Origin: an uncultured Saprospiraceae bacterium | GTDB taxonomy: Bacteria; Bacteroidota; Bacteroidia; Chitinophagales; Saprospiraceae | NCBI GenBank assembly: GCA_937961455.1 | Contig: CALGNN010000085.1 | Span: 1-64,000, forward strand | DNA: 64,000 bases | Reading direction: 5' to 3' | Shown here: positions 1 through 64,000 of the stretch, one piece after another | How positions within the stretch are numbered: position 1 is the first letter of the stretch | Layout: every line of letters starts with the position of its first letter | Program-made: the position numbers and the translations under genes | The notes under the pieces: generated by a model | Seen by the model: only the letters and a program-made list of their open reading frames with translations | Databases searched by the model: none | What the model was told of the DNA's origin: nothing

Positions 1-647
1 ATTTTCCATTTTACTGATTGTTCTGTATTGGGAGAATCCGCATCTCTTGGTCCAAACATCATTAGGGATGGCCACCAAAATCTATTTAAAGCATCTTGTG
101 CCATTGCTTTTTGTTCTGCTGTTCCATTGCAGAGTGTAAGCATAATTTCATAACCTTGTCTTTGGTGGAAACTTTCTTCTTTACAAATTCTAACCATGGC
201 TCTTGCATAAGGTCCGAATGAGGTTCTTGTAAGCATTACTTGATTAATAATGGCTGCGCCGTCAACTAACCATCCGATCGCACCAATGTCTGCCCAACTA
301 AGTGTTGGGTAATTAAAGATGCTGGAGTATTTTGCTTTACCTGTATGCAGTTGATCGAACATTTCATCCCGTGAGATACCCAAGGTTTCGGCAGCGCTAT
401 ATAAATACAAACCATGGCCGGCTTCATCTTGAACTTTTGCTAAAAGCCCTAGTTTTCTTTTTAATGTTGGAGCACGAGTTATCCAATTTCCTTCTGGGAG
501 CATACCCACAATTTCAGAATGGGCATGTTGAGATATTTGCCTGATATGGGTTTTGCGATATTTTTCAGGCATCCAATCTTTAGGTTCGATTTTTTCACCT
601 TTGTCAATTCTATCTTGAAACTGATCTTCTAAGTTTGTAATGCTCAT
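1..647 (-). CDS. paaA: 1,2-phenylacetyl-CoA epoxidase catalytic subunit PaaA (C-terminus off window)
   Basis: Catalytic di-iron subunit of the multicomponent oxygenase that converts phenylacetyl-CoA to its ring 1,2-epoxide in aerobic phenylacetate degradation. The minus-strand frame opens with ATG at 645-647 and stays open to the window edge (215 full codons). The translation contains the family block around [33 protein letters not shown] and [11 protein letters not shown]; the EIVG Glu and the EAGH Glu/His are the kind of di-iron ligands known in PaaA. The last residues seen are [10 protein letters not shown]. It starts 9 bp after the paaE stop, so the two are co-transcribed; paaB, C and D presumably follow outside the window. 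Only the far C-terminus is missing, so the family call is secure. Confidence 0.93.
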
Positions 648-656
648 AATATAATT

Positions 657-1724
657 TTATACATCAAAATCTACGACAATTTTTTCTGTTGTGGGAATGG
701 CTTGGCAAGTAAGAATAAATCCTTGCGCAACTTCATCATCCTCTAAGCCATAATGTACTGCCATGTTTACTTCTCCTTCAATCAGCTTTGCTCTACAAGT
801 ACAACAAACACCTCCTTTACATGCATAAGGTAAGTCGGCCGCATGTATTAATGCAGCATCTAAAATATTGTTACTTCCTTGTGCTATATTAAAACTCCAT
901 TGTTTGCCTCCTTCTTGAATGGTAATTTCACAGTCTTTACCTTCAAGTTCTTTTGCAAGATTTTCCGTTTGTACTTGCACTTTAGTACCTGTATTGAATA
1001 ATTCAAAATGTATGGTCTCTTTTGTAACGCCCTGTTCTAATAAAAAATCTCGAATGCAAAAAATCATGGCCTCAGGACCACATATAAAATAGTGATCTGT
1101 TTGCTTAATGGGAAGTATGGAATTCGAAAGTTTGTTTAATTTTTCTTCATCAATTCGACCATTAAATAATTCAACGCTTCTGTGCTCCTTTGTTAAGAAG
1201 TGGAAAATTTCAAAGCGATCAAGAAATTGATTTTTAAGAGCTTCTAATTCCTCTTTGAGTATAATTGAATGCGTGTATTGATTGACAAAGAATAATTTAA
1301 AGTGGGCTTTTTCTTCTGTAAGAAGGTGCGTCTTTATAATCGATAAAATGGGAGTTATACCTGAGCCAGCTGCAAAACAGACATAATTGTTGTCTTGGTC
1401 TTTATCAGTGGTGACATAGAATTTTCCATTAGGCTTGGCTATCTGAAGTTCGTCACCTACTCGAAGGCTTTCATTAGCATATGTGGAAAAGGCACCACCA
1501 GGAACTAGCTTGACGGCAACTTTCCATTCCTTATCTAAAGGACTTGAACACAAGGAGTAAGATCTCCTTACATTTTCACCATTTATAGTTGTTTGGATGG
1601 TTAGGTATTGTCCTTGGATAAAGTTAAATTCTGAAAGTAAATTGTCAGGAATTTTAAATGCAATGATCACACAGTCCTCTGTGCTTTTCTCTATAGATTT
1701 AACTTTAATTGGATGAAATTCCAT
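657..1724 (-). CDS. paaE: phenylacetyl-CoA epoxidase reductase subunit PaaE
   Basis: Flavin/iron-sulfur reductase that passes electrons from NAD(P)H to the PaaABC oxygenase. The 355-residue protein has the class IA reductase layout: an FAD-binding barrel with RRSYSLCSSP (about 54-63), an NAD(P)-binding domain with AAGSGITPILS and ICGPEAMI, then a plant-type ferredoxin domain. The [2Fe-2S] ligands are C302, C307, C310 and C340. Here paaE precedes paaA and is the first gene of the transcript. Its start at 1724 lies directly behind a promoter covered by two palindromes, which indicates repression by a TetR-type regulator, probably the one at 5415-5981. Length and domains match PaaE; a related hydroxylase reductase is excluded by the adjacent paaA. 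Confidence 0.93.
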   Translation of the reverse strand: MEFHPIKVKSIEKSTEDCVIIAFKIPDNLLSEFNFIQGQYLTIQTTINGENVRRSYSLCSSPLDKEWKVAVKLVPGGAFSTYANESLRVGDELQIAKPNGKFYVTTDKDQDNNYVCFAAGSGITPILSIIKTHLLTEEKAHFKLFFVNQYTHSIILKEELEALKNQFLDRFEIFHFLTKEHRSVELFNGRIDEEKLNKLSNSILPIKQTDHYFICGPEAMIFCIRDFLLEQGVTKETIHFELFNTGTKVQVQTENLAKELEGKDCEITIQEGGKQWSFNIAQGSNNILDAALIHAADLPYACKGGVCCTCRAKLIEGEVNMAVHYGLEDDEVAQGFILTCQAIPTTEKIVVDFDV

Positions 1725-1726
1725 AA

Positions 1727-1763
1727 ACTAATGAATATTAGTGTAAAACTAATGATTATTAGT
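1727..1763. promoter_or_regulatory. tandem TetR-type operators in the paa promoter
   Basis: Two 16-bp palindromes with identical arms, ACTAAT-N4-ATTAGT, lie at 1727-1742 and 1748-1763, just upstream of paaE. Their starts are 21 bp apart, about two helical turns, so two dimers would bind the same DNA face. The upstream copy overlaps the predicted -7 box and the other covers the expected transcription start. By analogy with PaaR-type TetR repressors, whose ligand is phenylacetyl-CoA, I infer repression. I noticed no further copy of the full motif in the window. Confidence 0.7.
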
Positions 1764-1774
1764 TTCATTGTCAA
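1744..1774 (-). promoter_or_regulatory. predicted paaE promoter
   Basis: On the minus strand a TTGAC-like -33 element (TTG at 1774-1772) is followed after 20 bp by TAGTTTTA (1751-1744), seven of eight matches to the Bacteroidota -7 consensus TAnnTTTG. Transcription would begin near 1737, inside the downstream palindrome, leaving a very short leader before the ATG at 1724. This arrangement suits direct steric repression. Confidence 0.45.
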
Positions 1775-1799
1775 GTTAAATTAAAATTTGGCTCTTACT

Positions 1800-4700
1800 T
1801 TAAGATTTCACCAATTTGACAAAACGTTGTTTTCCATAGGCATCACTTAAGGAAATTAGAAATGTTCCAGAAGGTAATTGTTCTAAGTCTATGTCGATTT
1901 CATGCGCTCCTTCAGAAAATCTTGTTTTAATAATTTGCTTAATGCTTTGGCCTTTGAGATCAATAAGGCTAATTTTTAAAAATGAAGATTCAGCTAATGA
2001 AAATGAAAGTTTGGTACTAATGTTAGCTGGGTTTGGCGAAAGCATTAATCCTTTTAGTAATGTTATTTCCTGTGTTGGAGTCACGCCTAAAAGATTGGTT
2101 TTGCCAGGTGAGCCATTTAGGTGAACTGGACCAAAATTGATTGCAAGATCATTTTCTAAATCTGGATGCAATAGTTCCAAAGTGTAGCCTAGTCCATTTG
2201 CCAAATGGGGCCATGGCGCAATGCTTTGGTATGTTACTTCATCAACTAGTTCGTCGGATGCATCAAACAATCGAACTTGATCTCCTTCAGAAGATAAACC
2301 AAATTCAAATGGACCTAGAACACCAGTTAGATCAGGATTCAATGCTTCAAATTTTTCTAAATCATTTGCAATGACTACATATTTATTAGCTGGTAAAACA
2401 GTATTATCAGGAAAGCTAAAACTGTTTTCATCTAAAGCATCTTTTAATTGCCAGCCTGATATATCTACAGCATTATTTCCTCTGTTGTATAGTTCTATCC
2501 AATCACCTGTATTAAAATCTGGACTGGATTTATAATTAATTTCGTTGATGATGACACCAGTATTTTCACTGACACCTGATTCAAAAATGGCTTTTATATT
2601 AGCTGCTTCTTTTACATCTACTTCTATTTCTTGCTCTTGACTATTTACATAGCCTTCCCAATGAGAAAATACATATCCAGGCAAAGGAAGTGCAATGAGC
2701 TTTACTGGAACGGATTCAAAGTAATCACCACTCCACAACTTAGTTCTCAGATCGAGGCTATTTAATTTTACATAACCTCTGTGTTCTTGATTAATTTCTA
2801 TGGATAGTCTGTGATATGCAGGTAAATTATATTCAGATAAAATGTCTCCTTTCATGATGGCCAAGCGATTATTGGCAAAGTTTTTCATTACATCAAGTTC
2901 ATTGTTCCAGCTGTTAGCAGATTCGCCCCATCGTGCATAGTGCATGGGAATTTCTGATTCAATATTTGCTGCAACATTGCTTATGTGTTGATTGACATTT
3001 TGAGCTAAAAACCTTGTATTCATTTCATCAGCAAACTGATTGATGAACTTATGTCGGAATTCTTGATTTTCATTTAGTTTTCTAAATAGTAAAGTTGACC
3101 AAGGAGGATTTGGCCAATTGGGCCCATTCGATTCAAGAGCAAAAGCAAGAGTGTTATTTAAAAAGGCATTGTCATTCCATGGACCAAAGCCAAAATCTGT
3201 ATCAAATAATATCCATCTCCATTTTCCATCTTTTGGGCGCCAATATTTAATATTATTTCCGGGCCAATCTTGATTGTCAACATATATCTGTGTGAGATAG
3301 TATAAAATAAAATTATCAACATCGATTTGATCTGTTACGAATTCGTAATTCGATGAGTTTGACAAATTATTTGAACCAACGAAATCAATTAGACTTGCGT
3401 AATCACTGTTGTCTCCTTGAATTACTTCTCCTGAAAATTCCAATATGTCAACTGAATCTGGATTCACTCCATGTTTAGAAGCGATAAAGTGTTCATTAAT
3501 TTTTTCTCTCATATTGTAAAATCCCCAATACTCACCATTAATGTATGTTGCAGCTGGTCTATAGAATTGAACTTCAAGATCACTTCCTTTCATTAAACTT
3601 GTCATCGTGCCGTCACGCATATTACTATTGAGTAGATCATTACCTGAGTTTCTCAGAACGATGGCTTGAAACACATCATAATCTAAATCTTGAAAAAGAG
3701 GATAGGCTATTTCTTTTTGGCCATAGGCACTTCTCGCGAAAATGGATAAGGATTTCATGTCGAGACCTCTTGACCAACCGCCAAATATTTTTGCTCCAGC
3801 GTTTAGAGAGATAGCATGCGTTCCATCATTTTCGTAAAAACTAAAGTGCATGGGGCGTTCCCAATCTTCCCAAAAATTTGCACCGAAATGAGGAAAAGCA
3901 AAATTGGCATCATTACCTAAAACGTATATACCATATTCTTCATCGAAAAGATTATGAGGCTCAGTTATTAAATTGATTATTGGGAGTGAATGTGTTGCAT
4001 TGATTAAATATGCTCTACTTTGACTTATAGAAGGCACAAAGTCTTCTTTAAAGATGCTGGCTCTGATAACAGTATTTTCATTTATCGGAATGGGATTATT
4101 ATAAATTGGGGATTGATCGTTTGGCAGACTTGCATCTGTGGTATATCTAATAATATCATCAGGGTCATTTGTCGTCAGGCTAAGATTAATGGGTTCTGTT
4201 TTGCCACCTTCATGCGAGAAGACAATTTTTGAAGGATTAATTCCGATACAGAAATTGACATTATTTTGTGTTCCAGGAGTGGGTTCTTTAAAATAGACAT
4301 GACCGCCATCGAAGGGATTTCTACCATATGAAATATCTGATACCAGATTCTCTACTACGATACTATCAGCAATGATCTCTTCCTCATTAATTAAGTAGAT
4401 GGTTTCAAATTCGGATGAAATTTTGAAGTTTGTGTGCATTGACAAGTCATCCAATTCCAAAATATTTGGTGGGTCATCAAAGACTAATGGGTCTTGTGAA
4501 AACACTGCGGATAAAAATGGAATGATGGTCATATCAGAAGAGTTGTTAGAAATATTATGGGCTTGGATTGCCAAGACATTATTTCCATCAACTAGAATAT
4601 TTTCAAAGGATGCAATTGGAAAGCGTTCTGGTTTGTTTCCTTGATACATGAGCGCTTCGTGATCTGTGATCGTGGCTCCATTATAAGAAGGTGGATTCCC

Positions 4701-5309
4701 ATTAATATTTGCTCTTGCTATTTCAACTCCGTTAATGTATGCTACGAAAGCATCATCATAATCTATATCTAACAAAAGTTGTTTTATATCATTCGCATTT
4801 TCAAGATTAAAATTTTTCCTTAAATAGACTGACCTTGTTCCATTGGGGAGTATTGTTTCATCATCTCCATCTGCATATCCAAAACCGGAGTTACCTGTAA
4901 GCCATTGGCTGTCATCAAAATTAATGTTGGTCCAAGAAGCATTTGGGTTTTGTGTTGGAACGATGTACTTAAAGCTGTCGCCTTCATCTATGATGGTCTT
5001 AGAAATTCCAAAGCTGTTTCTGTCCTTCCCAGATGCCCAAAGAAATAGGTAAGACTTCTGCTTTAATAGATAATTGGGGATTGGCCATTTCCTAGGTTTA
5101 TTAATATTATCTGTAAGGCTCCAAGATTCTAATAGTATGTCCTCATTGCTAGAATTGTACAATTCTATCCAGTCAGGACTATTACCATCTTCATCAAAGT
5201 ATTTTGAATTTGAAGCGACTACTTCATTAATATGAATAGATTGTCCAAAACAGTAAATGTTTAGGAGGCACACGGCAATGCATGCTAGTATGTATTTATT
5301 TAATCTCAT
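1800..5309 (-). CDS. secreted lamin-tail/CotH multidomain protein with T9SS type A sorting domain
   Basis: A 1169-residue surface or secreted protein. In order: signal peptide (1-22), lamin-tail domain (about 25-110, INEV...PDWIELYN), a galactose-binding-like beta domain (about 115-270), a chitobiase/FN3-associated-like segment (about 355-435, RYTTDAS), a CotH-family domain (about 445-800, with WGFYNMREKI and WILFDTDFG), an InlB-like repeat ending in HWEG (about 850-920), a second lamin-tail domain (about 925-1060) and a C-terminal type A sorting domain (about 1090-1169, LSPNPA...). CotH proteins are atypical kinases in spore-coat and some extracellular proteins; lamin-tail domains are common in large Bacteroidota exoproteins. 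Function is unknown; adhesion or attachment to extracellular polymers is inference. It is separated from tetR by 105 bp and may be its own unit. Confidence 0.85.
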   Translation of the reverse strand: MRLNKYILACIAVCLLNIYCFGQSIHINEVVASNSKYFDEDGNSPDWIELYNSSNEDILLESWSLTDNINKPRKWPIPNYLLKQKSYLFLWASGKDRNSFGISKTIIDEGDSFKYIVPTQNPNASWTNINFDDSQWLTGNSGFGYADGDDETILPNGTRSVYLRKNFNLENANDIKQLLLDIDYDDAFVAYINGVEIARANINGNPPSYNGATITDHEALMYQGNKPERFPIASFENILVDGNNVLAIQAHNISNNSSDMTIIPFLSAVFSQDPLVFDDPPNILELDDLSMHTNFKISSEFETIYLINEEEIIADSIVVENLVSDISYGRNPFDGGHVYFKEPTPGTQNNVNFCIGINPSKIVFSHEGGKTEPINLSLTTNDPDDIIRYTTDASLPNDQSPIYNNPIPINENTVIRASIFKEDFVPSISQSRAYLINATHSLPIINLITEPHNLFDEEYGIYVLGNDANFAFPHFGANFWEDWERPMHFSFYENDGTHAISLNAGAKIFGGWSRGLDMKSLSIFARSAYGQKEIAYPLFQDLDYDVFQAIVLRNSGNDLLNSNMRDGTMTSLMKGSDLEVQFYRPAATYINGEYWGFYNMREKINEHFIASKHGVNPDSVDILEFSGEVIQGDNSDYASLIDFVGSNNLSNSSNYEFVTDQIDVDNFILYYLTQIYVDNQDWPGNNIKYWRPKDGKWRWILFDTDFGFGPWNDNAFLNNTLAFALESNGPNWPNPPWSTLLFRKLNENQEFRHKFINQFADEMNTRFLAQNVNQHISNVAANIESEIPMHYARWGESANSWNNELDVMKNFANNRLAIMKGDILSEYNLPAYHRLSIEINQEHRGYVKLNSLDLRTKLWSGDYFESVPVKLIALPLPGYVFSHWEGYVNSQEQEIEVDVKEAANIKAIFESGVSENTGVIINEINYKSSPDFNTGDWIELYNRGNNAVDISGWQLKDALDENSFSFPDNTVLPANKYVVIANDLEKFEALNPDLTGVLGPFEFGLSSEGDQVRLFDASDELVDEVTYQSIAPWPHLANGLGYTLELLHPDLENDLAINFGPVHLNGSPGKTNLLGVTPTQEITLLKGLMLSPNPANISTKLSFSLAESSFLKISLIDLKGQSIKQIIKTRFSEGAHEIDIDLEQLPSGTFLISLSDAYGKQRFVKLVKS

Positions 5310-5414
5310 TTATTATAAAGCCAGATTAAATATAGTTAAAAATCAACTTGGTGGATTTAATTTTATTTGGCTAATGACGGAATTCAGTCAGTTGTTATGG
5401 ACGGGATACTTAGC

Positions 5415-5981
5415 TTATTTTGTTACGATTCCTTCAATAAGGTTTTTAAAAAGAATGATTTCCAAATCAATAGGAGATATATCCCGATTTCTATCATACC
5501 AACTATAAAGCCATCTTAATGTTGATAAAATGGAGAACAGGCTTAAATCAATATTGACATCTTTTATTTCACCTAGTTTAATGGCTTCTTTTAAAATAGA
5601 TTTTAAACTCTTTTCATAAGCACTTCTGTGCGATAAATAAATTTCCTTATTCTCTTCGGTAAGCAGTTTCCATTCATTAGTCATCAGTGACATTTTATTT
5701 GTATCCTCGACTGTCAGTCTGACGTGGATAGAAATAATTCTCTTTAATTTATCAGTGGGCGAAAGTTCAGCTTCTTTAACATCTTTCATTCCTTTGACAA
5801 ATGCTTCTGCATTTGACAATAGCAATTCACTTAAAATTTCTTGTTTTGAAGAAATGTGATTGTATAGACTTGAAGCTTTGATGGAAAGTTCATCAGCAAT
5901 ATCTTGCATAGAAGTGGCTGAGTAGCTTTGCTTTCTGAAAAGTTTTGCTCCAGCCTTGAGTATTTTTTCTTTTTGTGTCAA
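5415..5981 (-). CDS. TetR/AcrR family transcriptional regulator (PaaR-like candidate)
   Basis: A 188-residue one-domain regulator with an N-terminal helix-turn-helix: KILKAGAKLFRKQSYSATSMQDIADELSI-type sequence ending in SSLYNHISSK (about residues 5-48). The C-terminal ligand domain is all-helical and resembles the TetR subgroup that responds to acyl-CoAs. Its ATG lies one base after the stop of the TPR lipoprotein gene, so the two are co-transcribed. The palindromic sites upstream of paaE, about 3.7 kb away, are typical TetR operators, so I infer that it represses paaEA, perhaps with phenylacetyl-CoA as inducer. No copy of that palindrome precedes its own transcription unit, so autoregulation is not supported. 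Confidence 0.85.
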   Translation of the reverse strand: MTQKEKILKAGAKLFRKQSYSATSMQDIADELSIKASSLYNHISSKQEILSELLLSNAEAFVKGMKDVKEAELSPTDKLKRIISIHVRLTVEDTNKMSLMTNEWKLLTEENKEIYLSHRSAYEKSLKSILKEAIKLGEIKDVNIDLSLFSILSTLRWLYSWYDRNRDISPIDLEIILFKNLIEGIVTK

Positions 5982-5982
5982 A

Positions 5983-7530
5983 TTAACTTTCTTCCAAATT
6001 CAATAAGGCTTCTGTAGATAGGAGTCTCTTAGGAGCTCTTTCTAAGACTTTAGCATATTGTTTTTTAGCTTCTTTAAATCGCTTTTGCTGCATGAGCCAA
6101 TCGGCGTATAATTCATTGGATGGTTTTACGATATCTGGAGGACCATAATTAAAGGTCGTACTTTCTTCTTTTGCAACTGCCTGTAAAAGCCAATCTTCTG
6201 CTTCCATTTGTTCTCCATAGTGCAAGGCTAACAGAGCTCTGAGCTCAAGTTCAACTACTTCTGCTCTGTCGATGTCTAATTGTGTGGCCATTTGTCGGTT
6301 AGAGGCGCCACTGCACATTTGTGCACCTGCAACTTGAGCTTCATTGAGACTGAGGTTTCTGGTTTTATTTAATTGTGTAATCAGTTTTTCTAATTCTGCA
6401 GGTTTATTTTCAGCTAAAGCAATTTGAGCTTTTTTATAAATATCTATTGCTTGAGTCATGACATTTAATTCTGTATAGTCGAAATCATCAGGCCCCAATG
6501 GATCATTCCATTCTTGTGTGGCAACTAGATAAGCTGTCTTCATCTCTGCATTATAGCCTAAGGACTTTGGGGTTTGTTCTTCTTCGCAATAGGAGGCCAT
6601 TTCCAAAACAAGCTCTTTAGCTTTTTCAAATTCTCCCTTCTGTAAATGGGCATACATGCGCCAATGCAAAGCATGAAAATTTAATGCATTTACACTTAGT
6701 GATTTTGCTTTTTTACGATTTACACTTGCATTAAAAGAAGCGATGTTTGAACTGATGACTTCATCCCACATTCCCATTGCGGCATATATATGAGAAGGCA
6801 TATGTAAAGCATGACCTGCATCAGGTGCTACTTTTGCATAATTGTTAGCAGCGAATAATTCTTTAGGAGCATTAACTGGGTCATCATAAGAATGAATTAG
6901 ATAGTGCAAGGCTCCGGGGTGTTGCGGATTTTCGTCAATAATTCCTTGAACGATTTTAGCGCCTTGTTCATAAGATTTATAATCTCTTTCTTCTTGAGTA
7001 GCTCCTAGAATAGAGAGCGCATAAAATGCACCAATCTCATGATTGCCTGGATACTTTTCATATAAGGATGCCATGTGCTCTTTGTAAGCATTGTCTTTAT
7101 CTTCTTTGAGTCCTGGACTGAATAAGATTTCAGCTCCAGCAAATAAATCTTTCTCAAATTCAGTTTTTAATTTTTTTAATCTTTCTTCTTTATTAGGGGC
7201 TAATTTCTTGAGTGCCAGATTTGCTTTTGTAGGTTTAGTTTCCCTCCATAGTGGATGATTATGTGTCATGGCTTCTCCCCAAAATGCCATGGCAAAGTTT
7301 GGGTCAATGTTTTGGGCTTCAATGAATTTGTCTCTTGCATCCTGATATTCAAAACTATGCATAAGGAGCAGGGCTTCCTTAAATACAGGAATGGCTTCAG
7401 GTGCTCCAGTAACGTCAATAGAAATAACTCCTAAGTCAGCCTCATCTTGTTCTTCAATTTTATCTTCTTGACAAGAAGAAATTAAAAGTAAAAAGAGTAT
7501 GAAGGGGAGGAATCGATTGGCTTGTTTCAT
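5983..7530 (-). CDS. tetratricopeptide-repeat lipoprotein
   Basis: A 515-residue lipoprotein with an N-terminal hydrophobic stretch and a lipobox, LISSC, placing the lipidated Cys at position 20. The mature part is helical, with TPR-like pairs such as EYQDARDKFIEAQNIDPNFAMAF-type sequence near residue 60 and further units at 175-300 and 445-510. Conserved patches include WGEAMTHNHPLW and DAGHALHMPSHIY, which recur in an uncharacterised bacterial TPR family. The His-rich patches could bind a metal, but that is speculation. It is the first gene of a two-gene unit with tetR (1 bp spacing). Role unknown; an envelope scaffold or chaperone is possible. Confidence 0.75.
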   Translation of the reverse strand: MKQANRFLPFILFLLLISSCQEDKIEEQDEADLGVISIDVTGAPEAIPVFKEALLLMHSFEYQDARDKFIEAQNIDPNFAMAFWGEAMTHNHPLWRETKPTKANLALKKLAPNKEERLKKLKTEFEKDLFAGAEILFSPGLKEDKDNAYKEHMASLYEKYPGNHEIGAFYALSILGATQEERDYKSYEQGAKIVQGIIDENPQHPGALHYLIHSYDDPVNAPKELFAANNYAKVAPDAGHALHMPSHIYAAMGMWDEVISSNIASFNASVNRKKAKSLSVNALNFHALHWRMYAHLQKGEFEKAKELVLEMASYCEEEQTPKSLGYNAEMKTAYLVATQEWNDPLGPDDFDYTELNVMTQAIDIYKKAQIALAENKPAELEKLITQLNKTRNLSLNEAQVAGAQMCSGASNRQMATQLDIDRAEVVELELRALLALHYGEQMEAEDWLLQAVAKEESTTFNYGPPDIVKPSNELYADWLMQQKRFKEAKKQYAKVLERAPKRLLSTEALLNLEES

Positions 7531-7599
7531 AGCTTGATAATTGTCTAATAAATTTATGCAAATTTTTAGACAAGCTTTACTAAGTAGTTGGAATTGGGC

Positions 7600-7634
7600 A
7601 AAAAAAAAGAAAGCGTGAATTTCATCGCGCTTTC
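7600..7634 (-). terminator. rho-independent terminator after DUF2853 gene
   Basis: On the minus strand the arms GAAAGCG and CGCTTTC (7634-7628 and 7615-7609) enclose a 12-base loop and are followed by a run of nine T (7608-7600). It lies 65 bp past the stop of the gene at 7699-8040. Confidence 0.75.
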
Positions 7635-7659
7635 AATTAAATTAAAATCGGTTAAAGAG

Positions 7660-7687
7660 GATGCTATTAATTAAAGCATCTTTTTTT
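7660..7687 (+). terminator. second hairpin with T-tract, plus-strand orientation
   Basis: Arms GATGCT and AGCATC (7660-7665, 7675-7680) with a 9-base loop are followed by seven T. No plus-strand gene precedes it, so it may block antisense read-through or simply fold in the 3' untranslated region of the DUF2853 transcript. Confidence 0.35.
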
Positions 7688-7698
7688 AGATCGGGTTC

Positions 7699-8040
7699 TT
7701 ATTTTTTGTAAACGGATCCTTTTCTAAATTTCTTCACTAATAGACCATAAACTAAAACTCTATATTTCTTTCTATTCCCTTTTCCCATTTTAGTCATTGC
7801 CTCTGCAATTGCATCGTCCAATTTTGGACCATCTTTAAGTCCTAATTTTTTGATAAGGAATCCCTTCTTTACTCTTTTAAGTTCTTCTTTGTCACTTGCT
7901 GATACAGTACTTGCATCTGCTTTGTAAATAGAAGGTCCGCAACCCCTAGCAACTTTTTCAATTAAGTCAGCACTTAATCCAAGCTTTAACCGCTTGTTTT
8001 CTTTGCCATAAAGCTCGAGCAACTCATTTAGTTTACCCAT
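7699..8040 (-). CDS. DUF2853 family protein
   Basis: A 113-residue basic cytoplasmic protein. The block GPSIYKADASTVSASD followed by FLIKKLGLKD and the C-terminal YRVLVYGLLVKKF match my recollection of the DUF2853 family, found singly in many Proteobacteria and Bacteroidota. No signal peptide or membrane segment is visible. Biochemical function is unknown. It has its own 3' terminator and 174 bp of upstream space, so it is probably transcribed alone. The size is normal for the family. Confidence 0.8.
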   Translation of the reverse strand: MGKLNELLELYGKENKRLKLGLSADLIEKVARGCGPSIYKADASTVSASDKEELKRVKKGFLIKKLGLKDGPKLDDAIAEAMTKMGKGNRKKYRVLVYGLLVKKFRKGSVYKK

Positions 8041-8146
8041 GTTTAATATAATTTTATAGTTTAAGAAAATTTGTAATATGTTTACTTACGCAATTTAAGG
8101 AATATCTAAAGTATTATGCAAGTTTTCAATTCTTTTTACGCTTTAA

Positions 8147-8171
8147 TTTCACAGGCGTCGACTCTGTGAAA
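8147..8171. repeat. inverted repeat between phosphatase and DUF2853 genes
   Basis: Perfect 8-bp arms TTTCACAG and CTGTGAAA enclose a 9-base loop that contains GTCGAC. There is no T-tract on either side, so it is either a weak terminator for the dsbD-phosphatase unit or a protein-binding site upstream of the DUF2853 gene. Confidence 0.4.
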
Positions 8172-8214
8172 AATTGTTCTAGACCCGTTAGAAAAGCTAA
8201 ACGTAATAGTTTAT

Positions 8215-8892
8215 TTAATTATTGGAGGAAAGGTGATTTTTCACTTTACTGAAGCAATAAAAGAACTCTGTTCCAATCAATGATACGCATTCCAAATATT
8301 TTTCATTTTGCTTTTCGGTGTCGTCGAATGCTTTAGGGTCACTATAGGGAAGGGGGAATCTATGCTTTGCTCCAATTACTATTGGACAAGCTTCTGCAGC
8401 CTCCTCGCAAACTAAAATAGCGAGGTAATCTTTTTCAGGATTAAAGGCATCATCATATTTCTTCGAAAACATTTTTTGAGATTCCTCACCTGCGATACTT
8501 ATATGATAAGTAGGGTTAGAGCTTTGATTATTTTCATGAAGCATTTTCCATCCAGTGGTCATAATAGCTTGAGCCATATTAGGATGCAAGGCAGTTGCTT
8601 CTGTACCTCCTGAGAAGGCGTGTACATTTTCAATTGAAAAATATTTGACAAGTGTTCTAATCCACAACTCACCAACTTGGCTTCTTCTAGAATTGTGTGT
8701 ACAAATGATTACAATATCAAGATGTTGATTACTTGTTAATTCCTCAGAAATGATTTGGGCCATTGCTTCCAAGGAGCTCTTTCTTTCTTCTGTAATACTT
8801 AATGCTTGCTCTTCAAAACTTTGAATGAGTGCATGAAGTTTTTCGTTTTTATTCAAGTTGTAAATTTTGACCAATTTGTCCATCGAATGCAT
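8215..8892 (-). CDS. low-molecular-weight protein tyrosine phosphatase / ArsC-like protein
   Basis: A 225-residue cytoplasmic protein with the LMW-PTP P-loop CTHNSRRS: nucleophile C64 and R70 (C-x5-R-S), plus FSGGTEATALHP and a late SDPKAFDD that supplies the candidate general-acid Asp. This Bacteroidota group is usually labelled protein tyrosine phosphatase and is related to thioredoxin-coupled arsenate reductases; which reaction it performs cannot be told from sequence. The N-terminal region ISITEERK-like (about 32-40) is typical of the group. The start overlaps the end of dsbD by 44 bp (or 35 bp if the second ATG at 8883 is used), suggesting translational coupling. No other arsenic genes are nearby. 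Confidence 0.8.
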   Translation of the reverse strand: MHSMDKLVKIYNLNKNEKLHALIQSFEEQALSITEERKSSLEAMAQIISEELTSNQHLDIVIICTHNSRRSQVGELWIRTLVKYFSIENVHAFSGGTEATALHPNMAQAIMTTGWKMLHENNQSSNPTYHISIAGEESQKMFSKKYDDAFNPEKDYLAILVCEEAAEACPIVIGAKHRFPLPYSDPKAFDDTEKQNEKYLECVSLIGTEFFYCFSKVKNHLSSNN

Positions 8893-11617
8893 CTATTCCA
8901 CATTCAAGCCATTGACTATACTCACTGATATTTGGTGTATAGCCAACAGGGTTTGTCAATAATTCTCCTTCAGGAGAGAGTAGGACATAATAGGGTTGTG
9001 TATTTGTTTCAAAATATTCAGTTTGGAAGTGCGACCACTTATGGCCATAGTTTGTTAATTTCTTTTTTCCACCAATGGCTCGTTCGACAGTAATTTGCTG
9101 ATCTTCTGGTAAATCTTTTTTATCATCTACATACAAGGAGATCAACACATAATTTTCATTTATTTTTTCATAAACACCAGGCTGTGGCCAAACGTTTTCT
9201 TCCATTTTTCTACAATTAAAACAAGCGTATCCTGTGAAATCTAAAAGGACAGGTTTGTTAGCTTCTTTTGCATAAGCCATTCCTTTTTCAAAATCTTTAA
9301 AGCATTGCAATTTACTTGGACATGATTTTGGATGTAACCAACTATAGCCAACTGGAGGGTTGATTCCACTTAGCAATGTGAGTGGCTTAAATGTTTCTAA
9401 ATTTTTATCATATCTAAATCCAGATAACATATAAATACCAATTGCAGCAAAAAGCACTGCCGTGCTGATTCGCATAAAACTCATTTTTTTAATTGGACTA
9501 TCATGTGGAAATTTAATTTTACCGATGAGGTAAAGCGCTGTAGCAAAAGCTATAATTGCCCAGATAATTAAGTAAGGTTCAATTTTTAATAAACCCCATC
9601 TTTCAACAAGATCAGCGTTTGACAAAAACTTGAATGCCAAGGCTAACTCCATGAAGCCTAGAACTACTTTGACAGTATTGAGCCATCCACCTGATTTAGG
9701 TAAGCTCGTCATTAGTGCTGGGAAAGCTGCAAATATGGCAAAGGGTAAAGCAAGTGCTAATCCAAAGCCACCCATCCCAGCTGTTAGTTGAAATGCTCCT
9801 CCATCTGAGCTTAATGCACCTACTAGTAATGATCCTAAGATTGGTCCTGTACAAGAAAATGAAACTATGGCTAAGGTAAGTGCCATAAAAAATATTCCTA
9901 TGATTCCTCCAGCGCCTTCAGCACTTGATGCTTTGTTTGCGAAGCTGCTTGGTAATGAAATTTCGTAGTATCCGAAAAAGGAAAATGCGAAGAAAACAAA
10001 AATGGCAAAGAAGGCGATGTTCAACCAAACGTTGGTTGATATTTCATTAAAGATTGCTGGGTTTATTCCATCTAACAAGTGGAACGGTAAGCTAAATAGT
10101 AAGTATACTAAAAATATAAAGAAGCCATATAGTATGGCATCTCTGAGTCCTTTTCCTTCTTTACTTTTCGTAAAGAAACTTACCGTCAAAGGTATCATTG
10201 GGAACACACAAGGAGTCAATAAAGCTAAAAGCCCACCAAGGAAACCAAGAATAAAAATGGTCCACATACTTTTTCCTTTAACTTCTTCTGCTGAAATATC
10301 ACATGTACCAATAGGCGCTCCTTCAGGTTTTGCAAAGGAGAGGAAACTGCTAGCGCTCGCCGAAGCTATTGTTGATGAAATTTCGTTGCTTGATTCTTCT
10401 GCTGTTGCTGCTTCACCTAAAACCATAGACTTGCCTGCAACATTAAATTTGAAAGGTATGTCTCTTGGAGGAAGACATTGCTTATCATCGCAGCTCATGA
10501 AATATAAATAGCCACTAATGGATTTAGCCGGATCAGATATTTTGAGTTTTTGAGAAAAGGTCGCTTTGTCACCTACAAATTTAATTACATTGATACCTCC
10601 AAAAACTGGATCTGGCCCTTCTTTCTTTTTTCCGTACTCACTGACTTTTCCAATAAGTTCAAAATGATCTCCTTCATCAAAGCCAAACTCTGAAGGAATG
10701 GGTCCATCACCTTCGATAAATTGCGAATAGATGGTCCATCCTTTTTGCATGAAGGCGTTGAAATCCAACTGGTATGTATCTCCATTTTGTAAAAGATCCA
10801 ATTTCCACTTTACTGGATCAAGAAGTTTTCCTTTATTTTCTCCACCTATTGATCCAGTGGCAATGATATTAGATGAGGAGCTTGTCGTTTTGTCTTTTAC
10901 CGCTTCGACTTTTGATACAGCATTATTTGATGCTGGTAATTTTTGCTTGGTTTCAACTTGTTTCTTTTGTTCAGTTTCTTTTGATTGTGTTGATGCACTT
11001 TTAATAACCCGTTCCTTAGTTTCTTTTACTGTTTGGCTTGCTGTTTCTTGTAAGGTAGTTTTTTCAATTTTTTGTTCGGCTTTCTGCACCTCTTCAATAG
11101 CTATATTTTCGACAGCAGCCACTTCAGTATTACTTTTTTCTTCTTTTGTTTCATTATTACCTTGAGCCTCACTTAAGTCAAATGAAAAATCGATATCAGT
11201 TGGAGGTAGACATCTAGAATTATCACAAACCATATAAGTGAAGTAGCCGTTTATGGCTTCAGCTTTGTCATTGGATTTTACTTTTTGGGTGAATGTTGCG
11301 TAGTCGTAAAACTTTGTAACAGTCATTTCAAAAATTTCATCCTCTTTTGTTTTCGCGTTATCAGATTCTTCTGCTTTGCCTATCAAACTGTAATGTCCAC
11401 CTTCTTCAAAGGTAAAAGAGGTAGGAACCGGTCCTCCTTCTTCAATGAATTGAGAATATACTGTCCATCCTTTATCAATCTTTGCATTGAATATTAAAGC
11501 ATATTCATCATTAGATAATTTTTCAGATGAGGTGGTCCATTTAACTGGATTTAGTATCTGTGCCGATACTGAAAAATTAATGAACGCAAAAAGTGAAATG
11601 AGTAAGATCCTATACAT
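8849..11617 (-). CDS. dsbD: thiol:disulfide interchange protein DsbD with duplicated N-terminal domain
   Basis: Inner-membrane reductant conduit moving electrons from cytoplasmic thioredoxin to periplasmic targets; 922 residues against about 565 in E. coli. Order: signal peptide (1-19); DsbD-alpha-like domain A (about 20-150, Cys pair C131/C136 in CDNSRC); a Lys/Glu/Gln/Thr-rich linker (about 150-258); a second DsbD-alpha-like domain (about 262-395, C376/C381 in CDDKQC); eight-helix membrane domain (about 450-700) with TPCVFPMIP and SFSCTGPILG carrying its Cys pair; C-terminal thioredoxin domain with CFNC (C799, C802). Both N-terminal copies keep the WTVYSQFIE/WTIYSQFIE and RCLPP/QCLPP blocks. 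The downstream phosphatase overlaps its end. The duplication accounts for the extra length; the rest is canonical. Confidence 0.92.
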   Translation of the reverse strand: MYRILLISLFAFINFSVSAQILNPVKWTTSSEKLSNDEYALIFNAKIDKGWTVYSQFIEEGGPVPTSFTFEEGGHYSLIGKAEESDNAKTKEDEIFEMTVTKFYDYATFTQKVKSNDKAEAINGYFTYMVCDNSRCLPPTDIDFSFDLSEAQGNNETKEEKSNTEVAAVENIAIEEVQKAEQKIEKTTLQETASQTVKETKERVIKSASTQSKETEQKKQVETKQKLPASNNAVSKVEAVKDKTTSSSSNIIATGSIGGENKGKLLDPVKWKLDLLQNGDTYQLDFNAFMQKGWTIYSQFIEGDGPIPSEFGFDEGDHFELIGKVSEYGKKKEGPDPVFGGINVIKFVGDKATFSQKLKISDPAKSISGYLYFMSCDDKQCLPPRDIPFKFNVAGKSMVLGEAATAEESSNEISSTIASASASSFLSFAKPEGAPIGTCDISAEEVKGKSMWTIFILGFLGGLLALLTPCVFPMIPLTVSFFTKSKEGKGLRDAILYGFFIFLVYLLFSLPFHLLDGINPAIFNEISTNVWLNIAFFAIFVFFAFSFFGYYEISLPSSFANKASSAEGAGGIIGIFFMALTLAIVSFSCTGPILGSLLVGALSSDGGAFQLTAGMGGFGLALALPFAIFAAFPALMTSLPKSGGWLNTVKVVLGFMELALAFKFLSNADLVERWGLLKIEPYLIIWAIIAFATALYLIGKIKFPHDSPIKKMSFMRISTAVLFAAIGIYMLSGFRYDKNLETFKPLTLLSGINPPVGYSWLHPKSCPSKLQCFKDFEKGMAYAKEANKPVLLDFTGYACFNCRKMEENVWPQPGVYEKINENYVLISLYVDDKKDLPEDQQITVERAIGGKKKLTNYGHKWSHFQTEYFETNTQPYYVLLSPEGELLTNPVGYTPNISEYSQWLECGIDAFDGQIGQNLQLE

Positions 11618-11819
11618 TGTTTTCTAATATAACCGAGTGTAATATAACGTCAACAAAAATAGCTTATTTTATAAGTAAAATTCCATTGATTTATGTCGTT
11701 TATTAAATGATTAACGAAAATATAGAAATATTAATATTTTGTTAAATACATTGATAATCAGATGGTTATATAAAAATTAGTTCAGATTTTCGTTTTAAGC
11801 TCTTTTGCAAGAAATAAGA

Positions 11820-12797
11820 CTAGAATAGGATGCTGTATTGGAAGATTAAGGCAAGCATAAACAAAAAGAGGTGAAATCCTTCTGCATACCACCGTTTCAT
11901 ATATTGACTTGGTAAAAACGAGCTAAGTACAGCAAGAGGAAAAATCATCATCATTAAGTGATGTAAAGAGGGATTTACATTGATAATAAGAACAAATACG
12001 GACATCAATAAAAACATGTAAAAGGAAGAATTTTGTTTTTGAGATTTGTACGATCTTCTCACCATGTTTTTAGAGAATCTGTATAATGTAATAAGGATTA
12101 ACAATAAGAAAACTCCCAGTTTTATAGAGGATATATCAGATTTAAAATCTGCATTAAAGCCAAAGTGCAGATTTTGTGTAAAGCTATTGCTAAAATTCCC
12201 CAACTGATCCGTACTGTAAAGTATGGTGAATAGTAAAAATAAGAGACAATTGAATCCAGTAACAAATTGAAGAACTTCTATAACTCTGAGCTTACGCAAT
12301 TTCAGTAAAATGGTAAGAATCGCTGGAATGAATAATATATAATTGAAGCAAAACATGGAAGCCAAGGCAATACTAAAGCCCGAATTAAATAAAGGAGCTG
12401 AAACATCAGGCTTGTTATAAATACCAAAAATTTGCGCAATTGCAATTAATAAAAAATTTGTTGCGATCAATTCTGCTGATAAATATTGAAATTCTGGAAT
12501 AAGGCTTACCAGTAAAATGTAAAATACACCTGGGAATAAGTTGATTGATGTAGAAAGCCTATTTTTAATGACAATTAGATTCACGAATACTCCTTGAATA
12601 AAAACCATTAGTATAGCCGTAATGTCTAGGAGAAGTTCATTGTAGGAAAAGAGTTGGTATACAAATTCAGTTAAGATATTTTCATGATATGCCTCATAAT
12701 CAAAATCAATTAAGAAACTATTAAACCTTAATATGATGGTATAAGGCAATAATAGGAGACTATTGAAAAGCTTATTTTGTTTAAAAAATTCTAGCAA
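11820..12797 (-). CDS. DUF6427-like multi-pass membrane protein
   Basis: A 325-residue, strongly hydrophobic inner-membrane protein with roughly 8-10 transmembrane segments and no obvious soluble domain. The N-terminus LEFFKQNKLFNSLLLLPYTIILR and the overall layout resemble the Bacteroidota-specific DUF6427 family; the family name is from memory and unverified. It is transcribed away from the polyprenyl synthase gene with 117 bp between the starts. Function unknown. Confidence 0.6.
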   Translation of the reverse strand: MLEFFKQNKLFNSLLLLPYTIILRFNSFLIDFDYEAYHENILTEFVYQLFSYNELLLDITAILMVFIQGVFVNLIVIKNRLSTSINLFPGVFYILLVSLIPEFQYLSAELIATNFLLIAIAQIFGIYNKPDVSAPLFNSGFSIALASMFCFNYILFIPAILTILLKLRKLRVIEVLQFVTGFNCLLFLLFTILYSTDQLGNFSNSFTQNLHFGFNADFKSDISSIKLGVFLLLILITLYRFSKNMVRRSYKSQKQNSSFYMFLLMSVFVLIINVNPSLHHLMMMIFPLAVLSSFLPSQYMKRWYAEGFHLFLFMLALIFQYSILF

Positions 12798-12914
12798 AGT
12801 GATTTTTAATAAAAAAAAAATTAAAATTTAGGGTAAGATACAATGAACTCATGAAATAGCCATTTGTTATAATTTAAATTACTTTTAAGGGCATTTTCTA
12901 GCTTTGAAAATTAT

Positions 12915-13919
12915 ATGTCAGAATTACAACTAGAATCTTCAACAAAAACTTTAAAGCTGGAGCAAATCATTGCCCCAGTTAAGGAAGAGTTGGTCACATT
13001 TAATAAAGCGTACAAAAAAACGCTTAATAGTGAGGTGCCTCTGATGCATACCATATTAAAATATGTTGTAAAAAGTAAAGGAAAACAAATCAGGCCGACC
13101 ATTACCTTGTTGTTTGCGAAGTTATTTGGTCAGACAAATGAATCAAGTATCAATGCAGCTACCTTATCAGAAATCTTGCATACTGCAACATTGGTGCATG
13201 ATGATGTTGTTGATGAATCTATTGAGAGGAGAGGGATGTTTTCAATAAAGGCACTTTGGAAAAATAAAGCGGCTGTGCTGGTTGGAGACTTTATGTTATC
13301 CAGGGGGTTTTTATTGGCCTTGGATCATGAAGAGTACAATTTGCTCCAGATTTTCTCAAAAGCTGTAAAACAAATGGCAGAAGGCGAACTATTACAGCTA
13401 AAGAAAGCTAGACGATTGGATATCACAGAACAAGTCTATTTTGATGTCATTCGTCAGAAAACAGCCAGTATGATTGCGGCTTGTTGCACAGCTGGAGCTG
13501 CTTCTATTATAAAAGATAAGAAGACTGAAGCCGATATTTGGACTTTGGGTGAAAAGATTGGTATGTGTTTTCAAATTAAGGATGATTTACTTGATTATAA
13601 TGGGAAAGACTCAGGGAAACCGAAGGGCAATGATATCAAAGAGAAGAAGATGACGCTTCCTTTAATTTATGCACTTAGTCAATCTGGATTTTTTGAAAAA
13701 AGGAAAATTATTCATGCCATCAAGAATCGCTCAGAACAAGCTGCTACAAGAAAATTGGTAATGGATTTTGTGGATAAAAAAGCAGGTATTGAATATGCTA
13801 AGAAAGCCATGTTAAAGCTTAAGACTGAAGCTATTGAAATGCTTCATGCTTATCCACGAAATGAAGCAAGAGATGCGATCGAAAGACTCATTAATTTTAT
13901 CACAACAAGGACAAAATAG
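12915..13919 (+). CDS. trans-polyprenyl diphosphate synthase
   Basis: Condenses isopentenyl diphosphate units onto an allylic primer to make the long prenyl chain, in this phylum most likely the menaquinone side chain. The 334-residue protein has both aspartate-rich motifs: the first, LVHDDVVD (D96, D97, D100), and the second, QIKDDLLD (D223, D224, D227), together with GKQIRP for substrate phosphate. Small side chains near the first motif suggest a long product, but chain length is not readable with certainty. The start at 12915 is supported by SELQLESS running directly into the helical core. It stands alone on the plus strand, convergent with murA. Confidence 0.9.
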   Translation: MSELQLESSTKTLKLEQIIAPVKEELVTFNKAYKKTLNSEVPLMHTILKYVVKSKGKQIRPTITLLFAKLFGQTNESSINAATLSEILHTATLVHDDVVDESIERRGMFSIKALWKNKAAVLVGDFMLSRGFLLALDHEEYNLLQIFSKAVKQMAEGELLQLKKARRLDITEQVYFDVIRQKTASMIAACCTAGAASIIKDKKTEADIWTLGEKIGMCFQIKDDLLDYNGKDSGKPKGNDIKEKKMTLPLIYALSQSGFFEKRKIIHAIKNRSEQAATRKLVMDFVDKKAGIEYAKKAMLKLKTEAIEMLHAYPRNEARDAIERLINFITTRTK

Positions 13920-13924
13920 CTGCC

Positions 13925-13948
13925 AAAAATAGTCGTTTTAAACGACTA
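13925..13948 (-). terminator. terminator overlapping the murA stop codon
   Basis: Arms TAGTCGTTT and AAACGACTA (13930-13938, 13940-13948) form a palindrome that includes the last Val codons and the stop of murA. On the minus strand it is followed by five T (13929-13925). It would end the glgA-like/glmS/murA transcript and also marks the boundary to the convergent prenyl synthase gene. Confidence 0.6.
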
Positions 13949-15254
13949 CACGCTGTATTGACGCGCCTAAAGCGTTGAGTCTTGTATCGATGTTTTGATA
14001 CCCTCTATCTATCTGCTGTATATTGAAAATCTTACTTTTTCCCTCAGCTGACATTGCCGCAATCAGTAATGAAACTCCTGCTCTAATATCTGGCGAGGTC
14101 ATTTGAATACCTTTTAGCTTACTTTCTCTGTTTAATCCAATTACCGTTGCACGATGCGGATCACACAGAATAATTTTGGCACCCATATCGATCAGTTTGT
14201 CTACAAAGAATAAACGGCTTTCAAACATTTTTTGATGTATAAGAACAGAACCTTTGGCTTGTGTAGCAGTCACTAAAACGATACTCATCAAATCTGGTGT
14301 AAAGCCAGGCCAAGGAGCGTCGTAGATGGTAAGTATCGATCCATCAATAAAGGTGTTTATTTCATATCGATCCATTGGAGGAACGTGGATGTAATCTGCA
14401 CCAATTTCCATCTCTAAGCCCAATTTTTTAAATACCCCAGGAATGATGCCCAAATCGGGAATGCTTAATCCAGTGATTTTCAAATCAGATTGAGTCATGG
14501 CGGCCATTCCAATAAAGCTTCCAACCTCAATCATATCTGGTAGGATGGTATGCTCTGTTCCTTTCAAAGAATCTACCCCTTCGATGGTTAATAAATTTGA
14601 TCCTATCCCTTCAATTTGTGCACCCATTCGGTTGAGCATTTTGCACAATTGTTGGAGATAAGGCTCACATGCTGCATTGTATAATTTAGTGGTCCCTTTA
14701 GCCATGACAGCTGCCATGACTAAATTGGCTGTTCCGGTGACTGATATTTCATCCATCCAGACAAAACTTCCTTTCAGGTTTTCTCCTTCAATGAAATAAC
14801 TATCATCCTTATCATCGTATTTAAACTCTGCCCCTAATTTTTGAAAACCATTAAAGTGGGTATCAAGTCTGCGCCTTCCAATTTTATCACCACCGGGTTG
14901 TGGAAGAAAGGCTTTTTTAAATCTGGCCAAAAGGGGACCTAGCAACATGACTGATCCTCTTATTTTTTTAGCGTCTAATTGATATTCTTCAGACGCACAG
15001 TATTCCATATCGATATTGGAGGCTTGGAAGCTGTACTTATTTTCAGATAATTTTTCAACAATGACTCCTAAGCCTTTTACCAAACTAATCAGTTTGCGGA
15101 CATCGAGGATATCAGGGACATTATCAATGGTAATTTTATCAGGGCTTAGCAGGGTGGCACAGATAATTTGCAAAACTTCATTTTTTGCACCCTGTGCTTT
15201 GATGGATCCTTTCAAGGGATGACCACCTTCTACAATAAAAGCTTCAGAACTCAT
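13938..15254 (-). CDS. murA: UDP-N-acetylglucosamine 1-carboxyvinyltransferase MurA, Asp variant
   Basis: First committed step of peptidoglycan precursor synthesis: enolpyruvyl transfer from PEP to UDP-GlcNAc, in the cytoplasm. The 438-residue protein shows the EPSP-synthase-like repeats, the substrate Lys/Asn in QGAKNEVL (K24, N25) and PDIRAGVSLLIAA near the end. The catalytic loop reads PGGDKIGRRRLD, with D123 where E. coli MurA has C115. Asp at this site is known in Mycobacterium and Chlamydia, keeps activity and prevents alkylation by fosfomycin. It is the last gene of an operon with glmS, the enzyme that feeds UDP-GlcNAc synthesis; 63 bp separate it from the DUF4290 gene. Confidence 0.96.
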   Translation of the reverse strand: MSSEAFIVEGGHPLKGSIKAQGAKNEVLQIICATLLSPDKITIDNVPDILDVRKLISLVKGLGVIVEKLSENKYSFQASNIDMEYCASEEYQLDAKKIRGSVMLLGPLLARFKKAFLPQPGGDKIGRRRLDTHFNGFQKLGAEFKYDDKDDSYFIEGENLKGSFVWMDEISVTGTANLVMAAVMAKGTTKLYNAACEPYLQQLCKMLNRMGAQIEGIGSNLLTIEGVDSLKGTEHTILPDMIEVGSFIGMAAMTQSDLKITGLSIPDLGIIPGVFKKLGLEMEIGADYIHVPPMDRYEINTFIDGSILTIYDAPWPGFTPDLMSIVLVTATQAKGSVLIHQKMFESRLFFVDKLIDMGAKIILCDPHRATVIGLNRESKLKGIQMTSPDIRAGVSLLIAAMSAEGKSKIFNIQQIDRGYQNIDTRLNALGASIQRVVV

Positions 15255-15317
15255 ATTTAGATTTTAACTGGAGACCAAGATTAAAAGCTAAATATATTAA
15301 GAATTTATTTAATATAA

Positions 15318-16013
15318 CTATTTCCTTCTTCTGTGATTGTTTGATTTTCTATCACGACCACCTTTAGATCTATTTTTAGATCCATATTTAGAGCTACCTC
15401 CAGATCTTTTCTTCTTAGATTTTGGATTAAAAGAAGAATTAGGTTGGTTGTTGGCCAATAAAAAGTCTAGTTGATCTTCAGGTGTGAAGCCAAGTTCTCC
15501 TTTGGCTAAAACTTTGAAATCATTTTTTACAATTTCATCGGAGATAAAGTGTTCTCGATGCCAGTTTTTATAGGCAAGCTTCATATAAGATCCAATTACA
15601 TTTTTAAAAATGGCTTGTTTTTCTGGATCTTCCATTTCTACGGCTTTCTCAATAAGTACTTTCACATTGTTTCCATAATGACGCATTTTTGGAAATTTTT
15701 GTGGGTACTCAACTTTACCAAGCTCAACAGAAGGTTCTTCTTCTAGTTGTGTTCCTTCTGGAGATTTTACATCAATGTCATACTTAGCAATTCTAAAGAA
15801 GTGCTTCCAAAGTCGCTCTTTGTATTCATTGACATTTTTATTTTGAGGATGCATTTGGAGCATCAATTCTACAATTCGCTCAGCAAATATTTGTCTTTCG
15901 TCGGCATCTTCAATCGTTTTACAATGATTGATCAACTTTTGGACATTCCTTCCATATTCTGGAATGGTTAAAAGCTCTCTCTCTGAGTTGTATTCTAAAT
16001 CTATTTGTTTCAT
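15318..16013 (-). CDS. DUF4290 family protein
   Basis: A 231-residue cytoplasmic protein restricted, as far as I know, to Bacteroidota. The N-terminal two thirds (1-180) are helical with conserved LEYNSERELLTIPEYGRN-type start and FAERIVELMLQMHP. The last 35 residues are a Lys/Arg/Ser/Gly-rich tail (SKKKRSGGSSKYG...), possibly RNA- or membrane-binding. Its ATG overlaps the glmS stop by one base (TAATG), implying translational coupling. Position between glmS and murA suggests a link to cell-wall precursor supply, but no activity is known. Confidence 0.85.
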   Translation of the reverse strand: MKQIDLEYNSERELLTIPEYGRNVQKLINHCKTIEDADERQIFAERIVELMLQMHPQNKNVNEYKERLWKHFFRIAKYDIDVKSPEGTQLEEEPSVELGKVEYPQKFPKMRHYGNNVKVLIEKAVEMEDPEKQAIFKNVIGSYMKLAYKNWHREHFISDEIVKNDFKVLAKGELGFTPEDQLDFLLANNQPNSSFNPKSKKKRSGGSSKYGSKNRSKGGRDRKSNNHRRRK

Positions 16014-17851
16014 TATTCTACAGTTACTGATTTCGCTAAATTTCGAGGTTGATCAACATTGCAACCACGCATAACAGCGATATAATATGATAAAAGTTGT
16101 AAAGGTACCACGGACAATAAAGGCGTTAGGGCTTCTTCTGTTAATGGTATCTCAATATAATAATCTGCAAGATCTTTAATTGTTTCATCACCTTCAGTAA
16201 TAATGGCAATAATTTTACCTTTTCTTGCTTTGACTTCTTGGATATTACTTACGATTTTGTCGTAAGATCCTCCCTTTGTAGCTATGACAAATACCGGCAT
16301 ATATATGTCGATAAGTGCAATAGGACCGTGTTTCATCTCGGCTGCAGGATATCCTTCAGCGTGAATGTAAGAAATTTCTTTTAGTTTTAGTGCACCTTCA
16401 AGGGCTACAGGAAAATTAAATCCTCTTCCTAAGTACAGTGCATTTGTTGCTGATTTAATTTCTCCAGCTATATATTTTATCTGTTCTTTCTGTTCCAACA
16501 CCTTTGATAATTGGGAAGGAATTTGTTCAAGCGCCGAAATTAATCTATGATATGTAGTATTACTTAAGGTCCCACGTTTCATCCCAAGGTTTAATGCCAT
16601 GATGGCCAAAAGGGTGACTTGAGATGTAAATGCTTTGGTTGATGCTACACCAATTTCTGGTCCTGCATGCAAATATGAACCACAATGAGAAGCTCTCGCA
16701 ATGGTAGAGCCTACGGCATTCACCAAACCATATACGAGTGCACCTTTTTCTTTAGCAAGATTTACTGCTGCAAGGGTATCTGCTGTTTCTCCAGATTGAC
16801 TAATGGCGATTACCAAATCATCTTTTCCTATGATGGGATTTCTATATCGAAGCTCTGATGCGTATTCTACTTCTACCGGAATTCTTGCAAACTCTTCGAT
16901 GAGGTATTCTCCAATTAGCCCACTGTGCCAAGATGTTCCACAGGCCGCAATGATGATGCGCTTCACACTAGAAATTCTATTACTATATTCTTCTAGGCCA
17001 TCTAATCGGGTCCATCCTTCCTTTCCATTCAATCTTCCTCTCATCCCATCTGCAATTGTCTTTGGCTGTTCATCAATTTCCTTGAGCATATAATGTTCAT
17101 ATCCGCCCTTTTCAATCTGCTGAATATCCAGACTTAATTCTTGAACATCTAATTTTTGCTCTATGTTTGACAATTGACGGATGACGAGTTCTTTTCCTAA
17201 TTCAGCAACCGCTATTTCTCCATCTTTTAGGTATACTACTTTATTGGTATGACTGATAATAGGCGTAGCGTCTGATGCAAAGTAAAATGAATCTTCAGCG
17301 ATTCCGACCACCAGTGGACTTTGTTTTTTGGCTCCAACTAGCTTATTGGGTTCTTGACTGTCAATCACAACAATGGCGTATGCGCCTTCCACATGCAAAA
17401 GGGCTTGGCGTACTGCCTCTTCTAAGGCAAGCTTGCCTTCGGATTGTAATTCTTCAATGTAGTGCACCAAGACTTCAGTATCTGTCTCCGATGAGAAAGT
17501 ATGGCCTCTTTTGATTAGTGCTTCTTTTATAGAAGCATAGTTTTCAATAATACCATTGTGTACAAGGGCCAATCTTCCGTTTCCAGAAAGATGTGGATGG
17601 GCATTTACATCATTGGGTTCTCCGTGAGTAGCCCATCTTGTATGTCCGATTCCTAAAGTAGCTGTAAGCTCTTCTTTAGGCAGTATATTTTCTAAATCTT
17701 TTACCTTGCCTTTTTTCTTAAAGGTTTGGAGGCTTCCGTTTAATAATGAAACTCCTGAACTATCATAACCACGATATTCCAATCTTTTTAATCCTTCGAT
17801 TAAGATTGGGCAAGCAGCTTTCTTACCAGAGTAAGCAACAATACCACACAT
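16013..17851 (-). CDS. glmS: glutamine--fructose-6-phosphate aminotransferase (isomerizing)
   Basis: Makes glucosamine-6-phosphate from fructose-6-phosphate and glutamine, entry to UDP-GlcNAc, peptidoglycan and LPS. The 612-residue protein begins MCGIVAYSG, so Cys2 is the glutaminase nucleophile after Met removal; the Ntn amidotransferase domain spans about 2-220 (GHTRWATHGEPN, HNGIIENY). Two SIS domains follow (about 290-420 with CGTSWHSG and AISQSGETADT, about 460-600) and the C-terminus ends NLAKSVTVE, as in the family. No glmS ribozyme-like leader is visible in the 19 bp upstream, where the DUF4270 gene ends. Co-transcribed with DUF4290 and murA. Confidence 0.97.
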   Translation of the reverse strand: MCGIVAYSGKKAACPILIEGLKRLEYRGYDSSGVSLLNGSLQTFKKKGKVKDLENILPKEELTATLGIGHTRWATHGEPNDVNAHPHLSGNGRLALVHNGIIENYASIKEALIKRGHTFSSETDTEVLVHYIEELQSEGKLALEEAVRQALLHVEGAYAIVVIDSQEPNKLVGAKKQSPLVVGIAEDSFYFASDATPIISHTNKVVYLKDGEIAVAELGKELVIRQLSNIEQKLDVQELSLDIQQIEKGGYEHYMLKEIDEQPKTIADGMRGRLNGKEGWTRLDGLEEYSNRISSVKRIIIAACGTSWHSGLIGEYLIEEFARIPVEVEYASELRYRNPIIGKDDLVIAISQSGETADTLAAVNLAKEKGALVYGLVNAVGSTIARASHCGSYLHAGPEIGVASTKAFTSQVTLLAIMALNLGMKRGTLSNTTYHRLISALEQIPSQLSKVLEQKEQIKYIAGEIKSATNALYLGRGFNFPVALEGALKLKEISYIHAEGYPAAEMKHGPIALIDIYMPVFVIATKGGSYDKIVSNIQEVKARKGKIIAIITEGDETIKDLADYYIEIPLTEEALTPLLSVVPLQLLSYYIAVMRGCNVDQPRNLAKSVTVE

Positions 17852-17870
17852 TTCTTAATTAGTTTTATTT

Positions 17871-19220
17871 TTATTCAACGGTATATGTGAGTCTTAATTT
17901 CATAGGGAACTCGGAATTTTGTGGCCCGTAGAAAATGCCTCGATAAGGGTTTCTTGGTTTCGCAATGGTCTGGAGGTATATTTTTGAAGTCTCATCTCCT
18001 TCAACCATAGCTTGGAAGTGATTTGTTATGTTGATGGTATATTTAAATAGCTCAACATTATCGACCGTGACATCCATTTGATCTCCACCGAAGAGACCTA
18101 AGGTCCCCAGCTGTAAGGCTGTAATTACATCACTAATATCTTCTAATTCGCTTGTATCAGCATTTACTTTTTTAGCTAAGAGTCCTTGCGTAGCAGGAAA
18201 TATGAAAGGCTCATCATCAGGAAATTCTGTCACATGATAAATATCTAATTCAGCATGATTAATGATGCGATTTTCCAAAAAACTGAGATCTCCAAAATCT
18301 ACTTCTATGTTCAGTCCGGACATTCCTTGCATAAATATTAAGCTATCTCCCAGAATAGCGTCATCTATAAATGATTCTACAGGAGATCCTGTATAATCAT
18401 GATTCATTCTCGAGAATTTCACAGCACCTTGATCAAAGAAATAATCGAAGGTTCTTTGTATATCCTGATCTTTGTAATACAATACTAACTTGGTATTGGG
18501 GTCATTCATATTAATCCCAAGCATACTATTGTCGTCTGAAGAAGCTCTGATGTGCATTCCTTTAAAATAGTCAACGAAAGTATCAAAGGTGCTATATAAA
18601 GACGTATCTAAATTGATTAACTCGTCACCAAAGAATTTGTCAAGTTTTATTCTTATGTGCGGTTTTAAATCAAATTCGTTTGTATCGATCGTAATCGAAA
18701 CGCTATCAAACGGAGCTGGTCTAAAATCAAGTAACTCCCCTAGTGGTGTCATCTCAATTTCAAAAGAATCATTGCTATACAGATCTTCAGTAAAAGGCAT
18801 TTCTTCTATAACTCTGAATACTTGCAAGTCCATTTGATCAGTCCTGTAGTAGCCATAAAGCGCAGAGGTATCATAAGCTAATTGAAGTACCACTGAATCT
18901 AGCAATCCATCACCAAAGCGTTTATTAACAAAGTTGGGTCTTAGTTGAGAATAGATACTTGCATCGTAATGTCCAAATACGGGATCATCTACATTTCCAA
19001 GTAAAAAATTGGTTATAAAAAGACCAAAATTTTCTTCAAAAGTTAAAATGCTGTCTTCTTTGACACTCTTTACAATTAGTGGAAGTGTATCTGTAAATTC
19101 CAATTGGACAATATCGCCATCTAATAAATCCCCTCCAACCAAGGTAGGCCTTGAACAAGCGCTGGCGAATAACAAACTGATTAGGACTCCTGAAATCAGG
19201 AAATAGTTAAATTGCTTCAT
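17871..19220 (-). CDS. DUF4270 family lipoprotein
   Basis: A 449-residue predicted lipoprotein: hydrophobic N-terminus and lipobox ASAC with Cys22, followed by SRPTLVGGDLL. The rest is mainly beta-rich with several FGHYDASIYSQ- and LVLYYKDQD-type strands. DUF4270 is a Bacteroidota family repeatedly found beside the glycogen-synthase-like gene and glmS, as here. It probably resides in the outer membrane, facing either side. The function is unknown; the operon suggests envelope biogenesis. Start chosen for the complete signal sequence; the gene begins 40 bp after the GT5 gene. Confidence 0.85.
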   Translation of the reverse strand: MKQFNYFLISGVLISLLFASACSRPTLVGGDLLDGDIVQLEFTDTLPLIVKSVKEDSILTFEENFGLFITNFLLGNVDDPVFGHYDASIYSQLRPNFVNKRFGDGLLDSVVLQLAYDTSALYGYYRTDQMDLQVFRVIEEMPFTEDLYSNDSFEIEMTPLGELLDFRPAPFDSVSITIDTNEFDLKPHIRIKLDKFFGDELINLDTSLYSTFDTFVDYFKGMHIRASSDDNSMLGINMNDPNTKLVLYYKDQDIQRTFDYFFDQGAVKFSRMNHDYTGSPVESFIDDAILGDSLIFMQGMSGLNIEVDFGDLSFLENRIINHAELDIYHVTEFPDDEPFIFPATQGLLAKKVNADTSELEDISDVITALQLGTLGLFGGDQMDVTVDNVELFKYTINITNHFQAMVEGDETSKIYLQTIAKPRNPYRGIFYGPQNSEFPMKLRLTYTVE

Positions 19221-19260
19221 TAAAGTACTAGACGTATATTATCTATAACTGGTTTGGCAG

Positions 19261-20073
19261 CTATTCTGCTTCCATCATTTCTTTATAAAAATTGACATAT
19301 GCTTCTTTAAAGCTTTCTTCATCTTGTGCTTCTAAAACTGGCGTCTCTAATTTCTTTACCGCAGCACTTAGAGATCTATTTAGTTTTGCACTTCCTTTAA
19401 TAACGCCATCAGCAAATTTAATTGCCCCATGATGAAGTTTAATGTCAGTTCCGCTTTTGTAAGCTTTTAAAAGATCTGTATCAAGATTATTGATAGAAGC
19501 TTTTTCCAAAAACGCTTGAGTAAAGGTTTCTTCTAAGCTGTTATCATATACAGAGTATAGAATCTTTGTATTTTCGAAAATAGGCTCATTTGCATAGACA
19601 CTTTTCAAATAAAGAGGCACTAATGCTGTCATCCAGCCGTGGCAGTGAATAATGTCTGGTGGCCAGCCGAATTTTTTTACGGTCTCTAAAACTCCCTTGC
19701 AGAAAAAAACCATTCTATCCTGATTATCCGCATAAGGCTTCCCTTTGTCATCATCGAAGATGAATTTTCTCTTGAAAAACTCTTCGTTATCTAAAAAATA
19801 TACCTGTAGTCTTGCTCCAGGCAGAGACGCAACTTTGATAATTAATGGGAAATCATCATCATCAACGATTATGTTCATTCCAGAAAGTCTTACAACTTCA
19901 TGAAGTCTATGTCTTCTTTCGTTTATTGTACCAAATTTTGGCATAAGTACCCGGATTTCCATCCCCTGACTTTGCGCATATTGAGGAAGATCTTTTACTA
20001 AGGTTGAAATTTCTGATAGGGTAGTATATGGATCCAATTCTTGCGTCACAAATAAGACTCTCTTTTTACTCAT
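19261..20073 (-). CDS. glycogen/starch-synthase-like protein, GT5 N-terminal domain only
   Basis: A 270-residue cytoplasmic protein matching only the N-terminal Rossmann half of GT5 glycogen synthases: KRVLFVTQELDPYTTLSEISTLVKDLP at the start, DNQDRMVFFCKGVLE, and PDIIHCHGWMTALVPLYLK (about 135-155). The C-terminal nucleotide-sugar-binding half is absent, and the KxGGL glucan/ADP loop of true synthases is replaced by TTLSEI. Independent short versions occur next to DUF4270 and glmS in this phylum, so this is a genuine short family, not a truncation. It is unlikely to be a complete glycogen synthase; a regulatory or sugar-sensing role is inference. First gene of the operon running to murA. Confidence 0.8.
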   Translation of the reverse strand: MSKKRVLFVTQELDPYTTLSEISTLVKDLPQYAQSQGMEIRVLMPKFGTINERRHRLHEVVRLSGMNIIVDDDDFPLIIKVASLPGARLQVYFLDNEEFFKRKFIFDDDKGKPYADNQDRMVFFCKGVLETVKKFGWPPDIIHCHGWMTALVPLYLKSVYANEPIFENTKILYSVYDNSLEETFTQAFLEKASINNLDTDLLKAYKSGTDIKLHHGAIKFADGVIKGSAKLNRSLSAAVKKLETPVLEAQDEESFKEAYVNFYKEMMEAE

Positions 20074-20119
20074 AAACTATATTTTCTATATTTAGTTAAG
20101 CCGTTTTCAAAATGGTGTG

Positions 20120-20127
20120 CAAAATTA
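20120..20127 (-). promoter_or_regulatory. predicted -7 box for the GT5-glmS-murA operon
   Basis: TAATTTTG on the minus strand fits TAnnTTTG exactly, 47 bp before the first gene of the operon. A good -33 TTG is not obvious at the right spacing. Confidence 0.35.
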
Positions 20128-20253
20128 CAAATTTTTAATGGCATAAACTAGTTTAATTTAAATTTAAGCGTTTGATAATTAATAAATTAGCTAAATCTCA
20201 GAGCAGTTTGATGACTTAAGTAGAACACTTAAAATTGCCTCTTCAAAGAATAT

Positions 20254-21801
20254 TTACTTCAGTTGATGAGGAATCAAGAGAATATCTTCATTGTCCTTTA
20301 TGTAATCTGGAAGAGGCTGGTGATTATTATCGATAAAGGCAGATATTTTGTAACCTTCTTGCAGCAAACTATCAACAGCAGACTTTGGAGGATACCAATG
20401 ATAAACAATAGTCTCCTGATGAAACATCAATTCAGTGTCATCCATGCCCTTTACATTTAAAATGACCCGATCAGCATAATACTTTGGATCTAAATTTTTA
20501 TAGATATCTGCATTATGCAATTCGCTATTGCGCCAATCATTATCATCTGATCTATGCTTGCTGATTTGCTTAGGCTTTAGATTGAGTAATAATAAACCTG
20601 CACATAATAAGCTCATGAGGATGTCTTTGTATTTCCAAGACCACTTATCAAGAGTGATGTTTTTCAGCTTGATAATTCCAGATGCCATTAAAATCCAGAA
20701 AATGCTATGCATGATGATTGGATAGGCAAGCATTTTAGTTTGAACAATTAATGAAAAGAAAAGATAGATAACCGCAATCATGGCAAGGGAAATCCAATTA
20801 AAGATTTTTAACACCTTGGCTTCAGTAAAAGCATACCATAAACCCAGTGGTATAAAATATATAATTACTGAATGGTAGATGATTTCAAAATTAATAATGT
20901 GATACCAAGGATCTGGTTTGTTTGCACCTAAGGCTTCGACAATGTGTAAATAATTATGTTCATGCATGTAGCCCGTTTCGACAGGGAATCTGTGACTGAT
21001 ATATATTTGCCATGGCATAAAAATGATCACACTAACGATAATAGCTAATGTGAAATCAATCAAGTATTTCATTTTGAATCTCTTGTGGATAAGGTATATT
21101 CCCCATCCACCAAAAAGTAAAAATGCAGTAAGCCATTTTACCAATACGGCTGCTCCAATAAAAACACCTACCCAAATAGCCCATTTTAAACTATGTGCTG
21201 TGTTTATATATTTCAAAAAGCCCCACATACCCATCGTAAAATAAAAGGCAAAACAAAGATCGTTATGGTCAAGGCCAAATCTTCCTGAACACATTTCTAA
21301 ATGCCAGTATGCGAAAGCGTATAAAAGACCCGCTATAAACGAAATGTCCCGATTTTTCACCCACATCCTAGCAATATCGTATACCAGATAAACCGAGGCA
21401 GCACCCATTATGGCGGAAGGCAATCTAAATGCAAATTCACTGACTCCAAAAATCTTCATCGACAGCGCCATCTGCCATAGGAATAAGGGTTGCTTGTGCA
21501 CCCAAATATGATTGTTACTCCAGTCGAATACTTTGAAAGGCAAAACGGGATCTGTTCGAAGCATGGGTTTAAAGGGAAACTCCATGATATTTTTTGCGAC
21601 AAGTGCATGATACCTTTCATCCCAATCATTGAGATAGGGATCTAATTGGATCATGAATAGTCTCAGAATGAATGCAGTTAAGATGAGAAGTGCTAAGGCA
21701 AGTGATTCATTTTTTTTAATAAAATGTAGATAAACACAAATGAATCCCAAAAAACTAATGAGAAGTAATCCGGTAAATGTTTCATTATAATAGTAAATCA
21801 T
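20254..21801 (-). CDS. GT39-like/ArnT-type integral membrane glycosyltransferase
   Basis: A 515-residue GT-C-fold protein with about 11-12 membrane helices and a short C-terminal soluble part. The first periplasmic loop has DPYLNDWDERYHALVAKN, the Asp-Glu type motif of PMT/ArnT polyprenyl-phosphate-sugar transferases, and further on GEFAFRLPS-like FAFRLPSAIMG and YWHLEMCSGRFGLDHND, all typical of this superfamily. It would transfer a sugar from a lipid-phosphate donor to protein or lipid at the periplasmic face; acceptor unknown. It follows the DUF819 gene by 15 bp and is last in the RNase R operon. Confidence 0.85.
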   Translation of the reverse strand: MIYYYNETFTGLLLISFLGFICVYLHFIKKNESLALALLILTAFILRLFMIQLDPYLNDWDERYHALVAKNIMEFPFKPMLRTDPVLPFKVFDWSNNHIWVHKQPLFLWQMALSMKIFGVSEFAFRLPSAIMGAASVYLVYDIARMWVKNRDISFIAGLLYAFAYWHLEMCSGRFGLDHNDLCFAFYFTMGMWGFLKYINTAHSLKWAIWVGVFIGAAVLVKWLTAFLLFGGWGIYLIHKRFKMKYLIDFTLAIIVSVIIFMPWQIYISHRFPVETGYMHEHNYLHIVEALGANKPDPWYHIINFEIIYHSVIIYFIPLGLWYAFTEAKVLKIFNWISLAMIAVIYLFFSLIVQTKMLAYPIIMHSIFWILMASGIIKLKNITLDKWSWKYKDILMSLLCAGLLLLNLKPKQISKHRSDDNDWRNSELHNADIYKNLDPKYYADRVILNVKGMDDTELMFHQETIVYHWYPPKSAVDSLLQEGYKISAFIDNNHQPLPDYIKDNEDILLIPHQLK

Positions 21802-21816
21802 TTGCTCACGCTGTTA

Positions 21817-23202
21817 TCACATTGCCACTGCTTGCATTAGATAGGCGGCAACCAAGGCTCCATAGGTTCCTAAGGCATAACCTAGGACTGCCATCAAAAC
21901 ACCTACGGGTGCTAATGATGGACTAAAAGCAGAGGCCACGATGGGCGCAGAAGCCGCTCCTCCTACATTTGCTTGGCTTCCTACGGCAACAAAAAAGAAA
22001 GGTGCCTTTATCAATTTTGCCACTAGTAACAATACACTTACATGAATGGCCATCCAGATGATTCCTACAGCAAAAAGACCTAAATTTTTACCAACCTCAC
22101 CTAGGTTCATTTTCATTCCAATAGTAGCAACCAAAACATAGATAAAAATAGAACCCCAACGTGATGCGCCTACTCCTTCAAAGCGTCTCATTTTGGTAAA
22201 GGAAAGTCCGATACCTATAGTAGTAGCAATGACGATTAGCCAGAAAAAATGGGACATCAATGAGTTTAAATTGGCCGCTTCAAGTGTCTCTTTAAAATTT
22301 TTCATATAAGGGGTCATGAAATCTGCTCCCCAATGTGCTATGGCTGTTCCTCCAAATGCTATGGCTAATAAAACGAAGAGTAAGGTGGTTGTCGGCATGA
22401 TCTGCGTTCGTGCCCGATATTCTTCCATAGTGTTTTTTAATCGCTCAATAGCGGAATTATCCGCCTTTAATCTTTTGTCGATTTTATCAGAAATATTAGC
22501 TCCATAAAGTAAAAAGCCCATCCAAATATTTGCCACAATTACATCAACAATAATCATGGTTGCGAATAAATTATCTTTTACTTCAAATATCTCTTTCATT
22601 GCAGTTTGATTGGCACCACCTCCAATCCAGCTGCCAGCAACTGTTGATAATCCCCTCCATAAATCTTCTGGTCCAATCGGTACGATATTAGGCATCAAGT
22701 TAGATACAATCATGATGGCAATAGGTCCTCCGATGATGATGCCAATCGTTGCTGTAAAAAACATGATCAGAGCTTTTGAGCCTAGACCCATCACTGCTTT
22801 TAGATCTATAGAAAGACAGAGCAAAATTAAACTTGCAGGTAATAAGTATCTAGATGCTACATAATATAATCTTGAGCCTCCTTTAAATTGCGTGATCTCA
22901 GCCTTGTCAATATTATTTTCAAATAGAAATTTTTCGATGTCTACCATGGAAGCATTTTCTGGAAGATTGTGTCCCATCTTTGATAGGTGATCCCATAAGC
23001 CAGGTTCGTACCACTCTGATGCGATAAGCCCTAAAGGATAATGGAGAACAGCAGGCAAAAAATAACATAAGAGCAGTGCAGGTACATATTTGTAGAATTT
23101 TTTCCAGTTTTTATTAGGACTGCTTTCCGTCATAAAAATGGCTGCCAAAACAACCAATAAGATTCCTAGTACAATTGCATCATTCGTGAAAAAGGGTTTC
23201 AT
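21817..23202 (-). CDS. DUF819 family membrane protein
   Basis: A 461-residue inner-membrane protein with about 11 transmembrane segments. Hallmarks of the DUF819/YjcL-type family are SWIGGGANQTAMKE (about residues 193-206) and a C-terminal GSQANVGGAASAPIVASAF, mirrored half-motifs of the kind seen in symporters with inverted repeats. Substrate unknown. It is 48 bp downstream of a large membrane protein and 15 bp before the GT39-like gene, so probably co-transcribed. Confidence 0.85.
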   Translation of the reverse strand: MKPFFTNDAIVLGILLVVLAAIFMTESSPNKNWKKFYKYVPALLLCYFLPAVLHYPLGLIASEWYEPGLWDHLSKMGHNLPENASMVDIEKFLFENNIDKAEITQFKGGSRLYYVASRYLLPASLILLCLSIDLKAVMGLGSKALIMFFTATIGIIIGGPIAIMIVSNLMPNIVPIGPEDLWRGLSTVAGSWIGGGANQTAMKEIFEVKDNLFATMIIVDVIVANIWMGFLLYGANISDKIDKRLKADNSAIERLKNTMEEYRARTQIMPTTTLLFVLLAIAFGGTAIAHWGADFMTPYMKNFKETLEAANLNSLMSHFFWLIVIATTIGIGLSFTKMRRFEGVGASRWGSIFIYVLVATIGMKMNLGEVGKNLGLFAVGIIWMAIHVSVLLLVAKLIKAPFFFVAVGSQANVGGAASAPIVASAFSPSLAPVGVLMAVLGYALGTYGALVAAYLMQAVAM

Positions 23203-23250
23203 CGTTATGTCTATTTGCCTTTAAAATACTATTTTTTTGAAAGCTTGCCC

Positions 23251-24675
23251 TTACTTAGCCGGCTCGTCGATAAGTATATAATTATTCTTGCTAAGATTAA
23301 AGTAATTTTTATTTATTTGTTCCAAATCAAATAAGTGTGGTGCCCATTCTGGCCCTAAGAATTCGTCTTCATTTAAAAAGAGTGAATCAACAGAGTTTTC
23401 ATTGTCGATGATAAATAAACTCTTTGATTGATCTTTTTCTAAACTGCTTAATAGAAGCGTTTCAAAGGGTGTCCCCCAAGGCACTTGCAGTGTCTCCCAA
23501 ATGATGTCTTCTTTTTTATATAATAATTTATCGGGCTCTTGGGTGTCGATTAGATGTCTTAAATAATCAATGCGACCGGTGAAGTAATGATGGGCAAAGT
23601 CTATTTGCTGAATATTTTCTTTGAATAAAAAGCCAATAAAAATTAATGCAATAACATTAAATTTTTGATTTTTAACAAAGGCGAAGAAGATGGGTAAGGC
23701 CATAAAAAACCCGAAGATGATGAAATAGTTTTCAAGCATATTCCTCGATTCACCTTGGTGATAAATAATTACAGTCATTAAATAGAAAATGAAAAAGCCT
23801 GCAAAGGAGCAAATAGCCAATAAGTATTTTTCTTTAACAAACAACCATAAAATGGCACCAGCGAAAAAGGCATAAGACCAATAACATTCTACATGAACGA
23901 AGTCTCTTGCTAGGTAAAATATGTAGTTGTCTTCTAAACTTGCCAATACCGAAGATGTATCTCCTAAGGCCTCCATCTTTCCAGCCTCATATCCATCAGT
24001 GAATAATTTTATTCTAATAAAAGCTATGATCACTTGAAGTCCTGCAAATAATAAGAAAAAGGTATTTCTATATTTTTTATCATCAATAAATAGCAAAAAT
24101 AAAAAGCCAATTAGTGCTAGATAAATGATGGGATGACCTAAGGCAAAAAGCAAGGATAGCAAAATGCCAACAATCCAATCTTTGTTGCTGAATGGATAGG
24201 ATCTACTCTGAAGCCAAGCAATGATTAATGCTGCAAAAGCCATGCTTGTCATTACTTCAGAAACGGCATCATAGTATTTAAATCTTGCACATAAGACCAA
24301 TGCTAAGAGCATGAAAATCGCTGTAGCAGGCTTTTTGAAAATATGTGTAATGATGTTAAAAATCGCATAATAAAAAAGCATAAAGCTTACAGAGTACAAG
24401 ATCATAAACTGCTTGAGCGAAACACCCATTTTTAATCCGATAAGAGGTAGGATTTGGGTAGGCAATGCCAACCATCTTTTGTGCTCGATATTAAAACTTT
24501 CTTGATAAATTATTTTGAAAGTATAATAGGCAGAATCAATAGTGAGTAGTCGCTCTTTAAAATAAATTACACTTAGATAAATCAGGGCTAATGAAACCAA
24601 ATGACCCATGATGATTAAAATCCAATCATGGGTTTTTTGTGAAGTGCTGAGGTATTTATCTATTTGAGAAAACAA
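23251..24675 (-). CDS. GT-C-like multi-pass membrane protein of unknown function
   Basis: A 474-residue membrane protein with about 10 hydrophobic helices and a soluble C-terminal domain (about 375-474). The first extracytoplasmic loop has TIDSAYYTFKIIYQESFNIEHKRW, recalling the acidic loop of GT-C glycosyltransferases, but no clear catalytic signature is present. I do not recognise a named family. It lies 13 bp after rnr and before DUF819, and with the GT39-like protein suggests a membrane-polysaccharide or glycosylation unit. Start assigned at the first ATG before the first helix. Confidence 0.65.
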   Translation of the reverse strand: MFSQIDKYLSTSQKTHDWILIIMGHLVSLALIYLSVIYFKERLLTIDSAYYTFKIIYQESFNIEHKRWLALPTQILPLIGLKMGVSLKQFMILYSVSFMLFYYAIFNIITHIFKKPATAIFMLLALVLCARFKYYDAVSEVMTSMAFAALIIAWLQSRSYPFSNKDWIVGILLSLLFALGHPIIYLALIGFLFLLFIDDKKYRNTFFLLFAGLQVIIAFIRIKLFTDGYEAGKMEALGDTSSVLASLEDNYIFYLARDFVHVECYWSYAFFAGAILWLFVKEKYLLAICSFAGFFIFYLMTVIIYHQGESRNMLENYFIIFGFFMALPIFFAFVKNQKFNVIALIFIGFLFKENIQQIDFAHHYFTGRIDYLRHLIDTQEPDKLLYKKEDIIWETLQVPWGTPFETLLLSSLEKDQSKSLFIIDNENSVDSLFLNEDEFLGPEWAPHLFDLEQINKNYFNLSKNNYILIDEPAK

Positions 24676-24688
24676 ATTGTTGCTTTAT

Positions 24689-26860
24689 CTATTCGTCCGA
24701 ATCTTCGTCGATAGGCTCCATTTCAATGCGTCTGGTAATTAAATCTGCCTCTATTACTTTTACCCTTAATCGATCTCCTAATCTTATTTCTGTTGCTGAT
24801 TTTTTTGCCACAGCTTTAAATGAGCTATCCACTAATTTAAATTTTTCGCCAAACCTACTAAAGGGAATAAGTCCCTCAACTTTATTTTCGATGATTTCTA
24901 CAAATATGCCTTTGTCTATCATTCCCGTAACAATGGCATCGAATTTTTCACCAATGTGGTCTGTGATGTATTTGACTTGCATATACTTATTAGACTCCCT
25001 TTCTGCTTTTATGGCTTTTCGCTCTTGCGAACTAATATGTTTGCAGCTGGCATCCAATAAGCCCTTGTCTGTCCTAAATGTTTGTGTCAAGTTTTTTTCA
25101 AGAATTCGATGTGCAAGCACATCTGAATATCTTCTGATAGGAGAAGTAAAATGACTATAATGACTAAAACCCAAACCATAGTGGCCAATATTATCAGGAG
25201 CATAAGCTGCCTTTGCCATACTTCTGATTGCCAGTGGTTCGAGGAATTTCATATCCTCGTTTTCTCTGGTGGTTTTCAATAATTTATTGATAGAAGCAGT
25301 AGTTTTTTTGGGCGTAGAAAAATCTGTTTTGATACCCATCTCTAGAGCCATCAGTGCGAGGTCGTGGAGTTTTTCAGGGTCTGGCATATCATGTACTCTA
25401 TAGACAAAAGGGATCTCTACGCCTTGAGCTTTTTTGTCGATAAACTTTGCAACTTCTTTGTTTGCTAGGAGCATAAAGTCTTCGACAAGTAAATGAGAAT
25501 CTGTTCTTTCTTTAACGTACAATTCTATTGGATTGCCTTGTTCATCTAGTTTGAATTTTATCTCATCTGTCTCAAAGGCAATCGAGCCTTGTTTCATTCT
25601 TTTATCCCTAAGGTTTTTTGCAATCTCATTGAGTTGTTTTAATTCTTTGACAAATTTGCCTCGGCTTTTTTGTAAAGTTTCAAATGCTTCATTGTAGGTG
25701 AATCGTTTGTCTGAGTGGATGACTGTTTTGCCAAACCATCGATCTACAATTTTCTTGTCCTTATTAAATTCGAAAATTGCAGAGAAGCATAACTTATCTT
25801 CATTGGGCCTGAGTGAACAAACACCATTAGAAAGTTTCTCTGGCAACATGGGCAATACTCTATCAACCAAATAGACGGAAGTCGATCTTTCTGCTGCTTC
25901 TTTGTCAAGCATACTTCCTGGTTTGACATAGTGACTGACATCAGCAATATGCACACCAATTTCAAGGTTGCCATTTTCTAAAACTAAAAGTGACAAAGCA
26001 TCATCAAAATCTTTCGCATCATCAGGATCAATGGTAAGGGTTAATACCTTCCTATAGTCTCTTCTTTTGTCGATTTCGCTCTGTGTAATTTCTTCAGGTA
26101 TGGCTTCAGTTTCGTGCATGGTTGCTTCGTCAAAACTCAATTGAAAACCATTGTTGATTAAAATGGATTTCATGTCAATATCCTGAGAACCACTTTTACC
26201 TAATGATTCAGTAATTACGCCTTCAGGATCTTTGCTGGAATCGGAATTCCATTTTTTGATTTGGACAACTACCTTTTCATTATTCTTTAAGTCATTCAAT
26301 TTGTTTATGTCAACATGGATGTCAAAGGGTACTTGATCTCCATCTGGAACTACTACAGCATATTTTTTAAATATGTGAATGGTACCGACAAAGTGCTCCT
26401 TGGCTCTTTGTAATATTTTGACAATTTTGCCTTCAGGCCTCCTTCCTTTTTTAAAGTCAAATACCATAACATCTACACGATCACCGTCAATGGCACCAGC
26501 TACAAATTTTGCTGGGACATAAATGTCTTGTGCAGATTCATCAGTAATAATGAATGCGGCACCTGTGCGAGTCAAGTCTACTTTTCCTGTAAATGTTTTT
26601 ACATTTCTACCTGGCTTCATGGGTCCTCGTCTAGCCATCCCATACAGCCCATTTTTAAAAGAGCTTAAAGCACCCTCTTGGTGGAGTACCACCATGGCAT
26701 GATTTACAGAGTCCTTATTGCCAATTTTTAATTTTCGTGCCAAGGATTTGGCGTTGAGTTTTTTCTTGGGGTTTTTTCTAAAAAATCGAAGTACTTCACT
26801 TTTAATTTTTCCTGCACTTAGTTTTTTATTCTTTTTAAACGTCGTTTTTTTCTTCGTCAT
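24689..26860 (-). CDS. rnr: ribonuclease R
   Basis: Processive 3'-5' exoribonuclease acting on structured RNA. The 723-residue protein has a basic N-terminal helix-turn-helix (about 15-75), two cold-shock domains (80-230), the RNB catalytic domain with LTIDPDDAKDFDDALSL, whose Asp residues hold the metal ions, SVYLVDRVLPMLPEKLSN and FTSPIRRYSDVLAHR, and a C-terminal S1 domain (about 630-710, GIFVEIIENKVEGLIPFS). It lacks a Lys-rich tail as long as that of E. coli RNase R. Its ATG overlaps the stop of the upstream 170-residue gene (ATGA), so they are translationally coupled. Confidence 0.96.
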   Translation of the reverse strand: MTKKKTTFKKNKKLSAGKIKSEVLRFFRKNPKKKLNAKSLARKLKIGNKDSVNHAMVVLHQEGALSSFKNGLYGMARRGPMKPGRNVKTFTGKVDLTRTGAAFIITDESAQDIYVPAKFVAGAIDGDRVDVMVFDFKKGRRPEGKIVKILQRAKEHFVGTIHIFKKYAVVVPDGDQVPFDIHVDINKLNDLKNNEKVVVQIKKWNSDSSKDPEGVITESLGKSGSQDIDMKSILINNGFQLSFDEATMHETEAIPEEITQSEIDKRRDYRKVLTLTIDPDDAKDFDDALSLLVLENGNLEIGVHIADVSHYVKPGSMLDKEAAERSTSVYLVDRVLPMLPEKLSNGVCSLRPNEDKLCFSAIFEFNKDKKIVDRWFGKTVIHSDKRFTYNEAFETLQKSRGKFVKELKQLNEIAKNLRDKRMKQGSIAFETDEIKFKLDEQGNPIELYVKERTDSHLLVEDFMLLANKEVAKFIDKKAQGVEIPFVYRVHDMPDPEKLHDLALMALEMGIKTDFSTPKKTTASINKLLKTTRENEDMKFLEPLAIRSMAKAAYAPDNIGHYGLGFSHYSHFTSPIRRYSDVLAHRILEKNLTQTFRTDKGLLDASCKHISSQERKAIKAERESNKYMQVKYITDHIGEKFDAIVTGMIDKGIFVEIIENKVEGLIPFSRFGEKFKLVDSSFKAVAKKSATEIRLGDRLRVKVIEADLITRRIEMEPIDEDSDE

Positions 26861-27369
26861 TCAATTTTTGATTCTAATGATATGATCTCTCCTGTAGCTA
26901 ATAATTCTAAGGTAATAGCTTTAGAAGCAGAAGGATCAAATTTTTCCTCTTCTTTGAGGCTTGTATTTTCTACGATGTAGATTTTCCAATCTTCTTCTAT
27001 GGTAGATATGGATCTTATTAAATGTTCTTCATTAACCATCATGCCTCCGATGACCATGCTTGATATAAGCGTTCCATCCTTATTAAACGAAACCATGATA
27101 TAGGTATTCTTTAATAGTTCAGCTTTATAATATATGATGGTATGAAAGTTTATAGTGTTTTTTATTCTAAAACAAGGAATGTATTCCGTAAACTCATCAC
27201 CTGCTTCTTCCTCATAAGGAATGATATATGTTTCAATAAGAATCTGACTTAGGGGCGTATTGTTTGCACTGAAGCTTCTTAAATTTTCTTCCGATAATAC
27301 GATTGGCAAGTCTAATTCAGGGAAACCATTTATAAAATGTGTGAATGTTGCCGCTTTGATTTTTTTCAT
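26857..27369 (-). CDS. conserved hypothetical protein upstream of rnr
   Basis: A 170-residue acidic cytoplasmic protein without signal peptide or membrane helix. Alternating strands such as NFHTIIYYKAELLKNTYIMVSFNKDG and WKIYIVEN look like an antiparallel beta sandwich. I do not recognise it. The stop overlaps the rnr start by four bases, which argues for a functional partner of RNase R or simply a shared transcript. A -7-like box lies about 17 bp upstream. Confidence 0.6.
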   Translation of the reverse strand: MKKIKAATFTHFINGFPELDLPIVLSEENLRSFSANNTPLSQILIETYIIPYEEEAGDEFTEYIPCFRIKNTINFHTIIYYKAELLKNTYIMVSFNKDGTLISSMVIGGMMVNEEHLIRSISTIEEDWKIYIVENTSLKEEEKFDPSASKAITLELLATGEIISLESKIE

Positions 27370-27385
27370 TCTTTAAGAATAAGCG

Positions 27386-27393
27386 CAAAGTTA
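27386..27393 (-). promoter_or_regulatory. predicted -7 box for the rnr operon
   Basis: TAACTTTG on the minus strand fits TAnnTTTG exactly; distance to the first ATG (27369) is about 17 bp. No clear -33 TTG at the expected place. Confidence 0.35.
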
Positions 27394-27458
27394 TCCCAAA
27401 TATCTGATATATTAGTTACTTAGAACCATTCTAAATACTTCTATTTTAGCTATTATGA

Positions 27459-27490
27459 TTGTCATTACCGAACCTCAATTAATAGTTTTG
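27459..27490 (+). promoter_or_regulatory. predicted sdhCAB promoter
   Basis: TTG at 27459-27461, a 21-bp spacer and TAGTTTTG at 27483-27490 fit the Bacteroidota -33/-7 consensus. Transcription would start near 27497, 18 bp before the sdhC ATG. Confidence 0.45.
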
Positions 27491-27514
27491 TTTTAATGTA
27501 AAAAAGCATTCCAG

Positions 27515-28222
27515 ATGTGGATTATCAATTTTCTTTTGTCTTCCATAGGGAGAAAGATCATCATGAGCCTCACGGGCTTATTTTTATGTCTTTTCCTTGT
27601 GATTCATTTATTAGGGAATCTGCAACTGCTTGTCGATGACGGTGGAGAAGCATTCAATTCCTATGCGTATATTATGACGCATAATCCTTTAATAAAGTTC
27701 ATTTCCATTGCGAATTATTTCTTCATTGGCCTTCATGCCGTTGTTGGTATTCTATTATACTTTGTAAATAGAAATGCAAAAGGAAGTAGCTATGCCGTAA
27801 AGACAAAAGACAATGCCTCTATCGCGAGTAAAAATATGGCACTCTTAGGTAGCCTAATTTTAGCATTTCTTTTTATCCACATGGGAGATTTTTGGCTTAA
27901 AATGAAAATGGCTAAATGGTATCCCGATGCGGATTGGCTTCCATTAGCTCAGAGTGAAGCCTTGGGTCACGAAGTAATTGATTTGTATGTAAGAGTCACC
28001 ACAGCCTTTGATAATATTTGGCTCGTCTTAGCATATTTGATTGGTCAGCTGATTTTGTCCTTTCATCTATGGCATGGATTTGCTTCTGCTTTTCAAACAT
28101 TAGGGCTCAGGCACAAAAAATATACTCCTTTGATTTCAGGTTTAGGAAAGGCTTTTGCTATTCTGATTCCATTAGGATTTGCTATAATACCTATATTCCA
28201 TTACCTCAATATATTGTTTTAA
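27515..28222 (+). CDS. sdhC: succinate dehydrogenase cytochrome b558 subunit
   Basis: Membrane anchor of complex II that carries haem b and passes electrons to menaquinone. The 235-residue protein has five hydrophobic helices and the His residues expected of the single-subunit b558 type: VIHLLGNLQ (about 28-36), IGLHAVVGI (about 71-79), FIHMGDFWL and FHLWHGFASAFQTLG (about 185-199). This type-B arrangement uses one anchor instead of SdhC plus SdhD. The first ATG gives a short N-terminal cytoplasmic segment; an internal ATG before SLTGLF would cut into helix 1. Three bases separate it from sdhA. Confidence 0.94.
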   Translation: MWIINFLLSSIGRKIIMSLTGLFLCLFLVIHLLGNLQLLVDDGGEAFNSYAYIMTHNPLIKFISIANYFFIGLHAVVGILLYFVNRNAKGSSYAVKTKDNASIASKNMALLGSLILAFLFIHMGDFWLKMKMAKWYPDADWLPLAQSEALGHEVIDLYVRVTTAFDNIWLVLAYLIGQLILSFHLWHGFASAFQTLGLRHKKYTPLISGLGKAFAILIPLGFAIIPIFHYLNILF

Positions 28223-28225
28223 CTT

Positions 28226-30223
28226 ATGAGTTTAGAAAGTAATGTACCTAAAGGAGCATTAGCAGAAAAATGGACGAACTATCGTTCTAAGATGAATCTT
28301 GTTGCTCCTAACAATAAAAGAAGAATTGAAGTTATTGTCGTTGGAACAGGTCTTGCTGGAGCTTCAGCTGCCGCGACTCTTGGAGAATTAGGATATAAGG
28401 TAAAGTGTTTTACTTTTCATGATAGTCCAAGACGTGCGCATAGTATTGCTGCTCAAGGAGGGATCAATGCGGCAAAGAATTATCAAAATGATGGAGATAG
28501 TATTTATAGATTATTCTACGATACCATCAAGGGAGGAGATTATAGATCAAGAGAAGCCAACACGCATAGATTGGCAGAGATCAGTTTAGAAATTATTGAT
28601 CAAGCTGTTGCTCAAGGAGTACCTTTAGCTAGAGAGTATGGTGGCTTATTAGCCAATAGATCTTTTGGAGGTGTTCAAGTATCTAGAACTTTTTATGCAA
28701 GAGGTCAGACTGGCCAACAATTATTACTAGGTGCTTATCAAGCCTTATCAAGACAGATATCCAATGGTTCGGTAGTCATGCATAATCGTCATGAGATGTT
28801 AGACTTGGTAAAAGTTGATGGAAAAGCAAGAGGGATCATTACTAGAAATTTACTTACAGGTAAATTAGAAAGACATGCTGCTCATTGTGTAGTCTTAGCT
28901 ACAGGTGGATATGGAAATGTATTCTACTTAAGTACCAATGCAATGATGTCCAATGTTTCAGCTGCATGGAGGTCAGTAAAGAAAGGTGCGCTCATGGCAA
29001 ATCCATGTTACACCCAAATACATCCAACTTGCATTCCTGTAAGTGGAGAATATCAGTCTAAGTTGACTTTGATGTCAGAGTCCCTAAGAAATGATGGTCG
29101 AGTATGGGTGCCAAAAAACATGGAAGATGTAATGGCAATTAGAGAAGGAAAACTGAAGCCCACTGATATAAAAGAAGAAGATCGAGATTATTATCTCGAG
29201 AGAAGATATCCAGCCTTTGGAAATTTGGTGCCTAGAGATGTTGCTTCAAGAGCAGCTAAAATAGCTACAGATGAAGGGAAGGGCGTGAACAAAACTGGTT
29301 TAGCCGTTTTTCTAGATTTTGAGGCAGCCATCCAACGATATGGAAATTCTGAAGCTATCTCGAAAGGTATAGCTAATCCATCAAAGGACATGATTAGAAA
29401 GATGGGGAAAGAGGTAGTGAAGCAAAAGTATGGAAACCTTTTCCAGATGTATGAAAAAATCACAGGCGACAATCCTTATGAAACGCCTATGAAAATTTAC
29501 CCAGCAGTTCATTATACCATGGGAGGTGTGTGGGTAGATTATAATCTTCAAACTAATGTTCCAGGATTGTTTGCTTTAGGAGAAGCGAATTTTTCAGATC
29601 ACGGAGCAAATAGGCTAGGAGCTTCTGCTTTAATGCAGGGATTGGCTGATGGCTATTTTGTGATACCTTATACCATTGGGCAGTTTTTGGCTGATGAAAT
29701 TAGAACTCCGATGATCGATAATAATTCGGAAGAATTTGTCGAAGCAGAAAAAGCTGTAGCAGAAAGAATCGATCAGATCCTATCTATTAAAGGAGATCAA
29801 TCCGTAGAAAGTTTTCATAGAAGATTGGGTAAGATCATGTGGGAGTATTGTGGAATGTCTCGTAATGCTGAAGGGCTGAATAAGGGTATTCAGATGATCA
29901 AAGATTTGCGAGCAGAATTTTATCGCGATGTTTTTGTGCCAGGAAGAGAAGATGATTTTAATCCAGAGTTAGAAAAAGCCTTGCGTGTAGCAGATTTTCT
30001 TGAGATGGGTGAGATCATGATGGCGGATGCATTGAATAGAAATGAATCTGCAGGAGGACATTTTAGATCAGAATATCAAAGTGAAGAAGGAGAAGCACAA
30101 CGTAATGATGCAGACTATGCTTATGTAGCTGCATGGTCTTGGGATGAAGGTGGCAATCATCAATTGCATAAGGAAGACTTGGTATTTGAAAACGTAGAAT
30201 TAAAGACAAGATCATATAAGTAG
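28226..30223 (+). CDS. sdhA: succinate dehydrogenase flavoprotein subunit
   Basis: Oxidises succinate to fumarate using covalently bound FAD, at the cytoplasmic face. The 665-residue protein has the dinucleotide motif [12 protein letters not shown] (about 39-50), the FAD-linking His72 in [15 protein letters not shown], and catalytic-site blocks [33 protein letters not shown]-type sequence and [12 protein letters not shown]. Full length for the B. subtilis/Bacteroidota sdhA subgroup. Middle gene of sdhCAB with 23 bp to sdhB. Confidence 0.97.
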
Positions 30224-30246
30224 TATTGGACTTTTAAATTTTAAAA

Positions 30247-30993
30247 ATGAAATTAAATCTTAAAATCTGGAGACAAAAAGGACCTGACTCAACAGGTGGA
30301 TTTGAAACTTATATGGTAGAGGCGGATGAGCATATGTCTTTTTTAGAAATGCTTGATGTCTTGAATGAACAATTGATTCATGAGAAGAAAGAGCCAGTAG
30401 CTTTTGAACACGATTGTAGAGAGGGTATTTGTGGTACCTGTAATATGGTTATTGATGGAAGACCTCATGGTCCTCAGCAAGGAACAACGACTTGTCAATT
30501 ACACATGAGAGCTTATAAGGATGGTGATACCATTACAATAGAACCTATAAGAGCTAAGTCCTTTCCCATTATAAAAGATTTGGCTGTAGATCGATCTTCC
30601 TTTGATCGCATCATTCAAGCAGGTGGATACATCTCTGTGAATACAGGACAAGCTCCTGATGCCAATGCCATTCCGATAGAAAAAGATCAATCTTCAAGAG
30701 CTTTTGATGCAGCCACTTGTATTGGTTGCGGTGCTTGTGTAGCGGCTTGTCCAAATGGCTCTGCCATGTTATTCACAGCAGCTAAGATTTCTCATTTGGC
30801 TTTACTTCCTCAAGGGAAAGTAGAGCATACCAAACGTACTTCAAAAATGGTCGCTCAGATGGATAAAGAAGGATTTGGGATGTGCTCAAATGTTGAAGCT
30901 TGTGAAGTGGAATGTCCAAAAGAAATTTCTACGGATAACATTGCGAGAATGAACAGAAGTTTCCTTGGGTCAATCTTTGGTTCTGAAGGCTAA
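30247..30993 (+). CDS. sdhB: succinate dehydrogenase iron-sulfur subunit
   Basis: Electron-transfer subunit of complex II. The 248-residue protein has the [2Fe-2S] ligands C57, C62, C65 and C83, then a ferredoxin-like domain with C158, C161, C164, C168 ([12 protein letters not shown]) and C213, C219, C223, enough for the [4Fe-4S] and [3Fe-4S] centres. Final gene of the operon; only 18 bp lie between its stop and the convergent DinB gene, and I see no hairpin there. Confidence 0.97.
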
Positions 30994-31011
30994 GAATCTT
31001 TATTGTTAAAA

Positions 31012-31542
31012 TTAATAATTCCAAGTACCTGCATAGCTCAGGTCTTCTCCACTCAGTACTTTTAAATATTGGTGATGCAAGCGAGTGATTTGTCTAATGT
31101 GTAAATAATCATGTGCAAGCCAATTGGACAAAAATAGTTTAGCAGATAAGGGGCCCAATTTTACATGATTATAAGAATTTTCCCACGCAAAATGATCAAT
31201 GGATTGTAACCAATCAATAGAGATTTTTCTCTCTTGTAAAAACTCATCTAACTTTTCTTGGAAATCTTTATCTAAATAGTTTCTATCAGTAGGCCATCCT
31301 TCAGGATCGATCGGAGGGGGAAAAGAGCCAGGAGTTTCTAATACGGTTTTTAGTCGCATTCTAAAATCCTCTTTTTCTTCATCTACGAGATGGCAAATGA
31401 TTTCGAGCATATTCCAAGAATTGGGCTCAGGCTTAAATTGAATTTCTTCAAGGGACTTGTTGGAAAGTAAGTTCGAAAAAACATAAGCGTTGGATTCCAA
31501 TTGCTGGATTAGATATGATGATAATTTATTTGTGCCGCTCAT
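31012..31542 (-). CDS. DinB family protein
   Basis: A 176-residue four-helix-bundle protein of the DinB/YfiT superfamily, often metal-dependent thiol (bacillithiol or other) transferases. The presumptive metal triad is H51 (IICHLVDEE), H144 and H148 (HDYLHIRQI). Family and fold are clear; the substrate is not. The start at 31542 lies 38 bp from the divergent secreted-protein gene, so the two promoters overlap. Confidence 0.88.
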   Translation of the reverse strand: MSGTNKLSSYLIQQLESNAYVFSNLLSNKSLEEIQFKPEPNSWNMLEIICHLVDEEKEDFRMRLKTVLETPGSFPPPIDPEGWPTDRNYLDKDFQEKLDEFLQERKISIDWLQSIDHFAWENSYNHVKLGPLSAKLFLSNWLAHDYLHIRQITRLHHQYLKVLSGEDLSYAGTWNY

Positions 31543-31557
31543 ATTTTTTTACTTTTG
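31529..31557 (+). promoter_or_regulatory. predicted promoter for secreted unknown
   Basis: TTTG at 31529-31532, a 17-bp spacer and TACTTTTG at 31550-31557 match the -33/-7 consensus; the ATG at 31581 is 23 bp downstream. This supports starting the gene at 31581 and places the -33 element inside the 5' end of the DinB gene. Confidence 0.5.
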
Positions 31558-31580
31558 ACAAAGAATTAAAATTAAGAAAA

Positions 31581-32537
31581 ATGAAAAACTATACTGCTTG
31601 CTTTATTTTTATTGGACTCTTTTGGACATCTGGTATTTCCCAAACTAATTCTGATACCCTCTTTCATTTTCCCGCTGATCAATATGATGTACTTCAATTG
31701 AATTGGACTGAAGATCTTGATTTCACCTATGAAATAGCTCATTATGAGATTAAAGTAATTAGAGGAGATACTTTTACGTTTATAGATGCTTTAGATACTT
31801 TTCGTATAAGTTTAGAAAAATTAGAATCTAATAAATCGAGGATTAGTTATACATGTCCAAATTCATTTTTAACTAAAATGTTTTACATCGGACCCTGTGT
31901 AAAAGATGAATGGTATAAAGAGGTGGTTCCAGAGATAAATGGGATATATGATTTTACAAGCCGTAACTTAGAAATAGAAAATTGTGATGAAATAAAAGTC
32001 TTTGTTGAGAAACAAGTCAATCAGGCAAAATACTGTATGGACAGTCTTGAAACCCATGAAATGTTTGCAAATTATTTAGATGGATACCTTTCATCTTGTG
32101 ATGAAATGGCTAAGGTCTTTATGAAAGAAATCCAAGAAATCATTTACTATGATCAATGGATTATACCTAAAGGGGATTCTATTGCATATACGATATTAGA
32201 TGCTTATATGGGAGATACCATTAAGTCTATGGAAGCTACTATTGTGATTGCTCAAGATGAAAATTCAAAAACTTTTCAACATAAAACAATTACAGATTTT
32301 ACTCAATTGCGCTCAAGCTTGCAAACTAAAATTAAGAAAGAAGAAGACGATGTTGAATTGGAAAAGGCTTTGCTATACTTAGCAAATAATACATCTGTTA
32401 AAAAGGATTATAAAATCATCAAGATTAATAATAAAAGACAATTATTGTTTTTTGGAACAAAGGATTCAATTGGGAAAGAAGGTGGAAGCAGGAGGGTTGC
32501 AAGAGAATTAAGAATTAGGAAAATTGAAAACGAATAA
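31581..32537 (+). CDS. secreted protein of unknown function
   Basis: A 318-residue protein with an N-terminal signal peptide (KNYTACFIFIGLFWTSGISQ, cleavage after about residue 20). The mature part has two or three Cys pairs (CPNSF, GPC, NCDE) and mixed alpha/beta character, with a Lys/Arg-rich end. There is no lipobox and no T9SS C-terminus. I do not recognise a family. A longer reading starting at 31515 is rejected because the added 22 residues lie inside the promoter and hide the signal peptide. Monocistronic. Confidence 0.7.
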   Translation: MKNYTACFIFIGLFWTSGISQTNSDTLFHFPADQYDVLQLNWTEDLDFTYEIAHYEIKVIRGDTFTFIDALDTFRISLEKLESNKSRISYTCPNSFLTKMFYIGPCVKDEWYKEVVPEINGIYDFTSRNLEIENCDEIKVFVEKQVNQAKYCMDSLETHEMFANYLDGYLSSCDEMAKVFMKEIQEIIYYDQWIIPKGDSIAYTILDAYMGDTIKSMEATIVIAQDENSKTFQHKTITDFTQLRSSLQTKIKKEEDDVELEKALLYLANNTSVKKDYKIIKINNKRQLLFFGTKDSIGKEGGSRRVARELRIRKIENE

Positions 32538-32857
32538 GTACAGGAATAAAGGATAATTGATACTTTGTAAATGTTATACGGATAGCGCTCATGCACTATT
32601 TCAAATTAAGTATTCACTATTTTTGTTAAAAAGTAATATTGAACTTTTTGAAAAGATGCACATTTATATTCTTCTTCTGAGAGTAATTCTATGAAATAAG
32701 TTCTAGCCAATTTATCTATAGTTTTAGTATAGACATTTTCTGTATCAAAAATTTCAATCTTTTTAGAATCTATGAATTTGGTATTTAAATTCTTGCCTTA
32801 ATTCTAGAATCAAACTAGTTGTTATTTATAGTATCAGTATTGCATATCCATAAAAAA
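32538..32857. other. intergenic stretch with a possible gene remnant
   Basis: No complete gene. On the minus strand a start-less open frame at 32606-32797 encodes about 63 residues with protein-like composition (for example TKTIDKLARTYFIELLSEEE), flanked by stops. This may be a fragment of a decayed gene or chance. The stretch ends in the terminator at 32852-32883. Confidence 0.3.
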
Positions 32858-32883
32858 AGTGATGCGCTCATCAGCACATCACT
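32852..32883 (-). terminator. terminator after S74-chaperone gene
   Basis: Arms AGTGATG and CATCACT (32858-32864, 32877-32883) with a 12-base loop; on the minus strand followed by seven T. It lies 26 bp past the gene at 32909-33793. Confidence 0.75.
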
Positions 32884-32908
32884 CTAAAAAAATTCAATTG
32901 GTTAATTG

Positions 32909-33793
32909 TTATTTTTCTTTAAGCAATTCTTTGATCTCCGATAATTCTGATTGTAATTCTTCAATGATCGCTTGTTGTTCTTGAATCGCTTTTAATGCAA
33001 CAACTGAAAAGCCAGCATAATTTATACCTGTACGGTCTCCATCATTAGTTGCCAATTCAGGAAAGCTTTTGTGTACCTCTTGTGCAATCATCCCAATAGT
33101 CTTGGTACTTGAATCTTCATTTTCCTTATAATGGTATTTAAGCGTTTCTAATTTCATGACATCTGCTAAAACGGAATGGAGTGGAGTGATGTTCTTTTTT
33201 CTGGCAATATCAGATACCACAACATATGATCCATCGACATCATTGATATACGATTTGAGAACTCCATTTTGCCAAAAGTCCAAATCATTTGCAGAATTAT
33301 GGGCGAGTAGGGTCCATCTATTTGTTTCTGCATAATTCAAAAGATTCAGCCCTTTGTCTGTAGCATCTGCAGGTGTTTGTTTATCAGTAATATAAATTTT
33401 ACCTTCTCTATAGATCCCATCTCCATTAACTCCAGTAGCCCAAGCATTCCCATCTGCGTTGCCACTAATTCTCAGTCTATTACTAAAAATAAAGCTTGAA
33501 ACATTCGCACTTCCAGCTACATCCAACTGTCTTTGTGGATTGCCATTGTTGATTCCTACGAACCCTGTGTTGTCTACAATTCTAAATTTTTCATCCGTTA
33601 CAACACCATTCATGTAAATCACAAAATCTCCATCATCTACTGTTGAAATTTCATTTACATTTCCGTTAAGAGATCTCAATTGAATCTGAGGAGTGAAATT
33701 ATCAAATGCGTGAAAGGTGGCGGTTTTTACAAGTTGCTGTGCTGTCATAGAACAACAAAAGCACAATAAAGGAATTAGAATAAATTTTTTCAT
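32909..33793 (-). CDS. secreted protein with C-terminal S74 intramolecular chaperone domain
   Basis: A 294-residue protein with a signal peptide (1-19, ending MTAQQ), a middle region of repeated beta strands with GNADGNAWATG (about 40-190) and a C-terminal Peptidase_S74 / chaperone-of-endosialidase domain (about 193-292). The self-cleavage dyad is visible as S194-D195 in SDIARKKN, and the end is a coiled-coil helix rich in Gln/Glu (LKAIQEQQAIIEELQ). In phage tail spikes this domain trimerises the fibre and cuts itself off. Here the N-terminus carries an export signal and no phage gene is nearby, so a trimeric surface fibre is more likely. Confidence 0.85.
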   Translation of the reverse strand: MKKFILIPLLCFCCSMTAQQLVKTATFHAFDNFTPQIQLRSLNGNVNEISTVDDGDFVIYMNGVVTDEKFRIVDNTGFVGINNGNPQRQLDVAGSANVSSFIFSNRLRISGNADGNAWATGVNGDGIYREGKIYITDKQTPADATDKGLNLLNYAETNRWTLLAHNSANDLDFWQNGVLKSYINDVDGSYVVVSDIARKKNITPLHSVLADVMKLETLKYHYKENEDSSTKTIGMIAQEVHKSFPELATNDGDRTGINYAGFSVVALKAIQEQQAIIEELQSELSEIKELLKEK

Positions 33794-33995
33794 AACGTTT
33801 TTGTTTAGGTTAGATAATTAGCTTTGGAATTTTTATAAGACGGCTGTATTCATAGCCTGTAAAATTGCCAATGATCTTTTTCAAAAACGGGCACAATGAT
33901 TAAGAGGTAGGTATTTCTTAGCGAACGGTCTTCCTATAGATTAAATGGTGATATAAAAGCCTCGATTATGCTAGCATTGAAAAGTTTACTGCCGT

Positions 33996-34032
33996 AAAAA
34001 GCGAAAGGCACAGGTAATAGCCTGTGCCTTTC
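33996..34032 (-). terminator. strong terminator after DUF937/OmpA-like gene
   Basis: Twelve-base arms GAAAGGCACAGG and CCTGTGCCTTTC (34003-34014, 34021-34032) with a 6-base loop; on the minus strand followed after GC by five T (34000-33996). Confidence 0.8.
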
Positions 34033-34058
34033 ATCAAAATCCACGAATCATTAAATTC

Positions 34059-35618
34059 TTATTCGACTTTAATGTCGACTTTTCCTGAAGCAGCTTTGGC
34101 TGGATCCGAATTGCCCATTCCTTTAAATGAAATTTGTCCGTCTTTTACACCTAATGTAACTAACATATCATGTACGACTTTAGCTCTCAGTTTACTTAAT
34201 GATTTATTTTCAGCATCGTTTTTACCACTATCAGTATAAACTTGAACTTCCATTTTTCCATTTGGAATTGCCTTTAGAGCTGCGGCAAGACCTTCTAATT
34301 CAGGTTTTGAAAAGTAGCTGATCCTATGATCGTCTTCTTTAAAATCAATCCTTGAAAAAGTATAAATATTTTCAGATTTCGCTTCTTTATTCAGCATGCT
34401 AGAAAACATATCTTGGAATGCTTCCTTTGTTTTGGTGGCAGCACCTTCGATCGCTTCACCTACTTTCTTTAAAAAATTACCGATTCGGTTTCCTTTTAAA
34501 TCATAGAAAACGCCATCCTTCTCTGTAAATTCTCCTTTTTTAAATGCAATCTTCCCGTCAGCTCCGATAAGGTTTCCTGATGCATCTAATGAAAAACTTA
34601 ATTCTTTTTTCATGGTATCATTTGACAGTTGCCCTGTAAATTCTCCAGCTCTTGCTAAAATTTTACCAGCACCATCAATTAGATTACCGCCAGAGATGCT
34701 GAAAGATCCTGCTGTTGCAATCAAGCTTCCTGCAGCGTCTATTAAATTTCCTTTGCTGTCAAGACTATATTTTATGGAGCCGCCAGAACTTGCAGTGCTT
34801 TGAGTCGATGGCGAACTTGTAGAATGTTCTGATGTCTCTTTAGAACCGGCTAATTTTTGTTCTTTCGCAGTCATTCTTTTTTTGACCATGGCCTCTTTAT
34901 TTGCAGCCGTTTTTTTCACAACTGGCTTTTTGTCTCCATTGTATTGCGTTAAAAACCATAGTATTGCAGCGATAGCAGCTATAGGCAAAAGGATTTTCCA
35001 CCAAGCGAATCCTTTGGTATTTTCTTCTTTATAACTGGTATGCTTTACATTATTTTGCGTTACGTTATCCGTTCTAGTTTTTACAGCATCATATCCAAGA
35101 TAGGAGCTAATGGAAGCAGGAACGGCTGACATAACATTGTTCTTTTGTCTTCCCAAAAGTCGTTGGAGACCTGCAGCATCCAGAGAGTCACGATTCACAA
35201 TTTTTCCAATAGAGCCCATTGCAATAGGTCCTAATAAACTCATCAGCTTGCTTGATGAAGATTTGTTTAGTCCAGAAACTGAAGCTAATCTACTCACCAA
35301 ACCCACTTGTTTATTTTCAAACAATGATGAACTTATGCCTTCTCCTGTTTTGATTAAATCTGTAGTCTTTTCTTCATCAGTTAAAACAGACGCAAAATTG
35401 GAAAGACTTTGTTCTCCAAATTTATTATTTGTAATTATACTAATCAGCGAAGATGCACCAGAAAGTGTATTACCCTTGCCAATAATACCACTCAAAAGTG
35501 TTGGGACAAATGCAGTAATAGCATTTCTTGTTGAGTCATTATTAGACCCTATTATTTTGGAAATCTGATTTAATAAATTTCCATCGATTTGGTTTTGAAT
35601 AATGTTTAATAAATTCAT
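34059..35618 (-). CDS. DUF937 - transmembrane - repeat - OmpA-like protein
   Basis: A 519-residue protein with an unusual order: a helical DUF937-type domain (about 1-175), one transmembrane helix (about 206-223, WWKILLPIAAIAAILWFL), a Lys/Ser/Thr-rich linker, three about 25-residue repeats of the form GNLI(D/G)xxGKxxxxxGEF (about 285-380), and a C-terminal OmpA-like domain (about 410-519, ending in the GNSDPAKA region). There is no signal peptide, so the DUF937 part faces the cytoplasm and the OmpA-like part the periplasm, where it could bind peptidoglycan. OmpA-like key residues are partly divergent. Monocistronic with a strong terminator. Function unknown; a link between inner membrane and cell wall is inference. 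Confidence 0.75.
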   Translation of the reverse strand: MNLLNIIQNQIDGNLLNQISKIIGSNNDSTRNAITAFVPTLLSGIIGKGNTLSGASSLISIITNNKFGEQSLSNFASVLTDEEKTTDLIKTGEGISSSLFENKQVGLVSRLASVSGLNKSSSSKLMSLLGPIAMGSIGKIVNRDSLDAAGLQRLLGRQKNNVMSAVPASISSYLGYDAVKTRTDNVTQNNVKHTSYKEENTKGFAWWKILLPIAAIAAILWFLTQYNGDKKPVVKKTAANKEAMVKKRMTAKEQKLAGSKETSEHSTSSPSTQSTASSGGSIKYSLDSKGNLIDAAGSLIATAGSFSISGGNLIDGAGKILARAGEFTGQLSNDTMKKELSFSLDASGNLIGADGKIAFKKGEFTEKDGVFYDLKGNRIGNFLKKVGEAIEGAATKTKEAFQDMFSSMLNKEAKSENIYTFSRIDFKEDDHRISYFSKPELEGLAAALKAIPNGKMEVQVYTDSGKNDAENKSLSKLRAKVVHDMLVTLGVKDGQISFKGMGNSDPAKAASGKVDIKVE

Positions 35619-35911
35619 GTAATTGTGATTAACAGTGAGAGAATAAAATAGGGTTGAAACAGAGACGAATTAAATAGGTGCTACCACGTCGTATTTAAAG
35701 AAAAATTTGGTCTTCTCTTATAAATCACAATTAATCAAAATAAAATATTGATTATAAAAGTGTTTGCAAAACTTTATTGATCGACTTTGGTGAAGTTACT
35801 TGTTCTTTTATGAAGGCTATTGGACCATTCTAATAGAGATACTCCTGCTGCATGCTGATAGGCGACATGTTGAAGTAGTTTTTATATACACTAAAGTATA
35901 AAGTTTATTTT
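35619..35911. other. intergenic region with no clear gene
   Basis: Almost 300 bp between two minus-strand genes. A start-less open frame at 35774-35881 on the minus strand (about 35 residues, including AYQHAAGVSLLEWSNSLHK) is too short to interpret. No hairpin with a T-tract and no tRNA-like fold is visible. Confidence 0.4.
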
Positions 35912-37348
35912 TTAAAATCCTGCATTCCCAGGTGTCCTTGGAAAAGGGATTACATCTCTGATATTGGCAATCCCTGTCACAAACATAATTAGCCTTTCAA
36001 ATCCCAATCCAAACCCACTATGCTCAACAGTTCCAAATCTTCTCGTATCTAAAAACCATTCCATTTCGTGCTTAGGTATATCCATTTCTTCCATTCGCTT
36101 TTCCAAAACCTCTAAGCGTTCTTCTCTTTGTGAACCACCTACTATTTCACCAATGCCTGGGAATAAGATATCCATAGCTCTTACTGTTTTTTCATCGTCA
36201 TTTCTACGCATGTAGAATGCTTTGATCTCTGCAGGATAATCTGTTAAGATGACAGGTTTTTTAAAATGCTTTTCTACAAGGTAGCGTTCATGCTCAGATT
36301 GGAGATCTGCTCCGAAGCCTTCTATGGTAAATTGAAATTTACCTTTCTTATTGGGTTTTGAATTACGAAGTATGTCAATCGCTTCTGTGTATGTCAGTCG
36401 TTGAAATTCGTTGTCTAAACAAAACTGTAATTTCTCTCTTAACGGCATAGGAGAGCGTTCGTTTTGTGGTAATTGCTTTTCTAATTGGACTAAACGATTT
36501 TCTAAAAATTCAATATCATCTGGACACTCTTTCATGGCATATGCTATTACATACTTGAGCATGTCTTCGGCCAGATCCATATTATCATTCAAATCGGCAA
36601 ATGCTACTTCTGGCTCTATCATCCAAAATTCAGATGCATGTCTCGATGTATGAGAATTTTCAGCCCTGAATGTAGGTCCAAAAGTATATACCTCACTTAA
36701 GGCAAGTGCGCCTAATTCTGCTTCCAATTGTCCAGAGACAGTAAGATTAGTCTCTTTGCTAAAAAAGTCCTTTTTATAATTTACAGATCCATCTTCATTG
36801 GTTGGAGGCTTGGTAGGGTCTAGCGTAGTAACCCTAAACATTTCTCCTGCACCCTCAGCATCTGAACCTGTGATGATGGGTGTGTGTAAATAGTAAAACC
36901 CACGATCATTAAAAAATTTGTGAATGCCAAACGCTAAGGCATGTCTAATTCTAAAGACCGCACCAAATGTGTTGGTTCGAAACCTTAAGTGAGAAATTTC
37001 TCTCAAGAATTCCATGCTATGTTTCTTAGGTTGAAGGGGGTATTTCTCAGGATCACAATCACCCAAAATTTCAACATGGGAAGCATTAATTTCTACTGAC
37101 TGTCCTCTTCCCTGAGATTCTACTAAGACTCCGGTTGCAGCGATCGAAGCACCCGTGGTCAATCGCTTTAAAATGCTAGGGTCTGTATTTTCAAAATCGA
37201 CAACGACTTGAATATTTTTTATCGTTGAACCATCATTGAGTGCAATAAACTGATTGTTTCTAAAGGTTCTAATCCATCCTTTAACTAAAGTTTCTTCACC
37301 AATCTTTTCATGGGTCAAAATGTCTTTTATTCTCGTCCTTTTTAGCAT
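35912..37348 (-). CDS. asnS: asparaginyl-tRNA synthetase
   Basis: Class IIb aminoacyl-tRNA synthetase charging tRNA-Asn. The 478-residue protein has an N-terminal OB anticodon-binding domain ([20 protein letters not shown], about 23-42) and the class II core: motif 2 with [25 protein letters not shown] (about 230) and motif 3 [15 protein letters not shown] near residue 450. Length matches bacterial AsnS (466 in E. coli). Presence of AsnS implies direct charging rather than the tRNA-dependent amidation route. Single gene. Confidence 0.97.
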
Positions 37349-37536
37349 GATTTCTAATTTATAGCCTGCGAAAATACTAAAAGGGATTTTTGAATAAGAG
37401 TTTATTTATGGATTATCTGCAATAATTTTCGATTTTTTCGTTAGAACATATTAAAGCTCCCCAACTTAATATTTTAGCATGAATCTTGTTTATGGGTGTA
37501 AAAAGCCATAACCATTCCTTAACCAAAAATTAGGAA

Positions 37537-37554
37537 CCATTAACTTATTAATGG
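37537..37554. promoter_or_regulatory. palindrome upstream of OmpA-family gene
   Basis: CCATTAA and TTAATGG with a 4-base centre form an 18-bp palindrome 30 bp before the ATG at 37584. It sits where a promoter would be, so it may be an operator; no regulator can be assigned. Confidence 0.35.
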
Positions 37555-37583
37555 TGTAAATTGTATATATAAATTAGCGTACA

Positions 37584-38990
37584 ATGAGATATTTAAGCAT
37601 TACACTCACACTCCTTTTTCTAAGTTTAACTGCTAGCACAGCAGAAGCTCAAATATTTGAGCGAATTAAATTGAAAGTTGAAGAAAAAATTGAAGAGATC
37701 GCTAAAGATATTAAATCTGAAGTCGAAAAAATACTAGAGGTAGAAAATGAAGAAGAAGAGGAAGAAGAAGTTGAAGGAACGACAGAGTCAGATGAATCTA
37801 TTCTCGGAGATGATGAAGTAGAAGAAGCTGAGGAAGAAGCTAAAGAAGAAGAGGAAAAGACCTATGAGTATTTAGGTGATGATAAAGAAGAAGTTGCTGA
37901 TCGTCCTAAGGAAGAAAAAACCAGCTCAACAGACTCTGGCACTAACACAAGCACCAGTACTAGTACCAATACTAACACTGGTAGCAGTAGTAAGAAAGAA
38001 GAGGTAGAGGAAAAACTACCAGGCTATAATGAATATAAAAATTACCGATTTTTACCTGGTGAGATGACTTTGTTTTATGATGATCTAAGTCAGGATGGTG
38101 TAGCTGATGATCCGTCAAGATGGAATGTCAAGGAAGGCTCTGCAAGTGTGATGGGCGTGAATGGAAGAAAGGCGATCAATGCAGTTTCATACAACAAAAC
38201 AGTACTTAGCCCAGCTATTAGCTCGCCTATCTATTTGAGTAATGCATTCACCATAGAATTTGATGTATTTGTGGATGACATTAATCGGAATGGTTCAGCT
38301 GAGGTTAATTATGAAATATTTTTATCTAATGATCAAGTAAAGCCAATTGTGTTGAATATGCAATTTGGACAACTTTCTGGTAAAGTATTGACGGATGATT
38401 TTCCATTGGAATCTGTAGACCTTGGAAAAAGAAAAGCATGGCACCATGTGGCACTTTCTTTCTATAAAGGAAAGCTAAAGATGTATTATGATGAAAAAAG
38501 AATTGCAGACTTTGCTGATGTAGCTATTGATCCTGATCAGTTTAGAATATCTATGGAAGCCAATGCATTCCAAACTAAGAAATTACTCTATGCCATTAGT
38601 AATGTAAAAATTGCTTACGGAGGGATTGATATTCAGAAAAAATTTGAATCAAAAGGTGCCTATGCTACAAGTACAATACTTTTTGATGAAGGAACAGCAA
38701 ACATAAAGGCTTATTCAAGAGGAGTCATCACAAGAATGGTCTCATTGATGAAAAAGAATGAAGATTGGAATTTTATGATAGTCGGTCACACTGATAATAC
38801 TTCTTCTGCAGCTGATCAGTTAGCATTGTCCAAAGAGCGTGCAGAGACCATTAAGGAAGTATTGATTGCACAAGGAATCGACGCCTCTAGATTGAGTACT
38901 TCAGGAAAGGGGAATGCTGCTCGATTGTCTAGCAAAAATACAACCGAAGCGAAAGTCAATAATCGAAGAGTAGAATTTATTAAGCTTTAA
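37584..38990 (+). CDS. OmpA-family protein with acidic region and LamG-like domain
   Basis: A 468-residue envelope protein: signal peptide (1-22), a Lys/Glu helical region merging into a very acidic Glu-rich stretch (about 45-110), a Ser/Thr/Asn linker (about 112-135), a concanavalin/LamG-like beta-sandwich (about 150-345, with AFTIEFDVFVDD and RKAWHHVALSFYKGK) and a C-terminal OmpA domain (about 355-468). The OmpA part has the peptidoglycan-binding pattern: MIVGHTDNTSSAADQLALSKERAE and NRRVEF. The order lectin-like plus OmpA resembles Bacteroidota proteins that tie surface material to the wall. Its stop overlaps that of batD by a few bases on the opposite strand. Confidence 0.85.
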   Translation: MRYLSITLTLLFLSLTASTAEAQIFERIKLKVEEKIEEIAKDIKSEVEKILEVENEEEEEEEVEGTTESDESILGDDEVEEAEEEAKEEEEKTYEYLGDDKEEVADRPKEEKTSSTDSGTNTSTSTSTNTNTGSSSKKEEVEEKLPGYNEYKNYRFLPGEMTLFYDDLSQDGVADDPSRWNVKEGSASVMGVNGRKAINAVSYNKTVLSPAISSPIYLSNAFTIEFDVFVDDINRNGSAEVNYEIFLSNDQVKPIVLNMQFGQLSGKVLTDDFPLESVDLGKRKAWHHVALSFYKGKLKMYYDEKRIADFADVAIDPDQFRISMEANAFQTKKLLYAISNVKIAYGGIDIQKKFESKGAYATSTILFDEGTANIKAYSRGVITRMVSLMKKNEDWNFMIVGHTDNTSSAADQLALSKERAETIKEVLIAQGIDASRLSTSGKGNAARLSSKNTTEAKVNNRRVEFIKL

Positions 38991-39005
38991 TATTTATTAA
39001 GCTTT
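38975..39005. repeat. 14-bp direct repeat at the convergent gene ends
   Basis: ATTTATTAAGCTTT occurs at 38975-38988 and 38992-39005 with a 17-bp period; each copy contains the palindrome AAGCTT, so the pair can fold as a hairpin on both strands. It spans the last codons of the OmpA-family gene and of batD. Confidence 0.6.
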
Positions 39006-40687
39006 GAAATTATCAGCTCTGTTGTTTGATAAAGCTCTGAAAGATTAGATGGGTTAAATCCTCCGAATCTTGCTAATTCCATTTGTTTAAATAAAACTTC
39101 AAATTGGCTAAATTCTGATTCGCTCATATTTGGGTGCTTTTCAAAAGTCTTTTTAAAGTTTTCGACAGTCAAAGTAATACTTGGGTCATTTGAATGCTCA
39201 ACTAGAAGTTCATGAAAGATTTTTCTAATGGATTGATAAAAACTAGCTGCATCATTTTTATCTAGGTGATTTGATAATTCTTTTAATCTTTCGTCGGTAT
39301 TAACTTTGATTTCTTTTTCTCTCATAAAATTGAGACCACCAGTGCGCCATTTCCAAATATTGAGAAAGCCCAAACTAATTAAAGGGATCATACTAAGCGT
39401 CCAAAAAAGTGGTGTACCAAAAAACCTTTTATCGATTTTATGCCAACTGTTTGATGGTGGAGCGAGCTCTTTATTGAAGATCAACTCCTCTGATTCAGCT
39501 TCAGCTATTTCCGTAGCTTTATTGCTTGCCACCACATTACAAACAAATCTAGGCGATCGCAAAGTTTGGTATGAGCTAGAGTCCGTGTCAAAATAACTCA
39601 TCTCGTAGCTTATTGCTTGCCTTCCAATCTTTTTTGGAACAATGGTAAATTCATACTGCTTTTGAAAATTAAAAGTGGGATTCAAGTTCTCACTAGATTC
39701 GTTAACAAGCTCTGGACCGTATACCTCAAAATCTTCACCTAAATCCAACTCAGGCATCACAAATGTTTTTGGAATACCATCTCCTTCTACTAAAACGGTA
39801 AGCACGATAGATTCACCAAGCACTGCATAATTTTTATTGGTCTTTGCTTGTATGGTATAATGACCAACGCCATTAGAAAAATTATCAGGCTTAGGTTCTG
39901 GTAAGGGTAAGACAGTAATCTTATAAGGTTCAGAAGTCAGTTCCTTTCTCTTGTATCTAGAAAGAAAACTTCCAGGCAACAAGACTCCAGCTGTTGCCTT
40001 CATTGCCTCAATTTCAAAGACACCTGATTGAAAAGGGAAGAGGGCAATAGACCTTACCGTTTTAATATTATAAGCTACACCATCTATGATGTCTCGCTTA
40101 GTATCAAAGTAGGGATCGTTCAGATAGATGAGAAAAAATTCATCATAATCAGGAAAGCTGACCACATTTCTGTTTTGAATTCTTTCTGTGGCATACATAA
40201 GATAATTTACACCTAATTGTTGTCCAACGTACACCCGACTGGTATCCATTTCAGTCTTTATAAAAAAATCTTTTACCGGTTCAGAACCTGGCGCATCGAT
40301 ATTTCTTTTTTTCACAACTTCAATGGTGATAGGAGCTGATGCCATAGATTTACCATTGGCTTTTACACTGGCAGAACCAATGGTTATTTTACCAAGCTTT
40401 GTAGGTCGCACGGAATATTCAACGGACACATAACTGGAAGTTCTATTATTGATGGTCTGAGATCCTGATCCTTGAGCGGGTCCTCCTACTATTTTTAGAT
40501 TTTTAAAATCTGGCGCTTTGAATGCTGTTCCTGTAGCATTCGACAGAACAAATTTTATGTTAAAGGTTTCACCTTCTAATACTTTCTTAGAAGACACACT
40601 TGCTTTGAAGTCGATCCCTTCTTGTGCAGTTAGACATAGACTAAAGCTAAAAGATAGAAGAAGTATTAGATATGTTTTTAGGGTCAT
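38987..40687 (-). CDS. batD: BatD protein
   Basis: A 566-residue inner-membrane protein of the Bacteroides aerotolerance operon. It has a signal peptide (1-21), two to three Ig-like beta domains in the periplasm (about 25-400, with FKNLKIVGGPAQGSGSQT and FEVYGPELVNES), one membrane helix (about 425-445, TPLFWTLSMIPLISLGFLNIW) and a cytoplasmic helical tail (about 450-566). Mutants of the Bat operon in Bacteroides fragilis and other bacteria are sensitive to oxygen or show envelope defects; the molecular role is unsettled. Last gene of the operon; two bases separate it from the mini-BatD gene. Confidence 0.92.
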   Translation of the reverse strand: MTLKTYLILLLSFSFSLCLTAQEGIDFKASVSSKKVLEGETFNIKFVLSNATGTAFKAPDFKNLKIVGGPAQGSGSQTINNRTSSYVSVEYSVRPTKLGKITIGSASVKANGKSMASAPITIEVVKKRNIDAPGSEPVKDFFIKTEMDTSRVYVGQQLGVNYLMYATERIQNRNVVSFPDYDEFFLIYLNDPYFDTKRDIIDGVAYNIKTVRSIALFPFQSGVFEIEAMKATAGVLLPGSFLSRYKRKELTSEPYKITVLPLPEPKPDNFSNGVGHYTIQAKTNKNYAVLGESIVLTVLVEGDGIPKTFVMPELDLGEDFEVYGPELVNESSENLNPTFNFQKQYEFTIVPKKIGRQAISYEMSYFDTDSSSYQTLRSPRFVCNVVASNKATEIAEAESEELIFNKELAPPSNSWHKIDKRFFGTPLFWTLSMIPLISLGFLNIWKWRTGGLNFMREKEIKVNTDERLKELSNHLDKNDAASFYQSIRKIFHELLVEHSNDPSITLTVENFKKTFEKHPNMSESEFSQFEVLFKQMELARFGGFNPSNLSELYQTTELIISKLNKY

Positions 40688-40689
40688 TT

Positions 40690-41202
40690 CTAGATCTTGT
40701 AAGTCGGTCTACGCTTTTTTACTTTCTTCTTTGGAGGTGCTTTCATATCAAAAGGTTCTCGGTCGAAAGGATCTCCAAAATTGAAAAAGAATCCATTATC
40801 ATTTTGTGGCAAATTGGGTTCTTCAATGATTCCCTCTGGGTTGGGGAGCACTTGAATATATAAAGGCTCTGCATCAAGCACGTTTCCTTCATCGTCAGTG
40901 ATCGTCATCGGTTCAATGATAAGTAAGCCTTCTCTCAAGGGATTTAAATAGTAAGTATAGCTTTGACTGCTTGTCATGTCTCCATTTATTATAGAAGTTT
41001 GATAAGAACTCGAAGGAGCGCCTATCACTTCAAAATCTTGAAACTCAGGAAGGACTTCGCCCAATTTTGTATTTTCTGCAGTAATTTTAAGTATCAGTTT
41101 ATTTCCAAACAATATTGTATCACTGCTAATGGTATAGTGTAAAGATGCCTCTTGGGCATTCAAAAAAATGGGGAGTAAAAATAGGAGTAGTATTTTTCTC
41201 AT
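40690..41202 (-). CDS. mini-BatD: single Ig-like BatD-related secreted protein
   Basis: A 170-residue secreted protein with a signal peptide (RKILLLFLLPIFLNAQ) and one Ig-like domain (about 20-125) homologous to the first domain of BatD: FEVIGAPSSSYQTSIINGDM parallels FKNLKIVGGPAQGSGSQTIN. It lacks the membrane helix and cytoplasmic tail, and ends in a proline/lysine-rich tail (APPKKKVKKRRPTYK). It lies between batC and batD in the operon, 31 bp after batC. Probably a tandem, truncated duplicate of batD; a periplasmic adaptor role is inference. A frameshifted batD start is excluded because batD has its own signal peptide. Confidence 0.75.
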   Translation of the reverse strand: MRKILLLFLLPIFLNAQEASLHYTISSDTILFGNKLILKITAENTKLGEVLPEFQDFEVIGAPSSSYQTSIINGDMTSSQSYTYYLNPLREGLLIIEPMTITDDEGNVLDAEPLYIQVLPNPEGIIEEPNLPQNDNGFFFNFGDPFDREPFDMKAPPKKKVKKRRPTYKI

Positions 41203-41233
41203 ATTTTAAAATTAGTATGATCAACTTTTTGCT

Positions 41234-41992
41234 TTACCAATCTTTGGCATTTTTTTTCTTATTCTTAGGAGTCTGTTGTAATTTTTTCTGTACTCTATTA
41301 TCTTCCTCTTCAGCAATTTGGAGCAATTGTAATGCCTCCTCTTTAGATAGGTTTTCTTTCTCTTCTAAATCTTTTGGTGTTACTTCAGCTTCGTCTAATT
41401 CTTCTTCTGTTTTACCGTCTTCAGGTTCGCCCTGTTGTTCGGAATCTTGTTCTTGTTGTTCCTGCTGTTGTTGTTGTTGATCCTGTTCTTGCTGTTCAGA
41501 GTCTTGTTCTTGCTCTTGCTCTTGTTCTTGTTGTTCCTGCTGTTGTTGCTGCTGCTGCTGCTGTTGTTGTTGTTGCATTTGAGCAATGGCAAGGTTTCTT
41601 CGAGTTTGCTCATCTTCAGAATTGATTCGAAGGGCTTGCTTGTATGAATTGATACTTTTATCATATTCTCCTTTTTGGAAATAGGTATTTCCTAGATTAT
41701 GATAGGCCATGGATTTTTCTTGCTGCGTTTGTAATTTTTCTATAGAAGAAATATAGTGTTTCTCTGCAGCATCAAATTCCTTTTGTTGATAAACGGTATT
41801 TCCTAAATTATAACTGTCCTTTGGCTTAGCATCTTTCTCTTGGGCTTTTCTATATTTTTCTTCGGCTGATTTGTATTCACCAAGAGACACATCTTTGTCA
41901 GCTTCCCTTCTCAACTTGTGAGCTTCTTGCGCAGTTAGTGAAACCGTCATTAGACTGGTAGAGATGAATAATATGAAGCTAATTAATTTCAT
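41234..41992 (-). CDS. batC: BatC, TPR protein with Gln/Glu-rich tract
   Basis: A 252-residue periplasmic or membrane-associated TPR protein: signal peptide (1-21), three TPR units (about 25-135, SYNLGNTVYQQKEFDAAEKHY-type and YHNLGNTYFQKGEYDKSINSYKQA), then a long tract of Gln and Glu (138-190) including 13 consecutive Gln at 140-152, and an acidic/basic tail with a helical segment KEEALQLLQIAEEE. The Bat C/E families carry TPRs that may bind the VWA proteins BatA/B. The start overlaps the end of batB by four bases. The Gln tract is coded by mixed CAA and CAG in about 140 bp. Confidence 0.9.
   Translation of the reverse strand: MKLISFILFISTSLMTVSLTAQEAHKLRREADKDVSLGEYKSAEEKYRKAQEKDAKPKDSYNLGNTVYQQKEFDAAEKHYISSIEKLQTQQEKSMAYHNLGNTYFQKGEYDKSINSYKQALRINSEDEQTRRNLAIAQMQQQQQQQQQQQQQEQQEQEQEQEQDSEQQEQDQQQQQQEQQEQDSEQQGEPEDGKTEEELDEAEVTPKDLEEKENLSKEEALQLLQIAEEEDNRVQKKLQQTPKNKKKNAKDW
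41423..41581. repeat. CAA/CAG/GAA/GAG low-complexity tract in batC
   Basis: On the minus strand a Gln/Glu codon tract encodes batC residues 138-190, with 13 straight Gln codons. Trinucleotide-type composition makes length variation by slippage plausible. Other strand frames in this tract read Leu/Val-rich nonsense. Confidence 0.85.
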
Positions 41993-42996
41993 ATGAGACT
42001 TTGTCTTTTATCTTCATTTAATAAATATTCTACAATCAAAAAAAGAAAAACCAGAAATGCAAATAATTGAAAGTAGGAATTGTAATCTTTAAATGAAGTC
42101 GTGCTTATTAATTTTTTATCCAATAAATCAATTTCCTTCTTAATTGAACTTGCAATGTCATCTATAGATTGTTTTTGAAAAAACTTTCCTCCTCCTGCAT
42201 TGGCAACGTCTTTTAAAAATGAAGGATCAAATTGGGTTTTAATAGGATTACCTTCGCTGTCTTTTTTATAAGCTTCAAATCCATTTTCAAATACAGGAAT
42301 GAATCCACCTTCTTCTGTTCCCACGCCAATGGTGTAAGAGATTAAGCCTTTGTTTAAGGCAGAAGCTGCAGCGTCTACACTCTTTTCTTCATGATCTTCT
42401 CCGTCAGAGATGATAATTAATGCTTTATGGTTGGCATCGCTTTCATCAAAGACTTGAAGCGCTCTTGAAAATACTCTATCTATCGCCGTACCCTGTGTGC
42501 TCGCTTGATTAGGGTTGGCATTTCTCAAGAATAGTTTTGCTGCTGCATAGTCAAGAGTTAGTGGCATTTGTATATAGGCTTCTCCAGCAAAAACGATTAA
42601 TCCAATGCGCTCGCCCTTTAGTGCTTGTATCACATTTGATGTAATCCGTTTAGCTTGCTCTAATCTGCTAGGGGCAACATCTTTGCAAAGCATGCTATTA
42701 CTAATGTCGAGGGCTATGATCACATCAGAACTTTTGGATTCTACTTCCTCATTCGTCAATCCCCATTGAGGGTTGCTCAATGCAATCACACCTGCAAGTA
42801 AGCTGCCTATAAGTAAAATAGCTTTTGCATTTCGAACCTTACTTGAAATATGTGCCGTTAATTTTTCAATAGATTGATCTACACCTAATTTTTGAAGATC
42901 TTTTAAGCGTTTTCGTAAATATAAATAATAGATTCCTGCCATGATCGGAATCAACCATAGCCCCATTAAATATGATATGTTTTCTATTTGAAACAT
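41989..42996 (-). CDS. batB: BatB, von Willebrand A domain membrane protein
   Basis: A 335-residue inner-membrane protein with N-terminal helices (about 9-26 and 60-75), a VWA domain (about 90-290) and a C-terminal helix (about 310-328). The MIDAS metal site is intact: D97, S99 and S101 (ALDISNSM), and the later FAGEAY and ISDGEDHE. This domain faces the periplasm and probably binds a partner through Mg2+. One-base overlap with batA upstream and four-base overlap with batC downstream. Confidence 0.93.
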   Translation of the reverse strand: MFQIENISYLMGLWLIPIMAGIYYLYLRKRLKDLQKLGVDQSIEKLTAHISSKVRNAKAILLIGSLLAGVIALSNPQWGLTNEEVESKSSDVIIALDISNSMLCKDVAPSRLEQAKRITSNVIQALKGERIGLIVFAGEAYIQMPLTLDYAAAKLFLRNANPNQASTQGTAIDRVFSRALQVFDESDANHKALIIISDGEDHEEKSVDAAASALNKGLISYTIGVGTEEGGFIPVFENGFEAYKKDSEGNPIKTQFDPSFLKDVANAGGGKFFQKQSIDDIASSIKKEIDLLDKKLISTTSFKDYNSYFQLFAFLVFLFLIVEYLLNEDKRQSLI

Positions 42997-43997
42997 TAGG
43001 GCAATACTCTTACTATTAAATAACGAAGCATAAATTCAATTAATATCAAGGCCAAAGCAAAGATTAAAAATGGTCGGTACTCTTCTGATTTACGCTTGAT
43101 GATTTCTACTTCTATTTTTGTTTTTTCTAATGAATTGATCTCGTCATAAATTTGTGCTAAACTCTCAGGAGATGTCGCTCTGTAATATTTACCTCCAGTC
43201 TCTGTAGCGATACGTGTCAATAGTGCTTCATCTATTTTCACATTTACTACTCTGAAGGTATATTTTCCATTGGCTCTTCCATCAGGGGCTAATGCTTCAC
43301 CTCTTGTCCCGACACCGATGGTATAAACTCTCACACCTAATTCTTTAGCAATTTCAGATGCAGTCAATGGATTGATGGTCCCAGAATTATTATCCCCATC
43401 AGTCAATAGGATAACTACCTTGGTATTGGTCTCAGAATCTTTTAGTCTATTGATGGCTGACGCCATACCCATGCCGATTGCTGTTCCGTCTTCTAAAAAC
43501 CCGCACTGTAAAGCTGCAAGATATTCTTTGACTACTCTATGGTCCGTCGTCAATGGACATTGGGTAAAGCTCTCTCCCGCAAATACCGTCAAGCCAATTC
43601 TATCATGCTCTCTTTTATCAACAAAATCTGCAGCAACTTTTTTACTTACTTCTAATCGATCAGGATCAAAATCTTTGGCTAGCATACTACTGGACAAATC
43701 CATTACTAAGAATATATCGATACCTTCTGCTTCGATGACCTCTTCTTGTAAAGCTGTAATTGGACGCGCTAAGACTATGATTAATGCAAGCAGACTTAAC
43801 AAGCGAGCGATCTTGATCATTTTTTCTAAAAGGTGATAAAATCCGCCTTGATCTTGAATGCTTTCTAAAGCAGGAAAAGTAATATGAATCGCTTCTTTTG
43901 GATCTTTTCTTTTTTGCCAGAAGTAGTACAAGGGAATAAGTCCAAGCAAAAGCAAGAACCATGGATGGTCTAGATATATGTTGCCCCAAATTCTCAT
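42996..43997 (-). CDS. batA: BatA, von Willebrand A domain membrane protein
   Basis: A 333-residue paralogue of BatB: one or two N-terminal helices (about 12-26, 63-78), VWA domain (about 90-295) with an intact MIDAS (D100, S102, S104 in VMDLSSSM; TVFAGESFTQ; LLTDGDNNSG), and a C-terminal helix (about 310-327). It begins within the last codons of the upstream RDD-fusion gene (ATGA overlap). Together with BatB it forms the core of the Bat complex. Confidence 0.94.
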   Translation of the reverse strand: MRIWGNIYLDHPWFLLLLGLIPLYYFWQKRKDPKEAIHITFPALESIQDQGGFYHLLEKMIKIARLLSLLALIIVLARPITALQEEVIEAEGIDIFLVMDLSSSMLAKDFDPDRLEVSKKVAADFVDKREHDRIGLTVFAGESFTQCPLTTDHRVVKEYLAALQCGFLEDGTAIGMGMASAINRLKDSETNTKVVILLTDGDNNSGTINPLTASEIAKELGVRVYTIGVGTRGEALAPDGRANGKYTFRVVNVKIDEALLTRIATETGGKYYRATSPESLAQIYDEINSLEKTKIEVEIIKRKSEEYRPFLIFALALILIEFMLRYLIVRVLP

Positions 43998-45496
43998 ATC
44001 TCTAGATTATTATCTTCAGTATTAATGACGGTCGTCCCAGCTGCTAAATCATGGAGTGTTTGAACGTCTTCCGTGAAAAAAGCCATAATGTACCCTATAC
44101 CCAATATCCAAGAAAATGGTGTCACGATCCATCGAATCAAATACTTGACGAAAGATTTATTTTGTTTCTTGAAATAGAATTTTTGTCTAAATATCCATTT
44201 CCCAAAACTGGCATCAAAAAACCAATGAGCAACTGGGAAATAAAGGAAGCTCAAGATTAAGAAAATGACACCCAGGATGATTTGGGTTGAAGTAATGTAC
44301 AATTCAATTAGAATTGTCATAAAGTCCATATTGACCATAAATATGGATGCGTATATAAAGAAGAAAACGATGCATAATAAAGTAAAACAAATCCTATCAA
44401 CGAATAAAGATAAAAGACGTTCAAATGGAGAAGCCAATTGTGATTTGTAATCCGCATGAACAATTTTATCTGGTAATTGATAGTCAAATTCTAATCCTTG
44501 GTAAAGGAGTTTTTTATATGCGTAATCATCTCCTTTTTCTAAGCTTACAAATTTTTCTTTTAAATCTTCTGCTCCAATAAAGCTTCTGATTTCTGTCAGA
44601 AATTGTTTGTGCATTTCTTCACCAGGAATGGCTTTTGCAAATTTTACCAGATCTGAAATATTCAACAAACGGTATAAAAGATTTTGTTGATTGGTATCAT
44701 CTTTTAAACTTTTAAAAGATTGCATTATTTCAGATGAAGACAATTCAAGTGCTGGAAATTTAAAATTTCTAGATAAGAACTCTCTTAAAATGTAAGCAAA
44801 AGAAGACTGGTGTTGTTTCGATTGATCTTTGGTCCATAATGCTTCAGCTTCAAGCACTTCGATCTTTTTTAAGGCAATTTCTGCAGCAGTATAAGATTCA
44901 TATTCTATGAGTTGTGTTGAAATTTGCTTCTTATTATGCCTAGAGTTTAAAAATAGAAGTAACCCAAAGAAGGCTAGAATAGCGAGTACAATTAAAATTG
45001 GGATTATGTAGTCTAATATATTAATAGGCTCTCTGATGATCGATTTAATAGGAGCTAAATTTTCTGGGTCAGCTTCGAGTCCACCAGTTAGTGGCGATTG
45101 CACTTTGAAAGAAACGGTATTGCTTAATATACTCCGGCGGTCTCTACTCTGTACTTCTAAAGGCGGTAAAAAATAGATGCCTTCCTTCCACATGATAAAT
45201 TCAATATTCTTCTCTAAGGAGCCGTTTGCATTCTTCAGCCATTCTGATTCTGAAAGAAATTCAATGCTGGGATTTTCTTTGTCAAATGTTCCTGTAAATT
45301 CTTGAGGCAGGATGGTATCCCAGCGACTATAATCCAGTTTTTTATTAATGATGAGTTCTGGTGCAATTAATTTTAAGTTGCGCTTTTCTCCAATTTGAAA
45401 GATGGTGGTATCGGGCGTGATAATAAAATTAGATTGCCCTTGGAGCCCCGTTAGGCATCCGAAAAAAAAGATGATATGAATGAGTAATCGCTGCAC
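43994..45496 (-). CDS. DUF4381-like/BatD-like protein fused to a C-terminal RDD membrane domain
   Basis: A 500-residue protein. It has a signal peptide (1-20), an Ig-like periplasmic domain (about 25-140, QIGEKRNLKLIAPELIINKK), a membrane helix (about 161-184), a helical cytoplasmic part like DUF4381 (about 190-305, with ILREFLSRNFKFPALELSSSEI) and then an RDD-type domain (about 345-495): LLSLFVDRICF, several helices, WIVTPFSWILGIG and TLHDLAAGTTVI, the family's late HD..AGT motif. DUF4381-type proteins are usual between DUF58 and batA; an attached RDD domain is unusual to my knowledge. It directly abuts the DUF58 gene and overlaps batA by four bases. Confidence 0.75.
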   Translation of the reverse strand: MQRLLIHIIFFFGCLTGLQGQSNFIITPDTTIFQIGEKRNLKLIAPELIINKKLDYSRWDTILPQEFTGTFDKENPSIEFLSESEWLKNANGSLEKNIEFIMWKEGIYFLPPLEVQSRDRRSILSNTVSFKVQSPLTGGLEADPENLAPIKSIIREPINILDYIIPILIVLAILAFFGLLLFLNSRHNKKQISTQLIEYESYTAAEIALKKIEVLEAEALWTKDQSKQHQSSFAYILREFLSRNFKFPALELSSSEIMQSFKSLKDDTNQQNLLYRLLNISDLVKFAKAIPGEEMHKQFLTEIRSFIGAEDLKEKFVSLEKGDDYAYKKLLYQGLEFDYQLPDKIVHADYKSQLASPFERLLSLFVDRICFTLLCIVFFFIYASIFMVNMDFMTILIELYITSTQIILGVIFLILSFLYFPVAHWFFDASFGKWIFRQKFYFKKQNKSFVKYLIRWIVTPFSWILGIGYIMAFFTEDVQTLHDLAAGTTVINTEDNNLEI

Positions 45497-46366
45497 CTAT
45501 TTTTTCCTTCTTTTAAAAAACTGTAACAAACTGTGAATGTAGGATTCGTCAGTACGAATGCTTAAAACATCTCCGCCACTTCTGTAAAAGTTTGATTTAA
45601 AGTTTTCAGAATGTTGCTCAAACCAATTTGCATATTTTTCTTGAATGGAAGCGTCAGAACTATTAAAGCTTATAATTTTTCCAGTTTCTGCATCTTTTAA
45701 GCGAACCCTGCCAATTGCTGGAAGCTTTTGCTCCTTTGGATCATATAATTGACATCCCACAATGTCATGACGATTGCAAGCGACACTGAGTGCTTGCTTA
45801 TAATTATCCGTCATGAAATCACTCAGGATGAAACAAATGCATCTTTTGGTTTGGACATTATTAAAGTACTCCAAAGCTTCTGATAGATTGGTTCCTTTTC
45901 CTGTTGATTTAAAGGTTAGTAATTCTCTAATGATTAGGAGGATATGTGACTTTCCTTTTTTTGGTGGAATGTATTTTTCGACCGTATCTGAAAATAGTAT
46001 CACTCCAACCTTGTCATTATTTTGAATGGCAGAAAAAGCAATTACAGCAGCAATTTCAGTGAGCATTTCATTTTTAAACTGTTCTTCTGTCCCAAAAAAA
46101 GAAGATGCTGAAAGATCAATAATGAGCATTACGGTCAACTCTCTTTCTTCTTCAAATATTTTGACATGGGGATCAGAAGTTCGTGCAGTAACATTCCAAT
46201 CGATATTTCTTACATCATCACCATATTGGTATTCACGAACCTCACTAAAGGACATGCCCCTTCCTTTGAATGCACTGTGATATTCTCCAGAAAAGATGTG
46301 CTTACTTAAACCCTTTGTCTTTAATTCTATTTTCCGGACCTTCCTTAATAATTCATTGCTTTCCAT
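45497..46366 (-). CDS. DUF58 domain protein of the Bat operon
   Basis: A 289-residue cytoplasmic protein of the DUF58 family, structurally VWA-like. The family block GRGMSFSEVREYQYGDDVRNIDWNVTAR (about 36-63; HIFSGEYHSAFKG just before) is intact, as is the pseudo-MIDAS LIIDLSASS. DUF58 proteins pair with MoxR ATPases in many bacteria. The start overlaps the moxR stop by one base (TAATG) and the stop is followed by the next ATG without a gap. Confidence 0.92.
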   Translation of the reverse strand: MESNELLRKVRKIELKTKGLSKHIFSGEYHSAFKGRGMSFSEVREYQYGDDVRNIDWNVTARTSDPHVKIFEEERELTVMLIIDLSASSFFGTEEQFKNEMLTEIAAVIAFSAIQNNDKVGVILFSDTVEKYIPPKKGKSHILLIIRELLTFKSTGKGTNLSEALEYFNNVQTKRCICFILSDFMTDNYKQALSVACNRHDIVGCQLYDPKEQKLPAIGRVRLKDAETGKIISFNSSDASIQEKYANWFEQHSENFKSNFYRSGGDVLSIRTDESYIHSLLQFFKRRKK

Positions 46367-47367
46367 TAAGGTACAGCTACAGTGTTTAGAATTTGATCTA
46401 TGATATCTTCTTGACTGATATCCTCAGCCTCTGCTTCATAGGTGAGTCCTATTCTATGTCTCATGACATCTTTGCAAACATTCCTAACGTCATCAGGTAT
46501 TACATAACCTCTTCTTCTTAAAAACGCCAATGCCTTTGCAGCTGATGCTAAATAAATGCTGGTCCTGGGTGAGCCGCCATAGTTTAATAAATTATTCAAA
46601 TTGCTTAAGCCATACTCCTCAGGATTTCTTGTTGCAAAAACGATATCAAGGATGTATTGTTCTATCTTCTCATCCATATAAATCTTCTTTACAACCTCTC
46701 TCGCTTTCAAAATTTGAGCGGGTTTAACGACTGGATTCACTTTATTAGCAACGGTCCCATTGAGATTCCTTCTAACAATTTCTCTTTCCTCTTCTTTAGT
46801 TGGATAGCCAATCTTAACCTTTAGCATAAATCGATCTACTTGCGCTTCAGGTAAAGGATAAGTTCCTTCTTGTTCAATGGGATTTTGAGTAGCTAGTACC
46901 AAAAAGGGTTCTTCCAGTTTAAAACTTTCTTTTCCAATTGTCACTTGGCGTTCTTGCATCGCCTCCAAGAGCGCAGACTGAACTTTTGCAGGAGCACGAT
47001 TGATCTCATCCGCTAATACAAAGTTTGAAAAAACAGGGCCCTTTCTTACCGTAAACTCATTGGTGCCAGGATTATAAATCATCGTACCAATAATATCTGC
47101 AGGTAAAAGGTCAGGGGTAAATTGAATTCTATTGAATTGGGCATCAATGGCTGATGATAAAGTTTTTATAGCCAAAGTTTTTGCTAAGCCTGGTAAACCT
47201 TCTAACAAAACATGTCCTCTCGCGAGCAGACCTAAAAGCAATCTTTCGACCATGGTATCTTGTCCCACAATGATCTCTGAAGTTGCAGAACGGATCGTAT
47301 CTACAAATGCACTTTCTGCATAAATTTCTTCGTTTAAAGCTTGAATATCTGGTGCTTCGTTAATCAT
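46366..47367 (-). CDS. MoxR-family AAA+ ATPase
   Basis: A 333-residue AAA+ ATPase. Walker A is GLPGLAKT (57-64), Walker B VLADEINR (117-124), sensor 1 LATQNP (158-163), with PEAQVDRF for the arginine finger; the C-terminal lid has GGSPRTS, typical of MoxR. MoxR ATPases act as chaperone-like remodelers of VWA proteins, here BatA/BatB/DUF58. It is the first gene of the operon and is transcribed divergently from a secreted protein gene; 89 bp separate the starts. Confidence 0.95.
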   Translation of the reverse strand: MINEAPDIQALNEEIYAESAFVDTIRSATSEIIVGQDTMVERLLLGLLARGHVLLEGLPGLAKTLAIKTLSSAIDAQFNRIQFTPDLLPADIIGTMIYNPGTNEFTVRKGPVFSNFVLADEINRAPAKVQSALLEAMQERQVTIGKESFKLEEPFLVLATQNPIEQEGTYPLPEAQVDRFMLKVKIGYPTKEEEREIVRRNLNGTVANKVNPVVKPAQILKAREVVKKIYMDEKIEQYILDIVFATRNPEEYGLSNLNNLLNYGGSPRTSIYLASAAKALAFLRRRGYVIPDDVRNVCKDVMRHRIGLTYEAEAEDISQEDIIDQILNTVAVP

Positions 47368-47430
47368 ATTGTTTATCTAATTTTTTTAAGAACGCAAAAA
47401 TGTAAAAAATGGATTGTAATTGCAATCTAT

Positions 47431-47438
47431 TAACTTTG
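47431..47438 (+). promoter_or_regulatory. predicted -7 box for the secreted 217-residue protein
   Basis: TAACTTTG fits TAnnTTTG exactly, 18 bp before the ATG at 47457. The nearest TTG upstream is only 14 bp away, so the -33 element is uncertain. Confidence 0.35.
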
Positions 47439-47456
47439 TAATAACAAAATACCAAA

Positions 47457-48110
47457 ATGGGTTTAAGACATTTATTTACTTTGATATGTATCATGATGAT
47501 AGGACTTATTCAAGCACAGAATAAAACTGAGGCTTGTCATCATATATCCGAACTACAACAAGGTACCTTATTGATTCGTCTTGAGAGCAATCAAAAGAAA
47601 ATTTCAGCGATGGAAAACCTCATAGCTCAAGCAAAGGATAGTCCTTTGAAAGGAAAAACCCGAAAGGATTTAATAGCATTAAAAAACTTAACTGATGAGA
47701 ACAACCAACTTATGGTTGAAAAATTTACATCGGGATATACTTATTCAAGGATATTATTTATCTATGATTCTGACTATAAAGATCTCATTGAAGATAAAGA
47801 TCAAACAAAGTTTTTAAACGCCAACTTGGAATACATCACAGAAAGTTTTGATCCTGAACAAAGTTATTTAGCTAGAATAGGTACCACGGATGTCAATGGT
47901 GGTGGTGGTGTAAAATCGATAGTGATTGCTGATTTAAATGGCAATGATTTAATGAAGCCTTTCCCAAATACTTTGAAATATGAAGGAGGAATTTTTGAAG
48001 CACTTTTTTCTGGTGAATTGCAAGGTCTAAGAAGGGCGGAGCGTCTCTCTTCTAAACTTCAAAAAAAGTTTGTTAATCACGCTCAAAAATGCTTCGTGAA
48101 CGTCAATTAA
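47457..48110 (+). CDS. secreted protein of unknown function
   Basis: A 217-residue protein with signal peptide (1-21, ending IQAQ). The mature part is predicted helix (45-85) followed by mixed strands, with a GGGG run (150-153) and two Cys (about 27 and 213) that could form a disulfide. No family recognised. Divergent from the Bat operon; it might share regulation with moxR. Confidence 0.65.
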   Translation: MGLRHLFTLICIMMIGLIQAQNKTEACHHISELQQGTLLIRLESNQKKISAMENLIAQAKDSPLKGKTRKDLIALKNLTDENNQLMVEKFTSGYTYSRILFIYDSDYKDLIEDKDQTKFLNANLEYITESFDPEQSYLARIGTTDVNGGGGVKSIVIADLNGNDLMKPFPNTLKYEGGIFEALFSGELQGLRRAERLSSKLQKKFVNHAQKCFVNVN

Positions 48111-48146
48111 ACTATTGCGATAACACAAAGCTTATTTTTAAAATAC

Positions 48147-48467
48147 TTATTTAATAATTGGAACAATAGGAGTAGAGTCTAAAGCTACTTCAAAACCTGG
48201 AGCATTGGGTCTAGCAGGTCGGAAGGGTTTTCTAATGCTATCCTTCTTCAATTGTCCTGCACTTATCTTAAGTAAGGAATCCACTTTTACGATGGCTTCT
48301 TTGAGTGCTTTTTCTTTACACTCACGGATTTTTCTAGCTCTGAAGGCTTCTAGTTTTGCTTCGATTCCATCTAACACATCCTGATCTTTTTTCCAATCTA
48401 CAGTCTGTGCAGTACACAACATTAGCAAAAACCCAATGCCGATAATATGTATAAGACCTCGCTTCAT
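48147..48467 (-). CDS. small secreted protein downstream of lptB
   Basis: A 106-residue protein with a signal peptide (1-21) followed by a helical region (about 25-75, KLEAFRARKIRECKEKALKEAI) and a proline-rich tail (PFRPARPNAPGF). Not recognised. It starts 1 bp after the small lipoprotein gene, so it is the last member of the Ig-lipoprotein/lptB transcript. A periplasmic envelope role is inferred only from context. Confidence 0.6.
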   Translation of the reverse strand: MKRGLIHIIGIGFLLMLCTAQTVDWKKDQDVLDGIEAKLEAFRARKIRECKEKALKEAIVKVDSLLKISAGQLKKDSIRKPFRPARPNAPGFEVALDSTPIVPIIK

Positions 48468-48468
48468 A

Positions 48469-48717
48469 TTAATTCCTTAGCATTTTTTCAATTTCCTTTT
48501 TTCTTGCAGTAAGTATAGAATCAACTGCATCTTTAACATAGGCTTCTTGATTTAATTCGCAGAGCGAATCCATCTCAATACTAATGTCTTTAATAAGTCT
48601 AGTAGAAAAAGTGTCAATGTAGAGTTGCTTCTTTTTATCAAGGGTATAATCCTCTGTTTCACATTGAATGAAACTGAATACCAATAATATGAGTATGATG
48701 AAATTAAGTTGTTTCAT
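48469..48717 (-). CDS. small lipoprotein downstream of lptB
   Basis: An 82-residue lipoprotein: N-terminal helix and lipobox SFIQC, with the lipidated Cys at 19, then an acidic helical domain ending [10 protein letters not shown]. An ORF start ten codons upstream exists, but the ATG at 48717 gives the proper signal peptide. It overlaps lptB by 14 bp and precedes the 106-residue secreted protein. Not recognised; it and its neighbour share a helical, charged composition. Confidence 0.6.
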
Positions 48718-49465
48718 CAATTGCGGGTTTCTTTTTTCGCAATTCAAAGTTTTGGCCTAAATATACTTTTCTTACCATCTCATCAGCAGCTAATTCTTCT
48801 GCCGTACCAGCTTTCAAAATACTTCCCTCAAACATCAAATATGCACGGTCAGTAATACTCAAAGTCTCTTGCACATTGTGGTCAGTTATAAGTATACCAA
48901 TATTTTTTTCCTTTAGTTTTGCTACAATAGATTGTATGTCTTCAACAGCGATTGGATCGATCCCTGCAAAAGGTTCATCTAGCAAAATGAAGTTTGGATT
49001 CGTAGCTAATGCACGAGCTATTTCAGTTCTTCTACGCTCACCTCCAGATAAGGAATCTCCCATATTATCGCGGACTTTCTCCAATCCAAATTCTTCAATG
49101 AGACTTTCCAATTTTTCCTTCTGCTCTTGTTTATTTAACGTAGTCATCTCCAATACAGCTTTCAAATTATCCTCAACACTTAGTTTTCTAAATACAGAGG
49201 GTTCTTGTGGGAGATATCCAATACCTTTTCTAGCACGCTTGTACATGGCCAAATGTGTGATCTCTTCATCATCTAAAAACACCTTACCATCTGAGGGTTT
49301 TATAAAACCGACCACCATATAAAATGTAGTGGTTTTGCCAGCTCCATTTGGTCCAAGCAAGCCAACGATTTCACCTTGATGTACATTGATGCTAATCTCA
49401 TTAACCACTTTTCTGCGGCCGTAAAATTTTACCAGCTTGTCCGATCTTAATAACCTTTTACTCAT
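48704..49465 (-). CDS. lptB: LptB, LPS export ABC transporter ATPase
   Basis: Cytoplasmic ATPase of the LptBFGC complex that pulls lipopolysaccharide from the inner membrane. The 253-residue protein has Walker A GPNGAGKT (38-45), Q-loop YLPQEPSVF, signature LSGGE (139-143), Walker B FILLDEP (159-165) and the switch His in [19 protein letters not shown] is typical of LptB rather than branched-chain amino-acid ATPases. The start overlaps the preceding lipoprotein gene by 8 bp. Confidence 0.93.
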
Positions 49466-51053
49466 TCCAAATAACCGTAAGTTCTTTTTCCCAATTCGCT
49501 CTCAAGTCTTCAATTTTAAATATTCTTTGCTTTTCAGCAGCTTGTTTTTTTAAATAATTGCCAGTAGTCCATCTTCCATCTAAATTGCGATCTTCAATTA
49601 CTCTCAAGACATATTTTTCAGGTGCAATATTGTAATAACTCAAGCTACCCAGTTTTTTATTTTTAATTATATCAGTTGATAGTATTTTTTGACCCTTTTC
49701 CAATTGTACTAAATATTGCACATCAGCGTCTAATCGACTGGCATTAATATGTAAGGTAGAAAATTCATTGGAGCTTCCAACAGGGAAAGTGACTTTCAGC
49801 GTATCAGATTGATTATGATAGTCAGAAGATAATGCACCTGGTAAGAAGTGGAGTTTGTATCTGATGGCTTCTTTCCAAGGAGATTTTATGTAAATCAATC
49901 TATCATTAATGGTATCTCTGATAATCTCAAAATCTGTAGTCCCTGCAGTATCGATTAATTCAATAAGTGCTTCGTTTATATTTTTAATTGGATAATTAAA
50001 TCCCAGTTTTAGGTTTTTTGAAGGGGTATGTTTAATGAAATTCGAAACTTCAACTTCAGTGATTTCGAAATTACCTACTTTGGCAGATCTAGGTTTGGAA
50101 ATACTGATCGTATCTCGATAATTTTCTTCATGTGATAAAATGATCTCTTGAATGCTATCTGTTGATGGGCTCAACCAAATCATTAAAGAATCATCCTTAG
50201 CTTCTACATAATCTATTTGGGCATTAGAGTTGACAAGAATGTCTGGTGCTGATTGATTATATTTTATTGATAAATAATTTGGACTCCAATAATTATAATC
50301 CATGTATTGTAAATCCATTTCATTCTGAAAGACTTTCAACGAAAGTCCTTTTATGGATTCTACCAAATTAATACTTGTATCAGAAAAGCCAATCTTTTCC
50401 TCTTGAAGATCAAATTTGTAATTAAAGTTGGCATCTTTTAAGGCTACTATTTTGAATTCATCTTCCCGCACATTGCTGATGGTGAAAAACCCTTTCTCAC
50501 CTGTTTTCGCAAAATAGAATGGGTTTTCTTTATAAACGATTGAATCTTCAAATACATCATACAACATTACAGTCACACCTTCTGCTGGTTCGAGACTTAC
50601 TGCATCGATTACCTTTCCACTGATCTGAAGAGAGTCAATAATATCTCCAGTGCTAAATACAAACTTATAATTCTCAAGACTGTTGCCTTCTGTAATGTCT
50701 TCTATAGCAGAACCAAAATTAATGGTGTAGGTAGTGTTCTCTCTGAATACTTCATCCGGATCAAAAGCAATGATCACATCTTTCCCTTTTAATTCAACAT
50801 CTGTTTTGTACGTTAAAGGAGGGGAGAAAACAATTTGATTTTGTTGATCCTTAAGCCTGATCCATTCATTAAATCGCAAAATGATCACCTTTTTATCAAA
50901 TTGAGTTTGAAAATTTTCAGTACTCGCAAGGCTATCAATTTGAGGAGGCTCCGTATCCTTGTCTCCTCCGACAGGGCTTACAATGTTGGCACAAGCCGAT
51001 AATAAAAACAACAGTACAAGCCAGCAGCTGATAAGATTATATTCATTCTTCAC
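49458..51053 (-). CDS. Ig-like domain lipoprotein
   Basis: A 531-residue lipoprotein: lipobox LLSAC with Cys21, followed by [11 protein letters not shown] and an Ig-like domain of the bacterial SbsA type (about 40-135, [20 protein letters not shown] and NTTYTINFG). A carboxypeptidase-regulatory-like segment follows (about 143-220, [23 protein letters not shown]), then further beta domains. This layout is common in Bacteroidota next to lptB. It is probably an outer-membrane lipoprotein; linkage to LPS transport is suggested only by the operon. Confidence 0.78.
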
Positions 51054-51106
51054 TATGGTAAAATTACAAATCTTGTTTATAACGTTGATTTTTAATTAAA
51101 GTGCAC

Positions 51107-52018
51107 TTAGACAGCCTTTTTATTTCGAGGATGGAAGCTCATCAAGGTTTCTCTTAAATAACTGCTATCTAAATGTGTATATATTTCGGTTGTTAAAATA
51201 GATTCGTGTCCTAGCATATCTTGAACGGCTCTTAAATTAGCGCCGCCTTCAACTAAATGTGTGGCGAAGGAATGTCTGAAGCTGTGAGGGCTTATGGATT
51301 TCGTAATGTCATTTTTAGCACACAAATCTTTAATGATGTAAAATATCATTACCCTAGTTAGTTTTGCTCCTCTTCTGTTTAAGAAGACAAAATCTTCATT
51401 TCCCTTTTTAATATTTAAGCTAGATCTATAATTTTCACAGTAGTATTTAATTTGCTTCAGTGCATCAGTACCAATAGGAACTAAACGTTCTTTGTTGTTT
51501 TTACCAATTATTCGAATATACTCCTCTTCCCAATAGATACCAGATAAGGTGAGATGGCAAAGCTCACTAACCCTCAATCCACAAGCGTATAGCGTTTCGA
51601 TAATAGCCTTATTTCTGTGCCCAAGTGGCTCACTAAGATCAATAGAGGAAAGGATTTGTTGAATTTCTTGATAAGATAAAACTTCAGGAATTTTCCTCGC
51701 CAGCTTTGGACCTTCAATAAGTTCTGAAGGGTCTTTTTCTATAATGTCTTCAATCAAAAGGTACTTAAAGAATCCACGAATTCCTGAAAGTATTCTTGCA
51801 TGGGTACTAGCCCCAATGCCCAACTGGTGCAAGTATTTTACAAATTTTACCAGGTCATCGAATTCTAATTGGTTTGGTAGTTTATCGGCAAGATACAATT
51901 GGGTAAATTCATAGAGTTTCAATACATCATTTTTATAGGCTAAAATTGAATGTTTTGAAAGACCTCTTTCCAATTGCAAATATTGTTCAAATCCTAGAAA
52001 ACTACTTTTCCAATCCAT
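51107..52018 (-). CDS. xerD: tyrosine recombinase XerD
   Basis: Site-specific recombinase that resolves chromosome dimers at dif together with XerC, at the divisome. The 303-residue protein has an N-terminal SAM-like domain (about 3-90) and the catalytic domain with R149 (ACGLRVSEL), a Lys in the GKNNKER loop, H245 and R248 (HSFRHSFATH), H271 (LGHESI) and nucleophile Y280 (IYTHLD). Full set of catalytic residues; length matches XerC/D. XerD preferred over XerC by overall similarity only. No phage or integron context, so it is the housekeeping enzyme. Confidence 0.9.
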   Translation of the reverse strand: MDWKSSFLGFEQYLQLERGLSKHSILAYKNDVLKLYEFTQLYLADKLPNQLEFDDLVKFVKYLHQLGIGASTHARILSGIRGFFKYLLIEDIIEKDPSELIEGPKLARKIPEVLSYQEIQQILSSIDLSEPLGHRNKAIIETLYACGLRVSELCHLTLSGIYWEEEYIRIIGKNNKERLVPIGTDALKQIKYYCENYRSSLNIKKGNEDFVFLNRRGAKLTRVMIFYIIKDLCAKNDITKSISPHSFRHSFATHLVEGGANLRAVQDMLGHESILTTEIYTHLDSSYLRETLMSFHPRNKKAV

Positions 52019-52179
52019 TTTAAATTAAATAATTCATTAATGTTTAAGTAATTGATTTTATGCTATTTATATAGCAAAAAGAACGCCAATTAATATATAG
52101 ATAACATAGGTAATATTAATCTAACCGTCAATTAATCTTTTAGTAATTATTCATTAACTAACAGGAAATGTCAATGGCC

Positions 52180-52187
52180 TAAATTTG
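52180..52187 (+). promoter_or_regulatory. predicted -7 box for the T9SS beta-helix protein
   Basis: TAAATTTG fits TAnnTTTG exactly, 22 bp before the ATG at 52210; no clean -33 TTG. An upstream TTG-start reading from 52195 would begin just 7 bp after this box and is rejected. Confidence 0.4.
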
Positions 52188-52209
52188 CAGTGAATTGAAA
52201 AAGAATAAA

Positions 52210-53763
52210 ATGATAAAACTTTACACATCCTTAATACTACTATTTTTTAGCCTTTCACTCAGTGCTCAAGTACTTGTACAAGATGCAAATTTAGAGGGAG
52301 GCATAGATTATGTTTGGACCGCAGATACAGAATATCTTATCGATGGATATGTTTATCTTGAATCAGGTGCAACTTTAACTATTGAACCAGGAACCGTAAT
52401 CAAAGGAAAGGCTATCCCATCAAATCCAAATGAAGCTTCTACTTTAATCATTACTAAAGGAGCTAAAATCATAGCCGAAGGAACCGCAAACAATCCTATC
52501 ATATTTACAGGAGAATTAGATGATCTGACTACTACGACAGAATTAACAGCTGCTGATAATCAGACTTGGGGTGGTTTAATCATATTGGGAAATTCCATTG
52601 TAGGAGAAGATGGTGGAGAAGATGTGATTGAAGGAATTCCTTCAGATGAAGAAAGAATCAAATATGGTGGAAATGATCCTGCAGATGACTCAGGAGTTTT
52701 AAAATATGTATCCATCAGACACGGAGGAGCAGTGCTAGGAGCAGATAATGAGATTAACGGATTGACATTAGGAGGTGTAGGTAATGGAACAACCATAGAT
52801 TATATAGAAGTATTTGCCAATAAAGATGATGGAATCGAATTCTTTGGAGGGACTGTAAACGTAACACATGCAGTTGTTGCATTTTGTGGAGATGACTCTT
52901 ATGATTTTGATGAAAGTTATAATGGATTTGTTCAATACGCTTTATCCTTACAAGGAGAAGCATCAGGACAAGGAGATAATGCCATTGAATATGATGGAAC
53001 AGAGGAAGCTGATGGTGATCCAAATGAATCAGGAAGAATTTACAACGGAACATTTATTGGAGCAGGACCTAATTCAGAAAATCCAAAATCAAATGGATTT
53101 ATCTTAAAGAAAGCAGGAAATGCACAAGTATGGAATTCGATCTTTGTGGACCAGAAAAATTACGTTTACGATTTTTTCGATGCTTCTGAGCCAGCTATCG
53201 CAACTAACATAGTATATAATAACACAGGCGATATATTAATCGGAACGCAACCGACAACGTATTCTATTGAAAATGTCGATCCACAAATTTCAATTTCTAG
53301 ATTTCCTGACAACAAATTAAATCCTGTGCCTAGTTCAGGTTCACCTGCTTTGTCTGGTGCATCTGCTGCATCTGAAGCTGGTGTAGATGTGACTACTTAC
53401 ATCGGGGCATTTGAAAATGACAATTGGGCCAAAGGCTGGACGGCCTTAGATGAGTATGGATACTTTGTGGCTGAAACATCAGTGTCAGATATTCAAGATG
53501 ATGTATTGGCTTCAGCACAATTATTCCCAAATCCAGTACAGGATCAAATTAGTTTACAATTTGAACTTGAAAGCGCTGTCAAATTGACATTTAGCGTGTA
53601 TGATATTACAGGGAGAAAAATTCAACAAAGCCTTACAAACGAAAACTTCACAGAAGGAAAACATAATATACAATTAGATGCTTCAATGCTTTCACAAGGT
53701 AGTTACATCCTATTGATGGAATCACCTAAAGGCCTTGTTGCAACAAATAGATTTATCAAATAA
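52210..53763 (+). CDS. secreted right-handed beta-helix-like protein with T9SS type A sorting domain
   Basis: A 517-residue secreted protein: signal peptide (1-19, LSLSAQ), then a stretch of Gly/Asp-rich strands (about 30-410), with GATLTIEPGTVIKG and TIDYIEVFANKDDGIEFFGG, like parallel beta-helix surface proteins, and a C-terminal type A sorting domain (about 440-517, LFPNPVQDQISLQF to NRFIK). It is the first gene before a TonB-dependent receptor, separated from it by a strong terminator. In many Bacteroidota this protein type and a TonB receptor are neighbours; function, possibly a surface ligand-binder for the receptor, is inference. Confidence 0.8.
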   Translation: MIKLYTSLILLFFSLSLSAQVLVQDANLEGGIDYVWTADTEYLIDGYVYLESGATLTIEPGTVIKGKAIPSNPNEASTLIITKGAKIIAEGTANNPIIFTGELDDLTTTTELTAADNQTWGGLIILGNSIVGEDGGEDVIEGIPSDEERIKYGGNDPADDSGVLKYVSIRHGGAVLGADNEINGLTLGGVGNGTTIDYIEVFANKDDGIEFFGGTVNVTHAVVAFCGDDSYDFDESYNGFVQYALSLQGEASGQGDNAIEYDGTEEADGDPNESGRIYNGTFIGAGPNSENPKSNGFILKKAGNAQVWNSIFVDQKNYVYDFFDASEPAIATNIVYNNTGDILIGTQPTTYSIENVDPQISISRFPDNKLNPVPSSGSPALSGASAASEAGVDVTTYIGAFENDNWAKGWTALDEYGYFVAETSVSDIQDDVLASAQLFPNPVQDQISLQFELESAVKLTFSVYDITGRKIQQSLTNENFTEGKHNIQLDASMLSQGSYILLMESPKGLVATNRFIK

Positions 53764-53772
53764 TACCTATTC

Positions 53773-53816
53773 GATTTGAGTAGAAGGTTCGCAAGCTTCT
53801 ACTCAAATCTTTTTTT
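53773..53816 (+). terminator. strong terminator between beta-helix gene and TonB receptor gene
   Basis: Fourteen-base perfect arms GATTTGAGTAGAAG and CTTCTACTCAAATC (53773-53786, 53796-53809) with a 9-base loop are followed by seven T. It lies 10 bp after the stop of the first gene and 24 bp before the next ATG, so the receptor is transcribed by read-through or from a promoter inside the intergenic space. Confidence 0.9.
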
Positions 53817-53839
53817 AATTAAAACGCAAGCACATTAAA

Positions 53840-56725
53840 ATGCAAACATTTCAAAAATTATTACTTACACTACTCATTGCTATATGCACTATTCCTCTTA
53901 TGGCTCAAGGGACAATCTCTGGAACCATAATCGATGAGGAAATTGGAGAAACCCTGATTGGCGCCTATGTTTATTTAGAGGGAACAGATCAGGTTGCTGT
54001 TACAGATTTTGATGGCAAATATCAACTGGAAGCTGCTGCTGGAATTTACACAGTCAAAGTTACTTACATTGGTTTTGCAGATAAATTAATCACAGATGTT
54101 GAAGTCGTAGATAAGGAAACTAAATTCCTAGATGTTCCTATGTCTTCTGGGGCTGTAGAAATTGAAGAAGTTGTGGTAACAGCTAAAATCATTGAACGCT
54201 CAGAGAATGCTGTTCTTTTACTTCAGAAAAATTCTGATAAAATCCAAGATGGAATCTCATCTCAAGAAATGAGTAAGTTTTCCTTAGGAAATGCAGCTTC
54301 TGCAATGACTAAGGTATCAGGAGCTACTGTTTCAGGAGGGAAATATATTTATATCAGAGGACTAGGAGATCGTTATTCTTTAACACAATTAAATGGATTA
54401 ACGATACCAAGTGCAGATCCATACAGAAATAGTGCACAATTGGATCTTATTCCAACGAATCTCTTAGATAACATAATTACATCAAAAACTTTTACACCAG
54501 ATCAGCCAGGTACTTTTACTGGAGGAAATGTTGATATCAAAACGAAAAGTTTTCCAGAACAATTCTTCTTAAGTGTTAAAGTCTCAACGGCATTCAATAA
54601 TCAAAATAACTTGAATGACCAATTCTTAACTTATGATGGAGGTGCAACAGACTATTGGGGATTTGATGATGGAACGAGAGCAAGACCGAGTATTTTGGAT
54701 GCTGATGCGACCAGAGCTATTTTAGATTTTGATAGAAATATTCCAAGAATTGCTAGAAACAGTTTGTTCTACAATGCTTTCTTAGGAGATAGTGGGCTTT
54801 TTAATAGTCAAAAAGATTTTGCTAATAGTGCAGATGCTTTAACTAAAGCATTTAGCCAGAATTTTGATGTACAAAATAAAAGATCTTCATTAGATCACGG
54901 ATATGGAATTTCTTTTGGTAACCAATATGATCTTGGAGAAAACAAATTAGGTGTCACATTTTCAGCTGGTTTTAATACGAGATATAGCCACCTAAATGAG
55001 TATGACAAAGCCAATTGGGTGTTGAGATTTACTACTGATGATTTCCTTGAAAATCAAGGTGACTTTAAAGAAACCTTGAGCACAGAATCACCAACAGTCA
55101 ATGGAATGTTGGGACTCTCTTATAAAATAGGAAATTTCAATACCATCAACTTTACTGGAATATATAACCACGCTTCCGAAATTGGCGCGAGATATTTATA
55201 TGGTTCAAGACCAGATAATATTCTAAAACCAAGAGTATTCGAAGGACGCTCTTTAACATTTAATGAAAGAGCCTTAACGAATTTTCAGCTAGGTGGGGAG
55301 CATGTATTAAGTGAGATGAATAAAGCAATGATCTCATGGAAAGTGAGTAAAGCTAACTCAAGTCTTAATACACCAGATCTTAGATTTTTTGAAAATGACT
55401 GGAATTCGGATACTGATGTATACGAAATACCATCTTCAGATGTAAGAAGACCCTTTCACTTTTATAGAAATTTAGAAGATGAGCAATTAGATGCAAAACT
55501 AGACCTTACAATTCCATTTTCAAGCAAAGGAGCGAAGGTAAAAGTTGGGGCGCTATTTACACAAAAGGATAGAGTATTTACAGAAGAGCGCTACTTGGTA
55601 GAGCAGCATGATGGATATACTTCTGTCTTTAGTGGAAATCCTGATGCGTACTTAGCAGATGATAACTATGGATTAATCAGCAGTGATGATGTTGCAAATG
55701 AATATATTTTAGCCAACTACATTATTGATGAAACGATATTCAAAAATTCGTATACAGGAAACGATGATGTCTTTGGAACTTATGCAATGGTCAATTATCC
55801 TATTACACCAAAATTAAAGTTTATTGGTGGAGCTAGATATGAGACAACAAGGCTTAATGCAACAAGCAGAGATACTTCGATTGCCGCAGGAGAAATTGAG
55901 GTAAATGATATTCTTCCTTCAGTTAATTTTGTGTATGCGTTAAATGACGATATGAATCTTAGAGCTTCTTTCTCTAAGACTTTATCAAGACCAAACATGA
56001 GAGAAATTGCACCATTTGACTCTGAAGATGTACTTGAAAAATTGACGCTTTTTGGAAATAGAGATTTACAAAAGACGGACATCTTAAACTATGATTTAAG
56101 ATGGGAATGGTTTAACAAGCCAGGTGAAATCATTGCGCTTAGTAGTTATTATAAAGACTTTACCAATCCGATCGTATTGTCATATAGAAAGTCACCTAAT
56201 CCAGAAATTGAATTTGTCAATGTCGAGAAAGCAAGACTTTTTGGATTAGAATTAGAATACAGAAAATCATTAGACTTTATCAGCCCAATTTTAAAGAATG
56301 TGAAATTTGTAAGTAATTTATCTTACATCAATTCAAGTATGGAAGCCTATGTAATTCCTGGCTTAGAAGGTCTAGATCCGGAAAGACGTCCTTTTGAAGG
56401 CCAATCACCATTTGTTATTAATGCTGGATTAATCTATAGTGACATTGATAGAGGGATAGATGCGACGCTTTCTTTAAACACCATCGGAGATAGATTGAAT
56501 ATCATAGGAAGAGAAGGAACACCTGATATTTATGATCAAGGAAGATCACAATTAGATTTTACCTTTTCTAAAAAATTCAAAACTTTTGATTTAGGCTTTA
56601 CAGCTAACAACCTTTTAAATAGTGATTTCCAAAGATCATCAAGTTATTTAGGAGATGATTATGTATTCTTTAATTATAAAAGAGGAATTACTTTTGGCTT
56701 AAGCTTAAGTTATACTATAAAGTAA
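53840..56725 (+). CDS. TonB-dependent receptor with carboxypeptidase-regulatory-like domain
   Basis: A 961-residue outer-membrane transporter: signal peptide (1-22, MAQG), a carboxypeptidase regulatory-like domain (about 24-110, ISGTIIDEEIGETLIGAYVY), a plug (about 115-230, NAASAMTKVSGATVSGGKYIYIRGLGDRYSLTQLNG-type region) and a 22-strand barrel to the C-terminus ending in an aromatic-type beta strand (SYTIK). The RGLGDRYS and IPSADPYRNSAQLDLIPTNLLD blocks are typical of the Bacteroidota TonB receptor family. Substrate unknown. A dedicated terminator follows at 56780. Confidence 0.9.
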   Translation: MQTFQKLLLTLLIAICTIPLMAQGTISGTIIDEEIGETLIGAYVYLEGTDQVAVTDFDGKYQLEAAAGIYTVKVTYIGFADKLITDVEVVDKETKFLDVPMSSGAVEIEEVVVTAKIIERSENAVLLLQKNSDKIQDGISSQEMSKFSLGNAASAMTKVSGATVSGGKYIYIRGLGDRYSLTQLNGLTIPSADPYRNSAQLDLIPTNLLDNIITSKTFTPDQPGTFTGGNVDIKTKSFPEQFFLSVKVSTAFNNQNNLNDQFLTYDGGATDYWGFDDGTRARPSILDADATRAILDFDRNIPRIARNSLFYNAFLGDSGLFNSQKDFANSADALTKAFSQNFDVQNKRSSLDHGYGISFGNQYDLGENKLGVTFSAGFNTRYSHLNEYDKANWVLRFTTDDFLENQGDFKETLSTESPTVNGMLGLSYKIGNFNTINFTGIYNHASEIGARYLYGSRPDNILKPRVFEGRSLTFNERALTNFQLGGEHVLSEMNKAMISWKVSKANSSLNTPDLRFFENDWNSDTDVYEIPSSDVRRPFHFYRNLEDEQLDAKLDLTIPFSSKGAKVKVGALFTQKDRVFTEERYLVEQHDGYTSVFSGNPDAYLADDNYGLISSDDVANEYILANYIIDETIFKNSYTGNDDVFGTYAMVNYPITPKLKFIGGARYETTRLNATSRDTSIAAGEIEVNDILPSVNFVYALNDDMNLRASFSKTLSRPNMREIAPFDSEDVLEKLTLFGNRDLQKTDILNYDLRWEWFNKPGEIIALSSYYKDFTNPIVLSYRKSPNPEIEFVNVEKARLFGLELEYRKSLDFISPILKNVKFVSNLSYINSSMEAYVIPGLEGLDPERRPFEGQSPFVINAGLIYSDIDRGIDATLSLNTIGDRLNIIGREGTPDIYDQGRSQLDFTFSKKFKTFDLGFTANNLLNSDFQRSSSYLGDDYVFFNYKRGITFGLSLSYTIK

Positions 56726-56779
56726 GCAAAGATACGTCGACGGACCCTGCCTCTTTTAGGCAGACTTGCGTTTTAATTT

Positions 56780-56813
56780 AAAGGCATTCATTTCTAAAAT
56801 GGATGCCTTTTTT
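56780..56813 (+). terminator. terminator after TonB receptor gene
   Basis: Arms AAAGGCATTCATTT (56780-56793) and AAATGGATGCCTTT (56797-56810), one G-U-type mismatch, loop of three, then T-run to 56813. Confidence 0.8.
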
Positions 56814-56911
56814 GATGTTAAAAAGCTAATAATACGCTTTCCCAATGTTAACTGAATGTTAATTCTAGGTTATCCAAATATTGCTTATGTTAAATTAAAT
56901 GCATATTTTGG

Positions 56912-57814
56912 TTGCAAGTGTTACTTAATTCAACAACATATTATAGCTTTTTGGGACTTCTGGTCTGCTTTTTTAGTGGTCTAGATAATACTTTGATAGC
57001 CAATGAATCTGCGACAATACCCTTTGTAGAAAAACAAGGGTTTATCATTATAGAGGCTGAAATGAATGGATTGACTGGAAATTTCATCTTGGATACAGGT
57101 GCAGATGATTTGTTTATCAATCAACCTGAGGTTAACAGCACAAAAAGAGAAAATTTTACTAGCATTCACGGTACCATTTCTGCTTCTAGCCTTGTACTTC
57201 AGCAATTTAGTATTGGAAATAAAGTTTGGAATAACCTTGAAGCATACAGTCTTGACTTAAGCAACATAGAGCAAAGTTTGGATCAAAAGATAGATGGAAT
57301 TGTCGGTCTATCATTAATACAATCTGTTACTTTTTTAATTGATTATTCTAAAGGCGTAATCGAGTTGAATCCATCAAAAGAAAAAGCAATTGGAACGAAT
57401 AAGAATTTTAGTATTCAAAAGATACCTTATGAAGTTATCAACGAATCACTCGTTGTAATCTCATTTGATATCGAAGGAATTACGTACAAGATGGGAATTG
57501 ATTCTGGCGCCGCTTGCAATGTATTATTTAAGTCAAATAAAAAAGTAATTAAAAAAGCGGTAAAGCTTGCTGAGTCCGCTTACCACGTTACAAGCCCCAA
57601 TAAAACGTCCAAAAAATCTACTTCATCAGCCTATCAATTTAACACTTGCCAACTAGCAAACATTAAAGTAAAAGGTGCAGAATTTTTAGTCGACAAGACT
57701 TTTGATACTTCGATAAATATTGATGGACTGATAAACCCCTATTTATTAGGTATAGATAAATATCTGTTTGATACTTCTCGAAAAGAGCTCATTCTATTTA
57801 TCAATAGGAAATAA
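56912..57814 (+). CDS. secreted retropepsin-like aspartic protease with two active-site motifs
   Basis: A 300-residue protein with two retropepsin-like lobes in one chain: D61-T-G-A in FILDTGADDLF with the partner IDGIVGLSLI, and D197-S-G-A in GIDSGAACNVL with NIDGLINPYLLG. Retroviral proteases need two DTG copies from a dimer; here both are in one chain, like pepsins or the clan AA bacterial proteases. Signal-like N-terminus (YYSFLGLLVCFFSGL). The only start before it is TTG at 56912: the nearby ATG at 56899 is in another frame and an upstream stop closes this one. A non-canonical start or a frame-shift upstream is possible. Monocistronic. Confidence 0.7.
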   Translation: MQVLLNSTTYYSFLGLLVCFFSGLDNTLIANESATIPFVEKQGFIIIEAEMNGLTGNFILDTGADDLFINQPEVNSTKRENFTSIHGTISASSLVLQQFSIGNKVWNNLEAYSLDLSNIEQSLDQKIDGIVGLSLIQSVTFLIDYSKGVIELNPSKEKAIGTNKNFSIQKIPYEVINESLVVISFDIEGITYKMGIDSGAACNVLFKSNKKVIKKAVKLAESAYHVTSPNKTSKKSTSSAYQFNTCQLANIKVKGAEFLVDKTFDTSINIDGLINPYLLGIDKYLFDTSRKELILFINRK

Positions 57815-57861
57815 GATTTCTTTTTCATTCACATAAATTTGGTAAAGCTTCTGCTTATTGG

Positions 57862-57884
57862 ATTTAGATTTACATAATCTAAAT
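57862..57884. repeat. perfect 9-bp inverted repeat
   Basis: Arms ATTTAGATT and AATCTAAAT around TACAT, 47 bp after the protease gene and 110 bp before the next. No T-tract follows, so it is an operator candidate or weak terminator. Confidence 0.45.
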
Positions 57885-57993
57885 AGCGGCAAATCTTCAA
57901 GCCTGAAGCCATGATATTTTTTGGTTTCGTTTTTGTTTCAAGGTAAAAAGGAAAAGAAATAATCATACTTTTACCTAGTTCAAAATTTTGATC

Positions 57994-59613
57994 ATGCGCA
58001 TTGCGACCGTTCTACTTTGTTTATTGGGATTAGCAGCTTTTGCTTGGCTGGGATATTCATTTAGCTGGTGGTTTTATCCACTAGCCGTAATTTTCTTTCT
58101 TGCAACGGGTGTCACATTGTATGACATTTTTCAAAACAAACATGCTATAACCAAAAACTTTCCACTCCTTGGAAGAAGTAGATATCTAGCTGAATGGCTT
58201 AGACCAAAATTGTATCAATACTTTATTGAGCCTGACACAGACGGACGCCCATTCAACAGAATCGATCGATCCCTAATTTATGCAAGAGCTAAAAGTGAGG
58301 TAGGTACTACCCCTTTTGGAACGCAGCTCAATGTTTACAAAGAAGGATACGAATGGATGAACCATTCCATTGCTGCGATTGATCATCATGATATTGAAGC
58401 AGATCAACGTGTGGAGATAGGGGGTCCAGATTGCAAACAACCTTATAGTTGCAGCCTTTTCAATGTGGCTGCAATGAGCTTTGGTTCACTTTCAAAAAAT
58501 GCCATCATGGCTTTAAATGGAGGAGCTGCCATAGGGGGCTTTGCACATAATACTGGAGAAGGAGGCATTTCACCATATCACGATAAGTTTGAAGGAGATC
58601 TCATTTATCAAATAGGAACTGGATACTTTGGCTGTCGATCAGAAGATGGCGGCTTTAGTCCAGAATTGTATAAAGAACGAACTGCAGCTCCTAATGTAAA
58701 GATGATTGAACTTAAATTGTCTCAAGGAGCCAAGCCAGGACATGGAGGAATTTTGCCAGCTAAAAAAGTAACGGAAGAAATTTCGCGAATTAGAAATGTT
58801 AAAATGGGAGAGGATGTTTTATCACCTCCTTATCACAAAGCATTTAAGACGCCCGTTGAATTGATGCAACTTATAAAACAAATGAGAGACTTATCTGGAG
58901 GCAAACCAGTAGGATTCAAATTATGTATAGGGCACAAAGCAGAGTTTATTTCACTATGTAAGGCTATGCTAGAGACTGGTATTACACCAGACTTTATTAC
59001 AGTAGATGGAGGAGAAGGAGGCACAGGAGCAGCGCCCGTCGAATTTTCAAATGCTGTTGGTATGCCATTTAAAGAAGGCCTTGCCTTTGCTTATAATGCA
59101 TTAGAAGGATTTGGACTCAAAACCAAAATTAAAATCCTTACCTCAGGAAAAATAGTTTCTGGCTTTCATGTGTTTAGAGCTTTAGCTCTTGGTGCCGATG
59201 CATGCTATAGTGCAAGAGCCATGATGATGGCTGTTGGATGCATACAAGCGCTAGAATGTAATAAAAATTCTTGTCCAACAGGAGTAGCCACGCAAAAAGA
59301 ACACCTGGTGAAGGGCCTTGATGTAACTGATAAAAAACATAGAGTAGCAAAGTATCATAAAGAAACCATAAAAGCTTTTGTGGAATTAATGGGAGCTTCA
59401 GGAATTAATAATGCAGATCGAATCAATAGGTCCCATGTGCATCGAAGAATCGATTCCGTTCAAGCAAAACGTTATGACCAAATATACCCGTACATCAGAA
59501 GGGGCTGTTTGCTAAATCCCGAAACAACTCCTGAAGATTGGAAAGAAGATATGGAACTCTCTGATCCAAATACTTTTATGATCCATCAACCTTTAGAAAA
59601 ATGGCATTTGTAA
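57994..59613 (+). CDS. FMN-binding glutamate synthase family protein
   Basis: A 539-residue FMN enzyme with the alpha-subunit core of glutamate synthase: GEGGISPYHDKFEGDLIYQIGTGYFGCR, GAKPGHGGILPAKKV, and the [3Fe-4S] cluster ligands C416, C422 and C427 (CIQALECNKNSC, then PTGVATQ). N-terminal 50 residues are two membrane helices (VLLCLLGLAAFAWLGYSFSW, then WFYPLAVIFFLATGV). No glutaminase domain, so ammonia- or other-substrate-dependent; membrane-anchored FMN reductase. The TTG-start reading from 57988 is replaced by ATG at 57994. Followed by 112 bp of intergenic DNA with a weak A/T hairpin. Confidence 0.9.
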   Translation: MRIATVLLCLLGLAAFAWLGYSFSWWFYPLAVIFFLATGVTLYDIFQNKHAITKNFPLLGRSRYLAEWLRPKLYQYFIEPDTDGRPFNRIDRSLIYARAKSEVGTTPFGTQLNVYKEGYEWMNHSIAAIDHHDIEADQRVEIGGPDCKQPYSCSLFNVAAMSFGSLSKNAIMALNGGAAIGGFAHNTGEGGISPYHDKFEGDLIYQIGTGYFGCRSEDGGFSPELYKERTAAPNVKMIELKLSQGAKPGHGGILPAKKVTEEISRIRNVKMGEDVLSPPYHKAFKTPVELMQLIKQMRDLSGGKPVGFKLCIGHKAEFISLCKAMLETGITPDFITVDGGEGGTGAAPVEFSNAVGMPFKEGLAFAYNALEGFGLKTKIKILTSGKIVSGFHVFRALALGADACYSARAMMMAVGCIQALECNKNSCPTGVATQKEHLVKGLDVTDKKHRVAKYHKETIKAFVELMGASGINNADRINRSHVHRRIDSVQAKRYDQIYPYIRRGCLLNPETTPEDWKEDMELSDPNTFMIHQPLEKWHL

Positions 59614-59725
59614 TTTTATAATATAGAAAAGACTGAAAAGTAGTTGTACTTTTACATTAGTATTGCTGGCCCAATATTAAACCTTTTACCTTCTAAAATG
59701 TCTAAATAGACTAAAGTATATTTAA

Positions 59726-62212
59726 ATGAAACTAAAGAATATCCTTTCTTTACTGGCAATATTATTTGTTTTTAATATCAGTGCACAGCGGCCGCAATCT
59801 GGTTCTGGAGAAAGAGGTCCAAGAGGGGAGGCTCCAAAGGTGACGATCAAGGGAAAAATAGTCGACGCTAATACTTCAAGTGCACTTGAATTTGCCACGA
59901 TATCCATATTTAGTAAAAAAGATACCGCGCTCTTAGGTGGTGGTATTTCTGATATAGATGGTATGTTTTCCATTGAAAGTAAAGCGGGTCCTTCATTTGC
60001 TGAAATAGAATTTTTAGGTTATGAAAAAATGGTCATTGATCCAGTTCCTTTCGACCGTGAAAAAATGAAAGCTGGAGATTTTAATGTTGATATGGGTATC
60101 ATCAAAGTGAGTGAAGGAGGATTACTTTTAGAAGAAGTTGAAGTCAGAGCAGAAAAATCAGAAACGCAGTTTTCATTAGATAAGAGAATCTTTAATGTAG
60201 GTAAGGACTTAGCCAATCGAGGTGGTTCAGCTGTAGATATTTTAGATAATGTACCTTCCGTCACAGTAGACATTGAAGGAGAAGTGAGTTTAAGAGGAAG
60301 CACAGGAGTTCGAATTTTAATTGATGGTAAACCTTCCAATTTTGCCAATGCTGAAAACGGTAATAGCTTAAGACAGATTCCAGCTAATCTCATAGAAAGA
60401 GTGGAAGTAGTGACTAACCCCTCTGCAAGATATGAAGCTGAGGGAACGGCAGGTATCATTAATATTGTTTTAAAGAAAGATAAGCGCAGTGGCTTCAATG
60501 GATCTTTTGATCTAAACGGAGGTTGGCCATATAGAGCTGGAGTCGGGGCAAATGTCAATTATCGAAAAGGTAAGGTGAATCTTTTTGGGAGCTATGGACT
60601 GAACTATAGAGAAAATCCAGGAATTGGGTCCGTATACCAAGAAGTATATGATGATGCAATCACCTACATTTCTGATCAAAGTAGATCTTCCAATAGAGCT
60701 GGATTATCGAATAGTTTTAGATTTGGTGCAGACTATTTTATATCAGAAAAGGAATCCTTAACAGGAGCCTTCTCCTACAGACTTTCAGATGAAAGCAATT
60801 TGTCTACTTATCTGTATGATGATTTTTTAAATACAGCAAGCAACTTCCTTGGAAGAACCACTCGTACCGATAATGAATCTGAAGATGAGAGCGCCTTGGA
60901 ATACAGCTTGAATTATACCAAAGAATTCAGCTCAAGAGATCATAAATTAGAAATTAGTGCAAGATATTCTGATGATATTGAAACAGAGAGTTCAATTTTT
61001 GAAGAGCGATTCAGACCAGATGGAGGTGTTGAGTCTCCGTCTTTAGACCAAAGATCAGGAAATCAAGAAGGAGAAAGAAGATGGAACTTCAGAATGGATT
61101 ATGTTAAACCTTTAGGGAAGGATCATCAATATGAATTTGGTTTAAATTCATCTTTAAGAAATATTAGCAATGTATATCTCATTGAAGAATTACAAGATGG
61201 ATCATGGGAAAACCTAACAAACCTTAGTAATGATTTCAATTACGATGAAAATATTTATGCAGCTTATTTTCAATATGGAAATAAGTTGGGAGAAAAATTT
61301 AATTATCAATTAGGTTTGCGTTCAGAGTATTCTGATATTAACACAGAGCTGCTTCAAACGAATGAAACAAATCCACGCACCTATTTTAGTTTATTCCCAA
61401 GTGCTTTTTTAAATTATAAATTTTCAGAAGCAAATGCGATTCAAGTTTCTTATAGTAGGAGAGTGAGACGTCCTAGATTTTGGTACTTAAATCCGTTCTT
61501 ATCATTTAGTGACAATAGAAATATTTTTGCAGGGAATCCAAACTTGGATCCCACATTCACTGACTCATACGAAATCAATTATCTCAACTTCTTCAATAAA
61601 GCCACGCTTACCTCTGGAATATATTATAGATATTCAACGGGTGTGATAGAACGAATAAGAGAAGTATTCCCAGATGGAACATCTAAAACTACGCCCGAAA
61701 ATCTTTCAACAAGAAATGATTATGGCTTCGAGATGACCTTTAATTATTTTGCTTTAAAATGGCTGCGCTTGGATGCCAATGCTAATGTCTTTTACCAGTT
61801 AACGGACGGAACCAATATTGACGATAGTTTTGAAGCTGAAGCGGTTAGTTTTAATTCAAGGCTTACATCAAGATTTAGCTTCTGGGACTCAGACTTGCAA
61901 CTTAGAGCTAATTATCGTGCTCCTAGAGCAACAGTTCAAGGAAGGAATAGATCCATGACTTCAATCGATATTGGATGGTCTAAAGATTTTCTTCCTTCCA
62001 AAGATCTTACGCTAACCCTGAGTGTTAGAGATCTTTTAAATACGAGATTAAGGAGGTATGAAAATTTTGGACCAGACTTTTACAGTATTGGCGAATTTCA
62101 ATGGAGAAGCAGATCCTTTAATCTAGCTGCTAATTACAGAATCAATCAGAAAAAGCAAAGAGGTCGCCGAGGTGGTGGTCAAGAAGGTGGAGGAGACTTT
62201 GAAGAATTTTAG
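59726..62212 (+). CDS. TonB-receptor-like outer-membrane beta-barrel protein
   Basis: An 828-residue outer-membrane protein: signal peptide (1-20, FNISAQ), an N-terminal carboxypeptidase-regulatory-like domain (about 35-120, IKGKIVDANTSSALEFATISIF), a plug (about 140-260, DILDNVPSVTVDIEGEVSLRGSTGVRILIDG-type blocks, SARYEAEGTAGIINIVLKK) and a barrel resembling OMP_b-brl_3 proteins. Both ends of the mature chain carry low-complexity Arg/Gly-rich stretches (RPQSGSGERGPRGE; KQRGRRGGGQEGGG). No ligand can be assigned. Own transcript. Confidence 0.88.
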   Translation: MKLKNILSLLAILFVFNISAQRPQSGSGERGPRGEAPKVTIKGKIVDANTSSALEFATISIFSKKDTALLGGGISDIDGMFSIESKAGPSFAEIEFLGYEKMVIDPVPFDREKMKAGDFNVDMGIIKVSEGGLLLEEVEVRAEKSETQFSLDKRIFNVGKDLANRGGSAVDILDNVPSVTVDIEGEVSLRGSTGVRILIDGKPSNFANAENGNSLRQIPANLIERVEVVTNPSARYEAEGTAGIINIVLKKDKRSGFNGSFDLNGGWPYRAGVGANVNYRKGKVNLFGSYGLNYRENPGIGSVYQEVYDDAITYISDQSRSSNRAGLSNSFRFGADYFISEKESLTGAFSYRLSDESNLSTYLYDDFLNTASNFLGRTTRTDNESEDESALEYSLNYTKEFSSRDHKLEISARYSDDIETESSIFEERFRPDGGVESPSLDQRSGNQEGERRWNFRMDYVKPLGKDHQYEFGLNSSLRNISNVYLIEELQDGSWENLTNLSNDFNYDENIYAAYFQYGNKLGEKFNYQLGLRSEYSDINTELLQTNETNPRTYFSLFPSAFLNYKFSEANAIQVSYSRRVRRPRFWYLNPFLSFSDNRNIFAGNPNLDPTFTDSYEINYLNFFNKATLTSGIYYRYSTGVIERIREVFPDGTSKTTPENLSTRNDYGFEMTFNYFALKWLRLDANANVFYQLTDGTNIDDSFEAEAVSFNSRLTSRFSFWDSDLQLRANYRAPRATVQGRNRSMTSIDIGWSKDFLPSKDLTLTLSVRDLLNTRLRRYENFGPDFYSIGEFQWRSRSFNLAANYRINQKKQRGRRGGGQEGGGDFEEF

Positions 62213-62289
62213 GTCTCTCTATTCAATGTCTGCTTGCAAAAATTTTTGAAACACAAAACCCAAAAAGCTAAACAGCCAACAGCTAAACC

Positions 62290-63024
62290 CTACCCCTTTT
62301 GTACATAATACCAATTACTTGTAAAACCATCTTTTAAGACCTGTGATCTTTGATGTACAATTTTAGCACCTATTTCTTGAAAGTGTTTTTCTAATTCATC
62401 TACAGCGATCCAATGCATTTCCATTACAGGAGCCTTTCCATATTTTATTTTTCGATAAAGATTAATCATGCTTGGTGGCATAATTTTGAATAGTGTTCCA
62501 GCAAGAGATTTAGGCGGTGCACTAGGTAATTGAAAAAACAGTATACCTCCTGGTTCTAGTAATCGAATAAAACTCTTAAGGTAGATTTTACTATATCTCG
62601 GATGAATATGTTGAAGGGTAATATTGGAATAAATAAAAGAGAAACTTTCTGAAGGCAAAAATTCCAAATTTGGATCCTCTGTTTGTTGATAGTCTACACG
62701 ATCAGGAAATGAATTGTAGTGTTTTGCTAGATGGATCATAGATGCTGCAATATCGATTCCAAGGACTTCATCAAAGTGATTTGCCAGAGCCTGCGTGCAG
62801 CGTCCGACTCCACATCCGAAGTCCAATGCTTTGCGGTTTGAGAATGGAATCTTCAAAGAATTTTTAGTGCGTTTTAAGAGTTGATTTATCGCTCTTGTTC
62901 CTGTTGCAAAAAACTCTTCCTCATTCCATTTATTATCCTTTTTTGCTGGATGTGTTAGAATGGACCACAATGGATCAGTCGCTCCGAAAGTCTCCCAATT
63001 TTTTCTAAGATCCTCAATTTTCAT
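62290..63024 (-). CDS. class I SAM-dependent methyltransferase
   Basis: A 244-residue cytoplasmic protein with the Rossmann-type SAM fold: LDFGCGVGRCT (motif I), EVLGIDIAASMI (motif II), and IYSNITLQHIHPRY plus LLEPGGILFFQLPS (later motifs). Substrate unknown. Ends in a basic tail. A 505-bp intergenic space lies upstream. Confidence 0.87.
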   Translation of the reverse strand: MKIEDLRKNWETFGATDPLWSILTHPAKKDNKWNEEEFFATGTRAINQLLKRTKNSLKIPFSNRKALDFGCGVGRCTQALANHFDEVLGIDIAASMIHLAKHYNSFPDRVDYQQTEDPNLEFLPSESFSFIYSNITLQHIHPRYSKIYLKSFIRLLEPGGILFFQLPSAPPKSLAGTLFKIMPPSMINLYRKIKYGKAPVMEMHWIAVDELEKHFQEIGAKIVHQRSQVLKDGFTSNWYYVQKG

Positions 63025-63529
63025 TTGCTTAAAACTAAAATTTCACAACTTAAAGGTATCAAGTTTCATGTACACTTTATTTTTTTCTTGAAATTAATAT
63101 TTCAATTGTATAGCGTTTATCTCCATTAGTAGATTGTCAATGATATATATACATATATGCGATTATCCTAATTTGAATTTGGTAGAGTCTTTGTAAAGCC
63201 CAAATCATAATAAGGATTAGAACAAGTATTCATAAAGCTGGCTTATAGATCATGTTTAACACAACCTTTGATGATAACTAATTTTCGTTCTATTCAAATA
63301 CCTAATGGTCTACTATATGGCTTCTTAGTATTCGTTCGAATATTAATTCTTAAGAAAGATTCTAATAAAAATTCTTTCAGTGCACTATAAATATTTATAG
63401 GGCACTATTGGTATTTATACCCAAAGGCTTAAACAGCAACTACAAACGGAAATGAAATGGAGCAATAAGTTCTGATTGCTCTTTAATGAAATGAACAAGT
63501 TTAATTTTTAAACCTCTAAAAGTAGTACT
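63025..63529. other. 505-bp intergenic region with clustered palindromes
   Basis: No gene on either strand. Contains TATTCG-TT-CGAATA (63329-63342), TTCTTAAGAA (63347-63356) and the 26-bp imperfect palindrome 63380-63405. Probably the control region of the large secreted-protein gene at 63530. Confidence 0.45.
63380..63405. repeat. 26-bp imperfect palindrome upstream of secreted protein
   Basis: The perfect 16-bp core CTATAAATATTTATAG (63385-63400) is flanked by GTGC and GCAC across a single mismatch. Distance to the ATG is 125 bp; could be an operator. Confidence 0.5.
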
Positions 63530-64000
63530 ATGAGTACACAGTTACATTTTTCTAATTATTTGAAATATTTTATTTCATGTCTATTGATCATTGGAATTAC
63601 TTCTAATGGTCTTTCGCAATGTCCGGATATTGAAATTATTGACTTACGTGGTACACCAGGGTATGCTCAGTTAGATAATTTGACGGCATGTGGAGAGGCA
63701 GACACCTTATCACTAATTATTTATACAGGAGATCCTGGCCAGGTGAAAGGTTTTGAATTGGAATTAAGTTTACCTGATGGCATTGAATATGCAGGATGGG
63801 AGTTTACTACCTTTTCTGGGTCTTCCATTTCAAATTCAGATCCAAGTGAGACTTGCCCCGAATTTTTGGTGGATGGATTTGACGGTGATAGTCTGATCGT
63901 TGCCAATATTGGTTTACGAACAGATTGTAATGTCAGTAAAGATGAACCATTGTTTATTCATTTTGAATATGATCTCATCTACATTGATACACTCAATCAA
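63530..64000 (+). CDS. large secreted protein, N-terminal part only
   Basis: Opens with ATG at 63530 and is open to the window edge (157 codons). Signal peptide (about 1-35, YFISCLLIIGITSNGLS) then a beta-rich domain, CPDIEIIDLRGTPGY, VKGFELELSLPDGIEYAGWEF, with several Cys, like the N-terminal repeats of surface proteins. Likely a T9SS-exported or gliding-associated adhesin, but the diagnostic C-terminus is outside the window. Confidence 0.6.
   Translation, partial: MSTQLHFSNYLKYFISCLLIIGITSNGLSQCPDIEIIDLRGTPGYAQLDNLTACGEADTLSLIIYTGDPGQVKGFELELSLPDGIEYAGWEFTTFSGSSISNSDPSETCPEFLVDGFDGDSLIVANIGLRTDCNVSKDEPLFIHFEYDLIYIDTLNQ

Follow-up and report, generated by a model that had tools for sequence, protein, structure and literature searches.

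The window analysed here, a stretch of 64,000 nucleotides of contig CALGNN010000085.1 from an uncultured Saprospiraceae bacterium, contains a Bat operon, the bacterial envelope stress (aerotolerance) operon, on its reverse strand. MoxR, DUF58, BatA, BatB, BatC and BatD are encoded together in this one operon, which is arranged in the order MoxR-DUF58-[DUF4381-like+RDD]-BatA-BatB-BatC-short BatD-BatD (Pfam, NCBIfam). The full MoxR-DUF58-Bat gene set thus surrounds a fusion gene, as had been proposed in a preliminary description of this DNA.

46366..47367 (-), MoxR AAA+ ATPase (PF07726, E 2.9e-66)
45497..46366 (-), DUF58 protein, VWA-like (PF01882, E 3.2e-78)
43994..45496 (-), fusion gene, 500 aa: signal peptide, BatD-like Ig domain, TM helix, DUF4381/BatD-type helical domain (predicted cytoplasmic) and RDD domain
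42996..43997 (-), BatA, VWA protein with the BatA N-terminal TM region (Pfam)
41989..42996 (-), BatB, VWA protein (Pfam, NCBIfam)
41234..41992 (-), BatC, TPR protein with a glutamine-rich tail (Pfam, NCBIfam)
40690..41202 (-), short BatD-like protein, 170 aa, with one DUF11-like domain (PF13584, E 1.6e-14)
38987..40687 (-), BatD (PF13584, E 1.1e-31)

The short BatD-like gene between those for BatC and BatD is kept in most of the Saprospiraceae Bat operons examined, and the tail that follows the TPR repeats of BatC is long and Q/E-rich, with runs of glutamine. The role of the Bat proteins in oxygen or stress tolerance is disputed, as no phenotype was observed in Leptospira biflexa (PMC3557215).

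The fusion gene forms an uninterrupted reading frame from a GTG start at 45496, which abuts the stop of the DUF58 gene, to a stop at 43994, and its 3' end shares 4 nt with the start of the BatA gene. The encoded protein comprises the following parts:

45434..45496 (-), signal peptide-like N-terminus, residues 1-21 (sequence; AlphaFold2 helix 2-19)
45098..45427 (-), Ig-like beta-sandwich, residues 24-133 (strands with pLDDT about 90 in the AlphaFold2 model; Ig-like folds predominate among the best Foldseek matches)
44927..45016 (-), single TM helix, residues 161-190 (AlphaFold2 model; sequence)
44576..44887 (-), helical domain, predicted cytoplasmic, with a DLVKFAKA motif, residues 204-307 (alignment, profile comparison, model)
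44435..44575 (-), linker, residues 308-354 (low confidence in the AlphaFold2 model)
44036..44434 (-), RDD domain, residues 355-487, with signature residues R360/D367/D483 (Pfam, alignment, model)

An AlphaFold2 model based on 46 sequences (mean pLDDT 81, pTM 0.45) reproduces this order as a signal helix, a beta sandwich, a TM helix, a helical bundle, a loose linker and the RDD helices, the last consisting of two long helices (357-388 and 394-427) and a shorter one (449-464). The start of the RDD domain and the helical domain are predicted to lie on one side of the membrane, and we infer a topology in which the Ig-like domain would be periplasmic and the helical domain cytoplasmic, with the RDD domain entering the membrane from the inside. 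No credible relative was found in a PDB sequence search with the fusion protein, and with the Foldseek matches being mostly to Ig-like folds there is no structural clue for the RDD domain. As a lone query the fusion protein gave no match in the named genomes, and an alignment was required as the query.

The two parts of the fusion protein

The preliminary description had placed an RDD domain within residues 345-495. A significant match to the Pfam RDD profile (PF06271) is located there, at residues 355-487 (E 7.7e-12, model positions 2-137 of 137), and its score of 46.1 bits lies above the curated cut-off of 24.1. As profile support is found in the very region on which the claim had been made to depend, the observation stands and the fusion is confirmed to be real. 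That a frameshift, an assembly join or chance similarity should have produced it is scarcely credible; the gene lies on a single contig of a draft genome, but no positive sign of an artefact was found, and the full-length RDD match, the open frame and the same architecture in at least 17 genomes all argue against it. A whole-genome search identified this as the sole RDD domain of the 4.6-Mb assembly.

The signature of the family is present, with R360 at the start and D367 in the middle of the first TM helix and H482-D483 near the C-terminus (alignment, with helix 357-388 in the model). R360, D367, D483, G432-K433 and R455 are invariant across 14 aligned, divergent fused homologues, and the R-x6-D motif occurs in all 18 fused RDD copies. 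Purifying selection on the RDD domain is shown in one close pair, G102-G192 (dN/dS about 0.1, from dN 0.23 and a dS of 2.2 that is near saturation). The motif conservation and this ratio suggest that the RDD domain is under selection in the genomes that retain it.

The N-terminal part has no match of its own in Pfam or NCBIfam, the DUF4381 (PF14316) cut-off is not reached by the window protein, and only four of 14 homologues show a match to this model, each below threshold. When 15 aligned unfused orthologues from the Saprospiraceae were compared by hhalign with four proteins of other Bacteroidota that pass the DUF4381 cut-off, however, 290 columns were aligned with a probability of 100 (E 1.1e-42). 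Of these four reference proteins, three have the gene order DUF58-DUF4381-BatA, and one is encoded behind DUF58. On this profile homology, and on the equal operon position to true DUF4381 proteins, the 305 residues upstream of the fusion point are confirmed, at the level of sequence comparison, as a DUF4381-type Bat subunit; the label 'DUF4381-like' was therefore right as a statement of homology, although the protein's own Pfam score is below the cut-off. The DUF4381 subunits of MoxR-DUF58-Bat operons share with the fusion protein the signal peptide, Ig domain, TM helix and helical domain, as well as the D-L-V-K-F-A motif and the site between DUF58 and BatA, and differ from it in lacking the extra C-terminal RDD domain and in reaching the Pfam score. 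In addition, hhalign detects homology between the N-terminal part and the C-terminal third of BatD (probability 97, E 6.5e-11), a protein with more Ig repeats and no RDD domain.

Distribution and history of the fusion

Profile matches were obtained in 379 of the 398 sampled Saprospiraceae genomes, some of them through the RDD domain alone, and both parts occur in one frame in at least 17 of the 398, which belong to 14 genera. The recurrence in related genomes that the preliminary description had proposed to look for is thereby borne out. The fused genomes are as follows:

G000 (the genome of the window), G001, G016, G019 (at a contig edge), G036, G097, G102, G174, G192
G209, G245, G249, G259, G284, G290, G333, G381

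The fusion gene lies directly before that of BatA in every one of these genomes, and the remaining Bat genes are also visible in most of them, with shorter views for G245, G284 and G381; the RDD domain of G245 aligns only to model position 124 of 137. No fusion occurred among the matches listed for 199 genomes sampled from the order, about 160 of them outside the Saprospiraceae, or for 198 sampled from the class, about 190 of them outside the order. As most relatives lack it, the RDD tail is dispensable and optional rather than a core part of the system.

Several other arrangements of the subunit were observed. The fusion gene of G174 (L113:6202-8226 (-)) codes for 675 aa with two tandem RDD domains that are 45% identical to each other. 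In the class sample, the subunit of family f25 carries a tail comprising one TM segment and some 180 aa, which has no Pfam or RDD match (E 0.01):

L258:6944-8578 (+), f25 alternative-tail gene
L259:6752-8386 (-), f25 alternative-tail gene
L260:6984-8609 (+), f25 alternative-tail gene

Another C-terminal membrane extension of a DUF4381-like subunit, with no Pfam match, is encoded in family f4 of the order (L040:7351-8784 (+)). In some Saprospiraceae the subunit is joined straight to BatA (L037:7489-9453 (+), L038:6220-8181 (-) and L129:6070-8151 (+)), and in another (L036:7666-9018) the DUF4381-like part stands behind a shortened DUF58.

Stand-alone RDD genes were sought in Bat operons that lack the fusion, as had also been suggested, and a separate RDD frame beside the unfused Bat gene was found in none of 119 loci, some of which have short flanks and some of which come from genomes counted twice. 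The stand-alone RDD gene instead adjoins SpoIIM, DUF4129, DUF4350, MoxR and DUF58 in a second type of operon, and most Saprospiraceae have an RDD gene next to SpoIIM in such a second MoxR-DUF58 operon. SpoIIM is encoded in 282 of the 398 Saprospiraceae genomes, among them all 16 of the other fused genomes. The stand-alone RDD of these operons resembles the fused one in its profile, its signature and its partnership with MoxR and DUF58, but is encoded by a separate gene of about 250 aa in another operon and forms its own clade (100/96 support). In Mycobacterium, the RDD, SpoIIM, DUF58, MoxR and DUF4350 genes change expression as a set (PMC8191103), and a function as systems for secretion or for the remodelling of membranes has been predicted for DUF4350-vWA-MoxR operons (PMC5898192). 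RDD thus recurs as a partner in MoxR-DUF58 membrane operons, in both the fused Bat type and the SpoIIM type.

Neither SpoIIM nor a second RDD domain was found in a whole-genome search of the genome of the window, which is hence without the second RDD-SpoIIM-MoxR-DUF58 operon. A split version of this operon was considered and rejected, the other strong MoxR and the other DUF58 being located on separate contigs, near DNA ligase and polyphosphate kinase genes. Substitution of the fused RDD for the missing SpoIIM-RDD operon would be possible for this genome only, as the other 16 have SpoIIM.

Phylogenies were constructed from the N-terminal part (83 rows) and from the RDD domain (67 rows, drawn only from the higher-scoring RDD domains of the family). 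Fused and unfused genes are mixed in the former as in random labelling (14 changes against a shuffled mean of 14.7), close unfused sisters stand beside fused genes, at least 11 changes between the two states are forced by supported branches, and a single clade of fused genes is rejected. On the RDD tree, in contrast, the fused RDD domains lie close to one another (3 changes, where shuffled labels need 16) and apart from the stand-alone ones, and a single clade of fused RDD domains is not rejected by a topology test (p-AU 0.25), although branches are long. Capture of the fused RDD from the local SpoIIM-linked RDD was rejected, as the latter forms a separate, well-supported clade. This pattern of a mixed N-part tree and grouped RDD domains suggests either an old fusion that was lost many times or the exchange of one RDD lineage, and one old fusion in the Saprospiraceae followed by many losses of the RDD domain appears most likely. 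Stubs resembling the fused linker, which occur in unfused sisters of the genera g101, g121 and g129, fit such losses.

RDD cassettes may instead have been captured or exchanged at the C-terminus several times independently, a history with which any function would be compatible and which we consider to fall short of probable. It would accommodate the intermingling of fused and unfused genes and the forced changes, the two RDD copies of G174, and the difference between G333 and its close unfused sisters, a block of some 0.5 kb that follows the helical domain and precedes BatA. The RDD domains of G249 and G290 (genus g101) are only 29% identical, against 62% for their helical domains, which hints at domain exchange and not simple descent; across the fused proteins the median identity is 30% for the RDD domain and 42% for the helical domain. 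The grouping of the fused RDD domains outside the sampled stand-alone clades and the linker stubs argue in the other direction, as does the finding that in the closest pairs RDD partners follow N-part partners.

Possible roles of the RDD tail

The preliminary description had called the RDD part channel-like. This is weakly supported, since a single Na+/H+ antiporter is the sole transport evidence found for the RDD family. The RDD protein concerned, from Halobacillus, restores Na+/H+ antiport and needs R124, R129, D154 and D158, and not R35 or D42 (PMC5996927). When positions are mapped by spacing, without the reference sequence, D154 corresponds to D483 beside the conserved His, but the essential D158 corresponds to G487, this position being acidic in only two of 14 fused RDD domains, and one arginine, R455, lies in the region of R124/R129. 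The fused RDD therefore lacks the Halobacillus-type residue set. SppI of Bacillus subtilis has all six residues yet shows neither a salt nor a pH phenotype (PMC7568657). It is accordingly improbable that the RDD domain transports ions and confers a transport function on the Bat complex, and it is best read as a regulatory or ligand-sensing membrane module. Overall, the RDD domain, the DUF4381-like N-terminus, the Bat operon and the recurrence of the preliminary description stand, while its channel-like character is not supported.

The fusion protein may belong to the MoxR-DUF58-Bat machine as its DUF4381-type inner-membrane subunit, extended at the C-terminus by an RDD membrane module. Its helical domain would reside in the cytoplasm, the site of MoxR and DUF58 action, and the chain would then re-enter the membrane as the RDD domain, adding a membrane-embedded ligand-binding or regulatory site that faces the cytoplasm, for instance for sensing a lipid or lipid carrier, and that may tune or localise the Bat complex. 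SppI is a protease inhibitor or regulator in a membrane complex with SppA (PMC7568657), and a 2025 analysis ascribes to RDD, which is often fused to lipid-acting VanZ domains, a conserved binding site within the membrane that faces the cytoplasm (PMC12419801). Both represent RDD as a regulatory or binding membrane module as proposed here, but with other partners than those of the fusion and, in the passages considered, outside any Bat or MoxR context. With the antiport residue absent, the regulator SppI and the VanZ-RDD binding site favour a regulatory or ligand-binding RDD add-on to a standard Bat subunit, which, together with the old-fusion history, is our tentative preference, held with less than even confidence; the ligand sensing, the regulation and the effect on MoxR are putative. 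The faster divergence of the RDD than of the helical domain, which is compatible with a loose structural role, and the discordance of the G249 and G290 RDD domains count against this proposal.

The same fast divergence would be expected if the RDD domain merely held the Bat subunit, as an additional membrane anchor or an element of oligomerisation, and received no ligand or signal, and the unrelated tails at the same end in f25 (L258, L260) and f4 (L040), as well as the direct fusions to BatA in some Saprospiraceae (L037, L038, L129), are in line with it. A plain anchor would, however, need no conserved charges in its membrane part, and the six residues R360, D367, D483, G432, K433 and R455 are invariant in the 14 divergent fused RDD domains, rendering this explanation rather unlikely. 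The regulatory add-on may be extended to a wider proposal, doubtful as a joint claim, in which the C-terminus of the subunit would be a plug-in site to which the Bacteroidota attach various membrane modules, an RDD domain in the Saprospiraceae and a TM segment with an extracytoplasmic domain in another family. The RDD domain would then be one input head through which the MoxR-VWA machinery receives a signal from a lipid or a lipid-linked precursor, and close relatives would gain, lose or swap it.

No description of a Bat subunit-RDD fusion was found in the literature searched, which was mostly without subscription journals. The fusion is a new arrangement of known domains rather than a new system, and is modestly surprising. 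Both the Bat/MoxR machine and the RDD domain are without an agreed function, and the fusion physically links the two and ties RDD, within a single family, to MoxR-DUF58 operons of two separate types. With the close unfused sisters as natural controls, the Saprospiraceae fusion provides a testable case that RDD serves MoxR-VWA membrane complexes as a subunit for regulation or binding.
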